A DNA stretch of 64,000 bases from Anaeromyxobacter terrae. GTDB lineage: Bacteria > Myxococcota > Myxococcia > Myxococcales > Anaeromyxobacteraceae. Of the stretch, positions 1 through 64,000 are shown in pieces (within the stretch, counting starts at the first letter, position 1; each line of letters begins with the position of its first letter). Location of the stretch: assembly GCF_022690685.1 (NCBI RefSeq), contig NZ_JALCYY010000022.1, positions 1 through 64,000 on the forward strand. Direction: 5' to 3'. The notes beneath the pieces were generated by a model. That model saw nothing but the letters and a program-made list of their open reading frames with translations. It ran no database searches and was not told the origin of the DNA. Both the position numbers and the translations under genes were made by a program.

Positions 1-222
1 CGGCTCGAGGCCGCGCTGGCCGACGCAGACGCCCGCATCCTCGCCGGCTGGCTCGCCTCGCTCGAGCCGCCCGCCCGCGCGGCGCTCGGGCCGCGCGCGC
101 GCCTGCTCGCCGGCCCGCGCCTGCGGGCGGCGAGCCGCTCCGCCTACCGCGACGCGCTGCGGGCGCACCTCTCCGACGCGGCGCGGGCGGCGGGGGTCAC
201 GTGCCTCCGCGGTTCGGTGTAG
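1..222 (+). CDS. C-terminal part of an unknown protein
   Basis: An open frame enters from the left edge and stops with TAG at 220-222, giving 73 residues of an Ala/Arg/Leu-rich C-terminus that ends in CLRGSV. Codon positions show the strong G/C third-base bias of the real genes around it. The next gene starts 12 bases after the stop, so the two are probably cotranscribed. No family is recognisable from this fragment. Confidence 0.55.
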   Translation, partial: RLEAALADADARILAGWLASLEPPARAALGPRARLLAGPRLRAASRSAYRDALRAHLSDAARAAGVTCLRGSV

Positions 223-234
223 ACTCCCGCCCCC

Positions 235-1119
235 ATGTCAGACCCCGGGACGACCTCCTGCGCCGACTGTGGCGGCAGCGGCTACGTCGTGGAGCAGGTG
301 CTCGGGCAGCCCGCGCGGGCGCGGCGCTGCACGTGCCAGTCCGCCTGCCCCCGCTGCGGCGAGACCGGCTACACGCTCGTCCCGTCGGGCGGCTCGATGG
401 TCGCGCAGGTCTGCTCGTGCCGGCACCTCGACGAGCGCATCGGCGTGTTCAACCAGATCGGCATCCCCGCCGCCGTCGCGAAGGCCTCGTTCGACGGGTT
501 CAAGAGCTGGTCGCAGGACCACGCCAAGGCCAAGGCGGTCGCCGAGGACTTCGCGCGCAAGTTCCGCAAGGACGCTCCGACGAAGGGCTACCTCCTCTAC
601 GGGCGCCCAGGGGCGGGCAAGACGCACCTCCTCGTCGCGACGCTCCGCTACCTCGCGCTCGAGAAGGGCGTCGGCGGCCGGTACGTCGAGTTCATGCTGC
701 TGCTCTCCGACATCCGCTCCGGCTTCGACGCGAACCGCGGCCACATGGAGATCCTGCGGCCGCTCCTCTCCGTCCCGGTGCTCGCCATCGACGAGCTCGG
801 CAAGGAGCGCGGCACCGAGTGGGAGCGCTCGATGCTCGACGAGCTCATCAGCCGCCGCTTCAACTCCGGCCTCGCGACGCTGTTCGCGACGAACTACTTC
901 CTCGAGGCGCGCGCCCCCGCCGAGGAGCCGGGCCGCGTCGTGCGCACCCGCTCGCCCGAGTTCCAGCGCGACGCCGAGGCGATGACGCTCTCCCAGCGCG
1001 TGGGCGATCGCATCTACTCGCGGCTCAACGAGATGTGCAGCTTCGTGAAGCTCGACCCGGGCCACGACCTCCGCAAGGACCGGCACGGCGCCGGGAGCGG
1101 CGGCTTCTGGGGGTCGTGA
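235..1119 (+). CDS. DnaC/IstB-like AAA+ ATPase with N-terminal zinc-binding Cys clusters
   Basis: The 294-residue protein starts with paired cysteine motifs (CADCGGSGY at 9-17, CTC at 32-34, CPRCGETGY at 38-46, CSC at 60-62) that resemble a DnaJ-type zinc-binding region. It is followed by a helicase-loader-like AAA+ domain with Walker A GRPGAGKTH near 123-131 and Walker B LAIDELG near 183-189. DnaC/DnaI/IstB proteins use this fold to load a helicase or remodel DNA complexes; which partner this one serves cannot be told from sequence. The ATG at 235 lies 12 bases after the preceding stop and before the first Cys motif. There is no transposase nearby, so an IstB role is unlikely. It converges with lysC. 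Confidence 0.8.
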   Translation: MSDPGTTSCADCGGSGYVVEQVLGQPARARRCTCQSACPRCGETGYTLVPSGGSMVAQVCSCRHLDERIGVFNQIGIPAAVAKASFDGFKSWSQDHAKAKAVAEDFARKFRKDAPTKGYLLYGRPGAGKTHLLVATLRYLALEKGVGGRYVEFMLLLSDIRSGFDANRGHMEILRPLLSVPVLAIDELGKERGTEWERSMLDELISRRFNSGLATLFATNYFLEARAPAEEPGRVVRTRSPEFQRDAEAMTLSQRVGDRIYSRLNEMCSFVKLDPGHDLRKDRHGAGSGGFWGS

Positions 1120-1189
1120 ACGGCGACGAGCGGCTCGCCCGCGCGCGTCCACGGACGCCCGCCGCGGGGCCGCCCTCGCGCGCCGCAGC

Positions 1190-2353
1190 TCAGCCGATGA
1201 GCCGCCGGTGGAGCTCCCTCGCCGCGTCGGGCAGCGCGCGCGCGTCGCAGTAGGCCGTCACCCGCAGCGCGGAGGTGAAGAGCGCGCGGGCGGGCGCGCC
1301 GAGCCCGTCGAGCACGCCGGTCACCTCGCGCAGCACCCGGTGCCCGGCGGAGAGCCCGGTCCCGACCACCGATACCGCACCGAGCCCCTCGTCGGCGATG
1401 TCGATCCCCGGCACGTCCGCGCGGAGGGCGCGCGCGAGGAGCTCCCAGTCGTGCACGTTCTCGAGCGCGAGGACGAGCCCGGCGCGCGTGCCCGGCATCG
1501 CGATCTCCGCGGCGATGGCGCCGCGCCCCTCGAGCCGCTCCAGCACGGCGGGCAGCGCGCCGGCGGGCAGCCCGAGCAGGGCGAGCTCCTTCTGCGTGGC
1601 GACCCCGGCGATCCGCTCCGGGTGCGTCCCGCCACGGACGACGGTCTCCTCCGCCCCGCCGAACGTCGAGCGGGCGTGGATGGCGATGCCCTTCTCCTTC
1701 GCGAACTCGACCGCCTGCGCGTTCAGCACCTTCGCGCCAGCCTGCGCGAGCTCCTGCATCTCGTCGTAGGAGAGCGCGTCGAGCCGCCGCGCCGAGGGGA
1801 CGACGCGCGGGTCCGCGGAGAACACCCCCGCGACGTCCGAGTAGATCTCGCAGTCGCCGCCGAGCGCCGCGGCGAGCGCGACCGCGGTCGTGTCCGAGCC
1901 GCCGCGGCCGAGCGTCGTCACCTCCTTGCGCGGAGAGACGCCCTGGAACCCGGCCACGATGACGACCTTGCCGCGGGCGAGCTCCTCCTGCACGCGGTAC
2001 GGCCTCACCTCGATGATGCGCGCGGAGGCGTGCGCGTCGGTGGTGATGATGCCCGACTGGCTCCCGGTGAAGCTGATCGCGTCGACGCCCTGGTCCTGGA
2101 GCGCCATCGAGAGGAGCGCCATCGAGATGCGCTCGCCGGCGGTGAGGAGCATGTCGAGCTCGCGCCGGGGCGGAGCGGCGGAGACCTGCTTCGCGAGCGC
2201 GAGGAGCTCGTCGGTCGTGTCGCCCATCGCGGAGACGACCACGCACACGTCCTTGCCCGCGCGCCGGGCCGCCGCGACCTTCGCGGCCACCTTGCGCATC
2301 TTCTCGACGTCGGCGACGGACGAGCCGCCGTACTTCTGCACGACCACCGGCAT
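1190..2353 (-). CDS. lysC: aspartate kinase (aspartokinase)
   Basis: This 387-residue protein has the amino-acid kinase N-terminus KYGGSSV at 7-13, the glycine-rich segments of that fold, and a C-terminal regulatory half of about 150 residues consistent with paired ACT domains. Aspartate kinase phosphorylates L-aspartate in the first step of the Lys, Met, Thr and Ile pathway and is usually feedback-inhibited through the ACT domains. The ATG at 2353 has a strong GGAGGT site six bases upstream. The length is close to the usual ~400 residues of monofunctional bacterial aspartokinases. It is divergent from rpoZ and stands alone, with no other lysine genes in the window. Confidence 0.95.
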
Positions 2354-2502
2354 GGGGGACCTCCGGGCGGGAGAGCTTGCCCGCGGAGCGCCCGGCGGTA
2401 AAGGGCCGCGGGGCGAGCGGGGCGGCCCCTCGCCTGCCCGCCGGCGTGTGCGATATCTGGGGCCCGCACGGTACGGCGGGGAGGCCCGCCCGCAGCTGGA
2501 GG

Positions 2503-2530
2503 TTGACCCCCGCGAAAGACCCTCTTATGT
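2503..2530 (+). promoter_or_regulatory. candidate sigma-70-type promoter of rpoZ
   Basis: TTGACC at 2503-2508 and TTATGT at 2525-2530 are separated by 16 bases and sit 36 bases before the rpoZ ATG. This is the only good match in the 213-base gap between lysC and rpoZ. Confidence 0.55.
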
Positions 2531-2566
2531 TCCGCCGTTCCGCCGTTCCGGAAAGAAGGTAGAGCT

Positions 2567-2833
2567 ATGGCCCGCGTCACCGTCGAAGACTGCCTCCCCA
2601 TGGTCGACAACCGCTTCGCGCTCGTGCTCCTCGCGACCAAGCGGACCCGTCAGCTGATGGCGGGCGCACGGCCCCTCCAGGGCATGACCAAGAACAAGCC
2701 GCCCGTGCTCGCCCTCCGCGAGATCGCGACGGGCAAGGTGCGCTTCGACCGCTCGGTGAAGGACGCGCTCTCCGGCAAGTTCGACAAGGAGAAGTCGACG
2801 ATCCCGGCCGGCCAGACCCGCACGCTGCGCTAG
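2567..2833 (+). CDS. rpoZ: RNA polymerase omega subunit
   Basis: The 88-residue product begins [17 protein letters not shown] and contains [12 protein letters not shown], the conserved helix of the omega subunit that clamps the C-terminal part of beta-prime and helps RNA polymerase assembly. Size and motif order match the family. A purine-rich ribosome site (AGAAGGTAGAG) precedes the ATG. The gene is monocistronic here, with its own promoter and a hairpin terminator. In many proteobacteria rpoZ lies with gmk and spoT; that linkage is absent on this side. Confidence 0.95.
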
Positions 2834-2858
2834 CCGCGCGTCCGAGCGTCGCCGCACC

Positions 2859-2899
2859 CGCGGGGCGTGTCCGAGAGGGCGCGCCCCGCGCGCTTTCTC
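2859..2899 (+). terminator. rho-independent terminator of rpoZ
   Basis: A perfect 9-bp stem (CGCGGGGCG at 2859-2867, CGCCCCGCG at 2882-2890) is followed shortly by a pyrimidine tract TTTCTCC. It lies between the convergent rpoZ and the unknown gene ending at 2919. Confidence 0.6.
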
Positions 2900-2918
2900 C
2901 CGCCCCCCTCCGCCCTCG

Positions 2919-3605
2919 TCACGAGAGAGCGCGCGTCCCCAGGTAGGCGAGCTTCTCCCACCCTCCGAGCCGGTAGCTCTGGCGCAGCTCGCGGAGGAGC
3001 CCCTCGATGTCGGCGTCCTCGACGAACCGCCCCTCGAGCCACCGCGCGTAGCCGCCGCCGAGCCGGTTCGCCTCCCGGTAGCGCGCGAGCGCCTCGGGGC
3101 CGAGGTGCGGGTGGTAGCGGACGCGCTCGAACAGCCGCCGCCGGAGCGCGCCGCTCGTCCGGCGGAGGCCGCGCCGCCACAGGTGCAGGAGCAGGACCGC
3201 GAACTTGTCCACCTCCGCCTGCGCCTCCAGCTCGAGGAGCGACACCGGCCGCCCCGCCGCGGCGCGGGTCGCGAGGTAGACGAAGTGCGAGACGCCCTCG
3301 GCGGCGCAGGCGACGCGCGCGAGCGCTGCGCGCGCCACGAGGCGCGGGCGGCGGTGGTGCGGATCGGCCGCCGCCGCGGTCTCCATCACCGCGTCGTCGA
3401 GGTAGAGCCCGAGCGCGACGCCGTCCTCCTCCTCGAGGACGAGCAGCTCCTCCGGCGCCTCGGGCACCCGCCCGGCGGCCTTCGCCGCGTCGCGCCCGAC
3501 GAGGAACGCGCCGACGCGCGGCGCCTCCACGGCGTAGATCGCCTCGAGCTCGCCCTGGAGGAACGCGAGCGTCCGCCCCGCCCGGCCGCGCGCCGCCCGC
3601 GTCAC
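2919..3605 (-). CDS. conserved hypothetical protein, second gene of a coupled pair
   Basis: A 228-residue soluble protein, alpha-helical in appearance, with acidic stretches (EELLVLEEEDG) in the middle and an Arg-rich C-terminal half. No catalytic motif is recognised. The GTG start at 3605 overlaps the TGA of the upstream gene in a GTGA junction, so translation is probably coupled and the two products are likely to act together. Through the upstream gene it may be part of a CIRCE-controlled unit divergent from groESL, which would make it a candidate heat-stress protein; that is inference from position only. Confidence 0.75.
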   Translation of the reverse strand: MTRAARGRAGRTLAFLQGELEAIYAVEAPRVGAFLVGRDAAKAAGRVPEAPEELLVLEEEDGVALGLYLDDAVMETAAAADPHHRRPRLVARAALARVACAAEGVSHFVYLATRAAAGRPVSLLELEAQAEVDKFAVLLLHLWRRGLRRTSGALRRRLFERVRYHPHLGPEALARYREANRLGGGYARWLEGRFVEDADIEGLLRELRQSYRLGGWEKLAYLGTRALS

Positions 3606-4222
3606 TGCGGCAGGTCTCCCTTGCCGCGCGGCGCCCCGGGCCCGGCGAAGAGCGCGACGCCCCGCTCGCGGAGCAGCTGCGCGACGCGCTCCGAGCGCGT
3701 CTGGAGGAAGCGCTCGTAGAGCCGCACGAGGCCGCGGTTCGAGCGCAGGTCCGAGAGCTCCGCGATCTCGGCGAACAGATCGACGAACTGCCCGAAGCGC
3801 CCGGAGAGCTCGGCGTAGAGCGCGTCGAGGCCCGGGCCGCGCTCGGACTCGGCGAGGGCGGAGTAAGCGCGCTCCCCCATGGCGATGTAGTAGTCGACGT
3901 CGACCGGCGAGCGCGCGAGCGAGTCGCCGAAGAAGCCCGAGACGAAGAGCGCGGTGTCGCCGAGGCGGCGCAGGTGCGCGGCGCGCGCGCGGCGATCCGC
4001 CTGCAGCGCGCGGAGCAGGACGAGCGCGAGCGGCTCGGAGTGGACGGTCCCGTCCGCGTCCTCGACGAACAGCCGCTCCGTCTCGAGGAACCGGGTGAGG
4101 AGATCGACGAGGTAGAACTCGGTGACCTCCTGGATCTTGAGCCTGCGGGTGGAGAGGGTGTCCGCGACGAGCTCGCGGAACCACTCCTGCGCGGACTTGC
4201 CGACCAGGATCGACTGGCTCAC
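3602..4222 (-). CDS. conserved hypothetical protein, first gene of a coupled pair next to groESL
   Basis: A 206-residue, mostly helical protein starting with GTG at 4222 (VSQSILVGKSAQEWFREL). The start is chosen because good protein-like sequence begins here and a GAGGAGG ribosome site lies about 11 bases upstream; the in-frame extension further upstream crosses the regulatory region. No signal peptide, membrane segment or known motif was found. It is divergent from groES, and a CIRCE-type operator lies in its own upstream region (4412-4434), suggesting HrcA control. The function is unknown. Confidence 0.75.
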   Translation of the reverse strand: MSQSILVGKSAQEWFRELVADTLSTRRLKIQEVTEFYLVDLLTRFLETERLFVEDADGTVHSEPLALVLLRALQADRRARAAHLRRLGDTALFVSGFFGDSLARSPVDVDYYIAMGERAYSALAESERGPGLDALYAELSGRFGQFVDLFAEIAELSDLRSNRGLVRLYERFLQTRSERVAQLLRERGVALFAGPGAPRGKGDLPQ

Positions 4223-4411
4223 GGCTGCCGGGCCCTCCTCTCGCCCCCCCACGAAGCGCCCTCCCCGACCGGCGGAGAGAGACCTCTCCAAGACGGTACG
4301 CTTCGTGATCTCGCGCGGCAACTTGCCGCACTTTGGGCGGATTTCCCCGAGCCGTGCGCCGCGCCGCGCCACGCCGAGCAGCCCGGCCGCACGACTGCCA
4401 GCCGCCGCCTC

Positions 4412-4434
4412 GGCACTCGATCGGGGTGACTGCC
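4412..4434 (-). promoter_or_regulatory. CIRCE-type operator facing the unknown gene pair
   Basis: On the minus strand GGCAGTC, nine spacer bases and GAGTGCC form an inverted repeat with one mismatch, the arm and spacer geometry of the HrcA-binding CIRCE element. With two further bases on the left (CTGGCAGTC) its arms equal those of the groES-proximal copy. A further half-site GACTGCCAG lies at 4393-4401. Confidence 0.65.
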
Positions 4435-4490
4435 AGCCGCAGGCGTAAAAGGCGCCCGTTTTCAAGGATTTCCGGATCCGCGCTGGTCGC

Positions 4491-4518
4491 TTGACACGTG
4501 GGGGGCGGTGGTTAGGAT
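4491..4518 (+). promoter_or_regulatory. sigma-70-type promoter of groESL
   Basis: TTGACA at 4491-4496 and TAGGAT at 4513-4518 are 16 bases apart. The predicted start site near 4525 falls just before the CIRCE element at 4530, the usual arrangement for HrcA-repressed chaperonin operons. Confidence 0.8.
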
Positions 4519-4529
4519 CCGCCGCGCCG

Positions 4530-4556
4530 CTGGCAGTCGGTTCGGTCGAGTGCCAG
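4530..4556 (+). promoter_or_regulatory. CIRCE operator of groESL
   Basis: CTGGCAGTC, nine bases, GAGTGCCAG. The consensus CIRCE is TTAGCACTC-N9-GAGTGCTAA; this is a GC-shifted version with the same 9-9-9 layout, extended by flanking CG pairs to 4528-4558. It places groESL under a heat-inducible HrcA repressor, whose gene is not in this window. Confidence 0.8.
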
Positions 4557-4620
4557 CGGCGAAGAACGACCTTCTTCACCGTCCCGGCGCGGCGCGTCGG
4601 GAACACACCGGAGGCATCCA

Positions 4621-6600
<1,980 letters not shown>

Positions 6601-6669
6601 CTCGCCTCCCGCTGGCGTCGCGCCCGCCTCAGGGCGGCGCGGACCGCGGGACCGCTCGCAGGAATCGAA

Positions 6670-6699
6670 GGGCCGCCGGGAGACCGGCGGCCCTTTTTC
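6670..6699 (+). terminator. rho-independent terminator of groESL
   Basis: The 10-bp stem GGGCCGCCGG / CCGGCGGCCC with a GAGA loop is followed by TTTTTCT. The same hairpin, with paired base changes, recurs after the groEL relic at 15627. Confidence 0.9.
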
Positions 6700-7015
6700 T
6701 ATTGGCATTTCCATTCCCGCCGCTGGACGAGCGCGGTCGCGCTGCGCCCGGTCTCCGCCCCTCGCCGGTCACGTGTACGAGGTTCGCGGGGTGTCGGTCG
6801 AGGCTCTGCAGGTACTCCTGCGCTCACGGTGATCGACGGGTGCGGCGTTCGGCCGCGAGCCCGTGAAATCCACCATTCGTGTGTGCTGGACCGCCTGGAG
6901 GACGAGCACCCGACCGAGCCCTTGTGTTTCACGCGGCGTGTAGAACTATGCCCGGACGCGGCGTGAAGGGTCGGATCCCTCTGGACCCTCACCCTCGGAA
7001 CCAGGGGGGTCATCG
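6700..7015. other. intergenic leader of the Rhs island, no gene seen
   Basis: A 316-base stretch between the groEL terminator and the Rhs start. No convincing coding frame, tRNA or repeat was found. A weak promoter-like pair, TTGTGT near 6923 and AACTAT 16 bases later, precedes the Rhs gene; the base composition is already less G/C-biased than in groEL. Confidence 0.4.
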
Positions 7016-10000
7016 ATGTTCGCCGGGATCGTCGCAGCACAACTGCTGTTCTTGACGCAGGGAGTCTGTGCCACGGGGAGTACGCGTACCTGCAAGCTCA
7101 GCGGCTGCGCCGCTGCCGAGCAGGTCTGCCTCGACGGCCGGACGTGGGGCACGTGCACGTGCACGCGCTGCGACGACGCGAACGTGTGCACCGCAGACAG
7201 CTGGGGGGGAACGAGCTGTCGCTACGATCCCGTACCCGTGGAGGACGACGGAGACTCTTGCACGACGGACAGCTGCGATCCCGTCAAAGGGATGCTTCAC
7301 GTCGCAATCGCGGGCTGCACAGTCACGCCTCCCGACCCGTCGACGGTGGCGAGTCCGCTCAGCAGCACGTCCATCACGTCGTTCGCCGATTCGGTAGCGT
7401 TTCTCTACTCGGGAACGAATCGCATCCAGTTCGGTGTCGCTGCCGGCGCGATCGATCTCACGCGTATCGCGGTCGCGCGCGGCAAGGCGCTCTCGAGCGA
7501 GGGCGTTCCGGTTTCGGGCGCGCTGGTGACGATCGTCGGGCGCCCGCAGTTCGGTCATACGTACACCCGAAGCGATGGCAGCTACGACCTCGTCGTGAAC
7601 GGAGGAGAGCAGGTCGTGGCGCAGGTCGCGAAGGCAGGGTTTCTCCCCGCGCACGCGCGGGCTTTCGCACGACCACTGGACTACACGCCTCTCGAAGACG
7701 TCATCTTGCTCCCACACGATGCTAGGGTCACCAGGGTCGCCATGGGGATCTCGGCGACGCAGGTCGCACGTGGCTCGGCGGTCGATGACGGCGCCGGCGT
7801 GCGGCAGGCCACGGTGGTGTTTCCTCCTGGGACCTACGCTGGGATTTCTCTTCCCGATGGGACGAGCCAGCAGCTCTCCACGATGAACGTGCGCTTTACC
7901 GAATACACGGCGACGCCATACGGGAAGAAGGCGATGCCGGGCGAGCTCCCCCCGACCAGCGCCTACACATACGCAATCGAGCTGGGAGCCGACGAAGCGG
8001 TCGCGGCGGGAGCGACCGAGGTCAAGTTCAATCAGGCCGTAGCGATGTACATCGAGAATTACCTAGCGTTCCCCGTGGGCGGACGTGTGCCCGTGGGGTA
8101 TTACGACCGGGCGAAGGGGAAATGGGTCCCTTCGAACGACGGTCGAGTCGTCGCGATCTTGGGCGTGAATGCCGGGCTCGCCGCGCTCGACGTAGACGGA
8201 AGCGGGTTCGAAGCGACCCCGACGCAGCTATCGGCTCTCGGAATCACTGACGCGGAGCGAATCGAGCTCGCCGGCCTTTATCAAGCCGGTCGGAGCCTCT
8301 GGCGCGTGCAGGTGACCCATTTCACACCGTGGGACTGCAACTGGCCCTACGGTTGTAAGGACGCGGACGGCGACGGCAAGCCGGACTGTGCGCAGCCGAA
8401 CGCTCCGCCACCTAAGGAGCACCACGACGACTGCAACAGTACGCAGACGGGTTCGATCATCGAGTGCCAGAACCAAACGCTCGGCGAGAAGGTGTCCGTG
8501 GTTGGGACGCCGTTCGAGCTCTACTACAAGAGCGACCGTGCTTCAGGATACAAGGCGGCGAACACTGCCAGGATCCCAATCACCGGCGCTGTCGTTCCGC
8601 CAGGCCTGCTGAAGATCGAGGTCGAACTCGGGATCGCGGGGCGCAGCTTCAAATACGACTTCGTGCCTCCGTTCTCGCCGGACCAAAGCTTCACGTTCGA
8701 GTGGGACGGAAAGGATGCGTATTCTCGTGAGCTACGGGGAAGAGCGGCGCTGAGCATTCGCATCGGATATTCCTACGATACAGTCTACTTGGAGCCCTCA
8801 GACCGAAACGGTCCGATGAGCTTCGGCGCGCTCTCGGGGAGCGGCGTCTCATTCTCGGCAACCCGGTCCCGCGGCCCCGTCACGATATACCAAGCGTGGA
8901 ACACGTCGTTGGGCGCGTGGGCGCCTCGGGCCGCGGGTCTCGGCGGGTGGGCACTGAGCCCGCACCACGGGTACGACCCGGTCGGTAGAATCGTGTACTT
9001 CGGGGACGGAAAGCAGCGGCGCCTCGCAGAGCTTCCGCCCATCATGACGACGTTCTCGGGCGGGGGCACCGACACCGGCGATGGGATTCCAGCCGGGCAA
9101 GCATCCCTGTCCGCTCCGATCGCCGTCGGCGTGGCACCGGATGGAACCGTGTACATCGGCGACGGTAGCCGAGTGCGAAGGGTCGGGCAGGACGGACTCA
9201 TCACCACGGTCGCTGGAATCGTCGGCACGTGCAGAGAAGCCGGCGAAGGGGGCGCAGCAATCGGCGCCTGCCTGGGTGCAAAGGACGTCGAGGTGGAGGA
9301 GGACGGAGCGCTTCTCGTCGCCGATTATCACGCTTCGGGGGGTCGGTACGTTTCAAGGATCATTCGGATCACACCGGACGGCCTCATCCACATCGTCGCA
9401 GGCAATGGGACCACCGGATTCTCCGGGGATGGTGGGCCGGCGACGCTGGCCATGATCGACCAGCCGTTGACTGCTGTTCGCGGCCCCGACGGGAGCATCT
9501 TCTTCAACGAGTACAGCTGTCGCGTTCGGAGAGTGGATCCCGTCGGAACGATCAGCACCATCGCCGGGACGGGCGTGTGCGGTTCGTCAACCTTCGTCGA
9601 GGGCAGCCGCGCAGCGAGCGTGAGCTTCTTCGCGCGCGGGGCGCAGATCGGGGTTGGGGGCGACGGGAGCGTCTACATCCCGGACTGGGACGGTTCGATG
9701 TACCGTACCTCGCCGTACCTGCGCGTGCTCCGCGTGACGCCGGAAGGCGCGGTCTACACCTTCGCTGGCAACAACGACGACCACGTCACGGGCGATGGGG
9801 GACAGGCACGCCTGGCGGGGGTCGGCTGGGTATTCAGCGTCACTGTCGGTCCAGACGGAAGCGTGTATCTCGGTGAGGGCGACCTGTGGCTTGGGACAGG
9901 GGACAACCTGGTGCGTCGCATCAGGCCCGACGGGGTCATCACGACGCTTGCGGGGAAGTATCAAGGCGGAACGACGCAGGAGGGCGTCGTGGCGACCGAG

Positions 10001-13000
10001 GGCGCCCTCTCGCGCCCCGAGGGCCTCGCAATCGGTCCCGACGGATCCCTGTACGTTGCCTCGTCGTGGTCGAAGAGAGTGAAGAAGGTGGCGCTCCCGC
10101 TCCCGGGGCATGTCGCAGGGAACATCGCGGTCGCGAGCTTTTCGGGGAAGGACCTCTACGTCTTTGATGCTAAAGGGCGGCACCTTCGAACGTTGGACAC
10201 ACGGACCGGTCTGGCGTCACATTCGTTCGCCTACGACTCATCGGGACTTCTCGCATCCATCGCGGACGTCGACGGCAATACGACGCGTATCGAGCGCGAT
10301 GGGCAGGGCTCGCCCGTCGCCCTGCTGGCGCCCAATGGCCAGCGTACCGATTTCGTGGTGGATGCCGACGGGTATCTCAGGAGCGTGGCCAACCCCGCGG
10401 GAGAGGCGACGACGTTCGCATATTTCCCCGGGGGCTTGCTCTCGACCTACGTCGATCCGCGGCAGAACTCACACACGTTTGGCTACGACACTCTCGGCCG
10501 CCTCACCAGCGATGCGAACCCCGCGGGAGGCCTGAAGAACCTCGCCCGATCTGAGCGGACGGACGGTTACACCGTGTCGCTGACGAGCGCGTTCGACGCA
10601 ACCACGTCTCTGGCGTACGTGTACGAGGTCCAGGAAGCAGCTACCGGAGACCGCACGAATACGGACACCGAGCCGGACGGTTCCCAGACGACAACGGTGC
10701 GGACCGCGAGCGGGAGCATGGTCACCACGTTCGCCGATGGGACGGTCGTCAGTACGTCGCAGGCGCCTGATCCACGATTTGGGCTTCACGCGCCGTTAGC
10801 CGCCACCAGCATGTCCACGCCGGGCGGTCTCTCAATGACGACGCTACAGAGTCGTTCCGTCGTCCTTGCCGACCCAAACGACCTCCTGAGCGTGACGTCA
10901 GCCTCAAGCAGTCTTACCGTTAACGGTCGTGCGTTCACGGAGACGTACAACGCGACGACTCGGCGCCTCACCGCGACGACCCCCGCAGGCAGAACAGCAC
11001 GTCGGGTGTTCGATGAGCGGGGGCACGTAGTGCGGCTCGAGCCGGCAGGCTATCCCGCCCTGAACGCGATCACCCTCGCATACGACAGCTCGGGCCGGGT
11101 CACACTTGTCGAGCAAGGCAGCCGTACGCTGGGCATCGCGTACGACAGCGCCGGGCTCCCCAGTACGCTGACAGAGCCGTCGCGCGATCCGGTTCGGCTT
11201 TGGTACGACCTCGCTGGAAGGACCCGGCAAGCGGATCTGCCTGGGAACCGGAGCGTTCTCTACGGATACGACGCGAATGGCAACATGACTAGCATAGAGC
11301 CGCCGGGGCGGACAGCACACGTATTTGGCTTTGACTCGGTAAACAGGCTCGACACATACAATCCGCCGGCAGTTCCGAGCCTCGATCTCACGCCTACTGT
11401 TTATGAGTATGGATTTGATGATGCACTCACGGCCACCCTGCTCCCGGATGGAAGCTCGATTGCCATCACCCATGAACGAGGCGTGACGGGATACTCAACT
11501 GGGCGCATCGGTTCCCTGACCACATGGCGCGGAACCACATCCCTGTCCTACGATCTGGCCGGGCGCCTCGCCGTACTCACGGCGCCTGGGGGAGAAGCCC
11601 TGTCCAAAGGCTACGATGGGGCCCTACTTACTTCCGAGATTTCCACTGGGTCTGTGTCCGGCTCCGTCACGTTCGGCTACGACACTGATCTGCGACTTGC
11701 GACTGTCGCAGTGGACGGGGCTCCGGTCAGTAACAGTTATGACGACGACGGGCTACTGACGAGTGCGGGTCAGCTGTCTATCGTGCGCCATCCAGCGACA
11801 GGGCTCGCCACGTCCACTTCGCTAGGCGTCATCTCTACGGCGCAGTCGTACAATGGGTATGGAGAACTCGAGAGCTTCAGTGCCGCCGCGGGGGCGTCGA
11901 CTCTGTATTCCTACGTGCTCGTTAGCGACACATTGGGGCGCATCTCGTCCAAGACCGAGAACATTGGCGGTGTAACGACAGCATACGACTATGGATATGA
12001 CACCGCAGGGCGGCTCTCCGACGTAACTGTGAACGGGCAGCTTGTCGCGACGTACCTATACGATGCGAACGGGAACCGGCTACAGAAGACGAGCGCCGCT
12101 GGCGTTGAAGAGGGTGCCACAGACGCGCAAGATCGGATGCTCTCCTACGGTAGCGCCACATATACATACGGTCCCAACGGGGACCTGCGGACCAGGGCGG
12201 TCGGAGACGAGATGACAGCATATGCCTACGATCCCTTCGGAAACCTGGTAGCGGTGACGTTGCCCGATGGGACCCAGCTCGACTATTTGGTGGATGCTCG
12301 GAACCGCCGTATCGGCAAGAAGGTAAACGGTCAGTTGGTGGAAGGCTTCCTGTATCAGGATCAACTCAAGCCTATCGCTTGGCTCGACAGCTCTGGAAAC
12401 ATCCGCGCTCGGTTTGTGTACGGAACAGGAGTTAACGTTCCGGAGTACATGCAAACCGTCGATGCCACGTACCGCATCCTGACTGACCACCTCGGCAGCC
12501 CGAGGCTCGTCGTCAACACGAGTAATGGAGCGGTGGCCCAGCGACTCGATTATGACGAGTGGGGACATGTAACGTACGACTCCAACCCCGGATTTCAGCC
12601 GTTCGGGTTCGCGGGAGGGCTCTACGATCGCGACACGGGGCTCGTCAGGTTCGGCGCGAGGGACTACGATCCGCAGACTGGGAGGTGGACGAACAAGGAC
12701 CCGATCCGCTTCGCGGCCGGGCTGAATCTCTACGCGTACGTGGACAACGACCCGGCCAACCGTACTGATCCAAAGGGCCTGTATGGCACGACGAGCTGCG
12801 CGCCGTACGATGCGCGATGTCAGCAAAACGGGCATCCGTACTACTGCGAGATCGCACCGATGTTCTGTGAGTTCTTCCCCAAGAATGAACCAGTGTCAGA
12901 TTGCATGAGGAAGTGCCTGCAGGACTACGACAAGCAACGCGACACGAACGTCTGCGAAGACAAGTCGAATCCCTTCAAGAATCCGGATCCGTCGTTCGAG

Positions 13001-13096
13001 TTCAACCTTCAGTGGGAGCACGAAAGCTGTCTCGCCTCGTGTCTCGCCGACGCCAACGCGAACCCGTTCACTCATCAGTCCCAACCCAATGACTAA
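7016..13096 (+). CDS. secreted Rhs/YD-repeat protein with NHL propeller and Cys-rich C-terminal tip
   Basis: The 2026-residue protein starts with a short hydrophobic leader (about 1-19, ending near GVCA) and a Cys-rich module (about 20-100, including CDDANVCTADS). A carboxypeptidase-regulatory-like beta domain follows near 155-215, NHL-type repeats near 690-1030 (DGTVYIGDG, DGSVYLGEG), and many YD/RHS repeats from about 1080. The Rhs core near 1870-1924 carries DYDPQTGRWTNKDPI and NLYAYVDNDP and ends DPKGLYG. The last 102 residues form a variable tip with nine cysteines, including CMRKC and CLASC. Rhs proteins encapsulate and deliver C-terminal toxins; export and toxin role here are inferred. 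Codon use is visibly richer in A/T third bases than in neighbours. The ATG at 7016 follows AGGGGGGT. The 3' end overlaps the next gene by 8 bases. Confidence 0.9.
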   Translation: MFAGIVAAQLLFLTQGVCATGSTRTCKLSGCAAAEQVCLDGRTWGTCTCTRCDDANVCTADSWGGTSCRYDPVPVEDDGDSCTTDSCDPVKGMLHVAIAGCTVTPPDPSTVASPLSSTSITSFADSVAFLYSGTNRIQFGVAAGAIDLTRIAVARGKALSSEGVPVSGALVTIVGRPQFGHTYTRSDGSYDLVVNGGEQVVAQVAKAGFLPAHARAFARPLDYTPLEDVILLPHDARVTRVAMGISATQVARGSAVDDGAGVRQATVVFPPGTYAGISLPDGTSQQLSTMNVRFTEYTATPYGKKAMPGELPPTSAYTYAIELGADEAVAAGATEVKFNQAVAMYIENYLAFPVGGRVPVGYYDRAKGKWVPSNDGRVVAILGVNAGLAALDVDGSGFEATPTQLSALGITDAERIELAGLYQAGRSLWRVQVTHFTPWDCNWPYGCKDADGDGKPDCAQPNAPPPKEHHDDCNSTQTGSIIECQNQTLGEKVSVVGTPFELYYKSDRASGYKAANTARIPITGAVVPPGLLKIEVELGIAGRSFKYDFVPPFSPDQSFTFEWDGKDAYSRELRGRAALSIRIGYSYDTVYLEPSDRNGPMSFGALSGSGVSFSATRSRGPVTIYQAWNTSLGAWAPRAAGLGGWALSPHHGYDPVGRIVYFGDGKQRRLAELPPIMTTFSGGGTDTGDGIPAGQASLSAPIAVGVAPDGTVYIGDGSRVRRVGQDGLITTVAGIVGTCREAGEGGAAIGACLGAKDVEVEEDGALLVADYHASGGRYVSRIIRITPDGLIHIVAGNGTTGFSGDGGPATLAMIDQPLTAVRGPDGSIFFNEYSCRVRRVDPVGTISTIAGTGVCGSSTFVEGSRAASVSFFARGAQIGVGGDGSVYIPDWDGSMYRTSPYLRVLRVTPEGAVYTFAGNNDDHVTGDGGQARLAGVGWVFSVTVGPDGSVYLGEGDLWLGTGDNLVRRIRPDGVITTLAGKYQGGTTQEGVVATEGALSRPEGLAIGPDGSLYVASSWSKRVKKVALPLPGHVAGNIAVASFSGKDLYVFDAKGRHLRTLDTRTGLASHSFAYDSSGLLASIADVDGNTTRIERDGQGSPVALLAPNGQRTDFVVDADGYLRSVANPAGEATTFAYFPGGLLSTYVDPRQNSHTFGYDTLGRLTSDANPAGGLKNLARSERTDGYTVSLTSAFDATTSLAYVYEVQEAATGDRTNTDTEPDGSQTTTVRTASGSMVTTFADGTVVSTSQAPDPRFGLHAPLAATSMSTPGGLSMTTLQSRSVVLADPNDLLSVTSASSSLTVNGRAFTETYNATTRRLTATTPAGRTARRVFDERGHVVRLEPAGYPALNAITLAYDSSGRVTLVEQGSRTLGIAYDSAGLPSTLTEPSRDPVRLWYDLAGRTRQADLPGNRSVLYGYDANGNMTSIEPPGRTAHVFGFDSVNRLDTYNPPAVPSLDLTPTVYEYGFDDALTATLLPDGSSIAITHERGVTGYSTGRIGSLTTWRGTTSLSYDLAGRLAVLTAPGGEALSKGYDGALLTSEISTGSVSGSVTFGYDTDLRLATVAVDGAPVSNSYDDDGLLTSAGQLSIVRHPATGLATSTSLGVISTAQSYNGYGELESFSAAAGASTLYSYVLVSDTLGRISSKTENIGGVTTAYDYGYDTAGRLSDVTVNGQLVATYLYDANGNRLQKTSAAGVEEGATDAQDRMLSYGSATYTYGPNGDLRTRAVGDEMTAYAYDPFGNLVAVTLPDGTQLDYLVDARNRRIGKKVNGQLVEGFLYQDQLKPIAWLDSSGNIRARFVYGTGVNVPEYMQTVDATYRILTDHLGSPRLVVNTSNGAVAQRLDYDEWGHVTYDSNPGFQPFGFAGGLYDRDTGLVRFGARDYDPQTGRWTNKDPIRFAAGLNLYAYVDNDPANRTDPKGLYGTTSCAPYDARCQQNGHPYYCEIAPMFCEFFPKNEPVSDCMRKCLQDYDKQRDTNVCEDKSNPFKNPDPSFEFNLQWEHESCLASCLADANANPFTHQSQPND

Positions 13097-13478
13097 CGAG
13101 ACTAGGGGCGTACTCCTGGCGCTCGGCGTCTTCGTCGTCGAAGCGACGGCGCTGATCGCGATTGTTTGGGGGGTATGGAGGTCTCGAGGTCCGCTGTGGC
13201 TTCGATGGCTCGTGGGCGCGACAGTCTACGTCGCCTATGCCTCCCTGGCGAGCCGGTGGGTGCCCGTCGTGTGGAGCGGCATGGTGATCGCCGTGTTCGC
13301 CGCTCTCGGGAATGCGCTTCTGTTCGGCGCGCGTTCCGGAGCGCATCGGCCAAGTGAATGGTGGGTCATCGCGATGAGGGCGTGGATCGCTCTTGCCGTC
13401 GTTCCCGCGATCTTCCTATTCATCTCGCGAGCGGTCCTGCGGGGCGTCCGAGCATATCGAAGAACGGGGGCACAGTAG
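13089..13478 (+). CDS. small multi-pass membrane protein overlapping the Rhs gene, candidate immunity protein
   Basis: The 129-residue protein has four hydrophobic segments (about 8-28, 35-55, 60-82 and 93-115) and a basic C-terminus. The ATG at 13089 lies eight bases inside the end of the Rhs gene, the tight coupling typical of toxin and immunity genes. No named family is recognised. If the Rhs tip acts in the periplasm or on the membrane, a membrane-embedded immunity protein would fit; this is inference from position and topology. Base composition matches the Rhs island rather than the core chromosome. Confidence 0.7.
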   Translation: MTNETRGVLLALGVFVVEATALIAIVWGVWRSRGPLWLRWLVGATVYVAYASLASRWVPVVWSGMVIAVFAALGNALLFGARSGAHRPSEWWVIAMRAWIALAVVPAIFLFISRAVLRGVRAYRRTGAQ

Positions 13479-13647
13479 GCGTGCCGCGCCGCCTCCGGGA
13501 GTAAGTCGTGTCCGCGGCTGTGCCGGCAAAGTGCGCGTGAGCGAGCGGGGCATTGAGGATGGCGCGCTCCCGCGAGGTCCTGCGGAGGTCTACCCGTGCG
13601 TTGCGGTCGACTTCAACGGTGAGCATATGGCGGAGGGGCGAGAACGC

Positions 13648-14045
13648 GACCCGGCGGGTCTCTATGGTACAAACGACTGCTGGTTACTACGGCCAGGCGT
13701 GCGCCGCGAATGGCGGCTTCTACGGAGTGCAATGTCGCTCCCGCTGCTTGTAGTGCGTTCCCGCACGAGACAAACGACTGGGGGGATGAAGCCGATCTGC
13801 CGATCGAAAGCCAAGAAGCACATGCAGTCCAGGACTGGGCAGCATGCGTTCGCCAGTGCCTGCAGGAACGGCACAGGGACCGAATGCCCCACCAGAATCA
13901 ATGCCGTGAAGACAACAATATACCACGCGGCGAGAACTTGTCCGATCACGCAGAGTGCATGAAGTCGTGCGGGGAGGACCCGGAGAATCCCTATAGTCCC
14001 GGCGGCCCCCCACTCCCGGACGCGGAGATTCTGCTGTGGAAATGA
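13648..14045 (+). pseudogene. orphan Rhs C-terminal tip broken by two frameshifts
   Basis: Three consecutive frames each match part of the intact Rhs tip. The first reads DPAGLYGT (compare DPKGLYGT). From 13682 the second reads GYYGQACAANGGFY (compare the CQQNGHPYY region). From about 13728 the third reads CNVAPAACSAFP (compare CEIAPMFCEFFP), then CVRQC and CMKSC, and stops at 14045. The twin CX3C motif is retained. The simplest reading is a displaced, duplicated tip cassette that has lost its Rhs body and suffered two indels; sequencing errors are an alternative. A possible internal ATG at 13710 could still express the last 111 residues. It overlaps the next membrane-protein gene exactly as the intact tip does. 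Confidence 0.7.
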
Positions 14046-14503
14046 AACTTCGGCGCACGTCAGCGATGCTCTTGTGGGTTAGCGCGGGTGCGGCGCTACT
14101 TGGGATAGCACTCAACGTCCTCCCTGGATACCGAAATGCCCTCGGCGTCGTCCGATCGGCAACAGACCTATCGATATCCGTTGGCCCGGCACTCGTTTGC
14201 GCAGCGATGCACGCTGGCTGTGCAATACTAGCAAGACGGCGGCAGCCCCCTCGGGGTCGCATCATCGTGCTCTGCGGGATCTACGACGTCGTCGTCGGAG
14301 CGCTAATGTGGGTTCCATGGGCCGGGCTTTGGTTCAGTCTGTTCGCGCCATTCGGGTTCGTGGCTTTCATAGCGGCGTACGGGTCTCGCGGCGTCCAAGT
14401 CCTGAGCTATGCCGCCGCGGCCACTGCTACACTCACGACGGGCATCTGGATCGTGGTGGAGTCCATTCGTTCGCGCGAAAGGCCTGAAAGGGCGCTCGGC
14501 TGA
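14042..14503 (+). CDS. multi-pass membrane protein paired with the orphan Rhs tip
   Basis: A 153-residue protein with four hydrophobic segments (about 10-30, 45-62, 75-105 split by a short loop, and 115-140). The ATG at 14042 overlaps the TGA of the orphan tip as ATGA; a GTG six bases upstream is a possible alternative start. It resembles the 129-residue protein at 13089 in topology and position but not obviously in sequence, which suits immunity proteins matched to different tips. The function is inferred only from that context. Confidence 0.65.
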   Translation: MKLRRTSAMLLWVSAGAALLGIALNVLPGYRNALGVVRSATDLSISVGPALVCAAMHAGCAILARRRQPPRGRIIVLCGIYDVVVGALMWVPWAGLWFSLFAPFGFVAFIAAYGSRGVQVLSYAAAATATLTTGIWIVVESIRSRERPERALG

Positions 14504-14633
14504 GCTGTACACCCTACGGGAAGTGTGGGTTAGGGATTGCGGGCGGCACGTCGGGCTATAGCCCTCCGCGACGGAATCGGCACTTGTACAACCGCGACAA
14601 ACGTTCCACAGGTTGGGAGGGGGAGTGCATCGA

Positions 14634-15398
14634 ATGCGAAGAAGCGAGCTCGTGATCGTCGCGATCATTGCAGGAACCGTTGGCGCCGCGGTTGGAGCGT
14701 CGGGGGCAGTGCTGTGGCAGCGAGGGACGACTCGCCGCATGACGGCCCTGCGGACCGGAACCGCCGGCCAATCGATCAGCCCGTCGCAGATGCCTGCCGC
14801 GACCGGCCCGAGCAGGATCGAGCCGCGATCCGACGACCCGACGCGAGGACCAGCCGTTGCGAAGGTCACACTCATCGAGTTCGCGGACTTCCAGTGCCCG
14901 TTTTCTGCACAGCTACGGCCCACATTGATGCGTTTGCAGCGAGACTTTGGCAAGGACCTGCGCATCGTGTGGAAGCACTCACCCCTCGCATTTCACTCGA
15001 GGGCGATGCCAGCAGCGATCGTCGCTGAATCCGCGCGAGAGCAAGGGAAGTTCTGGGAGATGCATGACAAGCTCTTCACGGATTCCCCGTCACTATCCGA
15101 CGAGGAGTTGTCCTCCGCAGCTGAAGACCTCGGCCTCGACATGACGCGGTTCGTCGACTCGATCCGGACGCAGCGTGACCGGAGCCGGGTCGAGGAGGAC
15201 GCGCGACTAGCAACACTGGTGGGCGCGACCGGTACGCCTACCATCTTCGTGAACTGCAGGCGTGTAACGGGCGCGCAACCGTATGAACAGATGCGCACGA
15301 TCGTGGAACAAGAGTTGATGAAGGCTGAGAAGCTCGCCGAGTCGGGTATACCCCTGGACGAACGGTTCTACGATCGGATCTGCTCCGAGAACCTGTGA
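14634..15398 (+). CDS. membrane-anchored DsbA/thioredoxin-fold protein with CPFS active site
   Basis: A 254-residue protein with an uncleaved-looking N-terminal membrane anchor (about 6-28) and a DsbA-like domain. The nucleophilic cysteine lies in FADFQCPFS (C88), and the cis-proline region GTPT follows later. The second cysteine of the usual CxxC is replaced by Ser91, so classical dithiol oxidase chemistry is unlikely; a monothiol or chaperone-like role is possible. Other cysteines occur in VNCRRV and near the C-terminus (RICSENL). The ATG at 14634 is preferred to an in-frame TTG 21 bases upstream because GGAGGGGGAG lies eight bases before it. It sits inside the Rhs island, next to Cys-rich tips that may need disulphide handling. 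Confidence 0.85.
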
Positions 15399-15406
15399 CG
15401 CCGACG

Positions 15407-15558
15407 GCAATCGACAAGGCCGTCGAGATCAACGTGAGCGAGTTGACGACGCGGCCTCGGTCGCGTCCCTCATGCTCACCACCATGGCGCTCATCGCCGA
15501 GAAGCCGAAGGAGGAGGGCGCGGCCCCGGCCGGCGGCGGGATGGGCGGCATGATGTAG
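15407..15558 (+). pseudogene. relic of a second groEL gene
   Basis: The segment from about 15407 to 15448 matches the intact groEL near 5311-5355 (the IDKAVEI region). It is joined directly to a copy of the groEL 3' end from 15451 (matching 6475 onward), ending in TAG at 15556-15558. The Gly-Gly-Met tail is shorter than in the intact gene. More than a kilobase of internal groEL sequence is missing, so no chaperonin can be made. With the intact groEL at 4957-6600 it brackets the whole Rhs island. Confidence 0.85.
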
Positions 15559-15626
15559 CTCGCCTCCCCGCCGGCGTCGCGCCGCCTCCGCGGCGGCGCG
15601 AACCGCGGGAACGCTCGCAGGATCGA

Positions 15627-15660
15627 GGGGCTGCCGGGAGACCGGCAGCCCCTTTTCCTT
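15627..15660 (+). terminator. rho-independent terminator after the groEL relic
   Basis: The 11-bp stem GGGGCTGCCGG / CCGGCAGCCCC with a GAGA loop is followed by TTTTCCTTT. It is homologous to the hairpin at 6670, but one stem base pair has changed on both sides, so pairing is preserved. Confidence 0.85.
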
Positions 15661-15776
15661 TCGAGTTCCGAGGGGATCGCGATCGGCGCTCGCGCGCAGC
15701 CCCCGGGGGGCAACCCCACGACGCGGACCCCACCTTTCGCGGCACCCGCGGGCTCGGGGGCGCGCACGATGAAGCC

Positions 15777-15983
15777 ATGAAAAAGCGCATCATCAGGACG
15801 AAGTGGGCGACGATCGAACGGCCGGGCGACATCGGGATGGACCTCCCTGCCGGCGTGACCGCGACGCAGCTCAAGCCGACGGACTATCACCCGGTGGACA
15901 TGGAGCAGGCGGCGGCGCCGGCGCCGAAGAAGGCGCGCGTGGTCGCGAAGGTGCGTCGCGCGCTGCACCACTCGCACCGGTAG
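15777..15983 (+). CDS. small basic hypothetical protein
   Basis: A 68-residue frame starting MKKRIIRTKW with an Ala/Pro-rich middle and a Lys/Arg/His-rich C-terminus (KVRRALHHSHR). It restores the high-GC codon pattern after the island. The ribosome site is weak. No domain is recognised and it may be a chance frame, although codon bias supports it. Confidence 0.4.
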   Translation: MKKRIIRTKWATIERPGDIGMDLPAGVTATQLKPTDYHPVDMEQAAAPAPKKARVVAKVRRALHHSHR

Positions 15984-16120
15984 TCGCTTCACGGCGGGTG
16001 TCGCCGCACGCGTTCCCGGCGGTGCCCGCGTCACGGGTCGGGAGATCGGCGCGGAAGTCCGTTCGCGTCGGTGGTCTTCGCGTCATCATCCGACATTCGT
16101 GGGCGCTCCGTCCCGCGGAG

Positions 16121-16567
16121 TCATCTCATCGGCGGGAGCGAGGAGGCCGGCTCGCCCGGGAACAGCGCTCCGACCAGGAGCGCGAACGCCGCGACGACCC
16201 GGTCGAGGAACACGAGCGCCGGCAGGGCGAAGGCGAGCCCCAGCACGAACGCCCAGAGCCGCCGGTGCGCCGTCTCGAGCTGCGTCGCGACGAGCACGGA
16301 GGCGCCGAACATCGCGAGTGTCAGCGTCCCGCCCACGAGGAGCGCCGCCGGCCAGCGCAGTCCGAGGAGGCGCAGCGCGCCCGCGATGGCGACGAGGCCC
16401 GCCGCGTTCAGGAGATCGCGCCCGGTGCCCGCCCACCACGCGCGCTGCTCCTCGTCCCGCAGCCGCAGCCCGATCTCCTGCAGGAGCAGGAACGCGAGCA
16501 CCGCCCCCAGGTACGCGGCGAGGGCGAGGGCGCGGGCCGCTCCGGCGGGCGAGGTGATCGTCCACAC
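16121..16567 (-). CDS. predicted integral membrane protein
   Basis: A 148-residue hydrophobic protein with about four membrane segments (roughly 10-30, 50-70, 75-95, 105-135) and short polar ends. No family is recognised. It begins with ATG at 16567 and is followed at its 3' side only by the 140-base gap to the small gene at 15777. Function unknown. Confidence 0.6.
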   Translation of the reverse strand: MWTITSPAGAARALALAAYLGAVLAFLLLQEIGLRLRDEEQRAWWAGTGRDLLNAAGLVAIAGALRLLGLRWPAALLVGGTLTLAMFGASVLVATQLETAHRRLWAFVLGLAFALPALVFLDRVVAAFALLVGALFPGEPASSLPPMR

Positions 16568-16764
16568 GCTCGAGCTTTACCAGAAGTCGCCGCCCCTCCG
16601 GGCGCGCCCGAACGACCGGCCCCGCCAGGACGGAGCCGGCGGTGAGGCACGGCGCCACGCGCAGGCAGTGAACGCACGCCCGCGCGCCCGGCCGTACCCC
16701 TGCGCAGGCGGATTGAGCCACCGCCGCCGTGGGCGGACGATCTGCATGCGGCGGGAGGTGGAGC

Positions 16765-18279
16765 ATGAGCAGCGCGCGCGGGTTCGCGCTCGTCGCCGTG
16801 GCGCTCGCCGCGGCGGCCTGCGGCGGGGGCGGCAAGAACGGCGGAGACGGCACACCTCAGCCGGTGAGCTACGCGGTGCGCATCGCGCTCACGGGGCCGG
16901 GCGCGGTGGACGTGACGGGCGACGCGACCGGGAGGTGCGAGGCGACGTGCAGCCTGTCCGCGAAGGCGGGCGGACAGGTCGTCCTCACGCCGGTGCCGGG
17001 CGAGGGCGCGACGTTCAAGGGTTTCGGCGGCGCGTGCTCCGGGATCGCTCCGTGCACGCTCGACGTGAACGCGGACCTGGACGTCACGGGGATCTTCGAG
17101 GCGACGCCGGCGCCGGCGGAGGTGACGCTCACGATCGAGCGCACGGGCGACGGCCAGGGTGCCGTCACGAGCGATCCCGCGGGCGTGGCCTGCCAGGCCG
17201 CGGCATGCTCCGGCACCTTCGCGAGCGGCACGCGGGTGACGCTCACCGCGACGCCCGACGCCGACTCTCGCTTCGAGGGGTGGGACGGCGGCGGCTGCAG
17301 CGGGACCGGCACGTGCGAGGTCGTCCTCACCGCCGCGACCACGGTCAGCGCACGCTTCGCCAAGGGTGCGCCGGGGACGTACGCCCTGAAGATCCTCTCC
17401 TACCCAGGAGGCACCCTGTACGCCGCGGGGATCGATGCGAGCGGCGACGTGGCGGGCACGTTCTCGGCGAGCACCTGCTGCGAGTCGCAGGTCTTCCTCT
17501 ACGACGCGGCGGCGGATCGCGTGACGCTCCCCCTGCCCGACCACACCAGCGCGCGCAGCGTGGCGATGAACGACGCGGGCATGCTCCTCGTCATGCTCGA
17601 GGACGGGAAGACCTACCGGTTCCAGGACGGCATCCTGGGGACGCCGCTCGGGCCGATGATGACGGCGCAGGCGCTGAACGTGCGCGGCTGGGCGGCCGGC
17701 TGGGTGGAGGTCGGGCCCGGCCCGCTCCACGCGGCGCTGGACGACGGCACGGCCGTCCGGGACCTCGATCCGGACGGCACCGTCCCGAGCACCGCCAGCG
17801 GCCTCGACGCGGAGGGCCGCGTGGTCGGGACCCGCAACGGCGTGGCGGTGGTGTTCGAGGCGAGCGGCCCGCGCGCCCTCCCGGTGCCTCCGGCCTCGAG
17901 CGCGCTCGACGTGAGCGACACGGGTCTCGTGGTCGGCGCGGCGAAGCGGACGTTCAAGTGGACGGAGCAGGCGTTCGTCTCGGACCTCACGACGGGCGCG
18001 GTCACGCTCATCGATCACCCGAGCGGCACCGTCGGGATGAGCCTCGACCACGTCAACCGCACCGGCACGATCGCCGTCGGCCAGCTGTTCACGAGCGATG
18101 GCGCGGGCGACGCGTTCGTGTACCGGAGCGGGAAGGTCGAGCCGCTCGGCGCGCTCGTGCAGCTCCCCGATGGCACGCGGATCCTGAACGCCGTCGGCGT
18201 GAACGATCGCGGGCAGGTCGTCGTGTCGCTCCGGGACACCCAGGGCACCTGGACGACCGCCATCCTCACGCCGCGGTGA
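16765..18279 (+). CDS. lipoprotein with bacterial beta-repeat and HAF-type repeats
   Basis: The 504-residue protein begins with a lipoprotein signal (ALVAVALAAAAC, lipobox cysteine near 22) and a Gly-rich linker. Two repeats of about 75 residues follow, each with the pattern F-x-G-[FW]...CSG..C (FKGFGGACSG, FEGWDGGGCSG). The second half contains HAF-like repeats, such as VGVNDRGQVV and GLVVG, that suggest a surface beta-propeller-like domain. The ATG at 16765 was chosen because GGGAGGTGG lies just upstream and the signal peptide starts there. It is probably a surface or outer-membrane lipoprotein; the ligand is unknown. It converges with the copper operon. Confidence 0.8.
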   Translation: MSSARGFALVAVALAAAACGGGGKNGGDGTPQPVSYAVRIALTGPGAVDVTGDATGRCEATCSLSAKAGGQVVLTPVPGEGATFKGFGGACSGIAPCTLDVNADLDVTGIFEATPAPAEVTLTIERTGDGQGAVTSDPAGVACQAAACSGTFASGTRVTLTATPDADSRFEGWDGGGCSGTGTCEVVLTAATTVSARFAKGAPGTYALKILSYPGGTLYAAGIDASGDVAGTFSASTCCESQVFLYDAAADRVTLPLPDHTSARSVAMNDAGMLLVMLEDGKTYRFQDGILGTPLGPMMTAQALNVRGWAAGWVEVGPGPLHAALDDGTAVRDLDPDGTVPSTASGLDAEGRVVGTRNGVAVVFEASGPRALPVPPASSALDVSDTGLVVGAAKRTFKWTEQAFVSDLTTGAVTLIDHPSGTVGMSLDHVNRTGTIAVGQLFTSDGAGDAFVYRSGKVEPLGALVQLPDGTRILNAVGVNDRGQVVVSLRDTQGTWTTAILTPR

Positions 18280-18287
18280 GCGGCCGC

Positions 18288-18653
18288 TCAGCGCGCGCTG
18301 CGGTACATGAGCTCCACGAGCTCGTCGTACATCGCGTCCGCGCTCTCGCCGCCGGCGCGGATCGCGTTCGACGCGCAGTGCTTCAGGTGGTTCCGCATGA
18401 GCTCGCGCCCGACGCCGCGGAGCGCCTCGTGGACCGAGGCGATCTGCGTGAGGATGTCGGCGCAGTAGCGCCCCTCCTCGACCATCTTCTGCAGCCCGCG
18501 CACCTGCCCCTCGATGCGCCGCAGCCGCTTCAAGTTTGCGTCCTTCGTGGCGGGATCGACCGCGGCGGCCTTCCCGCCCGGCCCGACGTGGTCGCCCGCG
18601 CCGCACGGGCACTGCGCCTCGAGAGCCACCGCCTCCTTCGCGCCCTTCGCCAT
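18288..18653 (-). CDS. csoR: CsoR-family copper-sensing repressor
   Basis: A 121-residue DUF156/CsoR protein: the RLRRIEGQVRGLQKMVEEGRYC segment is diagnostic, and the Cu(I) ligands Cys64, His89 and Cys93 keep the family spacing (C-x24-H-x3-C). Apo-CsoR represses copper-efflux genes and is released by Cu(I). The start is the ATG at 18653, nine bases after the copA stop, so it is the last gene of the cupredoxin-copA-csoR operon and presumably regulates it. An unusual N-terminal extension of about 35 residues carries an extra CPC and DH that could also bind metal. Confidence 0.9.
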   Translation of the reverse strand: MAKGAKEAVALEAQCPCGAGDHVGPGGKAAAVDPATKDANLKRLRRIEGQVRGLQKMVEEGRYCADILTQIASVHEALRGVGRELMRNHLKHCASNAIRAGGESADAMYDELVELMYRSAR

Positions 18654-18661
18654 GTCGTCCC

Positions 18662-21070
18662 TCACGCGCCCCGGAACCGGCGCAGCCGCAGGCTGTTCGT
18701 GACCACGCTCACGCTGCTCATCGCCATCGCGGCGCTCGCCAGGATGGGCGAGAGCTGGAGGCCGAGCGCCGGGTACAGCGCGCCCGCCGCGATGGGGATG
18801 CCGACCACGTTGTAGACGAACGCCCAGAAGAGGTTCTGCCGCATGATCCGCATCGTGCGGCGCGAGAGCGCGACGGCGTCCGCGACGGCGCGCAGGTCGG
18901 CGCGCATGAGCGTCACGTCCGACGCCTCGACCGCGATGTCGGTGCCGCTCCCCATCGCGATGCCGACCTCGGCCCTGGCGAGCGCCGGGGCGTCGTTGAT
19001 GCCGTCGCCGACCATGGCGACGACCTTGCCCGCCGCCTGGAGCCGCTCCACCTCCTCGAGCTTCCCCTCGGGCAGCACGCCCGCGACGACGCGCGGGACC
19101 CCCGCCGCGCGGGCCACCGCCTCCGCGCTCCGGCGCGTGTCGCCGGTGAGCATCACGACGTCGAGCCCCATCCGGCGGAACCGCGCGATCGCCTCCCGCG
19201 AGGTGGGCCGGATGGGATCCGCGACCGCCAGGAGCCCGGCGAGCGCGCCGTCGACCGCGGCGTACACCGCCGTCCGCCCCTCCGCCGCGAGCGCCGCCGC
19301 GGCCTCCGCGAACGGGGCCGTGTCGACGCCCTCGCCCGCGAGGAACGCCTCGTTCCCGACCGACACCTTCCGGCCCAGCACCTCGCCGCGCGCGCCGCGG
19401 CCCGTCACCGACGCGAAGCGCGTCACCTCGAGCGCGGGGGCGCCGGCGTCCGCCGCGTGGGCGGCGATGGCCGCCGCGAGGGGGTGCTCGCTCGAGCGCT
19501 CCACCGCCCCCACGAGCGCGAGCAGCCGATCCTCCTGGACGACCGCCGGCTCCGGCAGGACCACGTCCACCACCGCCGGCTTCCCCTCCGTGATGGTCCC
19601 CGTCTTGTCGAGGACGATCGTGTCGATCGCGTGCGCCCGCTCGAGGGCCTCGCCGCCCTTGATGAGCACGCCGAGCTCCGCGCCCTTGCCGGTCGCGACC
19701 ATCACCGCCGTCGGGACGGCGAGCCCCATCGCGCAGGGGCAGGCGATGACGAGCACCGCCACCGCGGCCGCGAAGGCGCGCACCGCGGGCGCGGCGTCGG
19801 CGGCGACGAACCAGACGACGAAGGTGGCGATCGCGATCGAGAGCACCACCGGGACGAAGATCCCGCTGATGCGATCGGCGAGCTTCTGGATGGGGGCGCG
19901 CGAGCCCTGGGCCTCGCGCATGAGCTTCACGATCCGGGCGAGGACACTCTCCGCGCCGACCGCGGTCGCGCGGTAGCGGAACGCGCCCGTGCCGTTCACG
20001 GTCGCGCCGATGACGCGGTCGCCGGCGCCCTTCTCGACGGGCAGCGGCTCGCCGGTGAGCATCGACTCGTCCACCGCGCTCGCGCCGGAGAGGACCTCCC
20101 CGTCCACGGGGATCCGCTCGCCCGGACGAACCACGACGGTGTCGCCGTGCTCGACCTGCTCGACCGGCACGTCCACCTCGGCGCCGCCGCGCACGACCCG
20201 CGCCGTCCTCGGCTGAAGCTGCATGAGGCCGCGCAGCGCGGCGGAGGTCTCGCGCTTCGCGCGCGCCTCGAGCGTGTTCCCGACGAGGATGAGCGCGATG
20301 ATGAGGACGACCGCCTCGTAGTAGACGTCGGGCGGCACGCCGCGCGCGACGAAGAAGCCGGGCGCGAGCGTCGCGATGACGGAGAGCAGGTACGCAGCGC
20401 CCGTGCCGACCGCGACGAGCGTGTTCATGTCCGCCGAGTGGTGGCGGAACGCGGCCCAGGCGCGCGTGTAGAAGTGCCGCCCGGCCCAGGCCATCACCGC
20501 GGTGGTGAGGACGAGGAGGCCGTACGAGATCGCGCGCTGCGGGATCGCGTACAGCCAGGGCAGGGCGCGCGCGAGCGGCGGATCGAGGACGCGCATGCTC
20601 CAGCGCATGAACGGATCCGCCGCGGCGCCGAGGCCGAGGTGCGCGTGGGCGGCCATGAGCGGCATCGACGCGACCATCGCGATCGCGCCCGCGGCGAGCG
20701 CGACGAGCGCCTTCCCGCGGAGCTCGCGGAACTCCCGGATGCGCGCCTCGTCCTGCTCGGCGAGGGCGTCGCCGCCGGCGAGCGGGAGCGTCGCCCCGTA
20801 GCCGGTGGAGCGGACGCGCTCGAGGAGCGCGTCGGCGGAGGCCGCGCGCGGGTCGTAGGCGATCGACGCCTCGGCGGTCATGAGGTTCACGTTCGCGTCG
20901 ATCACGCCCGGCGCGCTCGAGAGCGCCTTCTGCACGCGCGCCTGGCACGCGGCGCAGGTCATGCCCGAGACCTGGAGCGTGAGGCGCGCCGGACCGAGCT
21001 GGGCCGGCGTGGCGGTGTCCGCCGTGTCCGGCGCGTCCGCGCGCCGAGCGGTCTTCGTCCTCGCCTCCAT
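18662..21070 (-). CDS. copA: Cu(I)-exporting P1B-type ATPase
   Basis: An 802-residue P-type ATPase with one N-terminal heavy-metal domain (GMTCAACQ, Cys39 and Cys42), the membrane ion motif CPC in [10 protein letters not shown], the phosphorylation site DKTGT and the hinge GDGINDAP. It pumps cytoplasmic Cu(I) outward using ATP. The ATG at 21070 is preferred because GGAGGAGG from the end of the upstream gene is properly spaced; a GTG at 21076, overlapping the upstream stop, would be too close. It is the middle gene of the copper operon. Confidence 0.95.
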
Positions 21071-21072
21071 CG

Positions 21073-21462
21073 TCACTCCTCCTCCACGACGAGGCTGCCG
21101 CGGAGCATGCCCATGCCGCAGGTGAACTCGTAGGTCCCGGCGCGCTGCGCCGGCAGGTCGACGCCGGTCCGCTGGTGGGCCGGCAGGAAGCGGCGGATGC
21201 CGAGGTCGGGGATGACCACCTCCTCGGAGCAGCTCGAGTCCTCGCGCCGGTCGAAGACCAGGCGCGCCGGCTGCCCGGCCCGCAGCCGCACCCGCGCCGG
21301 CGAGTAGCCGCCCTCCACGCGGATCACCGCCTGCTGGACGCCCGTCGCGCCGACCTTCGCCGCGACCGCCGCCTTCCGCCGCTCGGCGAGGAAGAAGTAC
21401 CAGTTCACCCAGCCGATCGCGGCCACCCCTCCCGCCACGACCGCCACCTCGCTCACGTCCAT
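21073..21462 (-). CDS. membrane-anchored cupredoxin-like protein
   Basis: A 129-residue protein with an N-terminal membrane segment (about 5-26) and a cupredoxin-like domain. Likely metal ligands are in SSCSEEV near the middle and in FTCGMGM close to the C-terminus, where the Cys and Met residues replace the plastocyanin C..H..M set. The domain probably faces the periplasm and binds or passes copper to CopA partners. It is the promoter-proximal gene; its stop overlaps the next gene's alternative start. GGAGG lies eight bases before the ATG. Confidence 0.8.
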
Positions 21463-21517
21463 CCCGTGCCTCCGCTGGCGTCCCAGATACCCCGGGGACC
21501 TATCGCCACCGAGAGGG

Positions 21518-21545
21518 ATCTAAATACCCCCCTCCCCTATGTCAA
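21518..21545 (-). promoter_or_regulatory. copper-operon promoter with CsoR-like G-tract operator
   Basis: On the minus strand TTGACA (21545-21540) and TTAGAT (21523-21518) are 16 bases apart. The spacer is a G-rich tract, TAGGGGAGGGGGGTAT, which resembles the G-tract half-sites of CsoR operators; a second GGTCCCCGGGGTAT-like tract lies at 21488-21500. Occupancy by CsoR is inferred. Confidence 0.5.
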
Positions 21546-21706
21546 GCGGGAGCGGACAGCCGAGCCGCCCTGGGGAAGGCCGGACGCGTGGGCGGCGTGC
21601 CGAGCGACGAGCGAGCGGTGCGCTGGAGCCGCCAGGCGCGCATGGGGCCGCGGCTCCGGAGCGAACCGGTCGAGCGACCGGCGCGAAACCCGAGCCCTCG
21701 GGATCG

Positions 21707-22615
21707 TCACAGCTGCACGTGGAACCCGGCGCCCACGTAGCGGGTGGACTCGAGGAAGAACTGCCCGTACGGCGAGGGCCCGTCGTAGTACTCGCCGAGG
21801 ATGCTCCAGAGCCGCGGGGGATGACCCTCGCGACGCCACCAGGCCGCCTCGACCCCGGCGCGGACGCTGACCGCCGGCTTCCACTCCTGCTGCTCCGTCG
21901 ACTTGACGTCGACGGCCGCGACGAGCCTCAGCCCCCGCATCGGCCCCACGCGCGCCTCGGCGCCGGCGTGGACCAGCCTCGGGTCGAGCGTGCTCGGCTT
22001 CCGGTTGAACAGGTACTCGCCCCCCGCGTAGAAGCGGAGCACCCCGAGCTCCTGCGACACGATCAGCTCGGCGGACTCGTACGCCAGGTTCTGCCGCTGG
22101 ATCTCGTTGTCGGCGCGCAGGAGCAGCTCGTCCCCGAGGTGGGAGCTCTGGTGGTAGATGCGCGCGCGCGCAGAGAACCCGGCATACCGGTACGTGAGCG
22201 GGAAGCCCACGAGGTAGTCGGCGTTCAGGAGGTCGTCGCTCGGGGAGTCCAGGTCGAACTGCGCGAACACGGCCGCCTCGAGCCCGAGCTGGAGCCCATC
22301 GCCGGGCTTTGGACCGCCGAGCCGGAAGAGTGCGAAGCCGTCGCCCACGCCGATCGAGCCGAGATGGAGCGTCTGCTCGCTCGTCGGGAACTTGCCCCAC
22401 AGGAACGATACGAACGAGCGGATCGCCTTGGGGTCCGCGAGGAGTGGACAGAACACGTCGCCCTGCGGCAACGGCACGAGCCCCTCGGCCTCGCCCGCGT
22501 GGACGCCCGTTCCACAGCGGAGGATGTGGCCTTCGTCGGCAGCCGCGGAGGACCCGAGGGCGGCTGCCGCGAGCGCTGCAACTGCAAGTCGTCCGGTCCG
22601 TGACGTCGTGGTCAT
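21707..22615 (-). CDS. DUF1207-like outer-membrane beta-barrel protein
   Basis: A 302-residue protein with a cleavable signal peptide (ALAAAALGSSAAADE), then alternating aromatic and polar strands typical of a porin-like barrel. It ends on the VGAGFHVQL-type terminal strand. The segment LADPKAIRSFVSFLW and later RIYHQSSHLGDELL resemble the DUF1207 family, whose function is unknown. The ATG at 22615 is chosen at the signal peptide rather than an upstream Arg-rich extension. It is a single gene, with no partner. Confidence 0.7.
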   Translation of the reverse strand: MTTTSRTGRLAVAALAAAALGSSAAADEGHILRCGTGVHAGEAEGLVPLPQGDVFCPLLADPKAIRSFVSFLWGKFPTSEQTLHLGSIGVGDGFALFRLGGPKPGDGLQLGLEAAVFAQFDLDSPSDDLLNADYLVGFPLTYRYAGFSARARIYHQSSHLGDELLLRADNEIQRQNLAYESAELIVSQELGVLRFYAGGEYLFNRKPSTLDPRLVHAGAEARVGPMRGLRLVAAVDVKSTEQQEWKPAVSVRAGVEAAWWRREGHPPRLWSILGEYYDGPSPYGQFFLESTRYVGAGFHVQL

Positions 22616-22927
22616 TCGGCGGCTCCGTCGTGAGCGCCGTCGGCCATGGACGGCGCGTCCTTCCACGGTACCGCGCAGCGCTAGCCTGTGTGCCCCCTGG
22701 GCGGGCTCCTGCTCCGTCTGGACCCGCGGCCGCGCGCCACGGAGTCCTCATCCCACAGCCCCGCGCGTCCCGCCCGCGTCGCCTCACCCTGCGCGCCGAC
22801 TTCGGCCGCTCGAAGGAGATCACGCGCGCGAGTGGTCCCGCCGCGATCCCGTCGTGGACGTGGCGCGAAACGCGGCGTCGCTCTTCGACGAATGGCTGTA
22901 GCCGGGAGCGCGATCTAGATAGAGCCG
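22616..22927. other. intergenic region, no supported gene
   Basis: A 312-base gap between the divergent DUF1207-like gene and the cupin gene. It has open frames on both strands but no ribosome sites or recognisable protein. AGATAGAG just before 22928 is a plausible leader for the cupin gene. Confidence 0.4.
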
Positions 22928-23287
22928 ATGGACAAGGTGAACCTCGGGGAGAAGCTCGCGCTCGTCACCGAACACTGGCATCCGCGCATCGTGGCGGAGC
23001 TCAACGGTCAGCACGTGAAGGTGGTGAAGCTCGCCGGGCCGTTCGTGTGGCACCAGCACGAGCGCGAGGACGAGCTGTTCCTCGTCCTCCGCGGCACGCT
23101 GCGGATGGAGTTCCGGGATCGCTCCCTCGAGCTGGACGAGGGAGAGCTCATCGTCGTTCCGCGCGGCGTCGAGCACAGGCCGGTCGCCGAGCGCGAGGTG
23201 GAGGTCCTCCTGTTCGAGCCCGCCGGGACCCTGAACACGGGGAACGTCCGGAACGAGCGGACCGTCGAGGCGCCCGAGCGCATCTGA
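22928..23287 (+). CDS. small cupin-domain protein
   Basis: The 119-residue single-domain cupin has the metal-binding motif 1 (WHQHEREDELFLVLRG, near 40-55) and motif 2 (VPRGVEHRP, near 78-86), giving a predicted 3-His/1-Glu site. Such proteins act as sugar isomerases, dioxygenases or sensors; the substrate cannot be assigned. The ATG follows AGATAGAG. It is a single gene, terminated by the hairpin at 23330, which it shares with sucD. Confidence 0.85.
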   Translation: MDKVNLGEKLALVTEHWHPRIVAELNGQHVKVVKLAGPFVWHQHEREDELFLVLRGTLRMEFRDRSLELDEGELIVVPRGVEHRPVAEREVEVLLFEPAGTLNTGNVRNERTVEAPERI

Positions 23288-23329
23288 CGAGCCGCCCTCG
23301 TCACGGGCAGCGCCTCCACGAAAGTCCGG

Positions 23330-23369
23330 GGGCGACACCCGGCTCTGGCCCACGGGCCGGGTGTCGCCC
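23330..23369. terminator. bidirectional hairpin between cupin and sucD
   Basis: A perfect 14-bp inverted repeat GGGCGACACCCGGC / GCCGGGTGTCGCCC with a 12-base loop lies between converging genes. No strong T-tract follows, so its efficiency is uncertain. Confidence 0.6.
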
Positions 23370-23392
23370 TCCGGTATCCCCGGTTCTCCGCG

Positions 23393-24382
23393 CTAGAGGT
23401 TGGGGGGATTTTGCTCGGCGCGAGCCGCGCGCCGGCCTGCCACCGACGACCGCGCTCGGCGCGAGGTCTGGGGCGCGGCGACGCGCTTCGTGCTGCGGGT
23501 CTTGCGGCGGGCGAGGACGTGGCGCACCGCCTCGCCGATGCCGGCGGGGCTCTCGGACACCACCACGCCGGCCTCGCGGAGCGCGGCGATCTTGGCCTCC
23601 GCGGTCCCGCTCGAGCCCGAGATCACCGCCCCGGCGTGGCCCATCCGCCGCCCGGGAGGTGCGCTCCGTCCGGCGATGAAGCCCACGACGGGCTTCGTCA
23701 CGTTCTTGCTGATGTACCGCGCGGCCCACTCCTCGCCCGAGCCGCCGATCTCGCCGATGAGGACGATGGCCTCGGTCTCGGGGTCGGCCTCGAAGCGCGA
23801 GAGGCAGTCCACGAAGTCGGTGCCGTTGACCGGGTCGCCGCCGATCCCCACGGCGGTCGACTGGCCGAGCCCGAGGTCCGTGAGCTGCTTCACGGCCTCG
23901 TACGTGAGCGTGCCGGAGCGCGAGACGATCCCGATGGGACCGGGCCGGTGGATGTGGCCCGGCATGATCCCGATCTTGCACTGGCCCGGCGTGATCACGC
24001 CCGGGCAGTTCGGGCCGAGGAGCCGGACCCCGGGCCGGTCCTGCAGGAAACGCTTCACCGTCACCATGTCGAGGACCGGGATCCCCTCGGTGATCGCGGC
24101 GATGAGCGGGACGCCTGCGCCGGCCGCTTCCATGATGGCGTCGGCCGCGAACGGAGGCGGGACGAAGACGACGCTCGCGTTGGCGCCGGTCTCGCGCACC
24201 GCGTCCGCGACCGTGTCGAAGATCGGGACGCGCTGCTCGAACCGCGTGCCGCCGCGCCCGGGCGTGACGCCGCCGACGACGCGCGTTCCGTACCCGAGCA
24301 TCTGCTCGGCGTGGAAGCTGCCCGCGGCGCCCGTGATCCCCTGCACCAGGACCTTCGTGTTCCTGTCGACGAAGATGCTCAC
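23393..24382 (-). CDS. sucD: succinyl-CoA synthetase (ADP-forming) alpha subunit
   Basis: A 329-residue protein with the CoA-binding Rossmann start ([14 protein letters not shown]), the GGVTPGRGG segment and the phospho-histidine loop GHAGAVISG. SucD with SucC interconverts succinyl-CoA and succinate with nucleotide phosphorylation. The GTG at 24382 follows GGGAGGAG. A basic C-terminal tail of about 30 residues exceeds the usual ~290 and is not part of the known fold. It lies 34 bases after sucC in the same operon, which appears sigma-54-controlled. Confidence 0.93.
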
Positions 24383-24416
24383 GACTCCTCCCGATCGATG
24401 AGTGCTGGCTGCCGCG

Positions 24417-25595
24417 TCACGCCGCCCGCGCCGGCTCCCGCGCCGCGGCGACCGCCTTGCGGGCGGCGTCGGCGAGATCGTCGGCCGGGATGATCTCGAG
24501 GTCGCTCTGCGCGAGGAGGCTCTTCCCGAGCTCGACGTTCGTGCCCTCGAGCCGCACGACCAGCGGGATCGAGAGGCCCACCTGCTGCGCCGCCGCGACG
24601 ATGCCCTTCGCGATGACGTCGCACTTCATGATCCCGCCGAAGATGTTGACGAGCACCGCCCGGACGCCGGGATCCGCGAGGAGGATCTTGAACGCCGCCG
24701 CCACCTTCGCCTCGGTCGCGCCACCGCCCACGTCGAGGAAGTTCGCCGGGCGGCCGCCGGCGAGCTGGATCATGTCCATCGTGCCCATGGCCAGCCCGGC
24801 GCCGTTCACCATGCAGGCGATGTCGCCGTCGAGCGCGACGTACGACAGATCGTGCTCCTTCGCCTCGAGCTCGCGCGCCTGCTCCTCGTCGGGGTCGCGG
24901 AGCGCCGCGAGGTCCGGGTGACGGTGGAGCGCGTTGTCGTCGAGCTCGAGCTTGGCGTCGAGCGCGACGAGCTCGCCGTCGGCGGTGACGACGAGGGGGT
25001 TCACCTCCACGAGCGACGCGTCCGTCGCGGCGTACGCGCGGTACAGGGCGGCGGCGAGCTTCACGAACCGGCCCACGAGCTCGCCGTGGAGCCCGAGCCC
25101 GAAGGCGAGGGCGCGCGCCTGATTCGCCTGGAGCCCGGTGAGCGGATCGATCACCGCCCTGAGGATCTTCGCGGGGTGAAGCCGGGCGACCTCCTCGATC
25201 TCGACGCCCCCCTCGGTGGACGCCATGACGGTGACCCGCCCGTTCTCGCGATCGACCGTCATGCCGACGTAGAGCTCGCGCTCGATCCGGCAGCCCTCCT
25301 CGACGTAGAGCTTCCGGACCTGCTGGCCCGCGGGCCCGGTCTGGGCGGTGACGAGCACCCTCCCGAGCATGGCCTCCGCGTGATCGCGGGCCTCGTCGGG
25401 TGAGCGCGCGAGCTTCACCCCGCCGGCCTTCCCGCGCCCGCCCGCGTGGATCTGCGCCTTGATCGCGCAGATCGGCGTCGCGAGCTCGCTCGCGGCCTCC
25501 TCGGCTTCCGCGGGCGACGTCGCGAGCTTTCCCCGCAGCACCGTCACCCCGAAGCCTCGCAAGAGCTCCTTCGCCTGGTACTCGTGAATCCTCAT
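24417..25595 (-). CDS. sucC: succinyl-CoA synthetase beta subunit
   Basis: A 392-residue ATP-grasp protein starting [17 protein letters not shown], with [16 protein letters not shown] (nucleotide binding), VNPLVV and the C-terminal [11 protein letters not shown]. The beta subunit binds nucleotide and succinate. The ATG at 25595 follows GAGGAGGAG by eight bases. It is the first gene of sucCD and is divergent from a PrpR-type activator, with a good -24/-12 element upstream. TCA-cycle sucCD is normally housekeeping; here the context suggests inducible expression. Confidence 0.95.
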
Positions 25596-25638
25596 CGGTC
25601 GGGCTCCTCCTCGATGTCCGCCGCTCATGGACGGGAAG

Positions 25639-25654
25639 AGCAATGGCTGCGCCA
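25639..25654 (-). promoter_or_regulatory. sigma-54 (-24/-12) promoter of sucCD
   Basis: The minus strand reads TGGCGCAGCCATTGCT. GG and GC are separated by exactly ten bases, as in the consensus TGGCAC-N5-TTGCW. The predicted start near 25628 leaves a leader of about 33 bases before the sucC ATG. Confidence 0.7.
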
Positions 25655-25762
25655 GCGGCGCGCACCCTGCGTCCCACGGCTCCAACCCACCGGAAATCCT
25701 TCGGTCGCCTCCTCCGGCCGGGTTGCCGCTGGTGCGCCGGGCCTGCGTCGCGTACCGTTTCT

Positions 25763-25778
25763 GGGACAACCGTGTCCC
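25763..25778. promoter_or_regulatory. candidate activator-binding palindrome
   Basis: GGGACA-ACCG-TGTCCC lies about 110-140 bases upstream of the sigma-54 promoter. A second GGGACAC half-site is at 25820-25826. Position and symmetry fit an enhancer for the adjacent activator; binding is inferred. Confidence 0.45.
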
Positions 25779-25839
25779 GGATCCGGCTCTGCGCCTCTCG
25801 GCGAGAGCGGGCGCGCCCCGGGGACACCGGAGGCTCGAC

Positions 25840-27777
25840 GTGCCCTTCCGCAGCGAGGAGAAGCCGGTCATCTGGGCGTTCAGCGCGAGCCGCCTGCGCC
25901 AGGTGCTCGAGAGCGCCGCCCCGATCTACGCCGAGCGCGCCGAGGTGCGCGTCTTCGACCTGAGCTTCGAGGGCGCGCTCGAGACGGCGCGCAGCCTCAC
26001 CGAGGCGGACGAGCGGGTCGACGCGTTCGTCGCCGCCGGCTCGAACGGCGCGTACCTCCGGGACCACGCCCCCGTCCCGGTGGCGCTCGTGGAGGTGTCG
26101 ACCACCGACGCGCTCCAGGCGCTCGCGCACGCGCGCACGCTGGGCCGCCGCGTCGGCATCGTGAACCACCGCCGCGTGCTCCCCGGCCTCGAGCGCTGGA
26201 AGGACCTCCTCCGCGGGGTGCAGATCGAGCAGCGCTCGTACGTCACGCCCGAGGAGGCCAGGGCGGCCGTCGCCGAGCTCGCGGCGCACGGGTTCGAGGT
26301 GGTGGTCGGCCCCGGCCCCGCGTGCGACGAGGCCGAGCGCGCCGGCCTCAAGTCGGTCCTCCTCTACTCGCTCGAGTGCGTCTGCGGGACGATCGAGCGG
26401 GCGATGGAGATGGCGCAGGTCGCGCGGGCGGAGCGGCGGCGGCGCGAGCAGCTCGCGGCCGTCATCGACCACATCGACGAGGCCGTCGTCTCGGTCGACG
26501 CGAGCGAGCGGATCGCGCTCGTGAACCCCGGGTTCGAGCGGCTCCTCGGCGTGAGCGGCGCGGAGCTCCTGGGCAAGCGTCTCTCGAGCGTCGCGCCCGA
26601 GCTCTCCCTGTCCCGGGTCCTCGAGACGGGCTCACCCGAGCTCCGCACCTTCCAGAAGCTCGGCGCGCGCAGCCTCGTCGTGAGCCGCATCCCGGTGCGC
26701 GAGCGCGGCGTCCTCTCCGGCGCGGTGCTCACCTGCCAGGACTCGCGGACGCTCCTGCGCGTGGACCGCGATCTCCGCTCCGAGCTCCGCCCCCGGCGCT
26801 TCATCGCCCGCTACGAGCTCGCCGGGATCGTCGGGACCTCCGCCCCCATCCGGACGGTGAGGGCGCTCGCCGAGCAGTACGCCGGCACGGAGGGGACGGT
26901 GCTCATCACCGGCGAGAGCGGCACAGGGAAGGAGATGGTGGCGCAGGGGATCCACAACGCGGGGCGGCGCCGCGACCGCCCGTTCGTCGCGATCAACTGC
27001 GCCGCGTTCCCCGAGGCGCTGCTCGAGTCGGAGCTGTTCGGCTACGAGGAGGGCGCCTTCACCGGCTCGCGGCGCGGAGGGAGGGCCGGGCTGTTCGAGG
27101 CCGCCCACACCGGGACGATCTTCCTCGACGAGGTCGGGGACGTCCCCATCACCCTGCAGACCCGGCTCTTGCGCGTCCTGCAGGAGCGCCAGGTGCTGAG
27201 GCTCGGCAGCAACGACCCGACGCCCATCGACGTCCGCGTCATCGCGGCCACGAACCGGGACCTCAAGCGCGAGATCGCCCGGGGCGCGTTCCGCGACGAC
27301 CTGTACTACCGGCTCAACATCCTCCCCATCCCCGTGCCGCCGCTCCGAGCGAGGAGCGACGACGTGGCGCCGATCGCCGAGGCGCTCCTGCGCGACGCGC
27401 TCTCCCGGCACGGCGTGCCGGACGTGCTCCCGCGCGCGCTCGGACTGCTCCTGCCCTGGCTGGAGCGCTACGCCTGGCCGGGGAACGTCCGCGAGCTGGA
27501 GAACGTGCTCGAGCGCATCGCCGTGCTCTACTCCCACCGCGCCGCGGCGCCGGACCGGGTCGGGCCGGACGAGCTCCGCGCCGTGCTCCCCGAGCTGTTC
27601 CAGGGCGGGGAGGAGCCGCAGGGCGGCGACCTTCGGAGCGCGCGCGAGGCTCAGGAGACGGCGGTGATCCGGCGCGTGATCGGCGAGTGCGGCGGCAACA
27701 TGAACGAGGCCGCGAAGCGCCTGGGGGTGGGACGCTCCACGCTCTACCGCAAGCTCCGGGCGCCGGAGCGGACCTGA
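25840..27777 (+). CDS. PrpR-type sigma-54-dependent transcriptional activator
   Basis: The 645-residue protein has a PrpR N-terminal sensor domain (about 1-170, containing [19 protein letters not shown]), a PAS domain (about 205-300, [17 protein letters not shown]) and a sigma-54 AAA+ domain. That domain carries Walker A GESGTGKE near 357 and the GAFTGS loop near 405. A Fis-type helix-turn-helix ([18 protein letters not shown]) ends the protein. The GTG at 25840 is chosen because GGAGG lies seven bases upstream and the PrpR fold begins there; the frame is open 71 codons further but that part is not protein-like. PrpR relatives sense 2-methylcitrate or aromatic ligands. Here it most likely activates the divergent sucCD. 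Confidence 0.9.
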
Positions 27778-27823
27778 CGAGCCGTCCTCGCCGAGGGGCG
27801 AGGGAGCGATGGGGCCGCGACGC

Positions 27824-27970
27824 TCACGGCGTGGAGACGTGGTGGGCGAACCGCTCCGTCTCCTCGCCCTCGGGCGGCGTGCCCGCGTGCGAGGCGTAGT
27901 AGATCCCCAGCGCGACCACGATGACGAACAGGACCCACATCGGGCCGCGGGCCTTGCGGTCCACGCTCAT
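27824..27970 (-). CDS. small single-pass membrane protein
   Basis: A 48-residue protein with basic start MSVDRKARGPM, one hydrophobic segment (about 12-26) and an acidic tail. The ATG at 27970 follows GGGAG by seven bases. It overlaps by ATGA a 20-codon micro-frame (28029 to 27967, starting MSDDADAG) that may be a coupling leader. It resembles the small membrane subunits often attached to respiratory complexes, but none is nearby. Function unknown. Confidence 0.55.
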   Translation of the reverse strand: MSVDRKARGPMWVLFVIVVALGIYYASHAGTPPEGEETERFAHHVSTP

Positions 27971-28029
27971 GCCGCGCTCCCGTCGCCCGGACGAAGCACG
28001 CTGACGCCGGCGTCCGCGTCGTCGCTCAT

Positions 28030-28654
28030 GAGGTGAGGCTACCTCCTCGAAGGACCGCCACCAACGCGGCGTCGTGGCGCAGGTCGAGCGGCGCGCCGGG
28101 GCCGCTGGCCATCGAGACGCGCCGGTCGAGCGTGGAGGAGGCCTGTTCGAGGTCGGCTTTCCGCTCCTGGCCAGTCTCTCGAGCGACGACGGCATCAACG
28201 TGAAGACGAGCGACCCGGCGACCCGCAACGTCGGCTTCGCCCTTCACGCCGATCCCCGCCTGACCGGGTGCGGCGCCGGGACGCCCGGACGAATCGCGCG
28301 GCTCCCCTGCCCCTTGCGCTTCATCGAGGCGCCGGAGCGCCCCGGCTGCCGCAGGAAATCGTTGGTACCCAAAATCTCCACGGGCGTGACGGCGCCCGCG
28401 GTGAGAGCGCGTCCCCGTGCGCGTGCTCGCTCGCGCGCCGCGGCACGGCCCTGCGCGATTTCTCAATCCTGCCAGCCGAAGACGGCGATCGGCCTCCGTG
28501 TGCGTATTCGCCTACCAGTAGGCACAGGTAGGCGCACCTGGGCGCGTGCGCCCCTGCGCCTTCCTTTGCTCACCGTTGACCACCTGACCGTCGGGAAATG
28601 TCGTCGGAACTCCTCCCGTTCTGACGCGGAACCCCGAAACGGAAGGAGTCAGCT
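28030..28654. other. intergenic region with no convincing gene
   Basis: About 625 bases with GC-rich frames on both strands but no ribosome site, signal peptide or recognisable motif. A short TAGGCxCAxxTAGGCGCACCT repetition occurs near 28515-28540. A ribosome-site sequence at 28641 leads into the next gene. Confidence 0.4.
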
Positions 28655-29581
28655 CTGACCAGACAGCAGGCGTTCACCTCCGCGATCTCCCTCGTCTCGC
28701 TCGCCACGGCGTGCGGAGGCGGCGCCCACCCGGGCGCATCCAGCCCCGACCCCGGCGCGGCCGGTGACCGCCGCGCCGAAGCTGCAGTCGAGGCCTCGTT
28801 TCGCGGCGACGGCTCGCAGATGCCGTCATTCGGAGGCTGGGGCGCCGAACCGTTACCGGCGGAGGCGGTCGCGGCCGCCGGCTTCGACTGGTTCGAGACC
28901 GGTTACCCCGGAGACACGCGGACGAACGAGATCCTCGCGAACGCGGGCGTGCGCCCCTTCGCGTACATCAACCTGGCCGAGCTGCCCGGCGAGCTGGCAG
29001 CCGCGTCCGGCTATAGCGGCGCGTTCCTGCGGACGAACAGCGACTGGGGATTGCAGCTCGTCGACGTGACGGATTCCTCGTGGCAGGACTGGCTCGTCCG
29101 CCGCGCGGACGAGGCGTATCGGACCGGCTCGAGGGGCATCAAGTGGGACGCGGCGACGCCGGACGTGCCTCCCGGCAAGACGCGCGCGGACGTGAACGAC
29201 GCGATCGCGTCGGTGATGCAGCGGATCATCGACCAGCACCCCGACATGAAGTTCATCTTCAACCAGGGGTTCGAGTTCGCCCTCGCGTATCCGAAGTTCG
29301 TTCACGGCATGGAGACCGAGGGGCTCTTCTCCGCCTCGAGCTTCCCCGCCGCGTACCTCAAGCCTTGGGAGGACCCTTTCTACTGGGGGCCGCAGTTCCA
29401 GCAGCTGAAGGCGCTCCAGGAGCGCGGCGTCCCGGTCTTCGTCGCGGAGTACGCCGACCCCTTCAGCGACAGAGCGCGCGAGCTGTACGACGCGATCGCC
29501 GCACAGGGGTTCGTCCCGTACATCACGAGCGAGCAGTGGAACGTCCGCGGCCGGGGCTACAACGTGAATCCGGGCTGGTGA
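28655..29581 (+). CDS. GH114-like (endo-alpha-1,4-polygalactosaminidase family) lipoprotein with CTG start
   Basis: The 308-residue protein contains a TIM-barrel-like domain of the TM1410/GH114 type (FDWFETGYPG, PFAYINLAELPG, GIKWDAATPD, FVAEYADPF). Reading from CTG at 28655 gives an N-terminus SAISLVSLATACGGG, a lipobox signal with the modified Cys near 22. The ribosome site GGAAGGAG lies six bases upstream of that CTG; the first in-frame ATG (28820) would remove the whole signal. The non-canonical CTG start is therefore favoured. GH114 enzymes cut galactosamine-rich exopolysaccharide; the substrate here is unknown. It is probably exported and lipid-anchored. Confidence 0.75.
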   Translation: MTRQQAFTSAISLVSLATACGGGAHPGASSPDPGAAGDRRAEAAVEASFRGDGSQMPSFGGWGAEPLPAEAVAAAGFDWFETGYPGDTRTNEILANAGVRPFAYINLAELPGELAAASGYSGAFLRTNSDWGLQLVDVTDSSWQDWLVRRADEAYRTGSRGIKWDAATPDVPPGKTRADVNDAIASVMQRIIDQHPDMKFIFNQGFEFALAYPKFVHGMETEGLFSASSFPAAYLKPWEDPFYWGPQFQQLKALQERGVPVFVAEYADPFSDRARELYDAIAAQGFVPYITSEQWNVRGRGYNVNPGW

Positions 29582-29654
29582 CCGATAGAGCCGGCCAGGC
29601 ACGCCATCCAGCACCCGGTGCTCACCTTCGATCGTCGGGCGCCCTGAGGTGAGA

Positions 29655-29686
29655 GACGGGCCGTCGGGACCTCCTGACGGCCCGTC
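29655..29686. terminator. bidirectional terminator
   Basis: The 11-bp stem GACGGGCCGTC / GACGGCCCGTC with a 10-base loop is followed by TTCC. It lies between the converging GH114-like gene and the small membrane gene. Confidence 0.7.
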
Positions 29687-29699
29687 TTCCACCCTGCCG

Positions 29700-30008
29700 C
29701 TACCCGCGCCGCGCAGGCAGCGCCTCGCCGGGCTGCCAGTCGGGGCAGACGCAGAGGCCCGGCGCGATCCCGGCGCCGGCCTCCTCCGCGGGCGACGCCG
29801 TGCCTGGCGGGACGGTCCGCGACCCGGCCTCGAAGCGCGCCACCGCATCCGCGAGCGGCGCGACCACGCCGAGGGCGACGAAGATCCACAGCGCGAGGCC
29901 CGTCGCGATCCCGAGGAGCCCCGGCCACTCGTGCCACGCCCGCCAGCGACGGGCCGCGTCGAACCGCGGGGCCGTCGTCTCGTGCGGGTGCCATTCCTGT
30001 CGAGCCAT
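29700..30008 (-). CDS. small membrane protein with a CxC motif, divergent from the MocR-type regulator
   Basis: A 102-residue protein with a polar N-terminus rich in Arg and Trp, one membrane segment (about 31-55) and a C-terminal tail carrying GLCVCPDW, a possible metal-binding or redox pair. The ATG at 30008 is taken as start. It is transcribed away from the adjacent regulator and shares the 88-base operator region with it, so it is a likely target of that regulator. Function unknown. Confidence 0.6.
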   Translation of the reverse strand: MARQEWHPHETTAPRFDAARRWRAWHEWPGLLGIATGLALWIFVALGVVAPLADAVARFEAGSRTVPPGTASPAEEAGAGIAPGLCVCPDWQPGEALPARRG

Positions 30009-30051
30009 GTTTCGTCCTCCGGTCTGGACCTCGACGGGAAGATGCCGGCGC

Positions 30052-30087
30052 ACCGGCACTTGAAAAAGTGCCGGTTCCGACTTTATC
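30052..30087 (+). promoter_or_regulatory. operator palindrome overlapping the promoter of the MocR-type gene
   Basis: ACCGGCACTT-GAAA-AAGTGCCGGT is a perfect 10-bp inverted repeat at 30052-30075. TTGAAA (30060-30065), 16 bases and TTTATC (30082-30087) form a promoter, so the palindrome covers the -35 box. A shorter ACCGG-type repeat follows at 30093. Confidence 0.65.
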
Positions 30088-30096
30088 GATGTACCG

Positions 30097-31614
30097 GTGC
30101 GCACCTGGGATCTCGCCCTGCCCGTCGACCGCGACGACGCCGCCCCCGTCGTGGCGCAGCTCGCGCAGGCGATCTCGAGCCACATCGCGGCGGGCCGGCT
30201 CCGCCCCGGCGAGCGGCTCCCGGGCTCGCGCGATCTCTCGCGGATCGTGCGCGTCCACCGGAACACCGTCGTCGCGGCGTACGCGGAGCTCGCCGCGGAG
30301 GGCTGGGTGGATACGTCGCCGAGCCGCGGCACGTTCGTGTCGCGCGAGATCCCCGCGGCGCTCCGCTCGCGCGCGGCGGCGCGCGGCGCCCACGCCGTCC
30401 GCGCCCCCGGCTATCCCATCGAGCCGGGCCCCGCCCCGCGCGCGAGGCTCCCGCGGTCGCCGGGGGCGCTCGTGCTCGGCGGGGGCGTCCCCGACCTGCG
30501 CCTCGTCCCAATCGCCGCCCTCGCGCGCGCCTACCGCCGCGCGCTCCGGAGGCCGGCGATCCTGGACTACGGCGAGCCCGCCGGCGAGGAGCGCCTCCGC
30601 GCGGCGATCGGCGCCATGCTCGGCTCGACCCGCGGCCTCGATCCCGATCCGGCGCGCCTCCTCGTCACGCGCGGCAGCCAGCTCGCGCTCACGCTCGCCG
30701 CGCGGGCGCTCGTGCGGCCCGGCGACGTCGTCGCGGTCGAGGCGCTCGGGTATCGCTCGGCGTGGGAGGCGTTCCGGGCCGCGGGCGCGCGCCTCGTCCC
30801 GGTCCCCGTCGACGAGAGCGGGCTCCGCGTCGACGCGCTCGAGGCGCTCACGCGTCGCGAGAAGATCCGCGCGCTCCACCTCACGCCGCACCACCAGTAC
30901 CCCACCACGGCGACCCTCCCCGCCGGGCGGCGCCTCGCGCTGCTCCGCCTCGCCGCGGCGGAGCGGATCGCGATCGTGGAGGACGACTACGACGGCGACT
31001 TCCATTACGACGGCCGCCCGGTGCTGCCGCTCGCGAGCAACGACCCTGCGGGCGTCGTGATCTACGTCGGGACGTTCTCGAAGGTGCTCGCGCCTGCGCT
31101 CCGCGTCGGCTACGTGCACGCGCCGGCCGAGGTGGTGAGCCGCCTCGCCGAACACCGCCGCTACGTGGATGGGCAGGGGGACCGCGTGATGGAGCTCGCG
31201 CTCGCGGAGCTCCTGGAGGACGGCGAGGTCCAGCAGCACGTCTGGCGAATGCGCCGGGCGTACGCCGCGCGGCGGGACGCGCTCGCCGCGGAGCTCCGGG
31301 AGACGTTCGGCGACGCGCTCCGGTTCGAGGTTCCGGCGGGCGGCATGGCGCTCTGGTGCCTGACGGCGCCGGACGTGGACGTGGATCGCTGGGCCGCCGC
31401 GGCGTGCGAGCGGGGCGTCGTGTTCGAGCCCGGGAGCGAGTTCGCGTTCGACGGCGCTCCGCGGGCGGCGCTGCGCGTCGGGTTCGCGCGGCTCGCCGAG
31501 CAGGAGCTGCGCGAGGGCGTCCGGCGGATGGCCGCCGCGCTGCCTGCGGCGCTCGCCGGAGCGCGCAGCGGTCGGCCCGCATCACGCCCGACCGCACGCC
31601 CTCGGCGAACGTGA
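30097..31614 (+). CDS. MocR/PdxR-type regulator (GntR helix-turn-helix fused to aminotransferase domain)
   Basis: A 505-residue protein: winged HTH of GntR type at about 10-75 (LRPGERLPGSRDLSRIV, VHRNTVVAAYAEL) and a class I/II aminotransferase-like domain whose PLP lysine is in GTFSKVLAPALRVGY. MocR-type regulators bind PLP and often control vitamin B6 or amino-acid genes; the target here is probably the divergent small gene and itself. The start is GTG at 30097. The predicted transcript start is only about three bases upstream, so translation may be nearly leaderless. No transport or pdx genes are adjacent. Confidence 0.9.
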   Translation: MRTWDLALPVDRDDAAPVVAQLAQAISSHIAAGRLRPGERLPGSRDLSRIVRVHRNTVVAAYAELAAEGWVDTSPSRGTFVSREIPAALRSRAAARGAHAVRAPGYPIEPGPAPRARLPRSPGALVLGGGVPDLRLVPIAALARAYRRALRRPAILDYGEPAGEERLRAAIGAMLGSTRGLDPDPARLLVTRGSQLALTLAARALVRPGDVVAVEALGYRSAWEAFRAAGARLVPVPVDESGLRVDALEALTRREKIRALHLTPHHQYPTTATLPAGRRLALLRLAAAERIAIVEDDYDGDFHYDGRPVLPLASNDPAGVVIYVGTFSKVLAPALRVGYVHAPAEVVSRLAEHRRYVDGQGDRVMELALAELLEDGEVQQHVWRMRRAYAARRDALAAELRETFGDALRFEVPAGGMALWCLTAPDVDVDRWAAAACERGVVFEPGSEFAFDGAPRAALRVGFARLAEQELREGVRRMAAALPAALAGARSGRPASRPTARPRRT

Positions 31615-31930
31615 ACCCGCACGGCGTCGGGCCTCCTGCCGCACGGGGCGGCATGAGCCAGAGCGTTCATCGGAAGGCTAGGTCAGCGACGCCGCCCTAT
31701 CCGGCGGCGACGACCGCGCCCATCAGCTCGCGCTCAAGCCGTCCGGCTCTCCCCGCCGAAGCTCGCCAAAGACATCTCCCTGACGCGAATCGGGCGCTGC
31801 CCGTACGAACCTTGCCCCCCTGGTGCGGCTCGCCCGTGCAAGCGCAGGCGGGTGACGTGAGGAGTAACAGTTGTCGTCGTGCCACCCGCTCCGGACGACG
31901 ACACGGCTGGGCTCCGAAGCGGGATCACGA
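31615..31930. other. left border of the defence island, no gene seen
   Basis: This 316-base stretch shows a drop in codon order and base composition relative to the upstream gene. No tRNA, integrase or direct repeat matching the island's right edge at rnpB was found in it. Confidence 0.4.
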
Positions 31931-32744
31931 TCACGGAGACGGCGGAGGATCGTCCGAGCGAACTGGTTTCGCGCTCCACACCAGCGTTGCCGTCAACGCC
32001 TGACTGAACTGCTCGCGGAGGTGCGCGAGTCCGTCGGGGAGGCGGGGCATGACAGCGGTGACCATCTCACGAAGTGAGTCGAAGTGCTTGGCCGCGACCG
32101 CTGGGTCGAGGCTGTCGCCGAGTCGTGGAGTAGCGACTGCGCGCTGAGGCAGTATCGCCAACTCGTCGAGCCCCGTCGCTGGCTGTTCCCCGAGTACCCA
32201 CTCGACCGGATCAGACTCGGTCACCGTGAGGTTCTTCGAATGCCGGAAATGGACGAGTGCGTTCCGCGCTTCGACAGCGCGCGCGTACCGTTGGAGCGGT
32301 CCCTCCCCAAGTCGGAAAGGTGGCTCCACTCCAAGTCGCTTGGAGAGTTCTGCCCATTTTACGGGTGAGGACTTCCCCTCCAAGCCCTTCTTGTCCTTCG
32401 TACCGATCCACTCGTCCTCCGGAACCATCGGTTCGAGCAGTCGGTTCACGAGGGCCTCTCCCGCAGTTGTGACTAGTAGGAGAGCCAATCAGCGCATGGT
32501 AGTTGCCAGCCATGGGCTTTGCCGCCTCCTCCGCCGCGTTGCGCGCGAGCGCGAGCAGCCAGTGAGGAAGGCTGTGCTCCTCGGTGGTGACCGCTCGCGC
32601 CGTGATCCTTGGTGGCGCTGACAGCACGAACCCACCGCCCACGTCCACCGGCTGCCATGAACGTGCGGGGTTGCCGTGGCAGTTCTTGATCTTCTTCCCG
32701 CTCCCGCACGGGCATTTCTCGTTTCGGCTCCGCTTCCGCGCCAT
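31931..32744 (-). pseudogene. SEC-C motif protein with HEPN-like domain, interrupted by one frameshift
   Basis: The N-terminal part starts MARKRSRNEKCPCGSGKK, the SEC-C zinc motif (CPCGSGKKIKNCHG), and is open to about 32485. The matching C-terminal part is in another frame from 32488 to 31931 and includes EARNALVHF, an R-x4-H motif typical of HEPN RNases. Removing one G near 32486 would join ...NYHALI to ALLLVTTAGEALVN without a break, giving about 270 residues. SEC-C fusions often occur in mobile regions. It is either a recent frameshift or a sequencing indel, and is not functional as written. Confidence 0.7.
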
Positions 32745-32927
32745 GAAGACGATCCCCTCGACGAAACGCTCGGTGCGCGCTACTCCCTTGCTCGACTTGG
32801 CCTAGTCCACACACGGCCCAGGTGGACATCGGGTATGCGTCGCGGTCAGGCCGGGCCGCGGCAACGTGAGTGGCCAGCCGGTCGCCGGAAGGTGTCATGT
32901 CTACCCGCACGAGCTAGGTCGCTCACG

Positions 32928-34400
32928 ATGCCACTCGACAGCCGCGCAGCGGAAGCATTCCACGAAATGGTGTTCCGAACACGCGACGCTGAGTGGATTT
33001 CTGGTGCCGCGGCGAACCTCGCGCTTCGGGTCGCGTTCGACGACCTGCGGTTTCGGTTTCCGGAGTTTCCAGCCGTCGTCAGTGGAACTGTCGAGGGCGA
33101 GACCCTGTCACGCGGGTCCGCCACGCGGATCGAGCCCGAACGGGGAGAGCTTCGCGTCCATCTGGACGGCATCACACCGGACCTGATGCTCCTCGTCGAG
33201 CGGTTCAACCGTTCGAACTCTGCGCCGACACGTTCGGCATGCCTTGTCTTGGCGGATGGAACCGAGGTAACCGCTCGCATAGGCCACTTCGTGAAATACG
33301 GTGGCTCCTCGTGCGTCATCCGCTTCCTCGACTGGGAAGTGAAGAGAAGCGAACCTGTGTGTTGGACTGCCCCGGTGAAACGCGGTTCATTGCGACGCAC
33401 GCAGGGCAACTTGCTGATTCATGAGCGCAAGAGCGAAGGAATTCGCTCTTCGCTCACGAACCTGCTCTTGCGTGGCAACTACACGTGGTCTCTGGTTGGG
33501 AAGGACGACGAGGCGTTCGCCATTGTCGAGACAGGCGGTGTCCCGTTACAGCGGAGGTCGCTCGTCGCCGACTTCTGCGCTCTCGAACTCGCGTTCGGAC
33601 AACACCTCGGAATCGAGTGGCTCACGGGTGTGGACGCCGACGGAAACCCTGTGGCTTGGAGCGGCACGAGCGGGCTCGACGATCCGGGCGAGAAGCAGGC
33701 GCGTGAGCCGCCTATTCCAGTTGGCGATGAGCCCGTCGGTTCCTGGCTACCGGAGTTCTTCGCACAGGCTGCAAGGGCATTGGCCGACGACGACGCTACC
33801 GCGTGGGTGTTCTACAACGCGTACATGGATTCACTGTCCGAGCATCTCGACGGATCGTACCTGAAGCTTCAGGTCGCCTTGGAGGCTCTGAGTTCTCCAT
33901 ACGCGCGCGGCGGTCAACCGCAACTGGTCAAGGATCGCGATGAGTGGAATGCCTGGGTCGATGAGCACGCGGACGCCATCCGCTCGCACGCGGCCGGTGC
34001 GGGCGATTCCGAGAAGCTTCTTAGCAAGGTGAAAGCAGCAGCGAACAGGCCGACGACAGACACAGTGGAGAGGGCCTTCGCGACCCTGGCGCTCACTCTT
34101 CCGCCCGAAGCGAGTACGGAGATCCGCCAACGGAACGTATCGGCGCACCGGTTCTTGATGAACAAGCCGGACGCGGACCGTGATCTGCTTCGTGACTGGA
34201 ACCGAGTTCGCATGATCCGAGCGCTGCTCGTGGCGGTGTTCGCGAAGAGCATCGGCTACTCGGGGCCGATTGGCGGATGGGAGCGCGACGCGTTGGGGGG
34301 CCCCCGGCCTGCGCCGTGGTACCCGGCCGCCGATGCTGACCGGAAGCATCGCCTGTTCGGCTATCGACGGATGGATGCAGCGGACGGTCCCTCGGAGTAG
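32928..34400 (+). CDS. ApeA-like abortive-infection protein with C-terminal HEPN domain
   Basis: A 490-residue protein. The N-terminal ~250 residues are beta-rich (SACLVLADGTEVTARIGHFV, SSCVIRFLDWEV), resembling the ApeA N-terminal domain. The C-terminal half is helical and holds RNVSAH at 402-407, the R-x4-H catalytic motif of HEPN RNases. Family members act in anti-phage abortive infection. The ATG at 32928 is chosen as the first Met of protein-like sequence. It lies among other defence-type genes and is divergent from the SEC-C gene. Assignment rests on pattern recognition, not alignment. Confidence 0.6.
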   Translation: MPLDSRAAEAFHEMVFRTRDAEWISGAAANLALRVAFDDLRFRFPEFPAVVSGTVEGETLSRGSATRIEPERGELRVHLDGITPDLMLLVERFNRSNSAPTRSACLVLADGTEVTARIGHFVKYGGSSCVIRFLDWEVKRSEPVCWTAPVKRGSLRRTQGNLLIHERKSEGIRSSLTNLLLRGNYTWSLVGKDDEAFAIVETGGVPLQRRSLVADFCALELAFGQHLGIEWLTGVDADGNPVAWSGTSGLDDPGEKQAREPPIPVGDEPVGSWLPEFFAQAARALADDDATAWVFYNAYMDSLSEHLDGSYLKLQVALEALSSPYARGGQPQLVKDRDEWNAWVDEHADAIRSHAAGAGDSEKLLSKVKAAANRPTTDTVERAFATLALTLPPEASTEIRQRNVSAHRFLMNKPDADRDLLRDWNRVRMIRALLVAVFAKSIGYSGPIGGWERDALGGPRPAPWYPAADADRKHRLFGYRRMDAADGPSE

Positions 34401-34554
34401 TTCCTTCTCTGCCGAGCCGGCCCTATGCCCACGAGCGTACCGGACGCACGTGTCAAGCAGACCCAGGCCGAGTTGAACTTGCCGACCGTCGCACCGCAAC
34501 GTGGCGGGAGTGAACCTTCACGCTCGCGAATCAGTTCTGCGCAAGGTGAATTGA

Positions 34555-35304
34555 ATGGTCCCCGACCCCGGCCAAGAGTTCGTGTACCACTACACGAGGG
34601 CGTCTACCGCCATCGAGTACATCTTCCCGCGCATGAGGCTTCGGCTTGGGTCACCAGCCGACACCAACGATCCCATCGAGGGGTTGACGGCTGTTAGCGC
34701 CGCTGGCGGTCGTAACTCGTCGGACCGGATGGGCGCGCTCTTCGCCGCACGCGACGTGGTCATCGGCTCGCGCATCGCGTGCTTCAGCCGCGATACGCCC
34801 TCTTCACCGGGTTGGCAGCACCACCGGATGTGGGCTCAGTACGCCGAGCATCACCGGGGCGTCTGCCTCTGCTTGGATCGTCGGACGTTGGAGTCGAACG
34901 CCGAGGCTCTCGAGTCGGAACGCCGAAAGGTGATCGGGAGGAATGTCGAGTACGTCGATGCGGTCGACCACTCCCTTGACATGGACGCGCTCCTGGCCGA
35001 AGGCGCACCGAGCTACGTGGCCCGGTACTTCCGTCAGCATCCGCGCCCACGCTACTTCACGAAGCTTACGGACTGGGCGGGCGAGTCCGAATTCCGGCTG
35101 CTGCTCACGGGTGGCGACAACGCCTCTCAGTACGAGTTCGTTACGCTTGTCGGAGCCCTTCGCGGCGTGTACGTCGGAGCGCGGTTCAGCCAAGGTTACC
35201 GCGTCTGCATCGAGGAACTGTGCTCCCGGGAACGCATTCCAGCGCGTCAGATCGACTACATGGCCGACCTTGGATGGACGAACTACTTCACGCCAGACCC
35301 TTGA
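34555..35304 (+). CDS. DUF2971-type protein
   Basis: The 249-residue protein has the DUF2971 signature layout: an N-terminal YHYTRASTAIEYIF, the NDPIEG segment, CFSRD...MWAQYAEHHRGVCLCL in the middle and a later KLTDWAGESEFRLL. These proteins are common in defence islands but their activity is unknown. The ATG at 34555 follows AAGGTG by seven bases. It is 154 bases downstream of the ApeA-like gene in the same direction and could be cotranscribed. Confidence 0.75.
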   Translation: MVPDPGQEFVYHYTRASTAIEYIFPRMRLRLGSPADTNDPIEGLTAVSAAGGRNSSDRMGALFAARDVVIGSRIACFSRDTPSSPGWQHHRMWAQYAEHHRGVCLCLDRRTLESNAEALESERRKVIGRNVEYVDAVDHSLDMDALLAEGAPSYVARYFRQHPRPRYFTKLTDWAGESEFRLLLTGGDNASQYEFVTLVGALRGVYVGARFSQGYRVCIEELCSRERIPARQIDYMADLGWTNYFTPDP

Positions 35305-35410
35305 TCGACGCCGTCGTGGCGGCATGAGTGCGGGACCAGCCATCGGAGCGGGTCGGTCCGATCACGCTCTAGCGATGCTTGGAGATCAGAAGCCGTGCCG
35401 CGGAGGCCCC

Positions 35411-35641
35411 TCCCCCCAGTCACCCGAGATCGCTGCCCAGTTATCTGAGAGCAAGGCCGGGATCATCTGTGTGACCCGCGAGAACGTCGGACAACCTTGG
35501 CCGAATTTCGAGGCAGGAGCGATTTCCAGTGGCAGAGACCTTCGTGTGCCCTTCTTATTTGATCTTTCCCCCGCAGATGTGACTGGGCCATTAGCGCAGT
35601 TTCAGGCGACCAGGGCTGAAAAAGACGACGTAAAGCGCTTG
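35411..35641 (+). pseudogene. TIR-domain fragment
   Basis: About 77 codons encode EIAAQLSESKAGIICVT, then PWPNFEAGAISS and PLAQFQATRAEKDDVKRL. That is the middle and C-terminal part of the bacterial TIR-type domain, which elsewhere acts as an NADase or nucleotide-sensing effector. The expected N-terminal strand (a KVFISH-type start) is missing, and no start codon with a ribosome site is in place. The remainder of the protein is absent downstream. It is interpreted as a truncated relic in the 370-base gap between genes. Confidence 0.6.
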
Positions 35642-35676
35642 CCGGAATCAATGTGCAAGGCCCGGGTTCTGACTGA

Positions 35677-36660
35677 TCATGAACCGTCGCTACTGCGAGC
35701 GTACGCTGATGGCGCCCTCGGGATCACAGGCACGTTGATGTGCCTATACGTCACACCGCCTTGCACCTCGTCGGCGGGCACCTGCACGTCACGTCCCGAC
35801 ACGATGACGATGTAGCGGTAGCTGCGTAGCTCCGTCCCGCCGAGGACGCCACCGGCGTACTTCTCGGCCTGCTTCCGAGCGCTCGTGATCATCTCTGGAA
35901 GAGCGGCCTCGTCCTGAAGCCGCTTCCACTCCGTGAGGACGAGCGCCTCCGCCGCAGTCTCTATACGGTCCGTGGACGACAGCGGCTCGCCGAGAACCAA
36001 GTCGGTCGCCCCGCCAATGGCAGATGCCTTGAAGCCCCAGAGGCCATGGCCGAGCAGGTGGACAGCTCCGAGCCGCTCGCAATGCGTCTCATGCGTTTCG
36101 AACGCGGAGCGCCATCGCGCCGCCAACTCGGGATCGACGACGATGCTCCGCTTCAGGTGCGCGAACGCGCGCTCGACGAGCCTGTGGGCCGCGAACTCCG
36201 AGTCTGCGAGGAAATAGCTGACCTCGGTCTTGATCGAGAGCAGGAGCGCGACCATCGCCTGAAGGCCAGCGAACCCCATCGCTCGGCCGTCGCTGAAGAA
36301 GCGCTCCTGCTTCTTCAAGAACTCGAAGAGAGCGCCCCGTGCAGCGGGAGGGAGCGCGTTCTCGTGCGCGTTCTGGAACTCCACCAGCGCTTGGAAGATG
36401 CGTGCCGCCGTCGGTAGCAACTGAGCGTTGATGATGCCGTAGAAGTCGCTGCCCACGGCATCCGTCGCCTGAACCACGAACATGCCGCCGCTTGCGAGAC
36501 CATCGATGCGAGCAACCAACGCGTTCCAGTCCGTCCGAAATCCCATGACGAAGGACGTTCCTCCCGACGCTGCGTTGGCGTCAAGTTCCGCGACGATGTG
36601 CAAACTAGGGGGAACTACCAGCACCCGTCGCCCCCACAAGATGCCGGACGCCGCGTGCAA
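35677..36660 (-). CDS. predicted PD-(D/E)XK-fold protein of unknown function
   Basis: A 327-residue soluble protein, helical in its first two thirds. Near 216-247 it has GGATDLVLG, 20 residues, then ALVLTEWKR, a spacing and residue set (D220, E244, K246) suggestive of a PD-(D/E)XK nuclease core. The frame opens with TTG at 36660; the true start could be as late as the Met at 36544. The gene begins 42 bases after the cyclase-like gene and in the same direction, so the two may form one operon. The activity is inferred only from motif geometry. Confidence 0.5.
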   Translation of the reverse strand: MHAASGILWGRRVLVVPPSLHIVAELDANAASGGTSFVMGFRTDWNALVARIDGLASGGMFVVQATDAVGSDFYGIINAQLLPTAARIFQALVEFQNAHENALPPAARGALFEFLKKQERFFSDGRAMGFAGLQAMVALLLSIKTEVSYFLADSEFAAHRLVERAFAHLKRSIVVDPELAARWRSAFETHETHCERLGAVHLLGHGLWGFKASAIGGATDLVLGEPLSSTDRIETAAEALVLTEWKRLQDEAALPEMITSARKQAEKYAGGVLGGTELRSYRYIVIVSGRDVQVPADEVQGGVTYRHINVPVIPRAPSAYARSSDGS

Positions 36661-36702
36661 GCCGGGAGCGACGGCGAGCGTCCGCGCCTGCTACTCGGAC
36701 GA

Positions 36703-37619
36703 TCAGAACGCTCTGCCGGGTCTGATCGGCGTCAGCGCAATCCGGCGCGGCGCGATCAGCGCGGGGGCATCCTCGACGATGTAGTCCATCAGTCGCTGCG
36801 CGTCCTGCGCGACGAGTGCCGACATCTCATCTCCGTCGTCCCACGGACTCGGCAGCGGATGGCGTTCCGCGAAATCGCGACAGACGAAGTTGTGGTACCG
36901 CGCGGCCCACTCGTACTTGGACCGGACACCCGCGTTGCCAGAGTGCTTGGCGAGCCCGCTCCGGATCGCGTTTCGATGCTTCTCGATAACGTCGAAGAAG
37001 ATTCCGTCGTCCGGGACGGCCATGAACGCGAGATTCAGGTAATTGAGAAAGAGCGTTCCATCGGCGTCCTGCAGAAGGTCGTCGTAGTGAGGCGCCCACC
37101 GGGCCTGCCGTAGAACCCTAGGTGATGCTGGACTTGCTCGACCGTCTCACGAGCTAACGTGAGGCGAGGTGGTCCTCCGCCCATGTCGAGGGCAACAGCA
37201 TCGAGCAGGGCCGGGCCGAAGACGATGTCGTCATCCATGTAGTGGTCTCCGAACGCGATGCCGCCGCGAACAAAGAAGCCGCTCGTCGCGAGGGTTAGTT
37301 GCAACTCGGAGAACACCCATAGCATCGTGCCGAATTCAGCTTCACCGTGGTCCAGAACGACGCGCGTTACCGGGTGCCCAACGACGATGTTGTCCGTGAA
37401 CACCTTGACACTGAACGTGCCATCGCCCGCCATCTCCCGAACACGCTCGTAGGCAGCATTCAGCACCGTTCGGAGGCTGTTCAGGAACTGCTCGCCCTCT
37501 CCCGCCTTCATGGCGGCGCGACTCAGTTCGGAGAACCCGAGGATATCTGCGTAGCACACGAAGGAAGGAACGAGGGCGGGCTCGCCCGACGGCCGCGTGT
37601 ACGGCGTTCTGGTCGGCAT
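36703..37619 (-). pseudogene. class III nucleotide-cyclase-like gene with a single frameshift
   Basis: The first part (from ATG 37619, GAGGAGGAG six bases upstream) reads FVCYADILGFSEL, with Asp25. Later come VKVFTDNIVVG with Asp76 and GGIAFGDHY, a layout like class III cyclases with two metal-binding Asp. Around 37110 the frame is lost; the continuation APHYDDLLQDADGTLFLNYL runs in another frame to 36703. The total of 917 bases is not a multiple of three, consistent with one indel. Relatives are frequent in defence regions and their product is unknown. As written it is broken. Confidence 0.6.
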
Positions 37620-37782
37620 CGTGTGCTCCTCCTCGAAATCGACAGTGCGGCGTTCCAACGTACCCCCACCGTCCCAGCAGACCACAACTCCTCTCGCCGC
37701 GATCCGATCTAAACTCGCACCACACCAGTGCGCACGAAGTGGCCCCGAGGTCGGCGCCAGTGAAACAACGCCGAGGTGACGA

Positions 37783-38010
37783 GTGACGGTTGATCTGAAC
37801 GAGTACTACGGCGTCACGGTCCGGACTCCACGGAGGGTCCAGGGAGGCTGGATCGCAACCGGCGAAGTCTTCCGGCGCGACACGCAGCAAAGCGTTCATA
37901 GCGTCACAGGCGAGGGCGGCGCGCAGTCGACCGCGTCGAATGATGCCGTACGTCAGGCACGAGTCTGGGTTTCCCAGAAGGCGCCGCCCGCAGACTGGAA
38001 GAAGCCGTAG
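37783..38010 (+). CDS. small hypothetical protein
   Basis: A 75-residue frame starting with GTG at 37783, preceded by GAGGTG four bases upstream, encoding VTVDLNEYYGVTV and a polar, Gln/Ser-rich middle. It is divergent from the cyclase-like gene and convergent with the HEPN/zinc gene. No family is recognised; the base composition matches the island. Confidence 0.45.
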   Translation: MTVDLNEYYGVTVRTPRRVQGGWIATGEVFRRDTQQSVHSVTGEGGAQSTASNDAVRQARVWVSQKAPPADWKKP

Positions 38011-38047
38011 CTAGTGAAGTCGCGACCACTTGGGGTGAACACCCCCA

Positions 38048-38994
38048 TCAATCATCATCGGCCACGGCGGCGTCGAAGCACTCGGAACACACGACGCCTT
38101 GTTCCCCGTCCTTATAGAGTGCGCCGCAGGTCATGCATTTGAAGAAGTGGTCTGTCTCGCCCCCGCAGGAGAAGCAGACGTAGCCGCCCTCCTCCTCAAC
38201 GAGGGCATCACTCTCACAGTCGGGGCACGTGTGCAGGGGCCAGGCACCACCCTCCCTCATCGCATCGTAGCGGGAGTACCCGAGAAGCCCTAGGTACTCC
38301 TCGGCCGCGTCCTCCGCCGACAGTTTTCTAGCGCAGAACGCACAGTGAACGTCGCCTGCGCCGAGCATCAGTGCGTCCTGCGCGCAGTTCGAACACGAAC
38401 GTACTGAGGTCGCCTTCTTCAGGTTCTCGGTGATCGCGTCGCGGCGCGCCTTGACCATTGCCGTAAAGTCGAGCAGTCCATCTCTGATCTCATCGATCAG
38501 CTCCGCCTCGTCTCCACTGATGTGCCCCAACTGGTCGCGCACGAAGTCCACGGCGACGAGAGGACGGAAGCCGTGATCGCTGATAGCTCCCGTACTGCGA
38601 TCCTAGCGCCGAGGTGTTCGAGTCGGTTTCGCTCGCGCTTCAGGGCCTGGATCGCCGTCCGAGCCGTGAGCGGTACCGGGACGCCGATCTGGTCTAGGCG
38701 CTTGATGCACTCGTCGACGCCGACGCTCTGGAAGTTGCCCGCCGTGTACGCCGCCTCTGAGAACTTGTCGGCATTGTGGAACAGCAGCTTCGGGTCGCGT
38801 CGCCGGAGGGGTTCCTTCAACAGGAGCGCGACACCGGCCGAGAGGTGAAGGACGCCGTACTTCACCTTCCGCGCCGACGGATCACCCTGAAGGTGTTCGA
38901 GAGCGCTGACGAGGAAATCGAGCGCGTTGTAAAGGAGCCCGAACGTCGCGTCCTTCTCGTCGTCCTTCGGTGCGACCACGTGGTCTTCCAGCAC
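38048..38994 (-). pseudogene. HEPN/zinc-ribbon protein with a single frameshift
   Basis: The N-terminal part (38994 to about 38545) is a helical domain with KYGVLHLSAGVALLLK near 45-60 and ERNRLEH at 121-127, an R-x4-H HEPN motif. The C-terminal part continues in another frame from about 38551 (VDFVRDQLGHI). It carries zinc-ribbon cysteine pairs: SCSNC, CAFC, CPDC, CFSC, CMTC and CSEC. The total span of 947 bases is not divisible by three, consistent with one indel. Similar proteins are known as single ORFs, so a frameshift is favoured over two overlapping genes. It lies next to rnpB. Confidence 0.6.
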
Positions 38995-39067
38995 GGCAGC
39001 GTGATGGGCAGAGAACGGGCAGACAGCCCGAGGCGCCCCCGCTAACAGTTGAAATTACAGAGAAAAT

Positions 39068-39449
39068 GCCGGAGCCGCCCTGTAAGCCGAGTTCTGTCCC
39101 GCGGGTTACCCCGCGGCAGCGAACATTCATCTAGAACGCGCGTTGCCGCGCGCCTCGAGCGGGCCATACCCGGAGGCGAAGACCGGGCCAGTCGCCTCCC
39201 TATTTGCCCTTGCACCGGGTGGGGTTTGCCGTGCCGCGCCGGTCACCCGACGCGCGGTGCGCTCTTACCGCACCGTTTCACCCTTGCCACGCGCGCCTCG
39301 CGGCGCCGTTCGGCGGTCTGTTCTCTGTGGCACTGTCCTGCGGGTCGCCCCGACCGGTCGTTAACCGGCACCCTGCCCTGTGGTGCTCGGACTTTCCTCG
39401 GCGGCCCCCGTTCCTGCAAGGCCGACGCGTTCGCCCGAGCGGCTCCAGC
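39068..39449 (-). ncRNA. rnpB: RNase P RNA, bacterial type A
   Basis: The minus strand contains GAGGAAAGTCCGAGCACC near the 5' side, GGTGAAACGGTGCGGTAAGAGCGCACC in the middle, and ACAGAACTCGGCTTACAG at the 3' side. These are the conserved CR-I, P11/P12 and CR-V regions of RNase P RNA. P1 is closed by GGAGCCGC at the 5' end pairing with GCGGCTCC near the 3' end. The RNA cuts 5' leaders from tRNA precursors. It is about 382 nucleotides long, and the defence island ends directly at its 3' side. Confidence 0.95.
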
Positions 39450-39455
39450 GCCATG

Positions 39456-39484
39456 CGTGTAACACGCGAGGTGGGCCCGGGCAA
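39456..39484 (-). promoter_or_regulatory. promoter of rnpB
   Basis: On the minus strand TTGCCC (39484-39479), 17 bases and TACACG (39461-39456) lead to a start near 39449, matching the predicted RNA 5' end. Confidence 0.55.
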
Positions 39485-39556
39485 TGGGCGCTCCCTCGCC
39501 CTCAGCCCGGGCGTGGGACCGGGGGCTCCGGCTCGACGGCGCGATCGGGGCGGCGG

Positions 39557-39586
39557 TTGACGCCGAGCCGTCGTCGATATATCGAT
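39557..39586 (+). promoter_or_regulatory. promoter and operator of the PadR-type gene
   Basis: TTGACG (39557-39562) is followed after 17 bases by TATCGA (39580-39585). The 12-bp perfect palindrome TCGATATATCGA at 39574-39585 covers the -10 region, a likely autoregulatory site for the PadR protein. Confidence 0.5.
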
Positions 39587-39622
39587 GACACACGACGAGC
39601 TGACGCTCGCATGGAGGTGCTC

Positions 39623-40285
39623 ATGTTCGGTCCCTGGTCGCTTCGACGTTTCCACGATCCGGAAGCCTGCTTCGCCGGCGGAGGCCGCGGCCGGCACCAC
39701 CGCCACCACGGCGGCCACGGGCACGGCGGCGGCGGTGACGGTCCCGGCCCGGGCGGCGGCGGCAACCCGTTCGGCGGGAATCCGTTCGGCGGCAACCCCT
39801 GGTCCTTCTTCTTCCGCGCGCGCCGGACGCGGCGCGGCGACGTGCGCGCCGCCATCCTCGCGCTCCTCTCGGAGCAGCCCCGCAACGGCTACCAGATCAT
39901 GCAGGAGCTCGAGCAGCGCAGCGGCGGGGTGTGGCGCCCGAGCCCGGGCTCGGTCTACCCGGCGCTGCAGCTCCTGCAGGACGAGGGCCTCGTGAAGGCC
40001 GAGGAGATCGCCGGAGGCCGCGTCTTCCAGCTCACCGAGCAGGGGCGGGCGTACGTGAAGGACCACGCGGAGGACGTCGCGGCGCCGTGGGAGACCGCGC
40101 GCGCCGCCGCCGGAGAGGATCTCCCCGAGCTCCTCGGCCTCGCCCACCAGGTCGGCGTGGCCGCGGCGCAGGTGGCGCACGCGGGGACTGCTGCGAACGT
40201 GGACGAGGCGCGCAAGGTGCTCCAGGACGCGCGCCGCGCGCTCTACCGGATCCTGGCGGAGGAGGCGCCCGAGCGCGATCGGTGA
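39623..40285 (+). CDS. PadR-family transcriptional regulator with Gly/His-rich N-terminus
   Basis: A 220-residue protein. Residues about 18-50 are a low-complexity Gly/His segment (HHRHHGGHGHGGGG). The PadR winged-helix follows (RRGDVRAAILALLSEQ, YQIMQELEQRSGG, SPGSVYPALQLLQDEGLV), with a helical C-terminus for dimerisation. PadR proteins are ligand-responsive repressors. The His-rich stretch suggests metal binding, but that is inference. The ATG at 39623 is chosen because GGAGGTG lies five bases upstream; the ATG at 39611 contains that site. Single gene, next to rnpB. Confidence 0.85.
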   Translation: MFGPWSLRRFHDPEACFAGGGRGRHHRHHGGHGHGGGGDGPGPGGGGNPFGGNPFGGNPWSFFFRARRTRRGDVRAAILALLSEQPRNGYQIMQELEQRSGGVWRPSPGSVYPALQLLQDEGLVKAEEIAGGRVFQLTEQGRAYVKDHAEDVAAPWETARAAAGEDLPELLGLAHQVGVAAAQVAHAGTAANVDEARKVLQDARRALYRILAEEAPERDR

Positions 40286-40325
40286 GCGACGACCAGCGCG
40301 GGCCGCCGGACGTGCCAGGGAATCT

Positions 40326-41006
40326 TCACCGCCGCATCGCCGGCGGGACCCCGCGCTTCGGGCACAGCGCCTCGACCGGGCAGCGCGAGCACGCCGGCCG
40401 CCGCGCGTCGCAGGTCCGCCGGCCGTGCCACACGAAGAGCTGGTGCGCCTCGCCCCAGCGCTCCTCCGGCACGAGCGCCATGAGGTCCTGCTCCACCTTG
40501 GACGGGTCCTCGTGGCGCGTGAGCCCGAGCCGGCGCGAGACGCGGCCGACGTGCGTGTCCACCGGGAACGCGTGCGCCGCGCCGAGGTGCACGAGCACGA
40601 CCCCCGCCGTCTTGCGCCCGACGCCGGGCAGCGCCTCGAGCGCCTCGCGCGTCCGCGGCACGCGCCCCGCGTGCTCGGCGGCGATGGCCGCCATCGCGGC
40701 GACGATCGCCTTCGCCTTGTTCCGGTACAGCCCGAGGCTGCGGATGAACGGCCAGAGCTCCTCGGGCGCGGCCGCGGCGTAGTCGGCGGCGGTGCGGTAG
40801 CGCGCGAAGAGCGCGGGCGTCGCGCGGTTCACGCCCGCGTCGGTGCTCTGCGCCGAGAGGATCACCGACACGAGCAGCTCGAGGTCGTTCCGGAACTCGA
40901 GCGCGATGCGCACGTCCGGCATGGCGAGCGCGAGCCGGTCCACGATCTCCACCGCCCTCGCCCGCTTCTCTGCCGCGGGCGGCCGCCTCCTCGCTCGCGT
41001 CGACAT
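40326..41006 (-). CDS. nth: endonuclease III (DNA glycosylase/AP lyase)
   Basis: A 226-residue protein with the helix-hairpin-helix LPGVGRKTAGVVL (catalytic Lys), the catalytic Asp in PVDTHVGRV and the 4Fe-4S cluster motif C-x6-C-x2-C-x5-C near the C-terminus. It removes oxidised pyrimidines and cuts the abasic site. It is divergent from mug, so two base-excision enzymes lie back to back. Length and motifs are standard; the start at 41006 gives an Arg-rich leader before the fold. Confidence 0.95.
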   Translation of the reverse strand: MSTRARRRPPAAEKRARAVEIVDRLALAMPDVRIALEFRNDLELLVSVILSAQSTDAGVNRATPALFARYRTAADYAAAAPEELWPFIRSLGLYRNKAKAIVAAMAAIAAEHAGRVPRTREALEALPGVGRKTAGVVLVHLGAAHAFPVDTHVGRVSRRLGLTRHEDPSKVEQDLMALVPEERWGEAHQLFVWHGRRTCDARRPACSRCPVEALCPKRGVPPAMRR

Positions 41007-41097
41007 CGCGCGCGGATGCTAGCACTACCCGCGCTCCCGGAGCCGCCGCGTCGCCCACGAGCGACCCCCCGCCCCACGGGTGCTAGATCGTGGGTGA

Positions 41098-41709
41098 ATG
41101 CCCGTCATGGACGTCCCCTCTCCGCCGCTCGCCGACCGCGTGGCGTCCGACCTCGACGTCCTCTTCGTGGGGATCAACCCCTCGCTCTTCTCCGCCGCGG
41201 TCGGTCACCACTTCGCCTCGAAAGGAAACCCGTTCTGGCGGCTGCTCCACGCCGCCGGGCTCACACGGGAGCTGCTCGACCCGGCGGACGACGTCACGCT
41301 GCCGGCGCACGGCCTCGGCATCACGAACGTATGCCCGCGGCCAACCCGGAGCGCGGCCGAGCTCGGCCGGGAGGAGCTGCGCGAGGGGGCCCGCGCACTC
41401 GCAGAGAAGGTCGCGGCGCTCCGTCCGCGAATCGTCGCCCTCGTCGGCGTGAGCCTCTACCCGCTCGTCTTCCCGGGCGGACGCGAGCCCGGGCCCGGCG
41501 CGAAGCGGGCCCGGCTCGCGGGAGCGCGCGTCTTCGTCCTCCCGAACCCGAGTGGCCTCAACGCCTCCTACCCTGGCTTCCAGCACAAGCTCGTCTGGTT
41601 CCGGCGCCTCGCCCGCCTCGCGGGGCGCGTCCCCGCGGAACGCGACGGCTCGGGGGGCATGCGCCCGGCGGAGCACGGAAATCCGGCCTCCCGGCCTCGC
41701 CGGAGTTAG
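41098..41709 (+). CDS. mug: G/U mismatch-specific DNA glycosylase
   Basis: A 203-residue family-2 uracil-DNA glycosylase: motif 1 VGINPSLFS near 26-34 and motif 2 LPNPSGLNASYP near 148-159. Mug removes uracil or ethenocytosine opposite guanine. It is shorter at the C-terminus than the usual TDG relatives and ends with a basic tail. The ATG at 41098 follows GTGGG-like purines. It lies 12 bases upstream of the threonine aldolase gene and is divergent from nth. Confidence 0.92.
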   Translation: MPVMDVPSPPLADRVASDLDVLFVGINPSLFSAAVGHHFASKGNPFWRLLHAAGLTRELLDPADDVTLPAHGLGITNVCPRPTRSAAELGREELREGARALAEKVAALRPRIVALVGVSLYPLVFPGGREPGPGAKRARLAGARVFVLPNPSGLNASYPGFQHKLVWFRRLARLAGRVPAERDGSGGMRPAEHGNPASRPRRS

Positions 41710-41721
41710 TCTCCCCTGCCC

Positions 41722-42753
<1,032 letters not shown>

Positions 42754-42764
42754 CGCGGACCGTC

Positions 42765-42797
42765 CCGCTCGCGCTTCGACAGGCTCAGCGCGAGCGG
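42765..42797. repeat. dispersed hairpin repeat (TTCGACAGGCTC type)
   Basis: CCGCTCGCGCT and AGCGCGAGCGG form a perfect 11-bp stem around the loop TCGACAGGCTC. This loop sequence is widespread as an intergenic palindromic repeat in many bacteria. Here it may also terminate ltaE transcription. Confidence 0.7.
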
Positions 42798-42843
42798 CCG
42801 CGGACGGGAGCGCCCGATCTCGCCGTGCTAGCATCCGCGCCGC

Positions 42844-43827
42844 GTGCCCCGCGCCCTCGCGATCGCCCTCGCCGCCGCCGCGCTCGCCTGCGGCCCCGCG
42901 CCGGCGCGGAAGATGTCGTTCGCGGACGCGGGCTTCACCGGCGCGCCGGCGGTCCGGGACGACACCGCGAGCGCGCAGGAGCCCGAGGAGCCTCCCCCGC
43001 CGCCCGTGGACGTCCCCGCGCCCGAGTCCATCGCGAGCGAGGCGCCCGAGGGTCCGCCCATCGACGGCACGCTGCTCCGCTTCGCGGCCCAGGCGCGCGA
43101 TCGCCGCGCGAGGCGCCCGGCGGGCCGCGGCTTCCCCGAGGAGGCGGATCGCGCGTGGCGGGCGCTCGTGGCCGAGCTCGACGCCTACCTCGGCCGCGCG
43201 CTGCCGCAGACGCCGCTCCTCGAGCTCGTGCGCGCGCGCGTCACCGTGGAGGCGGAGTGGGACTACGACGTCCGCCACTACGGGCCGCCGCCGCGAGACC
43301 TCGCCGCGCTCGTCGCGTCGCGCGCGGCACGCTTCGGCACCCGCGTCGCCACCGCCCGCGCGCTCGGCCTCGGCCTCTTCGCGCGCACGAAGCCGCCGCT
43401 CCTCCGCTGGCCGGTGGAGCAGGCCGGGATCTCGAGCGTCTTCGGCATGCGCACGCACCCCGTGGACGGCCGCCGCCGGATGCACTTCGGCGTCGATCTC
43501 GCCGCCGACGCCGGGCGCGTCGTCGCGGCCGCGGCGAAGGGCTTCGTGGTCCGCGCCGGCTGGATGGGCGGCTACGGCCTGATGGTGGAGGTCCACCACG
43601 ACGGCGGGCTCACCACGCGCTACGGCCACCTCGCCGCGCTGCTCTGCGCGCCGGGCGACGCGGTCGAGCCGGGCGGGCCGCTCGGCGTCGTCGGCCGGAC
43701 CGGTCGCACGACGGGCCCGCACCTGCACTTCGAGGTCTGGCGCGGCGGCGAGCCGTCGGATCCGCTCGCGTGGCTCGGGGTCGTCCCCGCGTCGGGCGCC
43801 GGCTACGGCCACGCCGCGGCCCGCTGA
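42844..43827 (+). CDS. M23-family metallopeptidase lipoprotein (LytM-type)
   Basis: The 327-residue protein has a lipoprotein signal (ALAIALAAAALAC, lipobox Cys near 16), a Pro-rich linker and a C-terminal LytM domain. The Zn ligands are in MHFGVDLA and HLHFEVW, and the core GVVGRTGRTTGP precedes the latter. Such enzymes cut peptidoglycan cross-links or, when degenerate, activate amidases; here the H-x3-D and HxH motifs are intact. The start is GTG at 42844. It ends immediately before the 187-bp palindromic element. Confidence 0.88.
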   Translation: MPRALAIALAAAALACGPAPARKMSFADAGFTGAPAVRDDTASAQEPEEPPPPPVDVPAPESIASEAPEGPPIDGTLLRFAAQARDRRARRPAGRGFPEEADRAWRALVAELDAYLGRALPQTPLLELVRARVTVEAEWDYDVRHYGPPPRDLAALVASRAARFGTRVATARALGLGLFARTKPPLLRWPVEQAGISSVFGMRTHPVDGRRRMHFGVDLAADAGRVVAAAAKGFVVRAGWMGGYGLMVEVHHDGGLTTRYGHLAALLCAPGDAVEPGGPLGVVGRTGRTTGPHLHFEVWRGGEPSDPLAWLGVVPASGAGYGHAAAR

Positions 43828-43828
43828 T

Positions 43829-44015
43829 TACAGCGTTGTTCGCTCGGGTAGAGCCCGTCGCGAGGTGCACGATGGCGTCGCCGAGGCGGGCACACGAGGA
43901 CCGAGCAGCGCAGGCGTGCCTGTAAGGCACGTCGAGCAGCGCAGGGACGAGTCTGCCCGCCGCAGGCAGCCAGCGTGCGCCGCAGCAGGGATCAACCCGA
44001 GCGGACAGCGCTATA
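43829..44015. mobile_element. MITE-like palindromic element
   Basis: The ends are inverted repeats: TACAGCGTTGTTCGCTCGGGT at the left against ACCCGAGCGGACAGCGCTATA at the right, with three mismatches in 21. Inner pairs (GGTGCACGATGGC with GCCAGCGTGCGCC; GGGTAGAGCCCGTC with GACGAGTCTGCCC) and the apical CGTGCC-TGTAA-GGCACG make the whole 187 bases a long imperfect hairpin. No open frame is inside. It could be a non-autonomous transposon remnant or a structured RNA; the tip at the M23 stop codon fits either. Confidence 0.55.
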
Positions 44016-44173
44016 GGCCGGAAAAGCGAGCGCCCCGCGAGCTGCGCGCGGGGCGCCCGGGTTCCCACACCCTCCCCCGAGGACCTTGCTCCACCGGGGC
44101 GCGGCGGATGACGCTCTCGTGTATCAATGGCGGGGACGCGAGGTCAAACCCCCGCCCTTCACGTGGAGTCCCG

Positions 44174-45226
44174 ATGCCGGCGTTCCTGGCGGCCACCCTC
44201 CCGCTCCTGCTCGCCGCGACGATCGACGTTCCGGCCGGAACCGACCTCGCCGCCGCGCTCGCGCGCGCCCGCCCGGGCGACGTCGTGCGGCTCGCCGAGG
44301 GCGAATACCGCGGGGGCATCGAGCTCCCCGCCGGGGTCCGCCTCGAGGGCGCGGGCGCGGGCCGCACGCGCGTCGTGGCGCCCGAAGGACAGGACGCGCT
44401 CACCGCCTCCCGGACCTCCGGCGCCGCCGAGGTCGCCGCCCTGTCGCTCGAGGCCGCCGCGCCGCGCTGCGCCGTGCGCATCTCCGCCGGGACCCTGCGG
44501 GCGCGTGACCTGCGCGCGGCGGGCGGCGGCTGCGGCGCGCGGGTCTCGGGCGGCGCGCTCGAGGGCACCGACCTCGCGCTCGACGGCGATGTCGGCCTCC
44601 TCGTGGACGGCGGCGAGGCCGAGCTCCGGGGCGGACACCTCCATGGCACCCTCGCCGGCGTGACGGTCCACGGCGGCACCGCCACGCTCCGCCACCTCGC
44701 GATCAACGGCCCTTCGCGCGAGGCGGGGCTCACGGTCGCGGGCGGCGCCGCGCGCCTCGAGGGCGTGGTGATCCGCTGGCCCGGTCCCGCCGGCATCGCC
44801 GTGGCGAGGGGCGGGCGGGTGGAGGGGACGGCGGTGGTCGTCGCCGGGGTGAGCGAGGAGGAGGGCATCCCCGGAGCGTGCGTACAGGTGCGCCGCGGCT
44901 CGCTCGCGCTCTCGGCGAGCACCCTCCTCCGCTGCGGTGGCGCGGCCGTCGAGGCGTCGGGCGGCGAGGTGCGCCTCTCGAGCGTCGACGCGGCCGGAGG
45001 AGCCGCGGGCGGCATCGTCCTGCTGGACGGCGCGACGGCCGTGCTCGACGGCAACCTCGTGACCGGGCACGGGCCGGCGCTCACGCTCGCGGGCGGTGCG
45101 CGAGCGACCGCGCGGATGAACCGCTGGTGGGCGGACCCGGTGTTCTGGGTCGACTGCGGGAGCGGCGCTCGCCTGGTGCTCGGCGACGGGGAGGGCGCGC
45201 GGGCCCCCTGTGGCGGGTCTCCTTGA
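44174..45226 (+). CDS. secreted right-handed beta-helix protein
   Basis: A 350-residue protein with signal peptide (MPAFLAATLPLLLAATIDV) and a parallel beta-helix of about ten coils with short Gly/Val-rich turns (for example TVHGGTATLRHLAI, LTVAGGAARLEGVVI). The start resembles DUF1565/pectate-lyase-like proteins (PAGTDLAAALARARPGDVV) but no catalytic site is visible. The ATG at 44174 follows GTGGAG. It is likely a periplasmic or surface protein; the ligand is unknown. It stands upstream of pssA with 144 bases between. Confidence 0.7.
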   Translation: MPAFLAATLPLLLAATIDVPAGTDLAAALARARPGDVVRLAEGEYRGGIELPAGVRLEGAGAGRTRVVAPEGQDALTASRTSGAAEVAALSLEAAAPRCAVRISAGTLRARDLRAAGGGCGARVSGGALEGTDLALDGDVGLLVDGGEAELRGGHLHGTLAGVTVHGGTATLRHLAINGPSREAGLTVAGGAARLEGVVIRWPGPAGIAVARGGRVEGTAVVVAGVSEEEGIPGACVQVRRGSLALSASTLLRCGGAAVEASGGEVRLSSVDAAGGAAGGIVLLDGATAVLDGNLVTGHGPALTLAGGARATARMNRWWADPVFWVDCGSGARLVLGDGEGARAPCGGSP

Positions 45227-45370
45227 CGCCAAGCGTCCGTCTCGACAAAAAAACCCGCCCGTGACAGCCTCTGCCGTCGGCGGTCGAGGGAGCGGGCGCG
45301 CGGTTCGGCGCCCGGCCTGACTCGCCGGCACTGCGCCGAGGCCGGCGACCTTGAGGAGGGTGGCGCGGAA

Positions 45371-46225
45371 ATGCAGATCAACCTGCGCAAGGCGATGTTC
45401 GTGCTCCCGAACCTGTTCACGGTGAGCTCGATCCTGCTCGGCTTCTACGCGCTCACGCTCTGCGCCGGCGAGGCGACACCGCTCCAGCTTTACCAGGCGG
45501 CGCTCGCCATCTTCTTCGCCATGTTCTTCGACGCGTTCGACGGCCGGGTCGCGCGCATGACGAAGACCCAGTCCGACTTCGGCGTGCAGCTCGACAGCCT
45601 CGCGGACGTCATCTCCTTCGGCGCGGCCCCGGCGCTGCTCGTCTACAAGTGGGCGCTCGCGCCCCTCGGCTTCCTGGGCTTCTTCGTCTCGTTCGCGTTC
45701 GCCGCCTGCGGCGCCCTCCGCCTCGCGCGCTTCAACGTCCTCGCGCAGCGCGGGGACAAGGGCTCCTCGCGCTTCTTCGTCGGGCTGCCCATCCCGCTCG
45801 CCGCCGGGACGATCGTCTCGCTCGTCATCGCGCACTTCCGGCACTTCGCGACGACCACCGACCCCGCGACGCGCGTGCCGATCGCGCTCGTCGTGGGGCT
45901 GCTCGCGTTCCTCATGGTGTCGACCGTGCGCTACCGCACGTTCAAGGACGTCCACCTCTCGGCGCGCAGCCTCACGATCTTCGCCTTCTTCACCATCGCC
46001 GGCGTCGCGGTCGGCATCGCGACCCGCGCGTCGTTCGTCCTCGTCATCTACATGGCCGCCTACATCGCGCTCGGCCTCGCCGAGGCGCTCCTCGCCCGCG
46101 CGCGGCCCGCGCCCGACAAGGCCTCGCTCCCGCCCGCCATCCGCGCCGAGCTCGAGGCGGACGAGGCGCTCGAGCCGGAGCCCGAGGACGCCGAGGACAA
46201 GCCGCAGCAGGACGAGTACATCTAG
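45371..46225 (+). CDS. pssA: CDP-diacylglycerol-serine O-phosphatidyltransferase
   Basis: A 284-residue multi-pass membrane protein with the CDP-alcohol phosphotransferase motif DGRVARMTKTQSDFGVQLD (D-G-x2-A-R-x8-G-x3-D-x3-D) near 57-78, about eight membrane segments and an acidic C-terminal tail. It makes phosphatidylserine from CDP-diacylglycerol. The tail of about 40 acidic residues is longer than in many homologues. pgpA starts three bases after its stop, so the phospholipid genes form an operon. Confidence 0.93.
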   Translation: MQINLRKAMFVLPNLFTVSSILLGFYALTLCAGEATPLQLYQAALAIFFAMFFDAFDGRVARMTKTQSDFGVQLDSLADVISFGAAPALLVYKWALAPLGFLGFFVSFAFAACGALRLARFNVLAQRGDKGSSRFFVGLPIPLAAGTIVSLVIAHFRHFATTTDPATRVPIALVVGLLAFLMVSTVRYRTFKDVHLSARSLTIFAFFTIAGVAVGIATRASFVLVIYMAAYIALGLAEALLARARPAPDKASLPPAIRAELEADEALEPEPEDAEDKPQQDEYI

Positions 46226-46228
46226 CGC

Positions 46229-46816
46229 GTGACCGGCTCGCCCTCTCCCGCCAGCCCCGCCTTCCTGGCGCGGCTCCGCGCCCGCGGTCTCCGCCGCTCG
46301 GCGCGTCCGGCCGAGCCGCCCGGCGCCTGGGTCCTCCTCGCCGCCTGGGGACCCTGCGGCTACGCGCCGGTGGCCCCCGGCACCTTCGGCACCCTCGGCG
46401 CGGTCCCGGTCTACTGGGCGCTCTCGCGGCTCTCCCCGTCCCTGTACCTCGTCACGGTCGCCGCGCTCGTCGCGCTCGGCGCCTACGCGGCGCAGCGCGC
46501 GGGCGCGTACTGGGGCGTCGCGGACGCGTCGCCCATCGTCATCGACGAGGTGGCGGGTTACCTCGTCACCGTCGCGCTCGTCCCCTTCTCCTGGCCGGCG
46601 GCGCTCCTCGGCTTCCTCTTCTTCCGCGTCTTCGACGTGCTGAAGCCCTGGCCGGCCTCGGCGTTCGACCGCGTGAAGAACGGCTTCGGGGTCGTCATGG
46701 ACGACGTCGCGGCGGGCGTCTTCGCCTGGGCGGCGCTCCAGCTCGTCGCGCTCGCGCTGCGCCTCGTCGCCGGCTGCGGCGGCGCGGGGTGGTGGTGCGC
46801 GCCGCTCGGCTCGTAG
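46229..46816 (+). CDS. pgpA: phosphatidylglycerophosphatase A
   Basis: A 195-residue membrane protein of the PgpA family: APGTFGTLGAVPVYW near the start, IVIDEVAGYLV (catalytic acidic pair region) and FDVLKPWPASAFDR. It dephosphorylates phosphatidylglycerol phosphate. An N-terminal Pro/Arg extension of about 30 residues precedes the fold. The start is GTG at 46229, three bases after pssA; cinA follows 14 bases later, so all three are probably one transcript. Confidence 0.92.
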   Translation: MTGSPSPASPAFLARLRARGLRRSARPAEPPGAWVLLAAWGPCGYAPVAPGTFGTLGAVPVYWALSRLSPSLYLVTVAALVALGAYAAQRAGAYWGVADASPIVIDEVAGYLVTVALVPFSWPAALLGFLFFRVFDVLKPWPASAFDRVKNGFGVVMDDVAAGVFAWAALQLVALALRLVAGCGGAGWWCAPLGS

Positions 46817-46830
46817 CGAGGTCCCCGGTG

Positions 46831-48066
46831 ATGCCCCTCCACGTCGAGATCCTCTCCACCGGCGACGAGCTCCTCACCGGCCAGGTCGTGGACACGAACT
46901 CCACCTGGCTCATGGACCGGCTCTGGGACCTCGGCGTCATGGTCCGGCGCAAGACGCTCGTGGGCGACGATCGGGCCGACCTCGACGCGGCGATCCGCGA
47001 GACGACCGCGCGCGCCGACCTCGTGGTGATGAGCGGCGGCATGGGCCCGACCGAGGACGACCTCACGAGCGAGTGCGTCGCCGCGGTGATGGGCGTGCCG
47101 CTCGAGCTGCACGAGCCGTCGCTGCGCGCGCTCGAGGAGCGCTTCCGCCGCTTCGGCCGCACGATGACGCCCAACAACGAGAAGCAGGCGCGCTTCCCGC
47201 GCGGCGCCGAGGTCGTGCCGAACCGGTTCGGCTCGGCGCCCGGGTTCGCCGTCCGCATCGGCCGCGCGGAGGTGGTCTGCTTCCCCGGCGTGCCGCTCGA
47301 GTACCGGGGGCTCGTCGAGGAGTGGCTGCTGTCGCGGCTCGCGGCGCGGCTCGGCGAGGTGCCAGCGGGACGCGTGCTGAAGCTGTTCGGCGTCCCCGAG
47401 TCCCACGCCGATCACGCGATGCGGCCGCTCATGGACGATCCCGCGAACGCGGACGTCCGCTTCGGCTTCCGCGCGCACTGGCCGGAGGTCCACGTGAAGT
47501 GGACCGTGCCCGCCCCGGACGCCGCCGCGCGCGCCGACCGGCTCACCGCCGCGGCCCGCGCGATCTTCGGCGACGCCGTCTTCGGCGAGGGCAAGGAGGA
47601 GCTGCCAGAGCTCGTCGTCGCGCGGCTCGCCGCCCGCGGCGAGCGCGTCGCGCTCGCGGAGAGCTGCACGGGCGGGCTCGTCGCCGAGCTCCTGACCGAG
47701 GTCCCCGGCGCCTCGGCGGTGCTCGACCTCGGCGTCGTGGCCTACGCGGACCCCATGAAGGAGGCGGTGCTCGGCGTCCCGGGCCACGTCCTCGCGGCCC
47801 ACGGCGCGGTGTCCGAGCCGGTCGCGCGCGCGCTCGCCGAGGGGGCGCGCCGCCTCGGGCGGGCGACCTGGGGGATCGGGATCACCGGGATCGCCGGGCC
47901 GACCGGTGGGACGCCGGAGAAGCCGGTCGGGACGGTGCACCTCGCGCTCGCCGGGCCCTCGGGGACGAGCGCGGTGCAGCGGCTCTACCGCGGCGACCGC
48001 GAGCGGATCCGCCGCACCGCAGCCCACGAGGCCCTGAACCTGCTGCGGCTGGCGATGCGCTCGTGA
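46831..48066 (+). CDS. cinA: CinA: competence/damage-inducible protein with nicotinamide-nucleotide amidase domain
   Basis: A 411-residue protein with an N-terminal MoCF-type domain (ILSTGDELLTGQVVDTNS, MSGGMGPTEDDLT) and a C-terminal PncC amidase domain (ALAESCTGGLVAELL, GIAGPTGGT). The C-terminal domain deamidates NMN in pyridine-nucleotide salvage; the N-terminal part acts on related nucleotides. All conserved blocks are present. The ATG at 46831 follows a GTG and comes 14 bases after pgpA. Confidence 0.95.
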   Translation: MPLHVEILSTGDELLTGQVVDTNSTWLMDRLWDLGVMVRRKTLVGDDRADLDAAIRETTARADLVVMSGGMGPTEDDLTSECVAAVMGVPLELHEPSLRALEERFRRFGRTMTPNNEKQARFPRGAEVVPNRFGSAPGFAVRIGRAEVVCFPGVPLEYRGLVEEWLLSRLAARLGEVPAGRVLKLFGVPESHADHAMRPLMDDPANADVRFGFRAHWPEVHVKWTVPAPDAAARADRLTAAARAIFGDAVFGEGKEELPELVVARLAARGERVALAESCTGGLVAELLTEVPGASAVLDLGVVAYADPMKEAVLGVPGHVLAAHGAVSEPVARALAEGARRLGRATWGIGITGIAGPTGGTPEKPVGTVHLALAGPSGTSAVQRLYRGDRERIRRTAAHEALNLLRLAMRS

Positions 48067-48124
48067 CCGTTCGGGACGCCGGAGGCGCGTCCCGCCGTCC
48101 CCGGCTCGCTCCTGCGCGGCGGCG

Positions 48125-48571
48125 CTACCCCGCCACCTCGTCGCAGAACAGCTCGACGAAGCGGTCCCAGGAGACGAAGCCCGCAGTGGTCTCGACGAGC
48201 TCCGCGTAGAGGACGGTCGCCCCCGGGAGGAGCGCGTCGAGCGGCTTCGGCCGGTAGCGCTCGGCGAGGCCACCCTCCTCGAGCACCCGCCGGACCAGCG
48301 CCTGCACGTTCACCGCGCGGCCCTCGAGCTTCCCCTCGCGGTCGAGGAGCCAGCCGATGAGCTGCCCGATCCGCTGCCGGACGGCGACGCGCGGGTCCGC
48401 CCCGCCCGCGGCGAGGGCCTCGTTCACGGCGTCCGGCGGGGCGTCGCGCACGACGAGCCACGTGAGCGAGCGCTCCGCCTCGAAGCCGGCCCGCGCGAGC
48501 GACGCGCGGCAGCGGGCCTCCTCGTCGGGGCCACAGCGGATTCGCACGACGGGCTCGGTCCTCGCGGTCAC
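48125..48571 (-). CDS. hypothetical protein
   Basis: A 148-residue protein beginning with GTG at 48571 (VTARTEPVVRIRCG); an in-frame TTG 36 bases upstream is possible. It has a compact alpha/beta pattern with Cys residues in RIRCGPDEEARC and a C-terminal helix FVSWDRFVELFCDEVAG. No domain is recognised. It is divergent from the DUF1285-like gene, sharing a short upstream region with it. Confidence 0.6.
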   Translation of the reverse strand: MTARTEPVVRIRCGPDEEARCRASLARAGFEAERSLTWLVVRDAPPDAVNEALAAGGADPRVAVRQRIGQLIGWLLDREGKLEGRAVNVQALVRRVLEEGGLAERYRPKPLDALLPGATVLYAELVETTAGFVSWDRFVELFCDEVAG

Positions 48572-48635
48572 GCGCGGTTCGTTACCACCCGAGCGCCGCC
48601 TCCGCAACGGCGGTCGCCGGTCCTATGATGCGCGG

Positions 48636-49121
48636 GTGACGACCGTCGACGACGCCGCGCTGGAGCTCCTGCGATCCCGGAGCGGCCTCTCGATCGACGA
48701 CGAGGGCCGCTTCCTCCACCTCGGAGAGCCCATCACCCACGCGCGCACGCTGGACGTCCTGTGGCGCTCGCTCTCGCGCGCGCCCGACGGGAGATGGCTC
48801 GTGCGCGTGGGCCGTGAGTCCGCGTACGTCGAGGTGAGAGAGACGCCCTACACGGTGCGGGGCGTCCTGCCGGATGCGCCTGCCGGAGCGCTCGCGCTGC
48901 TCCTCTCCGACGGCACGCGGGAGCCGCTCGATCCCGCCACGCTGAGCGTCGGCGACGACGGCGTGCTCCGCTGCGCCGTGAAGGGCGAGGAGCGCGCCCG
49001 CTTCACCCGCGCGGGCCAGGTGGCGCTCGGGTTCGCGATCGACGAAGACCCCCCAGGGACGGGACGCTATGCCATCACCATCGGTGGGACCCGCTGGCCC
49101 ATCCGCACCGGCCAGCGCTGA
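48636..49121 (+). CDS. DUF1285-like protein
   Basis: A 161-residue protein whose sequence LSIDDEGRFLHLGEPITHART and WLVRVGRESAYVEVRETPYTVRGV matches the DUF1285 layout (two small beta-rich domains, function unknown). The GTG at 48636 is the only start in frame after the divergent region. It is transcribed ahead of the large protease fusion but 91 bases apart. Confidence 0.75.
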   Translation: MTTVDDAALELLRSRSGLSIDDEGRFLHLGEPITHARTLDVLWRSLSRAPDGRWLVRVGRESAYVEVRETPYTVRGVLPDAPAGALALLLSDGTREPLDPATLSVGDDGVLRCAVKGEERARFTRAGQVALGFAIDEDPPGTGRYAITIGGTRWPIRTGQR

Positions 49122-49212
49122 TCGGCGGCGCGGTCACACGACGCCGCGCGGCACGGGCGGCCCTCCTTTCGGTTGCTCGCCTGGAGAGCCCCTCCTACGT
49201 AGTGTTGCTCGA

Positions 49213-52200
49213 ATGAGAGTCCTCGCGCTCTGTGCCCTCGCGCTGCCCCTCGCGGCCGCCGCACAGCTCGGACCGAGCCCGTCGATCGGCGAGGCGATGC
49301 GATCGATGGAGCGCATGCCGGCCGAGAAGCCCCGGCCCGACCTCGAGCAGACCTTCATCCTCCCGGAGCGCCCCGGCCAGAACCAGGTCGCCTGGTTCGA
49401 CTTCAACTGGCAGTTCATCGACTTCCCGCCACCGGGCGGCGGCCCCGGGGGCCTCCGGCTCTACTACTACCGGAACGAGCTCGCCCAGGCGGAGCGGGCG
49501 CTGCCGGCCATCCAGAGCGCGTACGCGCGCCTCGTCGATCAGTTCCACTACAACCCGACGAAGCGCATCCCCTACATCCTGTACGCGACGCAGCGCGAGT
49601 TCCAGACGCAGAACGTCTTCGCCGTCACCGAGTCCGTCCTCGGCGTCACCTCGCCCGACGACCTCAAGATGACGGTCCCGTACTTCGGCGACCACGCGAG
49701 GTTCATCGAGGTCTCGACGCACGAGATGGTGCACCAGTTCACCATCCAGAAGCTGCTCGAGGCCGCCGGCGCCGAGGAGATGTCCTCGCCCATCGCGTTC
49801 CTGCCCCTCTGGTTCATCGAGGGCATCGCCGAGTTCTACTCGAAGGGCGGCATCGACACGGAGACGGACCTCTACCTCCGCGACCTCGTCTGGAACCCCG
49901 ATCCGCGCAAGGGCTACGACGTGCTGTCGTTCGGGGAGGACCGCATCCGCGGCTACATCCCGACCTACAAGCTCGGCCAGGCCCGCATCGCCTTCATCGC
50001 CGACCAGTACGGCCACGAGAAGATCCAGGCGTTCCTCGAGAACGCCTACCTCATGGGCGACGGCGGGGGAGGCTACGGCGGAGGGCCCGCCCAGGGCGGC
50101 ACGACGCGCAACTTCGGCGCCCTCGTGCGGCGCGTGCTGAACGAGCCCATCGAGCAGGTCGACGCGCGCTGGCGCGCGTGGCTGAAGCGCCGCTACTACC
50201 CGCAGTACCTCGAGGCGAAGCACGATCTCCCGCAGCTCAGGGAGCTGCGGCAGCTCCCCTCGGAGCCCGAGGCCTTCGTCTCGTCCGCCGACGGGAACCT
50301 CCTCCTCTTCCGCGGCATCGACCGCGAGAAGGGCCGCGCCCGCATCTACCTCCTCGACGTGCGCAACCCGCGCAGCGCGGTCGAGATCGTCTCCGACAGC
50401 GTGCCGGGCTACGAGTCCCTCCACCCCATCGAGTACGGGGTCCTCGGCCTCGGGAACGGGATCCTCGCGTTCTCGGCGCAGGACGGGATCGGCGACCGCC
50501 TCCACGTCCAGCGCTTCCGGCACCAGCTCAAGGAGGGGAGGCCCCCGCGCATCCAGCTCGGCCGGCGCCACAAGCTCGACGTGCACGCGGCGGGCGGCGC
50601 GCCGTTCATCCAGATCGCCAGTCCTGCCTTCTCGCCGGACGGCTCGCAGATCGCGTTCGCCGGCGTCTCGACCGACGGCCAGTCCGACATCTACGTCGTG
50701 TCGGTGAAGGGCGGCGAGGCGCGCCGCATCACGAAGGATCCCTACGTCGAGAAGGACATCGCGTGGGGAAACGACGGCATCTACTTCGCCTCGGACGCGA
50801 CCGATCACGGCCGCCTGAACCTCTTCCGCATCGATCCCGTGAGCGGCGCGCGCACGCGCCTCACCACCGCCGCGAGCACCGACCGCGGCCCGTTCCCGCA
50901 GGCGGACGGCTCCGTCCTCTTCACCTCGGACGTCTCCGGGAAGCCCGACCTCTACATGCTGAAGGGGGGCGCGATCCAGCGGATCACCGACTTCACCACC
51001 GGCCTCACGAGCCCCGGCCCCTCGCCGAAGGGGCGCGGCGTGTTCGCGAGCACCTTCTACGGGGGCGTCTTCAGGGTCGTCGAGGTGCCGAAGGTGGCCT
51101 GGCTCGAGCAGCCGGGCGTCGCCGTCCTGCCGCCCGCGGGCGACGTGCTCGACATCCCCAGCGCCGCCTGGCCGGAGCGGGTGAAGGACTACGAGTCGCT
51201 CTCGATCCGCAACTGGCGGCCGGAGGCGGGCTTCGTCTACGGCGGCGGCGCGGGCAGCGCGGTCGCCGGGCGGGCCGCGGTGCTGTTCTCGGACATGCTC
51301 CGGGACAACGTCCTCTTCGTGGACCTCTCGGTGTACGGCTCGTTCGACTACACCCAGGGTCTCCTGCTCTTCGAGAACCGCTCGCGGCGGCTCTCGTGGG
51401 TGCTCGGCGGGTTCCACTTCGTCCAGCAGAACCTGGACCGGCTGGACCCGAACCTCGCCTACTACCAGCGCGACTTCGGGGTGGTCGGCGCGCTGCGCTA
51501 CCCGCTCGACCGCTTCCGCCGGGTGGAGGCGGAGCTCACGCTGGGCGGCGTCCAGCGCTACTGCCTCACCGACTTCTCGGGCGCGGTGACCCTGATCTGC
51601 CAGGGCGTCGCGCTCACCGGCGGTCCCTACGCGACCACGCAGGACTGGGAGCGCCGCAACGGCGGCGTCAACTTCACCATCTCCCCCACCGTCCGCTACG
51701 GCTACGACACCATCCGCTACGATCCGCTCACCGGGCCGGTGGCGGGCGGCTCGCTCCTGCTCGAGCTCGGCGGCGGGTACCTCCCCGGCCGCGAAGCGGT
51801 GCACGGCTTCTTCCGGGCGGACGCGCAGAAGTACTGGCAGCTCGTCGGCCGCTCGAACTTCATGCTCCGCGCCGCCGGTGGGACGACCTTCGCGCCGAAC
51901 GCGAAGAGCAGCGTCTGGGAGAAGAGCTGGTGGCTCACCTCCGCCGACAACCTGCGCGGCTTCTACCCGCTCGATCTCGAGTTCCTCATCGGGCAGCACT
52001 ACTACGTGATGAACGCCGAGCTGCAGTTCCCGCTCGACCCGCTCATCCGCCTCCTCATCTTCGACTACCTCGAGGGCGTGGCCGCGCTCGACTTCGGCGG
52101 CGTGTTCAACCGCTTCGAGAGCCGCGTCGGCGGGGCCAGCCCCACCGAGGTGGTGGCGCACAACGATCTCGGCGCCTGGGACTCGCGCACCCTCACCGGC

Positions 52201-52347
52201 GTGCTCGGCGTGAACGTGCTCTTCGGACCGCTCCTCCTGCGCGTCCACTTCGGCCACCCGTTCGACATCGGTGGGCTCCAGACCCCCGCCCTGCGCGACC
52301 ACGCGCGCTGGGTGACGAACATCACGCTGCGCTACTTCTTCTTCTGA
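49213..52347 (+). CDS. secreted metallopeptidase / beta-propeller / outer-membrane barrel fusion
   Basis: A 1044-residue protein with signal peptide ([15 protein letters not shown]). The N-terminal third holds HEMVH at 170-174 and WFIEGIAEF around 200-208, the HExxH...E zinc-site layout of gluzincin peptidases. About 355-650 is a TolB/PD40-type beta-propeller ([25 protein letters not shown]). The rest, about 700-1044, is an Omp85/surface-antigen-like beta-barrel ending with NITLRYFFF, the usual terminal aromatic. It is probably an outer-membrane protein displaying a protease and propeller. The ATG at 49213 opens the signal peptide. It converges with recA. Confidence 0.8.
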
Positions 52348-52357
52348 TCCCGCGAGG

Positions 52358-52388
52358 CGGGACGGGGACGGGCCGAGTCCCCGCCCCG
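52358..52388. terminator. bidirectional hairpin between the fusion gene and recA
   Basis: CGGGACGGGGAC and GTCCCCGCCCCG form a 12-bp stem with one mismatch and a 7-base loop, between convergent stop codons at 52347 and 52399. No T-tract. Confidence 0.5.
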
Positions 52389-52398
52389 GCTCGCGGCG

Positions 52399-53421
<1,023 letters not shown>

Positions 53422-53479
53422 GTCGTCCTCCTCGCCCCGCGGTCGGGGCCCTGTGCGCCGCCTCCGCGGCGTGTGTGGT

Positions 53480-55003
53480 TCACGAGAGCGGCCGGTCCAG
53501 CGCGCGGTACTGGATCGCCTCGGCCACGTGCGGCGCGCGCACCGCCTCCGAGCCCTCCAGATCCGCGATGGTCCTGGCGACGCGCAGCACCTTGTCGTGG
53601 GCCCGCGCGGAGAGCCCGAGCTTCTCGACCGCGGCCTGGAGGATCCGCCGGCCGCCCTCGTCCGGGCCCGCGATCCTGCGGAGCGCGCCGCCGCGCAGGC
53701 GGGCGTTCACCCCCGCGGCGCGCCCACCCGCTCGCTCCCGCTGCACCGATCGCGCGCGCTCCACGCGCGCTCGCACCTCCGCGCTCGTCGCCGTCGGCGG
53801 GGGCGGCTCGCCGAGCAGCGGCGCGGGGAGCGACGGGACGTCCACGTGCAGGTCGATGCGATCGAGGAGCGGCCCGGAGATGCGCCGCCTGTACGCGAGC
53901 AGCTCGTGCGGGGTGCAGTGGCAGCGCCGCCGCCGGTCGCCGTGGTAGCCGCACGGACAGGGGTTCATCGCGGCGACGAGCGTGAGCTCGGCAGGGTACG
54001 TGACGCTCCGGCCGGCCCGCGCGATGGTGACGTCGCCGTCCTCGAGGGGCTGCCTCAGCGCCTCGAGGACGTGACGCCGGAACTCCGGCAGCTCGTCGAG
54101 GAACAGGACGCCGTGGTGCGCAAGCGAGACCTCGCCGGGGCGCGGGACGCTCGTCCCGCCCACGAGGCCGGCGTCCGAGATGGAGTGATGCGGCGCGCGG
54201 AAGGGGCGAGCCGTGAGGAGCCCGCGGTGCCGCGTCAGCCCGGCGACGCTGTGGACCACGGTCGCCTCGAGCGCCTCCTCGAACGCGAGCGGCGGGAGCA
54301 GCGTCGGGAGCCGGCGCGCGAGCATCGTCTTTCCGCTGCCCGGCGGGCCGAAGAAGAGCAGGTTGTGCGCGCCGGCCGCGGCGATCTCGAGGGCCCGCTT
54401 CGCGTTCTCCTGCCCCGTCACGTCGGCGAGGTCGATCGGGACCCCCTCCGGGGGCGGCCGCGGCGCGATCCCGAGCGGCGGTCGGAGCGACGCCGTTCCG
54501 CGCGCCCAGGCGACGACGTCGCCGAGGTGCCCCGCGGCCAGGACCTTCACTCCCTCCACGATCGATGCCTCGAGCGCGTTCGCCTCGGGCACGACGATCG
54601 CGAGCGCGCCGGCGCGGCGCGCCTCGATGGTGAGCGGGAGGACGCCGCGGACGGGCTTCACCTCCCCCGAGAGCGCGAGCTCGCCGACGAAGTGGACCTT
54701 CGCGATCGCGTCCGCGGGGATCTCCTCCACGGCGGCGAGCACGCCCATCGCCATCGGCAGATCGAACCCCGTGCCGTCCTTGCGCAGGTCCCCCGGCGCG
54801 AGGTTCACGGTGATCCGCTTGTGCGGCAGCTTCACCCCGAGGTTCCGCACCGCCGCCGCGACCCGGACCTTCGCCTCCTGCACGGCGCCCGTGGCGAGCC
54901 CGACGAGGTGGAAGCCCGGCATCCCGAGCGTCGCCTCGACCTCCACGTCGACGGGGATCGCCTGCACGCCGAGGACGGCGCCGGAGCGGATGCGGACGAG
55001 CAT
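53480..55003 (-). CDS. comM: ComM/YifB-family AAA+ (Mg-chelatase-like) ATPase
   Basis: A 507-residue protein: N-terminal Lon-protease-like domain ([20 protein letters not shown]), Walker [15 protein letters not shown] near 214-227, LFLDELPEF, and the CPCGY...CHC zinc-like motif, then a C-terminal lid. ComM helicases promote branch migration during natural transformation. Length is standard for the family. It starts with ATG at 55003 and lies just upstream of recA. Confidence 0.92.
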
Positions 55004-55136
55004 GCACGGACGTTCAGCAGGGGCCGTGCCAGCGCGGGAGCACGGCAGCGTGGCGCGCGCAGGTTCCGTCGCGGCCGCCCCGCGCTCCCGCGCGTACGCC
55101 CCGCGGACGCTCGGGCGATCACGACGGCGCGGGGTG

Positions 55137-55850
55137 TCAGCGACCGGCGAGCCGGACCGCGCGCGCGAGCACCGCGTCGAGCATGGCCGGGGTGAGCCGG
55201 CCGGTCTGCGTGTTCTGGCGGGAGGGGTGGTAGCTGCCGACGAGCACCGGGGCGTGCGGGATGGCGAGCTCGGCGCCGTGCCCGAAGCGCGGCCGCGGGC
55301 GCGGGGGCGCGTGACCCGTCCGCGCGAGGTGCGCGAGGGCGGCGTCCCAGGCGATCGCGCCGAGCGCGAGGATCACCCGCACGCCGCCGAGCGCCGCGAG
55401 CTCGCGGTCGAGGAACGGCGCGCAGCGCGCGAGCTCGTCCGGCGCGGGGCGGTTCTGGGGCGGGACGCAGCGACAGGCGGCCGTGACGAACGCGCCCGAG
55501 AGCACGAGCCCGTCGTCCGCGGCGCGCGAGGCGGGCTGCGAGGCGAGCCCGGCCCGGTGCAGCGCTGCGTAGAGGAAGTCGCCCGAGCCGTCGCCGGTGA
55601 ACATGCGCCCGGTGCGGTTCGCGCCGTGGGCGCCGGGCGCGAGCCCGAGGAGCACGATGCGTGCGGCGGGGTCGCCGAAGCCCGGGACCCCCCTCCCCCA
55701 GTACGCCTCGTCCCGGTAGGCCCGGCGCCGCGTCCGCGCCACCTCCTCGCGCCACGCGACGAGGCGCGGGCACGCGCGGCAGGCCTCGACGTCGCGGGCG
55801 ACGAGGGAGAGGGCGCGGGGCGAGGGACGGGCGGGAGCCGGAGCGCTCAC
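55137..55850 (-). CDS. family 5 uracil-DNA glycosylase (UdgB type)
   Basis: The 237-residue protein has motif A GLAPGAHGANRTGR and motif B SYHPSRQNTQTGRLT, plus Fe-S cluster cysteines in CRACPRL and CRCVPPQ. This family removes uracil and some deaminated bases and is common in thermophiles and actinobacteria. The GTG at 55850 was chosen because conserved sequence begins soon after; an in-frame ATG at 55931 would add 27 residues of low similarity. Together with nth and mug it makes three repair glycosylases in this window. Confidence 0.88.
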   Translation of the reverse strand: MSAPAPARPSPRALSLVARDVEACRACPRLVAWREEVARTRRRAYRDEAYWGRGVPGFGDPAARIVLLGLAPGAHGANRTGRMFTGDGSGDFLYAALHRAGLASQPASRAADDGLVLSGAFVTAACRCVPPQNRPAPDELARCAPFLDRELAALGGVRVILALGAIAWDAALAHLARTGHAPPRPRPRFGHGAELAIPHAPVLVGSYHPSRQNTQTGRLTPAMLDAVLARAVRLAGR

Positions 55851-55930
55851 GCCTACGGATCTAACCGACCGACAGAGATTCGCGACACGAGCGAGGCGCG
55901 CCTGCCAGGGCCGCAGCCCCCGTGAGATCA

Positions 55931-55966
55931 CGCCCGCGCCGTCCCGGAACGGGAGCGGCGCGGGCG
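55931..55966. terminator. strong hairpin downstream of the TPR lipoprotein gene
   Basis: CGCCCGCGCCG and CGGCGCGGGCG form an 11-bp perfect stem, extended by TCCCG/CGGGA around a short loop. It lies 45 bases after the lipoprotein stop on the minus strand, without a T-tract. Confidence 0.5.
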
Positions 55967-56010
55967 CGGGTGTTCTCTTCGGACGCCGCCTCGGCGGCGC
56001 GCGGATATCG

Positions 56011-57564
56011 CTACGGCTTGCCCATCCGGCGCTTGGCGTCGTCGATCTGGCTCTTCGCGACCGTGTCGGTCACGCCCTTCGTCGCGACGGCGGCGGCGTA
56101 CGCCTCCTTCGCCTTCGCCTTCTGCTTCGCGTCCTCGAAGAGGCGTCCGGCGCGGTACAGCGCGCGGGCGGCGACGTTCGCGTCGGCGGATGCGCACTTC
56201 TCGTCCTTGCCGAAGGCGACGTACCGCTCGGCGGCCTGCGCCGGCTTCTTCGCCAGATCGAGCTCGGAGGCGACGTTCTGGAGCGCCACGCAGCGGTTCG
56301 GCGACTCGGGGTTCTTCTGCAGGAAGTCCTCGTACATCTTCGCCGCGCCCACGTGGTCGTTCTTCTTCGACTTGTAGACGGCGAGGAGGAGCATGTTGTT
56401 CGGCGCGACCTTCGAGTCGCCGTGCTCCTTCAGGATCTTCTCGCGGACCTCGGCGGCGCGCTCGGGCTTGCCCGCCTTGTCCCACGCCACGGCGGCGTTG
56501 TGCAGCGCGTTCGCGGCGTCGCCGCCCCTCGGATCGGCCGCGAGCTGCTCGAACGCCTGGGCGGCCTCCGCGGCCTTGCCCTCGTCGAGGAGCTTCTGCG
56601 CGGACGCGAAGTGCGTGCCCGCCTCGGCCCGGGAGAGCGCCTCGAGCACCTTGCCGTAGCTCTCCTTCTCCTTCGGATCGGTCGCCTTCTGCACCTGCGC
56701 CTCGACCACCTGGCGGACGCGCGCCACCTCGGACTGATAGCCCGCCTCGTCGTTCGCGTAGAGGAACGTCTGGAGGTACAGGGGGACGGCGCTCTCGAGG
56801 ACCTCGCCCTCGGTCGGCCAGCGCTTCAGGATCTCGTCGAAGCGGCGGCGCGCGTCGTCCATGTTGTCGAACGCGTACTCCACCTCGGCACCGATGAGCG
56901 CGAGCTGAGCGGGGGGGAGGCCGCCGCGGCGCTCGGCCGCGGGCTTCTTCAGCTCGGGGTCGGCCTCGAGGTTCTGCAGGTAGACGTCCGTGGCCTCGAC
57001 GAAGCGCTTCCACTCGCCCGGCGGGACGCGGGGCTTGAGCGGCTCGCCCCGGCGCTGGTCGGCGTTCGCGAGCTTGATCGGCTCGAGCTGGTTCGCCTTC
57101 ACCTTCTGGTTGGCGGCGTTGAGCCAGGCGCCGGCCGCGAGCCGCGCGGCGACCGCCTTGGAGGACGCGTCCGCCTGCGCGTCGGTCGCGACCTTCTGCG
57201 CCTGCTCTGCGGCGCGCTCGAACTGCATGCCCTGCATGTAGAGCTCGGCGGCGCGGTAGCGCACCGGCATCCGCCACTCGGAGGACACGAACTGGTCGGC
57301 GAACTGCGCGTAGCCCTCGGCGGCGGTGACCCACTCCGCGCGCGCCTGGTCGATGTTGCCGGACTGCTGCGCGACGAGGCCGCGCTCGTAGTGCGTGCGT
57401 GCGTCGCGGATCTTCCCGCGCTCTGCGTCGTCGAGCTGGCTGTCGACGGGGAGCTTGTAGTTCGCCTGGTAGAACCGCTCGCTGCGGCCCTTGCCGCCGC
57501 CGCCCGTTGCACAGGCCGCGGCGAGAGCGAGCAGGACGACCGAGATCCGCATCTTAGAAGTCAT
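56011..57564 (-). CDS. TPR-rich lipoprotein, motility-type candidate
   Basis: A 517-residue protein with lipoprotein signal (VVLLALAAAC, Cys near 18) and repeated helical pairs of TPR type across its length (for example HYERGLVAQQSGNIDQARAE, AAEQAQKVATDAQADASSKA, VAWDKAGKPERAAEVREKIL). The ATG at 57564 is preferred over one at 57552 because GAGAGGTG lies correctly before it. Architecture and position beside mglBA recall the GltE/AglT lipoprotein of the myxobacterial gliding machinery, but the identity is not certain. Confidence 0.8.
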   Translation of the reverse strand: MTSKMRISVVLLALAAACATGGGGKGRSERFYQANYKLPVDSQLDDAERGKIRDARTHYERGLVAQQSGNIDQARAEWVTAAEGYAQFADQFVSSEWRMPVRYRAAELYMQGMQFERAAEQAQKVATDAQADASSKAVAARLAAGAWLNAANQKVKANQLEPIKLANADQRRGEPLKPRVPPGEWKRFVEATDVYLQNLEADPELKKPAAERRGGLPPAQLALIGAEVEYAFDNMDDARRRFDEILKRWPTEGEVLESAVPLYLQTFLYANDEAGYQSEVARVRQVVEAQVQKATDPKEKESYGKVLEALSRAEAGTHFASAQKLLDEGKAAEAAQAFEQLAADPRGGDAANALHNAAVAWDKAGKPERAAEVREKILKEHGDSKVAPNNMLLLAVYKSKKNDHVGAAKMYEDFLQKNPESPNRCVALQNVASELDLAKKPAQAAERYVAFGKDEKCASADANVAARALYRAGRLFEDAKQKAKAKEAYAAAVATKGVTDTVAKSQIDDAKRRMGKP

Positions 57565-57863
57565 GTCGTGCACCTCTCCGTCTACCGTTTGATCCGTGCC
57601 GCCCCGGGCTCGCCCGTCGCACGGCGCCCCTCCGGTGCGGCTTGCCGCCCCGCGGCGGGCGCGATGCCCCGGACGCCCGACGACGCGCTGCTGCTGCACG
57701 GAGGTGGCGTAACATACCGCGCCCGGCGCGCGGCGCCTCGTTCCGTTTACCGCGTTTCCGCCCCTGCGACACCCGCCATCCTGCGAGCTCCACGAGCGGA
57801 CCGCCCCGACAGGTACGCCCGCGTCCGCCCGACACCGGCGGCGGAACTCGCCTACACGACCGG

Positions 57864-58457
57864 TCACGGGCGGACGGCGCCGCCCTCCGCGGAAGCACCC
57901 TCGGACGCGCCGCCCTCGACGGCGAGCTCGAAGCGAACCGCCGCGCGCTCCTCGTCCGCCGCGTCACCGCCACGGTCGTAGGTGACGAGCGTGACGCGCG
58001 TGACCGCCCCGGGCTGGGCGTCGAAGGCATAGGAGGAGCGGATGTCGAGCCGGCGCGGCGCGCCTTCCGGGCCCGAGCGCACGCGGTACACGAGCTCGGC
58101 GGACACCCGGTGCGCGCCCGCCGCGATGCGTCGATCGAGGATCCCCGCGGCGACCCCTCGCGCGCCGGCCTCCGGCGGCGCGTCGGGCGGCGCCCCGTCG
58201 AGCGCGTAGGAGGCCGACTCGAGCGCGTAGGCGGGGCCGAGCTCCTCGCGGTGGAGGAGCACGGCACGCGTCCCCGCGGCGAGCTCCGCCCCCACCCGCT
58301 CGTAGAGATCCCGCAGCCGCGCGTTCGCGGGCGCGAGCTTGCCGTGCAGCCCCGAGACCCGCTCCTCGAGGGTGCGCACCGGAGGCGCGGTGTCCTGCGC
58401 GCGCGCGAGCGCCGCGAGCGCGGCGACACCGAGGGCGATGAGGCACCGGACTCGCAC
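57864..58457 (-). CDS. secreted hypothetical protein
   Basis: A 197-residue protein with cleavable signal (RCLIALGVAALAALARA), a helical N-terminal half (LEERVSGLHGKLAPANARL) and a beta-rich C-terminal half. No domain is recognised. The ATG at 58457 starts the signal peptide. It lies between the TPR lipoprotein and mglA, all on the minus strand, so it may belong to the same envelope/motility set. Confidence 0.75.
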   Translation of the reverse strand: MRVRCLIALGVAALAALARAQDTAPPVRTLEERVSGLHGKLAPANARLRDLYERVGAELAAGTRAVLLHREELGPAYALESASYALDGAPPDAPPEAGARGVAAGILDRRIAAGAHRVSAELVYRVRSGPEGAPRRLDIRSSYAFDAQPGAVTRVTLVTYDRGGDAADEERAAVRFELAVEGGASEGASAEGGAVRP

Positions 58458-58575
58458 CGCGTCGCTCCCCTCCCCGAGCCCGAGCGAGCCTCGAGGCCCG
58501 GGTCGCGTTCGACTCCGGGTCGTTATAGCACGCGGGGACGGCGCGGCCTGCGCACGTCCGGGGGGCCTCGCGGCG

Positions 58576-59163
<588 letters not shown>

Positions 59164-59165
59164 GA

Positions 59166-59645
59166 TCACTCGCTGAAGAGGTTGTCGATGTCGTCGTCGG
59201 TGATCTCGGCGAACGGGCTCGCCGCGCCGGGGGCCGCCTGCTTCTTCGCGAGGCCGTCGAAGACCTTCGCGAGCTCCTCCCCGGCCTTCTTCACCCGCAG
59301 GCGCACGAGCCCGAGCGAGCTCTTCGCGTCGAAGATGACGACGAGCACCACCCGACCGCCCACGATGCTCATGTGGAGCGACTCGCGCTCCCCCTCGTGG
59401 AACTGGTTCGGGAACTCCTTCTCGCCGATGAGCTTCGCGAGGCCGCCCATGGCGGCGACGTTGCCCGCGGTGAGCGAGGCGAGCGAGGTCGTGTCGAGGT
59501 TCTGCGCCTGTCCGCTCGAGGAGATGAGCTGACCGTTCTTGTCGACGAGGAAGACGACCTTGGCGTTCGCGTCGCGTGTGAGCCGGTCGCAGATCCCGGC
59601 GATGAGCCGGAACTCCTCCTCGTACATCACCAAGCCGGAATTCAT
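59166..59645 (-). CDS. mglB: MglB, roadblock/LC7-type GTPase-activating protein
   Basis: A 159-residue protein with the roadblock domain ([34 protein letters not shown]) and a C-terminal tail. MglB is the GAP that keeps MglA off the lagging pole; it also acts as a scaffold. The ATG at 59645 matches the family length. It is first in the mglBA operon, with a 169-base upstream gap to recR. Confidence 0.95.
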
Positions 59646-59814
59646 GGGCGCTGGGCTCCGCGAAGGTCCGAGTCCATGGCGAAATACCAGGGAACCTCGC
59701 CCCTTTCAATCCGGCGGCCACGGCGCCGCGAGCGGTGTAGCCGGCTGTCGCATGGTTCGATGGGCTCGACCATGAGCGCGCGCCGACCGGTCCCCCACGA
59801 ACCGAGCGTCGCGC

Positions 59815-60411
59815 TCAGAGCTCGCGGCGGCCGGCGAGCGCGCGCGCCAGCGTCACCTGGTCAGCGTATTCGAGATCACCGCCCATGGGAATTCCTTGAG
59901 CGATGCGCGAGACCTTCACCCCGAGCGGCTTCAGGAGCTTCGTGAGGTAGAGCGCGGTCGCCTCACCCTCGACGTCGGGGTTCGTCGCGACGACGATCTC
60001 CTCGGCGGGCTCGCGCTCGAGCCGCAGCAGGAGCTCGCGGATCTTGAGGTCGGAGGGGCCGATCCCGTCGAGCGGCGACAGGGCGCCGTGGAGCACGTGG
60101 TAGCGGCCGCGGAACTCGTGGGTGCGCTCGATGGCGAGGAGGTCCGGGACGCCCTCGACGACGCAGATGATCCTGGGGTCGCGCCGCGGGTCGGCGCAGA
60201 TGGCGCACGGGTCCTTGTCGGTGAGCGTCTGGCAGCCCGAGCAGAGCCGGACGTCGCGGACCACCCCGGCGATCGCGCCGGCGAGGTCGCTCGCGTAGGC
60301 CGGGCCGGCCTTGAGGATGTGGAACGCGAGGCGCTGGGCGGTCTTCTCGCCGATGCCCGGCAGCTTGGCGAGCTCCTTCACGAGCCGGGCGATGGGGTCC
60401 GCGACCGCCAT
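59815..60411 (-). CDS. recR: recombination mediator RecR
   Basis: A 198-residue protein: helix-hairpin-helix LPGIGEKTAQRLAF, zinc site CSGCQTLTDKDPCAIC, Toprim domain and C-terminal Walker-B-like end. RecR helps load RecA on SSB-coated gaps. The ATG at 60411 is 3 bases after the ybaB stop. It is the last gene of the conserved dnaX-ybaB-recR unit. Confidence 0.97.
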   Translation of the reverse strand: MAVADPIARLVKELAKLPGIGEKTAQRLAFHILKAGPAYASDLAGAIAGVVRDVRLCSGCQTLTDKDPCAICADPRRDPRIICVVEGVPDLLAIERTHEFRGRYHVLHGALSPLDGIGPSDLKIRELLLRLEREPAEEIVVATNPDVEGEATALYLTKLLKPLGVKVSRIAQGIPMGGDLEYADQVTLARALAGRREL

Positions 60412-60413
60412 GG

Positions 60414-60725
60414 CTACCCGGCGACCCCCGGGATCTTGATGCCGCCCGTCGCCTTGGCCAGGTGCTCGTCGGCCGCTGCGCGCGCCTTCTCGACCGCGGC
60501 GTTCACGGCGGCGGTCACGAGATCCTCGAGCATCGCCTTGTCGGCGGGGTCGACCGCCTTGGGATCGACGACGAGGCGGGTCACCTCGCACTTGCCGTTC
60601 ATGGTGACCTTCACGAGCCCCCCGCCGCTCTCGGCCTCCACCGAGAGCTCGCCGAGCTGCTCCTTCGCGTCGGCCATCGCCTTCTCGAGCTTCTTGGCCT
60701 GACGCATGAGGTACTGGATGTCCAT
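60414..60725 (-). CDS. ybaB: YbaB/EbfC nucleoid-associated protein
   Basis: The 103-residue protein begins [17 protein letters not shown] with the coiled N-terminal helix and has the typical [18 protein letters not shown] strand pair. It binds DNA as a dimer. It lies between dnaX and recR, the widely conserved arrangement. Spacing is 18 bases from dnaX and 2 from recR. Confidence 0.96.
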
Positions 60726-60743
60726 TCGTCGCTCCTGGAGCCG

Positions 60744-62546
60744 CTAGAGCTCCTCGATCTTCTCGATGCCGCCGTCGAGGATGCGCGCGGCCTCGCGGAT
60801 GTTGGGGTGGTTCCGGGCGGCGTCCCGCACGCTCGCGCTGCGCGCCTGGCGCTCGGCGGCCTCCGCCGCCGCGATCGACGCGGGGGGCGGCGTGGGCGCG
60901 TGGCCGTCGGGCGCGGCCTGCAGCCCGTCGGCGGGCACCGCGCCGACGGAGATCGCGAGGCGCGTCGGGCGGCCGAGGAAGCGCGCCAGCACCTCCTCCA
61001 CCTCCGCGCGGCGACGCTCGACGCTCTTCGCGAGGAAGTCCGTCGGCATCACGATGGCGACCTCGCCGTCGCGGATGCCGCGCAGCGCCGCCTGCTTCAG
61101 CATCGGCGCGGTGACCGGGCTCACCTTCTCGACCTCGTCCACCGCGCCGCGCCAGCGATCCGCGTCCGAGCCGTAGGCGATCGGGGCTGCCGTCGCGGTC
61201 ACCGGGGCCGGCGGAGGCGGGGGCGGGGTCGGGATCGAGCTCGCCGCCGGGGTCGCGGTCGACGTCGGCAACGGCCGCCAGCCGGCGGGCTCCGACCCGG
61301 CGGCGCAACCGGGCGTGCCGAAGCTCGCGACCGAGCGCGCGGCGCCCGTCGTGCCTCCGCCCGCGGGCGGAGGAGGGACCGACGCGGGGGTGGGGCGCGG
61401 CGGCGGAGGCGCGCCGCGGGCGAGCGCCTCGAGCCGAGCCACGAGCTCCGACACCTGCGCGCCCGGCGCGAGGAACACGCCCGCGAGCAGGGCGACCTCG
61501 AGCGCGTACCGCGGCTGCTCGGCGAGCTTCACGTCGACGACGGCGCGCTGCACGAGATCGAACAGGCGCGTGAGCTGCGCCGCGTCGGCGGCGGCGGCCT
61601 GGGCGCGCACCTCCGCGAGCTCTCCGTCGGGGAGGTCCATCGGCGCGGACGGGACGAGCTTCGCGACCACCACGTTCCTGAGGTGGCGCACGAGCTCCTC
61701 GGCGACGCGCTTCATCTCGAGCCCGCGCGCGTGGAGCGCCTCGAGCTCGGCGAGGAGCGCCCCGCCGTCGCGGTGGACGAGCGCGCCGCAGATCCGCGAG
61801 ATGGCCGCGGCGTCGACGGCACCGAGCGCCTCCGCGACGGCCGCCTCCTCCGGTGCGTCGCCGGCGGCGGCGCGGACCTGATCGAGGAGCGAGAGGGCGT
61901 CGCGCATCCCGCCCTCCGCCTGCCGCGCGACGAGCGCGAGCGCGGCGGGCGAGAGGCGCATTCCCTCCGCCTCGGCGACCTTCGCGAGCTGGTCCGCGAT
62001 CTGCTGGAGCGTGAGCCGGCGGAAGTCGAACCGCTGGCAGCGCGAGAGGATCGTCTCCGGGACCTTGTGGACGTCGGTCGTGGCGAGCACGAACTTCACG
62101 TGCTCGGGCGGCTCCTCGAGCGTCTTCAGGAGCGCGTTGAACGCGCCCGTGGAGAGCATGTGGACCTCGTCCACGACGAAGACCTTGTAGCGATCGCGGG
62201 CGGGCCGGTACTTCACCGCCTCGACGATGTCGCGGACGTTGTCGACGCCGTTGTTCGAGGCGGCGTCGATCTCGACCACGTCCACCGCGCGCCCCTCCGC
62301 GATCTCGACGCACGGGGTGCAGACGCCGCACGGATCGGCGGTGGGGCCCTTCTCGCAGTTGAGGGCCTTGGCGACCAGGCGGGCGGTCGTCGTCTTGCCG
62401 ACGCCGCGCGGCCCGGTGAACAGGAAGGCGTGGGCGAGCTGCCCGGTCTTGAGCGCGTTGGAGAGCGTCCGGACCACGTGCTGCTGGCCGGACATCTCTC
62501 CGAACTGCTGCGGGCGGTACTTGCGGGCGAGGACGAGGTAGTTCAT
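60744..62546 (-). CDS. dnaX: DNA polymerase III tau/gamma subunit
   Basis: A 600-residue protein: Walker A GPRGVGKTT near 46-54, zinc cysteines CGVCTPC near 76-82, VVDEVHML, and the sensor region AILSRCQ type (VPETILSRCQRF). The Pro-rich linker (about 410-470) and C-terminal domain interact with other replisome parts. Tau/gamma forms the clamp loader. The start is ATG at 62546. The SRP RNA gene lies 22 bases upstream on the same strand. Confidence 0.96.
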   Translation of the reverse strand: MNYLVLARKYRPQQFGEMSGQQHVVRTLSNALKTGQLAHAFLFTGPRGVGKTTTARLVAKALNCEKGPTADPCGVCTPCVEIAEGRAVDVVEIDAASNNGVDNVRDIVEAVKYRPARDRYKVFVVDEVHMLSTGAFNALLKTLEEPPEHVKFVLATTDVHKVPETILSRCQRFDFRRLTLQQIADQLAKVAEAEGMRLSPAALALVARQAEGGMRDALSLLDQVRAAAGDAPEEAAVAEALGAVDAAAISRICGALVHRDGGALLAELEALHARGLEMKRVAEELVRHLRNVVVAKLVPSAPMDLPDGELAEVRAQAAAADAAQLTRLFDLVQRAVVDVKLAEQPRYALEVALLAGVFLAPGAQVSELVARLEALARGAPPPPRPTPASVPPPPAGGGTTGAARSVASFGTPGCAAGSEPAGWRPLPTSTATPAASSIPTPPPPPPAPVTATAAPIAYGSDADRWRGAVDEVEKVSPVTAPMLKQAALRGIRDGEVAIVMPTDFLAKSVERRRAEVEEVLARFLGRPTRLAISVGAVPADGLQAAPDGHAPTPPPASIAAAEAAERQARSASVRDAARNHPNIREAARILDGGIEKIEEL

Positions 62547-62568
62547 TCGACCGCCATTGAAAACAAAC

Positions 62569-62677
62569 GAGCCGGCCCACAATCCCCGGGCGCACGGAGG
62601 ACCACCTACCGTTGCTCCCTTCCGGGCCTGGCGGGGTTTGGCAACCCCCACGTCGCCCGAGGATTCTGGGCCGGCTC
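62569..62677 (-). ncRNA. ffs: signal recognition particle RNA, small bacterial (4.5S) type
   Basis: The minus strand holds CCAGGCCCGGAAGGGAGCAAC, the Ffh-binding symmetric/asymmetric loop region. The ends GAGCCGGCCCA and TGGGCCGGCTC pair to close the long hairpin. It is about 109 nucleotides and lies just upstream of dnaX. Confidence 0.93.
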
Positions 62678-62734
62678 AGCCGGCCTTGGCCGCCGGTGCG
62701 GCTCCCTCTTGTAACGTGAAGGGAGCTGCAGCGC

Positions 62735-62824
62735 TGGCGGAGAGGGTGGGATTTGAACCCACGGTACCGTTCCCGGTACACACGATTTCCAGTCGTGCAC
62801 CTTCAGCCGCTCGGTCACCTCTCC
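62735..62824 (-). tRNA. tRNA-Ser (anticodon GGA)
   Basis: Acceptor stem GGAGAGG/CCTCTCC, a long variable arm (GTGTACCGGGAACGGTACC), T-arm GGGTTCAAATCCC and anticodon loop CTGGAAA read GGA. The CCA end is encoded. The variable arm length is typical of serine tRNA. Confidence 0.95.
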
Positions 62825-62861
62825 ATTGTACTGGGGGAGTGCTCGGCTCCCCCTCTGGCTT

Positions 62862-63042
62862 CGCCAGGGGGAGCCTGCGCTCCCCCAGACCCCCTGGCTC
62901 GCTCCGGGGCAGCCTCAGCCGGCTGCCCCTTCGCTCGCTACGGAGTCCAAATCGCCAGGGGGAACCTGCGCTCCCCCAGACCCCCTGCTCGCTCCGGGGC
63001 CGCCTCAGCCGGCGGCCCCTGCGCTCGCGTCGGGGCTTCAAT
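62862..63042. repeat. two-copy tandem repeat (period 91) between the tRNA-Ser genes
   Basis: Copies at 62862-62952 and 62953-63042 share CGCCAGGGGG, TGCGCTCCCCCAGACCCCCT and CTCCGGGG(C). Each holds two hairpins; the second is GGGGCAGCC-TCAGCC-GGCTGCCCC in copy 1 and GGGGCCGCC-TCAGCC-GGCGGCCCC in copy 2, with compensating changes. A partial related stretch, GCTCCCCCTCTGG, precedes copy 1. Confidence 0.8.
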
Positions 63043-63175
63043 CTTCGCGCTACTCCGCGAGGAGGGAACTTCGTCCGTTCCTCGCTTGAACGACTGAACG
63101 ACCTGCCTGCCGACCTCCGCCTTTCCCGGTGCGTGCTTCCGACCGGTATTCTGCACAGCCTGCAGGCAAAAGATG

Positions 63176-63263
63176 CGGAGAGCGAGGGATTCGAACCCCC
63201 GGTACCGTTGCCGGTACACCTGATTTCGAGTCAGGCGCCTTCGACCAGCTCGGCCAGCTCTCC
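63176..63263 (-). tRNA. tRNA-Ser (anticodon CGA)
   Basis: Acceptor stem GGAGAGC/GCTCTCC, anticodon loop CTCGAAA reading CGA, long variable arm (TGTACCGGCAACGGTACC) and T-arm GGGTTCGAATCCC. No CCA is encoded. The variable arm nearly matches that of the other tRNA-Ser. Confidence 0.95.
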
Positions 63264-63307
63264 GCCGGCGGATGTAACCGATCTCCGGCCGCGTGCCAAG
63301 CGGCAAC

Positions 63308-63778
63308 CTACGTGGTCTGCCCGTTTCCGGTCGAGCGCCTGGCGCGGAAGAAGGCGCGCAGGAGTTCGCCGGCCTCCTCGGCCATGACGCCCTTCTCCAC
63401 CGGGAAGCGGTGGTTCAGGCGCGGATCGGCCGAGAGGTCCATGAGCGACCCGATCGCGCCCGCCTTGGGGTCGCTCGCCCCGTAGACGAGCCGGTCGATC
63501 CGGCCGAGGACCATGGCGCCGGCGCACATCGCGCAGGGCTCGAGCGTCACGTAGAGCGTGACGCCGGTGAGCCGCCAGCGCCCGAGGTTGCGGGCCGCCT
63601 CCTGGATGGCGAGGAGCTCGGCGTGGGCGGTCGGATCGTGGGCGGCCTCGCGCGCGTTCGCGCCCCGGCCGACGATCCGCCCCTCGAACACCGCGACGGC
63701 GCCCACCGGCACCTCGCCGCGCTCCGCCGCGGCGCGGGCGAGCGCGAGCGCCTCCTGCATGGCTTCCTCTGGCGTCAC
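63308..63778 (-). CDS. tadA: tRNA-specific adenosine deaminase
   Basis: A 156-residue cytidine-deaminase-fold protein with HAE in DPTAHAELLAI and the PCAMC zinc motif in VTLEPCAMCAGAMV. TadA converts A34 of tRNA-Arg(ACG) to inosine. Length and motif spacing are standard. The ATG at 63778 follows GAGG-type purines. It sits beside two tRNA-Ser genes, with no functional link. Confidence 0.95.
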   Translation of the reverse strand: MTPEEAMQEALALARAAAERGEVPVGAVAVFEGRIVGRGANAREAAHDPTAHAELLAIQEAARNLGRWRLTGVTLYVTLEPCAMCAGAMVLGRIDRLVYGASDPKAGAIGSLMDLSADPRLNHRFPVEKGVMAEEAGELLRAFFRARRSTGNGQTT

Positions 63779-63817
63779 CGGCGGGAGGGTAACCCGCGGC
63801 GGCCGGCGGTGCGCGAA

Positions 63818-64000
63818 CTACGGCGTGGGGGGCAGCGGCGCCGGAGCGCAGACGTGATCCGCCCCGCAGGCCTCGCTCGCCGCGCAGTCGGCGTTCGTCG
63901 CGCAATGGCCCGTCGCTGTCGCACACGTGTTCGTGGCGTCGCAGACCTGCCACGTCACGTCGCAGTCGGCGTCCGTCCCGCAGCGCCCGGCGGTCAGCAG
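63818..64000 (-). CDS. C-terminal part of a Cys-rich repeat protein
   Basis: Sixty codons enter from the right edge and end with TAG at 63818-63820. The protein has a repeated C-x-T-(D/N)-A-D-C pattern (GRCGTDADC, GHCATNADC), then CGADHVC and a Pro-rich end. Such DxxxDC repeats are common in myxobacterial surface or secreted proteins. The N-terminal part is outside the window, so export and anchoring cannot be judged. Confidence 0.6.
   Translation of the reverse strand: MLTAGRCGTDADCDVTWQVCDATNTCATATGHCATNADCAASEACGADHVCAPAPLPPTP

What the first reader, a model, noticed from the sequence alone, without database searches (positions are those of the whole stretch)
12780..13096. Rhs C-terminal tip with nine cysteines and a twin CX3C pattern
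The 102-residue tip after DPKGLYG carries CMRKC and CLASC separated by a conserved middle cysteine. This twin CX3C layout resembles alpha-hairpinin-like disulphide hairpins rather than any Rhs nuclease or deaminase tip I can recognise. The cysteine content and the membrane protein right after it suggest an extracytoplasmic or membrane-active, disulphide-stabilised toxin. The spacing was read directly from sequence; the toxin class is inferred.
Basis: partly seen in the sequence, partly recalled or inferred. Interest (0 to 1): 0.8.

Follow-up and report, generated by a model that had tools for sequence, protein, structure and literature searches.

The report
Disulphide-rich warhead of bacterial teneurin toxin
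A bacterium carries a close bacterial cousin of the animal nerve-cell protein teneurin, and its tip looks like an unrecognised cysteine-rich toxin, probably held in its shell by one sulphur bond and paired with a membrane protein that protects the maker.

Summary
In detail: a 102-residue tip (12788-13093) with nine cysteines and twin CX3C. The parent is not a generic Rhs protein but a bacterial teneurin-like protein (TLP; 1198 bits to a solved TLP), so the tip is a TLP C-terminal toxin domain. Each copy is followed by an overlapping membrane-protein gene: the layout of a toxin/immunity pair plus a displaced older pair. No relative of the tip was found in the collections searched. The solved TLP ties its toxin domain to the FN-plug by one disulphide. 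That plug cysteine is present here (C473) and in 43 of 45 anchored TLP plugs; all 44 TLP tips counted have a cysteine, 41 an odd number. Nine thus reads as four internal bonds plus a tether. The odd-number rule weakens against length-matched Rhs tips (21 of 30 odd, p = 0.011). The alpha-hairpinin reading fails its published spacing rule; AlphaFold was uninformative (pLDDT 46). Best reading: an extracytoplasmic, disulphide-braced antibacterial toxin with membrane-embedded immunity; its biochemical action is unknown.

The parts
7016..13096 (+). Teneurin-like protein, 2026 aa: Cys-rich N-terminus (about residues 1-105), TTR-like domain, FN-plug, NHL propeller, YD shell, Rhs core, tip
   Evidence: Pfam TEN_YD-shell 3e-44, TEN_NHL, TTR_TEN1-4, FN-plug_TEN1-4; phmmer 1198 bits to 9pt5, residues 110-1923; G-rich ribosome-site-like run before the ATG (by eye)
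8432..8434 (+). FN-plug Cys473, equivalent of BiTLP C719 (the residue bonded to the CTD in the solved structure)
   Evidence: alignment to 9ifo read with PMC13018210; coordinates
8450..8455 (+). Gly479-Ser480, equivalent of the FN-plug cut site G723|S724; followed by Cys484 (8465-8467)
   Evidence: alignment; coordinates; cleavage here not tested
12767..12787 (+). DPKGLYG: end of the Rhs core; PxxxxDPxG motif at which the tip would be cut free
   Evidence: TIGR03696 2e-22; alignment to the solved TLP
12788..13093 (+). C-terminal toxin domain (tip), 102 aa, nine Cys, twin CX3C
13089..13478 (+). Putative immunity protein, 129 aa, 3 hydrophobic stretches, net charge +10, no Cys
   Evidence: no family match
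13645..14045 (+). Second, displaced and decayed copy of the tip, spread over three frames: 13645-13680 (RDPAGLYGTNDC), 13679-13726, and open frame 13710-14045 with CVRQC and CMKSC
14036..14503 (+). Second membrane protein, 155 aa, 4 hydrophobic stretches, net charge +9; overlaps the end of the second tip as the first membrane gene overlaps the first
14613..15398 (+). DsbA-like thioredoxin-fold protein with a hydrophobic N-terminal anchor and a CPFS (one-cysteine) motif; possible helper, link to the tip unproven
   Evidence: Pfam DSBA 1.5e-23; no relative in the fetched stretches of 47 other TLP loci

Best explanation
The feature is the toxin domain (CTD) of a bacterial teneurin-like protein. 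Shown by sequence: the TLP superfold, both cut-site motifs, the FN-plug cysteine that holds the CTD in the solved TLP, a nine-cysteine tip, a following membrane-protein gene, and a displaced decayed copy of the same tip with its own membrane-protein gene. Inferred: the protein is exported, folds in an oxidising compartment, cuts its tip free at DPKG|LYG and keeps it inside the YD shell; four disulphides brace the tip and the ninth cysteine ties it to C473 of the FN-plug until the shell opens or the bond is reduced; the tip then acts on the target cell from outside its cytoplasm, at or near the inner membrane, and the maker is protected by the integral membrane protein encoded at 13089-13478. 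The chemical action of the tip is not known.
For: TLP identity. CTD tether, and a CTD that harms only when exported, in the one solved TLP: PMC13018210 (Results and Discussion read). Equivalent FN-plug Cys here and in 43 of 45 anchored TLP plugs. Each of 44 TLP CTDs counted has a Cys, 41 odd, against 22 of 62 other Rhs CTDs with none and 25 of 62 odd. In a six-member TLP CTD family the counts 3, 3, 5, 5, 7, 9 are all odd, with three invariant Cys columns and one pair present together in three members. A TLP CTD with seven Cys is a prokaryotic phospholipase A2 (Pfam 5e-9), so disulphide-rich secreted enzymes do occur as TLP tips. Tip and second tip are homologous: score 74, reached by 0 of 5000 full shuffles and 0 of 5000 Cys-fixed shuffles. 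Both copies are followed by overlapping membrane-protein genes. G+C is 59-67% over 7.0-15.5 kb against 73-77% over 15.5-18 kb, which would fit an acquired stretch, though the 2 kb upstream (65-71%) differ little.
Against: No experiment on this tip. Of nine TLP CTDs chosen and tested in the TLP paper only three slowed E. coli. Length-matched Rhs controls (215 aa or less) are also mostly odd: 21 of 30; p = 0.011 for odd, 0.009 for zero, and among CTDs with two or more Cys 17 of 20 against 8 of 12, p = 0.38. With cysteines masked the two tips score no better than shuffles (28 against a mean of 26.7), so their kinship rests heavily on the cysteine frame. 35 of 45 plugs have a second cysteine after the cut, which a one-tether model leaves over. 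L065 and L067 lack the adjacent plug Cys yet have odd tips; L044, L048 and L191 have even tips. AlphaFold gave no confident fold. The signal peptide is weak to the eye (no basic residue before the hydrophobic stretch); no predictor was at hand.
Confidence: 0.6

Rival explanations
1. The tip is a TLP toxin domain but acts inside the target's cytoplasm (an enzyme), the disulphides serving only storage and transit; the membrane proteins block entry, or are not immunity genes.
For: TLP CTDs in PMC13018210 include predicted or tested cytoplasmic enzymes (ART, nucleases).
Against: Nine cysteines kept in a 26%-identical copy; both following genes code for multi-pass membrane proteins; no enzyme family match above cut-off.
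Confidence: 0.2
2. The tip is not a toxin but a disulphide-rich binding or adhesion knob; the membrane proteins are partners rather than immunity.
For: Acidic tip, no catalytic motif found, weak WSC and PAN_3 profile traces (E 0.004-0.11); six of nine TLP CTDs tested in the paper did not slow E. coli, and the paper leaves signalling open.
Against: WSC/PAN_3 traces are far below cut-off; a displaced tip with its own overlapping small gene is the usual mark of polymorphic toxin cassettes (recalled); some TLP CTDs are toxic.
Confidence: 0.12
3. Alpha-hairpinin-like antimicrobial hairpin.
For: Two CX3C units, each within a predicted helix in low-confidence models.
Against: 37 residues between the units (32 in copy 2) with a cysteine inside, against the published CX3CX4-20CX3C; net charge -8; five further cysteines.
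Confidence: 0.05

Closest known systems
Bacterial teneurin-like proteins (BiTLP of Bacillus inaquosorum, PMC13018210; PDB 9pt5/9ifo taken to be it from chain length and the L2144 end)
   Same: Same superfold along about 1800 residues, both cut-site motifs, FN-plug cysteine, short CTD, gene directly downstream
   Different: CTD unrelated: BiTLP's has a predicted transmembrane segment; this one is acidic, without such a segment, with nine Cys; a second decayed CTD cassette follows; an extra FN-plug Cys (484) is absent from BiTLP in the alignment
T6SS Rhs effectors and CdiA/Rhs displaced toxin-immunity cassettes (general features recalled)
   Same: Shell, DPxG cut, exchangeable tip, orphan tip remnant that begins at the DPxG junction
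   Different: Other Rhs CTDs often lack cysteine (22 of 62 controls); the Pfam scan of this protein shows no PAAR or VgrG domain
CDI ionophore toxins (PMC11630599, abstract read)
   Same: Polymorphic tips that act on the membrane potential of the target
   Different: Those are predicted membrane-spanning five-helix bundles; this tip has no hydrophobic stretch
Alpha-hairpinins (PMC11591084, passages read)
   Same: Twin CX3C
   Different: Spacing between the units, extra cysteines, charge; no sequence kinship shown
Phospholipase A2 tip of another TLP (L185)
   Same: Cysteine-rich TLP tip; both have an HxxCxxxC stretch (by eye)
   Different: No His-Asp pair in this tip; profile comparison probability 0.7%

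Membership tests
Bacterial teneurin-like protein (TLP) | FN-plug + NHL + YD-shell superfold | tested here: met
Bacterial teneurin-like protein (TLP) | PxxxxDPxG cleavage motif ahead of a short variable CTD | tested here: met
   motif only, cleavage itself not testable here
Bacterial teneurin-like protein (TLP) | Second cut site in the FN-plug (G|S) with a preceding Cys | tested here: met
   motif only
Bacterial teneurin-like protein (TLP) | Signal sequence for export (predicted in many, not all, TLPs of the paper) | tested here: inconclusive
   one hydrophobic stretch at residues 5-19; no basic residue before it and no clear lipobox by eye; no predictor at hand
Bacterial teneurin-like protein (TLP) | TIP domain between TTR and FN-plug (96% of TLPs in the paper) | not tested
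   no model at hand; that stretch lies inside the 110-1923 match to the solved TLP
Polymorphic toxin/immunity cassette | Small gene directly after the tip | tested here: met
   13089-13478 overlaps by 8 bases
Polymorphic toxin/immunity cassette | Displaced tip remnants downstream | tested here: met
Polymorphic toxin/immunity cassette | Tip toxic, downstream gene protects | not testable with these tools
   needs expression in a laboratory strain
Alpha-hairpinin | CX3C-X4-20-CX3C | tested here: not met
   37 residues with one Cys between the units; rule
Alpha-hairpinin | Helix-loop-helix with two disulphides | tested here: inconclusive
   pLDDT 46
Secreted phospholipase A2 | Profile match and His-Asp pair | tested here: not met
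   no Pfam PLA2 match, hhalign 0.7% to the L185 CTD; His followed by Glu or Ala by eye

The most novel reading that the evidence does not exclude
Bacterial teneurins as a class hold their warhead by a disulphide to the FN-plug: the plug cysteine is near-universal, every tip carries a partner cysteine, extra tip cysteines come in pairs, and the frequent further cysteine just after the plug's cut site could swap the bond and free the tip, a thiol switch for release. The nine-cysteine tip is an extreme case and a toxin family of its own, acting outside the cytoplasm and countered by a membrane protein.
Probability: 0.4. Interest if true: 0.7.

Novelty: new member of a known kind. Interest (0 to 1): 0.5.

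Why it matters
PMC13018210 says that delivery and release of TLP toxins from the shell remain to be elucidated. If the plug-to-tip disulphide is general, the release step becomes testable by removing one cysteine, and it explains why this tip has an odd number of cysteines. The tip itself adds a cysteine-rich toxin family without relatives in the collections searched.

Tried and rejected
Relatives of the tip: none found at the sensitivities used. Own genome with tip 1 (besides itself one weak place, E 0.45, frames of L002 listed, judged chance); 60 relatives with tip 1 (best other E 0.011); 195 genomes of the phylum with tip 2 (best other E 0.004; one further own-genome place at E 0.019; only the first 500 bases of L012 were looked at); genome contigs with A2 (31 pattern stretches, none confirmed by the tool) and with a hand-made degenerate pattern (five hits, all five read and rejected); viral contigs (one hit, read, not a relative; 25 pattern stretches, none confirmed); plasmids with tip 2 and tip 1, phages with tip 1 (no match); 398 genomes of the Pseudomonadota side with A3 (ten places at E 0.0019-0.08; four looked at and judged chance, six not looked at); the fetched TLP loci (none at E 0.1). 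The tools may leave out the window's nearest records.

Structure: two AlphaFold jobs, pLDDT 46 each; no fold search was run on them, since the tool calls matches of low-confidence models meaningless. Solved-structure sequence search with the tip: two chains at E 0.55 and 0.86.

Relatives of membrane ORF 1: three places at E 8e-6 to 0.007, in frames of 385-1009 residues, not followed up. The two membrane ORFs are not convincingly related (E 0.075). A rough hydropathy count of genes downstream of 28 TLPs gave a mixed picture and was not used. A memory that similar tips are common in other Rhs proteins was tested and not borne out.

Limits of the cysteine counts. Controls were the best-scoring Rhs core matches (30 given as loci, 60 picked down the list), not a random draw. 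Of these 90, three were cut by contig ends and left out, nine were moved to the TLP set because their core score exceeded 90, 78 remained, 62 after dropping look-alikes. Five of the 32 TLP tips of that set (L079, L084, L111, L145, L148) are TLPs by core score alone; their plugs were not examined. Of 30 fetched TLP places L052, L064 and L070 had no usable tip. Some tips lie in another frame than the plug, or in a second copy (L053, L168, L181, L191). L165, L166, L183 and L186-L189 gave no tip; a cut second tip of L192 and a 7-residue tail of L181 without Cys were dropped; one of the 14 places was not fetched. Look-alikes were dropped only in the first set. In one search L057 found no anchor and is not in the 45; by eye it has the cysteine. 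Kinship among CTDs was handled only by sequence clustering.

Papers: the supplement of the TLP paper was not open to me, so whether its 139 genomes hold this tip or discuss the plug cysteine's conservation is unknown. In search 100 none of the ten papers listed (25 held three or more terms) had the phrase 'odd number of cysteine'; one search found none; searches were seen as listings. No paper search was made for the tip's own sequence.
Full report
What is there. At the cysteine rate of the rest of the protein, nine or more in 102 has P = 2e-6. The stated start, 12780, is out of frame; the tip is 12788-13093.

What carries it. Pfam finds the teneurin TTR, FN-plug, NHL and YD-shell domains, and the protein matches solved 'teneurin-like protein' chains (9pt5, 9ifo) over residues 110-1923 at 1198 bits; I take these for the Bacillus inaquosorum protein of PMC13018210 from chain length and end point. 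That paper (abstract, Results and Discussion read; supplement not seen) describes TLPs as polymorphic toxins: a variable C-terminal domain of about 15 kDa is cut at PxxxxDPxG, stays inside the YD shell, and in almost all cases has a gene directly downstream, which proved to be immunity in the case tested. In the structure a tip cysteine, C2216, is bonded to C719 of the FN-plug; that tip, when exported but not when cytoplasmic, slowed E. coli, and the exported form made cells permeable to propidium. Of nine further CTDs chosen, three slowed E. coli.

The window protein keeps both cut-site motifs. Its equivalent of C719 is C473 (8432-8434), six residues before G479, where G479-S480 matches G723|S724.

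A second copy. The stretch 13645-14045 holds a decayed relative of the tip in three frames: RDPAGLYGTNDC (13645-13680), AGYYGQACAANGGFYG (13679-13726) and the open frame 13710-14045 with CNVAPAAC, CVRQC, NQC and CMKSC. The open frame and the tip align at 26% identity, E 2e-4 for that one comparison; the score of 74 is reached by 0 of 5000 full shuffles and 0 of 5000 shuffles that hold the cysteines fixed, but with cysteines masked it falls to shuffle level. All seven cysteines of the open frame align with tip cysteines, and the two short pieces carry cysteines where the tip has its first two (by eye). The tip is followed at once by a membrane protein (13089-13478) and so is its copy (14036-14503), each overlapping the tip's frame. 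This is the layout of a toxin/immunity pair with a displaced older pair behind it; immunity is inferred.

Nine as four pairs plus one. I tested whether the plug-to-tip bond could be general. PF24329 hit 29 of 195 genomes of the window's phylum, 4 of 398 on the Pseudomonadota side and 14 of 345 in a third group. A cysteine lies within 16 residues before the cut-site serine in 43 of 45 plugs with a clear anchor; 35 of 45 have another after it. Of 44 usable TLP tips (32 of the first set after dropping look-alikes, 3 and 9 of the others) each has a cysteine; 24 have exactly one, 41 have an odd number; 36 of 39 sequence families are odd. The exceptions are L044 and L048 (two) and L191 (ten). Of 62 other Rhs tips of the same phylum, 25 are odd and 22 have none; for the 32 TLP tips of that phylum against them p = 2e-7 for odd and 2e-5 for none.

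Against this: restricted to Rhs tips of 215 residues or less, 21 of 30 are odd and 5 have none, so p rises to 0.011 and 0.009, and among tips with two or more cysteines the difference (17 of 20 against 8 of 12) is not significant. The presence of a partner cysteine in all 44 tips and of the plug cysteine in nearly all plugs is therefore better support than parity. Within one family of six TLP tips the counts are 3, 3, 5, 5, 7 and 9; three cysteine columns are invariant and two more occur together in three members, as expected if extra cysteines come as bonded pairs.

What the tip does. No family matched above cut-off (a weak PADLOC trace), no relative was found in the collections searched, and AlphaFold gave pLDDT 46 for either copy, with helices over both CX3C units but no trustworthy fold. 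The alpha-hairpinin rule is not met. Phospholipase A2, which is the tip of another TLP (L185), is not met either. The tip is acidic (-8) without hydrophobic stretch; the two membrane proteins are basic (+10, +9). I read it as a disulphide-braced toxin acting from outside the cytoplasm, at or near the inner membrane where its immunity protein would sit; that last step is inference.

Verdict. The parent kind is known; the tip is a new toxin-domain family within it as far as the searches reach, and the plug-cysteine survey extends a single structural observation to a likely family-wide feature.

Noticed in passing
L185 (TLP tip, G679:C13): The tip of this teneurin-like protein matches prokaryotic phospholipase A2 (Pfam PF09056, E 5e-9) with seven cysteines; 'phospholipase' does not occur in the main text of the TLP paper.
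   Followed up: partly
window 8465-8467 and 35 of 45 TLP plugs: A second FN-plug cysteine after the predicted cut site, absent from the solved TLP, is common; its partner is unknown.
   Followed up: partly
L192 FN-plug: The serine at the predicted plug cut site is a cysteine in this TLP (ECRGCVIEA).
   Followed up: no
L168, L191, L192: A second shell-end-plus-tip frame lies in the same stretch as the main TLP, as if tips were displaced by recombination.
   Followed up: no
window 14613-15398: DsbA-like, membrane-anchored protein with CPFS in place of CxxC, after the second membrane gene.
   Followed up: partly
window 12000-15500 against 15500-18000: G+C is 59-65% in the tip region, against 73-77% in the next 2.5 kb.
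   Followed up: no

Follow-up and report, generated by a model that had tools for sequence, protein, structure and literature searches.

Teneurin-like proteins are bacterial relatives of animal neuronal receptors, and their nature as polymorphic toxins has been shown only recently. According to that work (Raoelijaona et al. 2026, PMC13018210), they are most frequent in Myxococcota and carry tips that are enclosed by a shell and cleaved; three of the tips chosen there inhibit E. coli, genes immediately downstream of the tips act as immunity, and in a Bacillus teneurin-like protein a cysteine of the tip forms a link with the FN-plug. Orphan modules, like orphan immunity genes, are already established. 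The boundary motif can be the very start of an orphan CT module, with no homology before it; in E. coli EC93, the orphan immunity gene is expressed and the orphan tip that was tested is functional (Poole et al. 2011, PMC3150448), while orphan Rhs immunity proteins of Serratia protect against the tips of other strains (Hagan et al. 2023, PMC10539506).

Here, we describe a locus in a stretch of 64,000 nucleotides (the window) that lies on contig C58 (83 kb) of a draft genome (5.65 Mb, 142 contigs). We consider it probable that the locus holds a displaced, decayed tip beside a retained orphan immunity gene, the tip belonging to the same family as that of the intact module upstream. New here are a family of tips that has no relatives in the databases, and a decayed tip whose presumed immunity gene has been retained. 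The features are as follows.

7016-13096, + strand: intact teneurin-like Rhs gene, 2026 aa (TTR, FN-plug, NHL and YD-shell); open reading frame with Pfam PF25020, PF24329, PF25021 and PF25023 above cut-off
12767-13093, + strand: intact tip from the DPKGLYGT boundary, with nine cysteines including a twin CX3C; from the translation, no family above the Pfam/NCBIfam cut-off
13089-13478, + strand: membrane gene 1, 129 aa, the presumed immunity gene for the intact tip; overlaps the Rhs gene by 8 nt
13648-14045, + strand: displaced, decayed second tip (the relic), spread over three frames between its DPAGLYGT boundary and its stop, 9/9 cysteines kept; frame changes near 13.68 and 13.73 kb
13710-14045, + strand: the stretch of the relic that remains a single open frame (111 codons, ATG start), with CxxAPxxCxxFP and the twin CX3C; from the list of open reading frames, translation not implied
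14042-14503, + strand: membrane gene 2, 153 aa, a presumed orphan immunity gene that shares ATGA with the stop of the relic; under purifying selection by comparison with the copy in a sister species (G005)

One shell type with many tips

The predicted product of the intact gene combines FN-plug, NHL and YD-shell in one protein (PF24329, PF25021 and PF25023, each above its curated cut-off), also matches the Rhs-associated core in the family library search, and is the sole teneurin-TTR protein in its genome. Judged by these domains, it is a bacterial teneurin-like protein of the polymorphic toxin class. The DPKG boundary stands at 12767, with cleavage predicted there and a hypervariable tip following the conserved shell. 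We searched 195 genomes of the phylum with the 200 residues preceding the tip and found shell relatives in 84 of them, the best being 55-70% identical in the core. Among the 29 best relatives, the tips were unrelated to each other and to those of the window, with the exception of one near-identical pair (L043/L044); a small open reading frame followed the tip in most of these, and several such frames overlapped the Rhs stop by 4-14 nt. One shell type bearing unrelated tips with small downstream frames across Myxococcota thus corresponds to the layout of polymorphic toxins.

Tandem arrays of Rhs core segments (frames of ~250-1050 aa), each segment with its own tip and small open reading frame, were seen in related genomes:

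G030: three tandem core/tip/small-frame modules (L101, C90)
G061: two modules (L107, C12)
G070: two modules (L108, C158)
G031: three modules (L109, C63)

Because the modules in these four genomes join a core to different tips in tandem, tip turnover by displacement appears to be common in the teneurin-like class, and the window would represent an old, decayed case of it.

A second tip in three frames

According to the first-pass annotation, a second tip downstream of the intact one repeats the DPxGLYGT boundary, the NG-x2-Y and CxxAPxxCxxFP segments and the twin CX3C in three successive frames, and all of these are indeed present: DPAGLYGT (13648-13671) is read in the first frame, NG-x2-Y in the second, and CxxAPxxCxxFP with both CX3C pairs, followed by the stop, in the third. 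The three-frame match persists when the intact tip (12767-13093) is aligned locally to positions 13600-14045 with frameshifts allowed; this alignment has a score of 113 in comparison with 27 ± 3.4 (maximum 36) for 60 base-shuffled copies of the region and 27 ± 3.9 (maximum 38) for other stretches of the window; the third-frame piece alone matches the intact tip with a BLASTP E value of 3e-4. On the strength of these alignments, the relic is a true homologue of the intact tip. The cysteine framework was likewise claimed to be conserved while other residues vary, and in the alignment all nine cysteines (9/9) correspond, against 30 identical residues at the 90 other positions (33%) and 23 of 82 past the boundary motif. 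That all nine cysteines survive where two thirds of the remaining positions differ is in line with a structural role for them. As their number is odd, one of them would be free or bonded elsewhere; the protein of the window has no cysteine in its matched FN-plug stretch (residues 519-589), so that a bond between tip cysteine and FN-plug of the Bacillus type is not evident in it.

The relic has the arrangement of an orphan tip/immunity module, starting at the boundary motif without a shell, downstream of the main gene and with its own small gene after it. No significant shell remnant was found upstream, a tblastn search of the shell against 13477-13650 returning chance matches only. The two breaks sit in the N-terminal third of the tip, just inside the boundary, and since no complete tip is encoded the relic is the remnant of an orphan module, not an intact one. 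The earlier description as an orphan tip/immunity cassette is supported in that a displaced tip is accompanied by its own membrane gene.

The frame changes bear on two other explanations. One is that an assembly or sequencing error has disrupted a second tip that is really one open frame, making the locus an intact orphan toxin/immunity module. The genome is a draft of 142 contigs assessed from its assembly, both frame changes fall within about 50 bases, and beyond them the relic (13710-14045) stays open for 111 codons, all of which would suit such an error; on the other hand, the neighbouring groEL and membrane gene 2 show no frame-changing gaps when aligned to their relatives, the Rhs gene is open over all of its 2026 codons, and we regard the explanation as improbable. 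Nor is the region a single-base error in an otherwise full gene, the alternative that the first-pass annotation had itself named, since the two frame changes are separate. The other explanation takes the displaced module as a working reserve that recombination at the DPxGLYGT boundary can place on the shell. Homology that begins at the boundary motif is in its favour, as are the long shell segments of the tandem modules in related genomes, which would be able to recombine, and tip exchange has been proposed or shown for other Rhs/CdiA systems. The relic, however, is broken just inside the boundary, has no shell sequence ahead of it and matches the intact tip at only 16 of 24 boundary bases, leaving no obvious homology for recombination, and no relative among the 195 genomes of the phylum carries a swapped copy. 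The use for tip exchange suggested by the first-pass annotation is thus highly unlikely, and we continue to read the second tip as a decayed orphan.

Searches for relatives of the tip with single sequences, in 60 and in 195 genomes of the phylum, found it at this locus only. A match of the relic piece in one genome (G106, L007; E = 0.009) has two stops in its translation and no Rhs context and was set aside as chance. With a two-row profile of the tip, nothing in the phylum genomes scored better than E = 0.04 besides the two copies of the window; the sole match in a wider set of genome contigs (L008, Bacteroidales) is antisense to an ordinary gene and spurious. There were no relatives in plasmids and viral contigs, and nothing significant in a comparison of the profile with PDB. 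AlphaFold models of the tip (pLDDT 47) and of membrane protein 2 (pLDDT 61) are too weak for fold searches and suggest that both may be all-helical. Within the libraries searched, the nine-cysteine, twin-CX3C tip would constitute an undescribed family.

Sequence libraries, PDB and structure model identified no activity for the tip. Its best Pfam matches, all sub-threshold, are cysteine domains of adhesion type, WSC (E = 0.0013, below its cut-off) and PAN; together with the lack of a recognised enzyme motif, these would agree with a tip that ends a surface protein in a structural or adhesive role, the membrane genes aiding its folding or anchoring. We think this unlikely, as the same shell bears many unrelated tips with small downstream genes in related genomes, and tips of the teneurin-like class have been shown to be toxic in the earlier study (PMC13018210). 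A toxic tip thus remains our preferred reading.

Membrane gene 2 and the sister species

The end of the relic was said to overlap a membrane gene by ATGA exactly like the intact tip and its partner. The overlap is there (ATGA, 4 nt, 14042-14045); the exact likeness is not, as the intact Rhs stop and membrane gene 1 share ATGACTAA (8 nt, 13089-13096). Membrane gene 2 may start at the ATG at 14042 or at an in-frame GTG at 14036. By hydropathy, its product has 4-5 hydrophobic segments and that of membrane gene 1 has 3-4; the two proteins have no detectable relatedness (best BLASTP E = 0.075), and membrane gene 2 matches no family in Pfam and other family libraries. Within the phylum, membrane gene 2 occurs only in G000 and G005, at this locus, and the weak matches that the two membrane proteins have elsewhere (E = 1e-5 at best) lie mostly within much longer frames.

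A comparison with members of the family yielded two informative sister species, which show different states of the locus. In G007, sequence just past groEL joins the match to window position 15449 onwards and there is no Rhs gene, as expected for a site without the insert. G005 retains the first ~115 bp of the Rhs gene, followed by ~180 bp of other sequence and then a match to window positions 14031-14459, which begins in the last bases of the relic tip, 11 nt before the ATG of membrane gene 2, and covers that gene. Sequence searches of G005 found no tip of either kind, no shell and no membrane gene 1. The ~180 bp that replace the deleted Rhs gene (L097:5226-5421) include a 35-codon frame for a single hydrophobic peptide. 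At the other end of the match, the last ~15 codons of membrane gene 2 are replaced by an apparent IS end at the contig edge (L097:5840-5963), so that the retention of the gene in G005 may be ending.

The copies of membrane gene 2 in the window and in G005 align without gaps at 84% amino acid identity, with differences at 58 of 414 bases and 22 of 138 residues, giving a dN/dS of 0.26 (NG86) or 0.28 (YN00). In a neutral simulation that placed the same base changes at random, the 2000 trials produced on average 35.9 residue changes and 1.3 stops; none (0/2000) was as conservative as the observed 22 changes, the minimum being 24. The low dN/dS and the simulation thus indicate that purifying selection acted on the gene during some or all of the period after the two species split; this signal averages the entire divergence and may largely predate the loss of the tips. 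Membrane gene 2 is open and selectively maintained without an intact cognate tip in the genome, and it was retained under purifying selection, with its 3′ end now replaced, in a sister species without the toxin. We infer a discarded tip with a retained immunity gene because G005 has lost the Rhs gene and both tips and kept the membrane gene under purifying selection.

Membrane gene 2 might instead follow the relic by chance, as a gene for some unrelated small membrane protein or as a host gene serving another purpose. The gene has no family match, is unrelated to membrane gene 1 and persists in G005 without any tip, as such a gene might; against this, its start overlaps the stop of the tip, its position and membrane character are the same as those of the partner of the intact tip, and its distribution within the phylum is restricted to this locus in two genomes. 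We find a role other than immunity rather unlikely and keep to the reading of an orphan immunity gene.

The locus lies in a low-GC stretch (about 59-67% GC from 7 to 15.5 kb, vs about 70-78% outside). Behind this stretch, the 3′ end of groEL recurs as a partial copy (6473-6699 and 15449-15657, 87% identical) and a short inner groEL piece is also duplicated (5310-5356 and 15405-15452), so that groEL sequence flanks the insert missing from G007 as a direct repeat. Besides the groEL of the window (4957-6600), the genome has further groEL-like copies on contigs C127 (84% DNA identity) and C13 (71%). The same stretch contains, adjoining the two cysteine-rich tips, a gene for a DsbA-like thioredoxin (14613-15398; Pfam DSBA, E = 1.5e-23), whose active-site motif CPFS misses the second cysteine.

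Proposed history and comparison with known systems

In the proposed mechanism, the shell would enclose the tip and cleave it at the DPxG motif, and the released tip would act on a neighbouring cell. Its target would probably be the cell envelope, given that both paired proteins sit in the membrane and that the tip is small and probably disulfide-bonded. At some point the shell gene would have come to bear the current tip, together with the immunity gene paired to it, leaving the other tip behind without a shell; this tip would then have decayed through two frame changes, and the membrane immunity gene may have been kept because it still protected against kin or rivals delivering the old tip. 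Counted against this explanation are the lack of detectable relatedness between the membrane proteins of two related tips, the presumed status of toxicity and immunity in this family, and the confinement of the tip to this locus in the libraries searched. A broader proposal, which we put forward tentatively, is that the tips represent a new class of disulfide-rich twin-CX3C envelope toxin on teneurin-like shells, whose tips are discarded and whose membrane immunity genes are kept as a record of past conflicts, even after the loss of the whole toxin gene.

The evolutionary picture is neat; the functions of tip and immunity protein, and with them the envelope target and the order of events, are presumed. 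The locus offers a natural case for dating the loss of a tip and the retention of immunity from the comparison of two species; its tip family, with nine cysteines in a fixed framework, is a candidate for activity testing. Together with the tandem modules of related genomes, it suggests that the tips of teneurin-like proteins turn over as do those of Rhs and CdiA toxins.

With the teneurin-like proteins of the earlier description (PMC13018210), the intact gene shares TTR, FN-plug, NHL, YD-shell, DPxG, a tip of ~100 residues and a small gene directly downstream. It differs in its nine-cysteine, twin-CX3C tip, which is absent from the tip classes in the sections consulted; the words "orphan" and "displaced" do not occur in the main text of that paper. 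As in the orphan cdiA-CT/cdiI and rhs-CT/rhsI modules (PMC3150448), a displaced tip that starts at the boundary follows the main gene and has its own immunity gene next to it. Unlike in those modules, the orphan tip of the window is of the same family as the intact tip and is broken in frame, and the shell is teneurin-like, not that of an enterobacterial Rhs or CdiA. The closest parallel to the retained gene is in Serratia (PMC10539506), where immunity genes also outlive their tip beside an intact Rhs/immunity pair; the orphan immunity genes there are without a corresponding tip, whereas in the window the decayed tip is still visible ahead of the gene that was retained.
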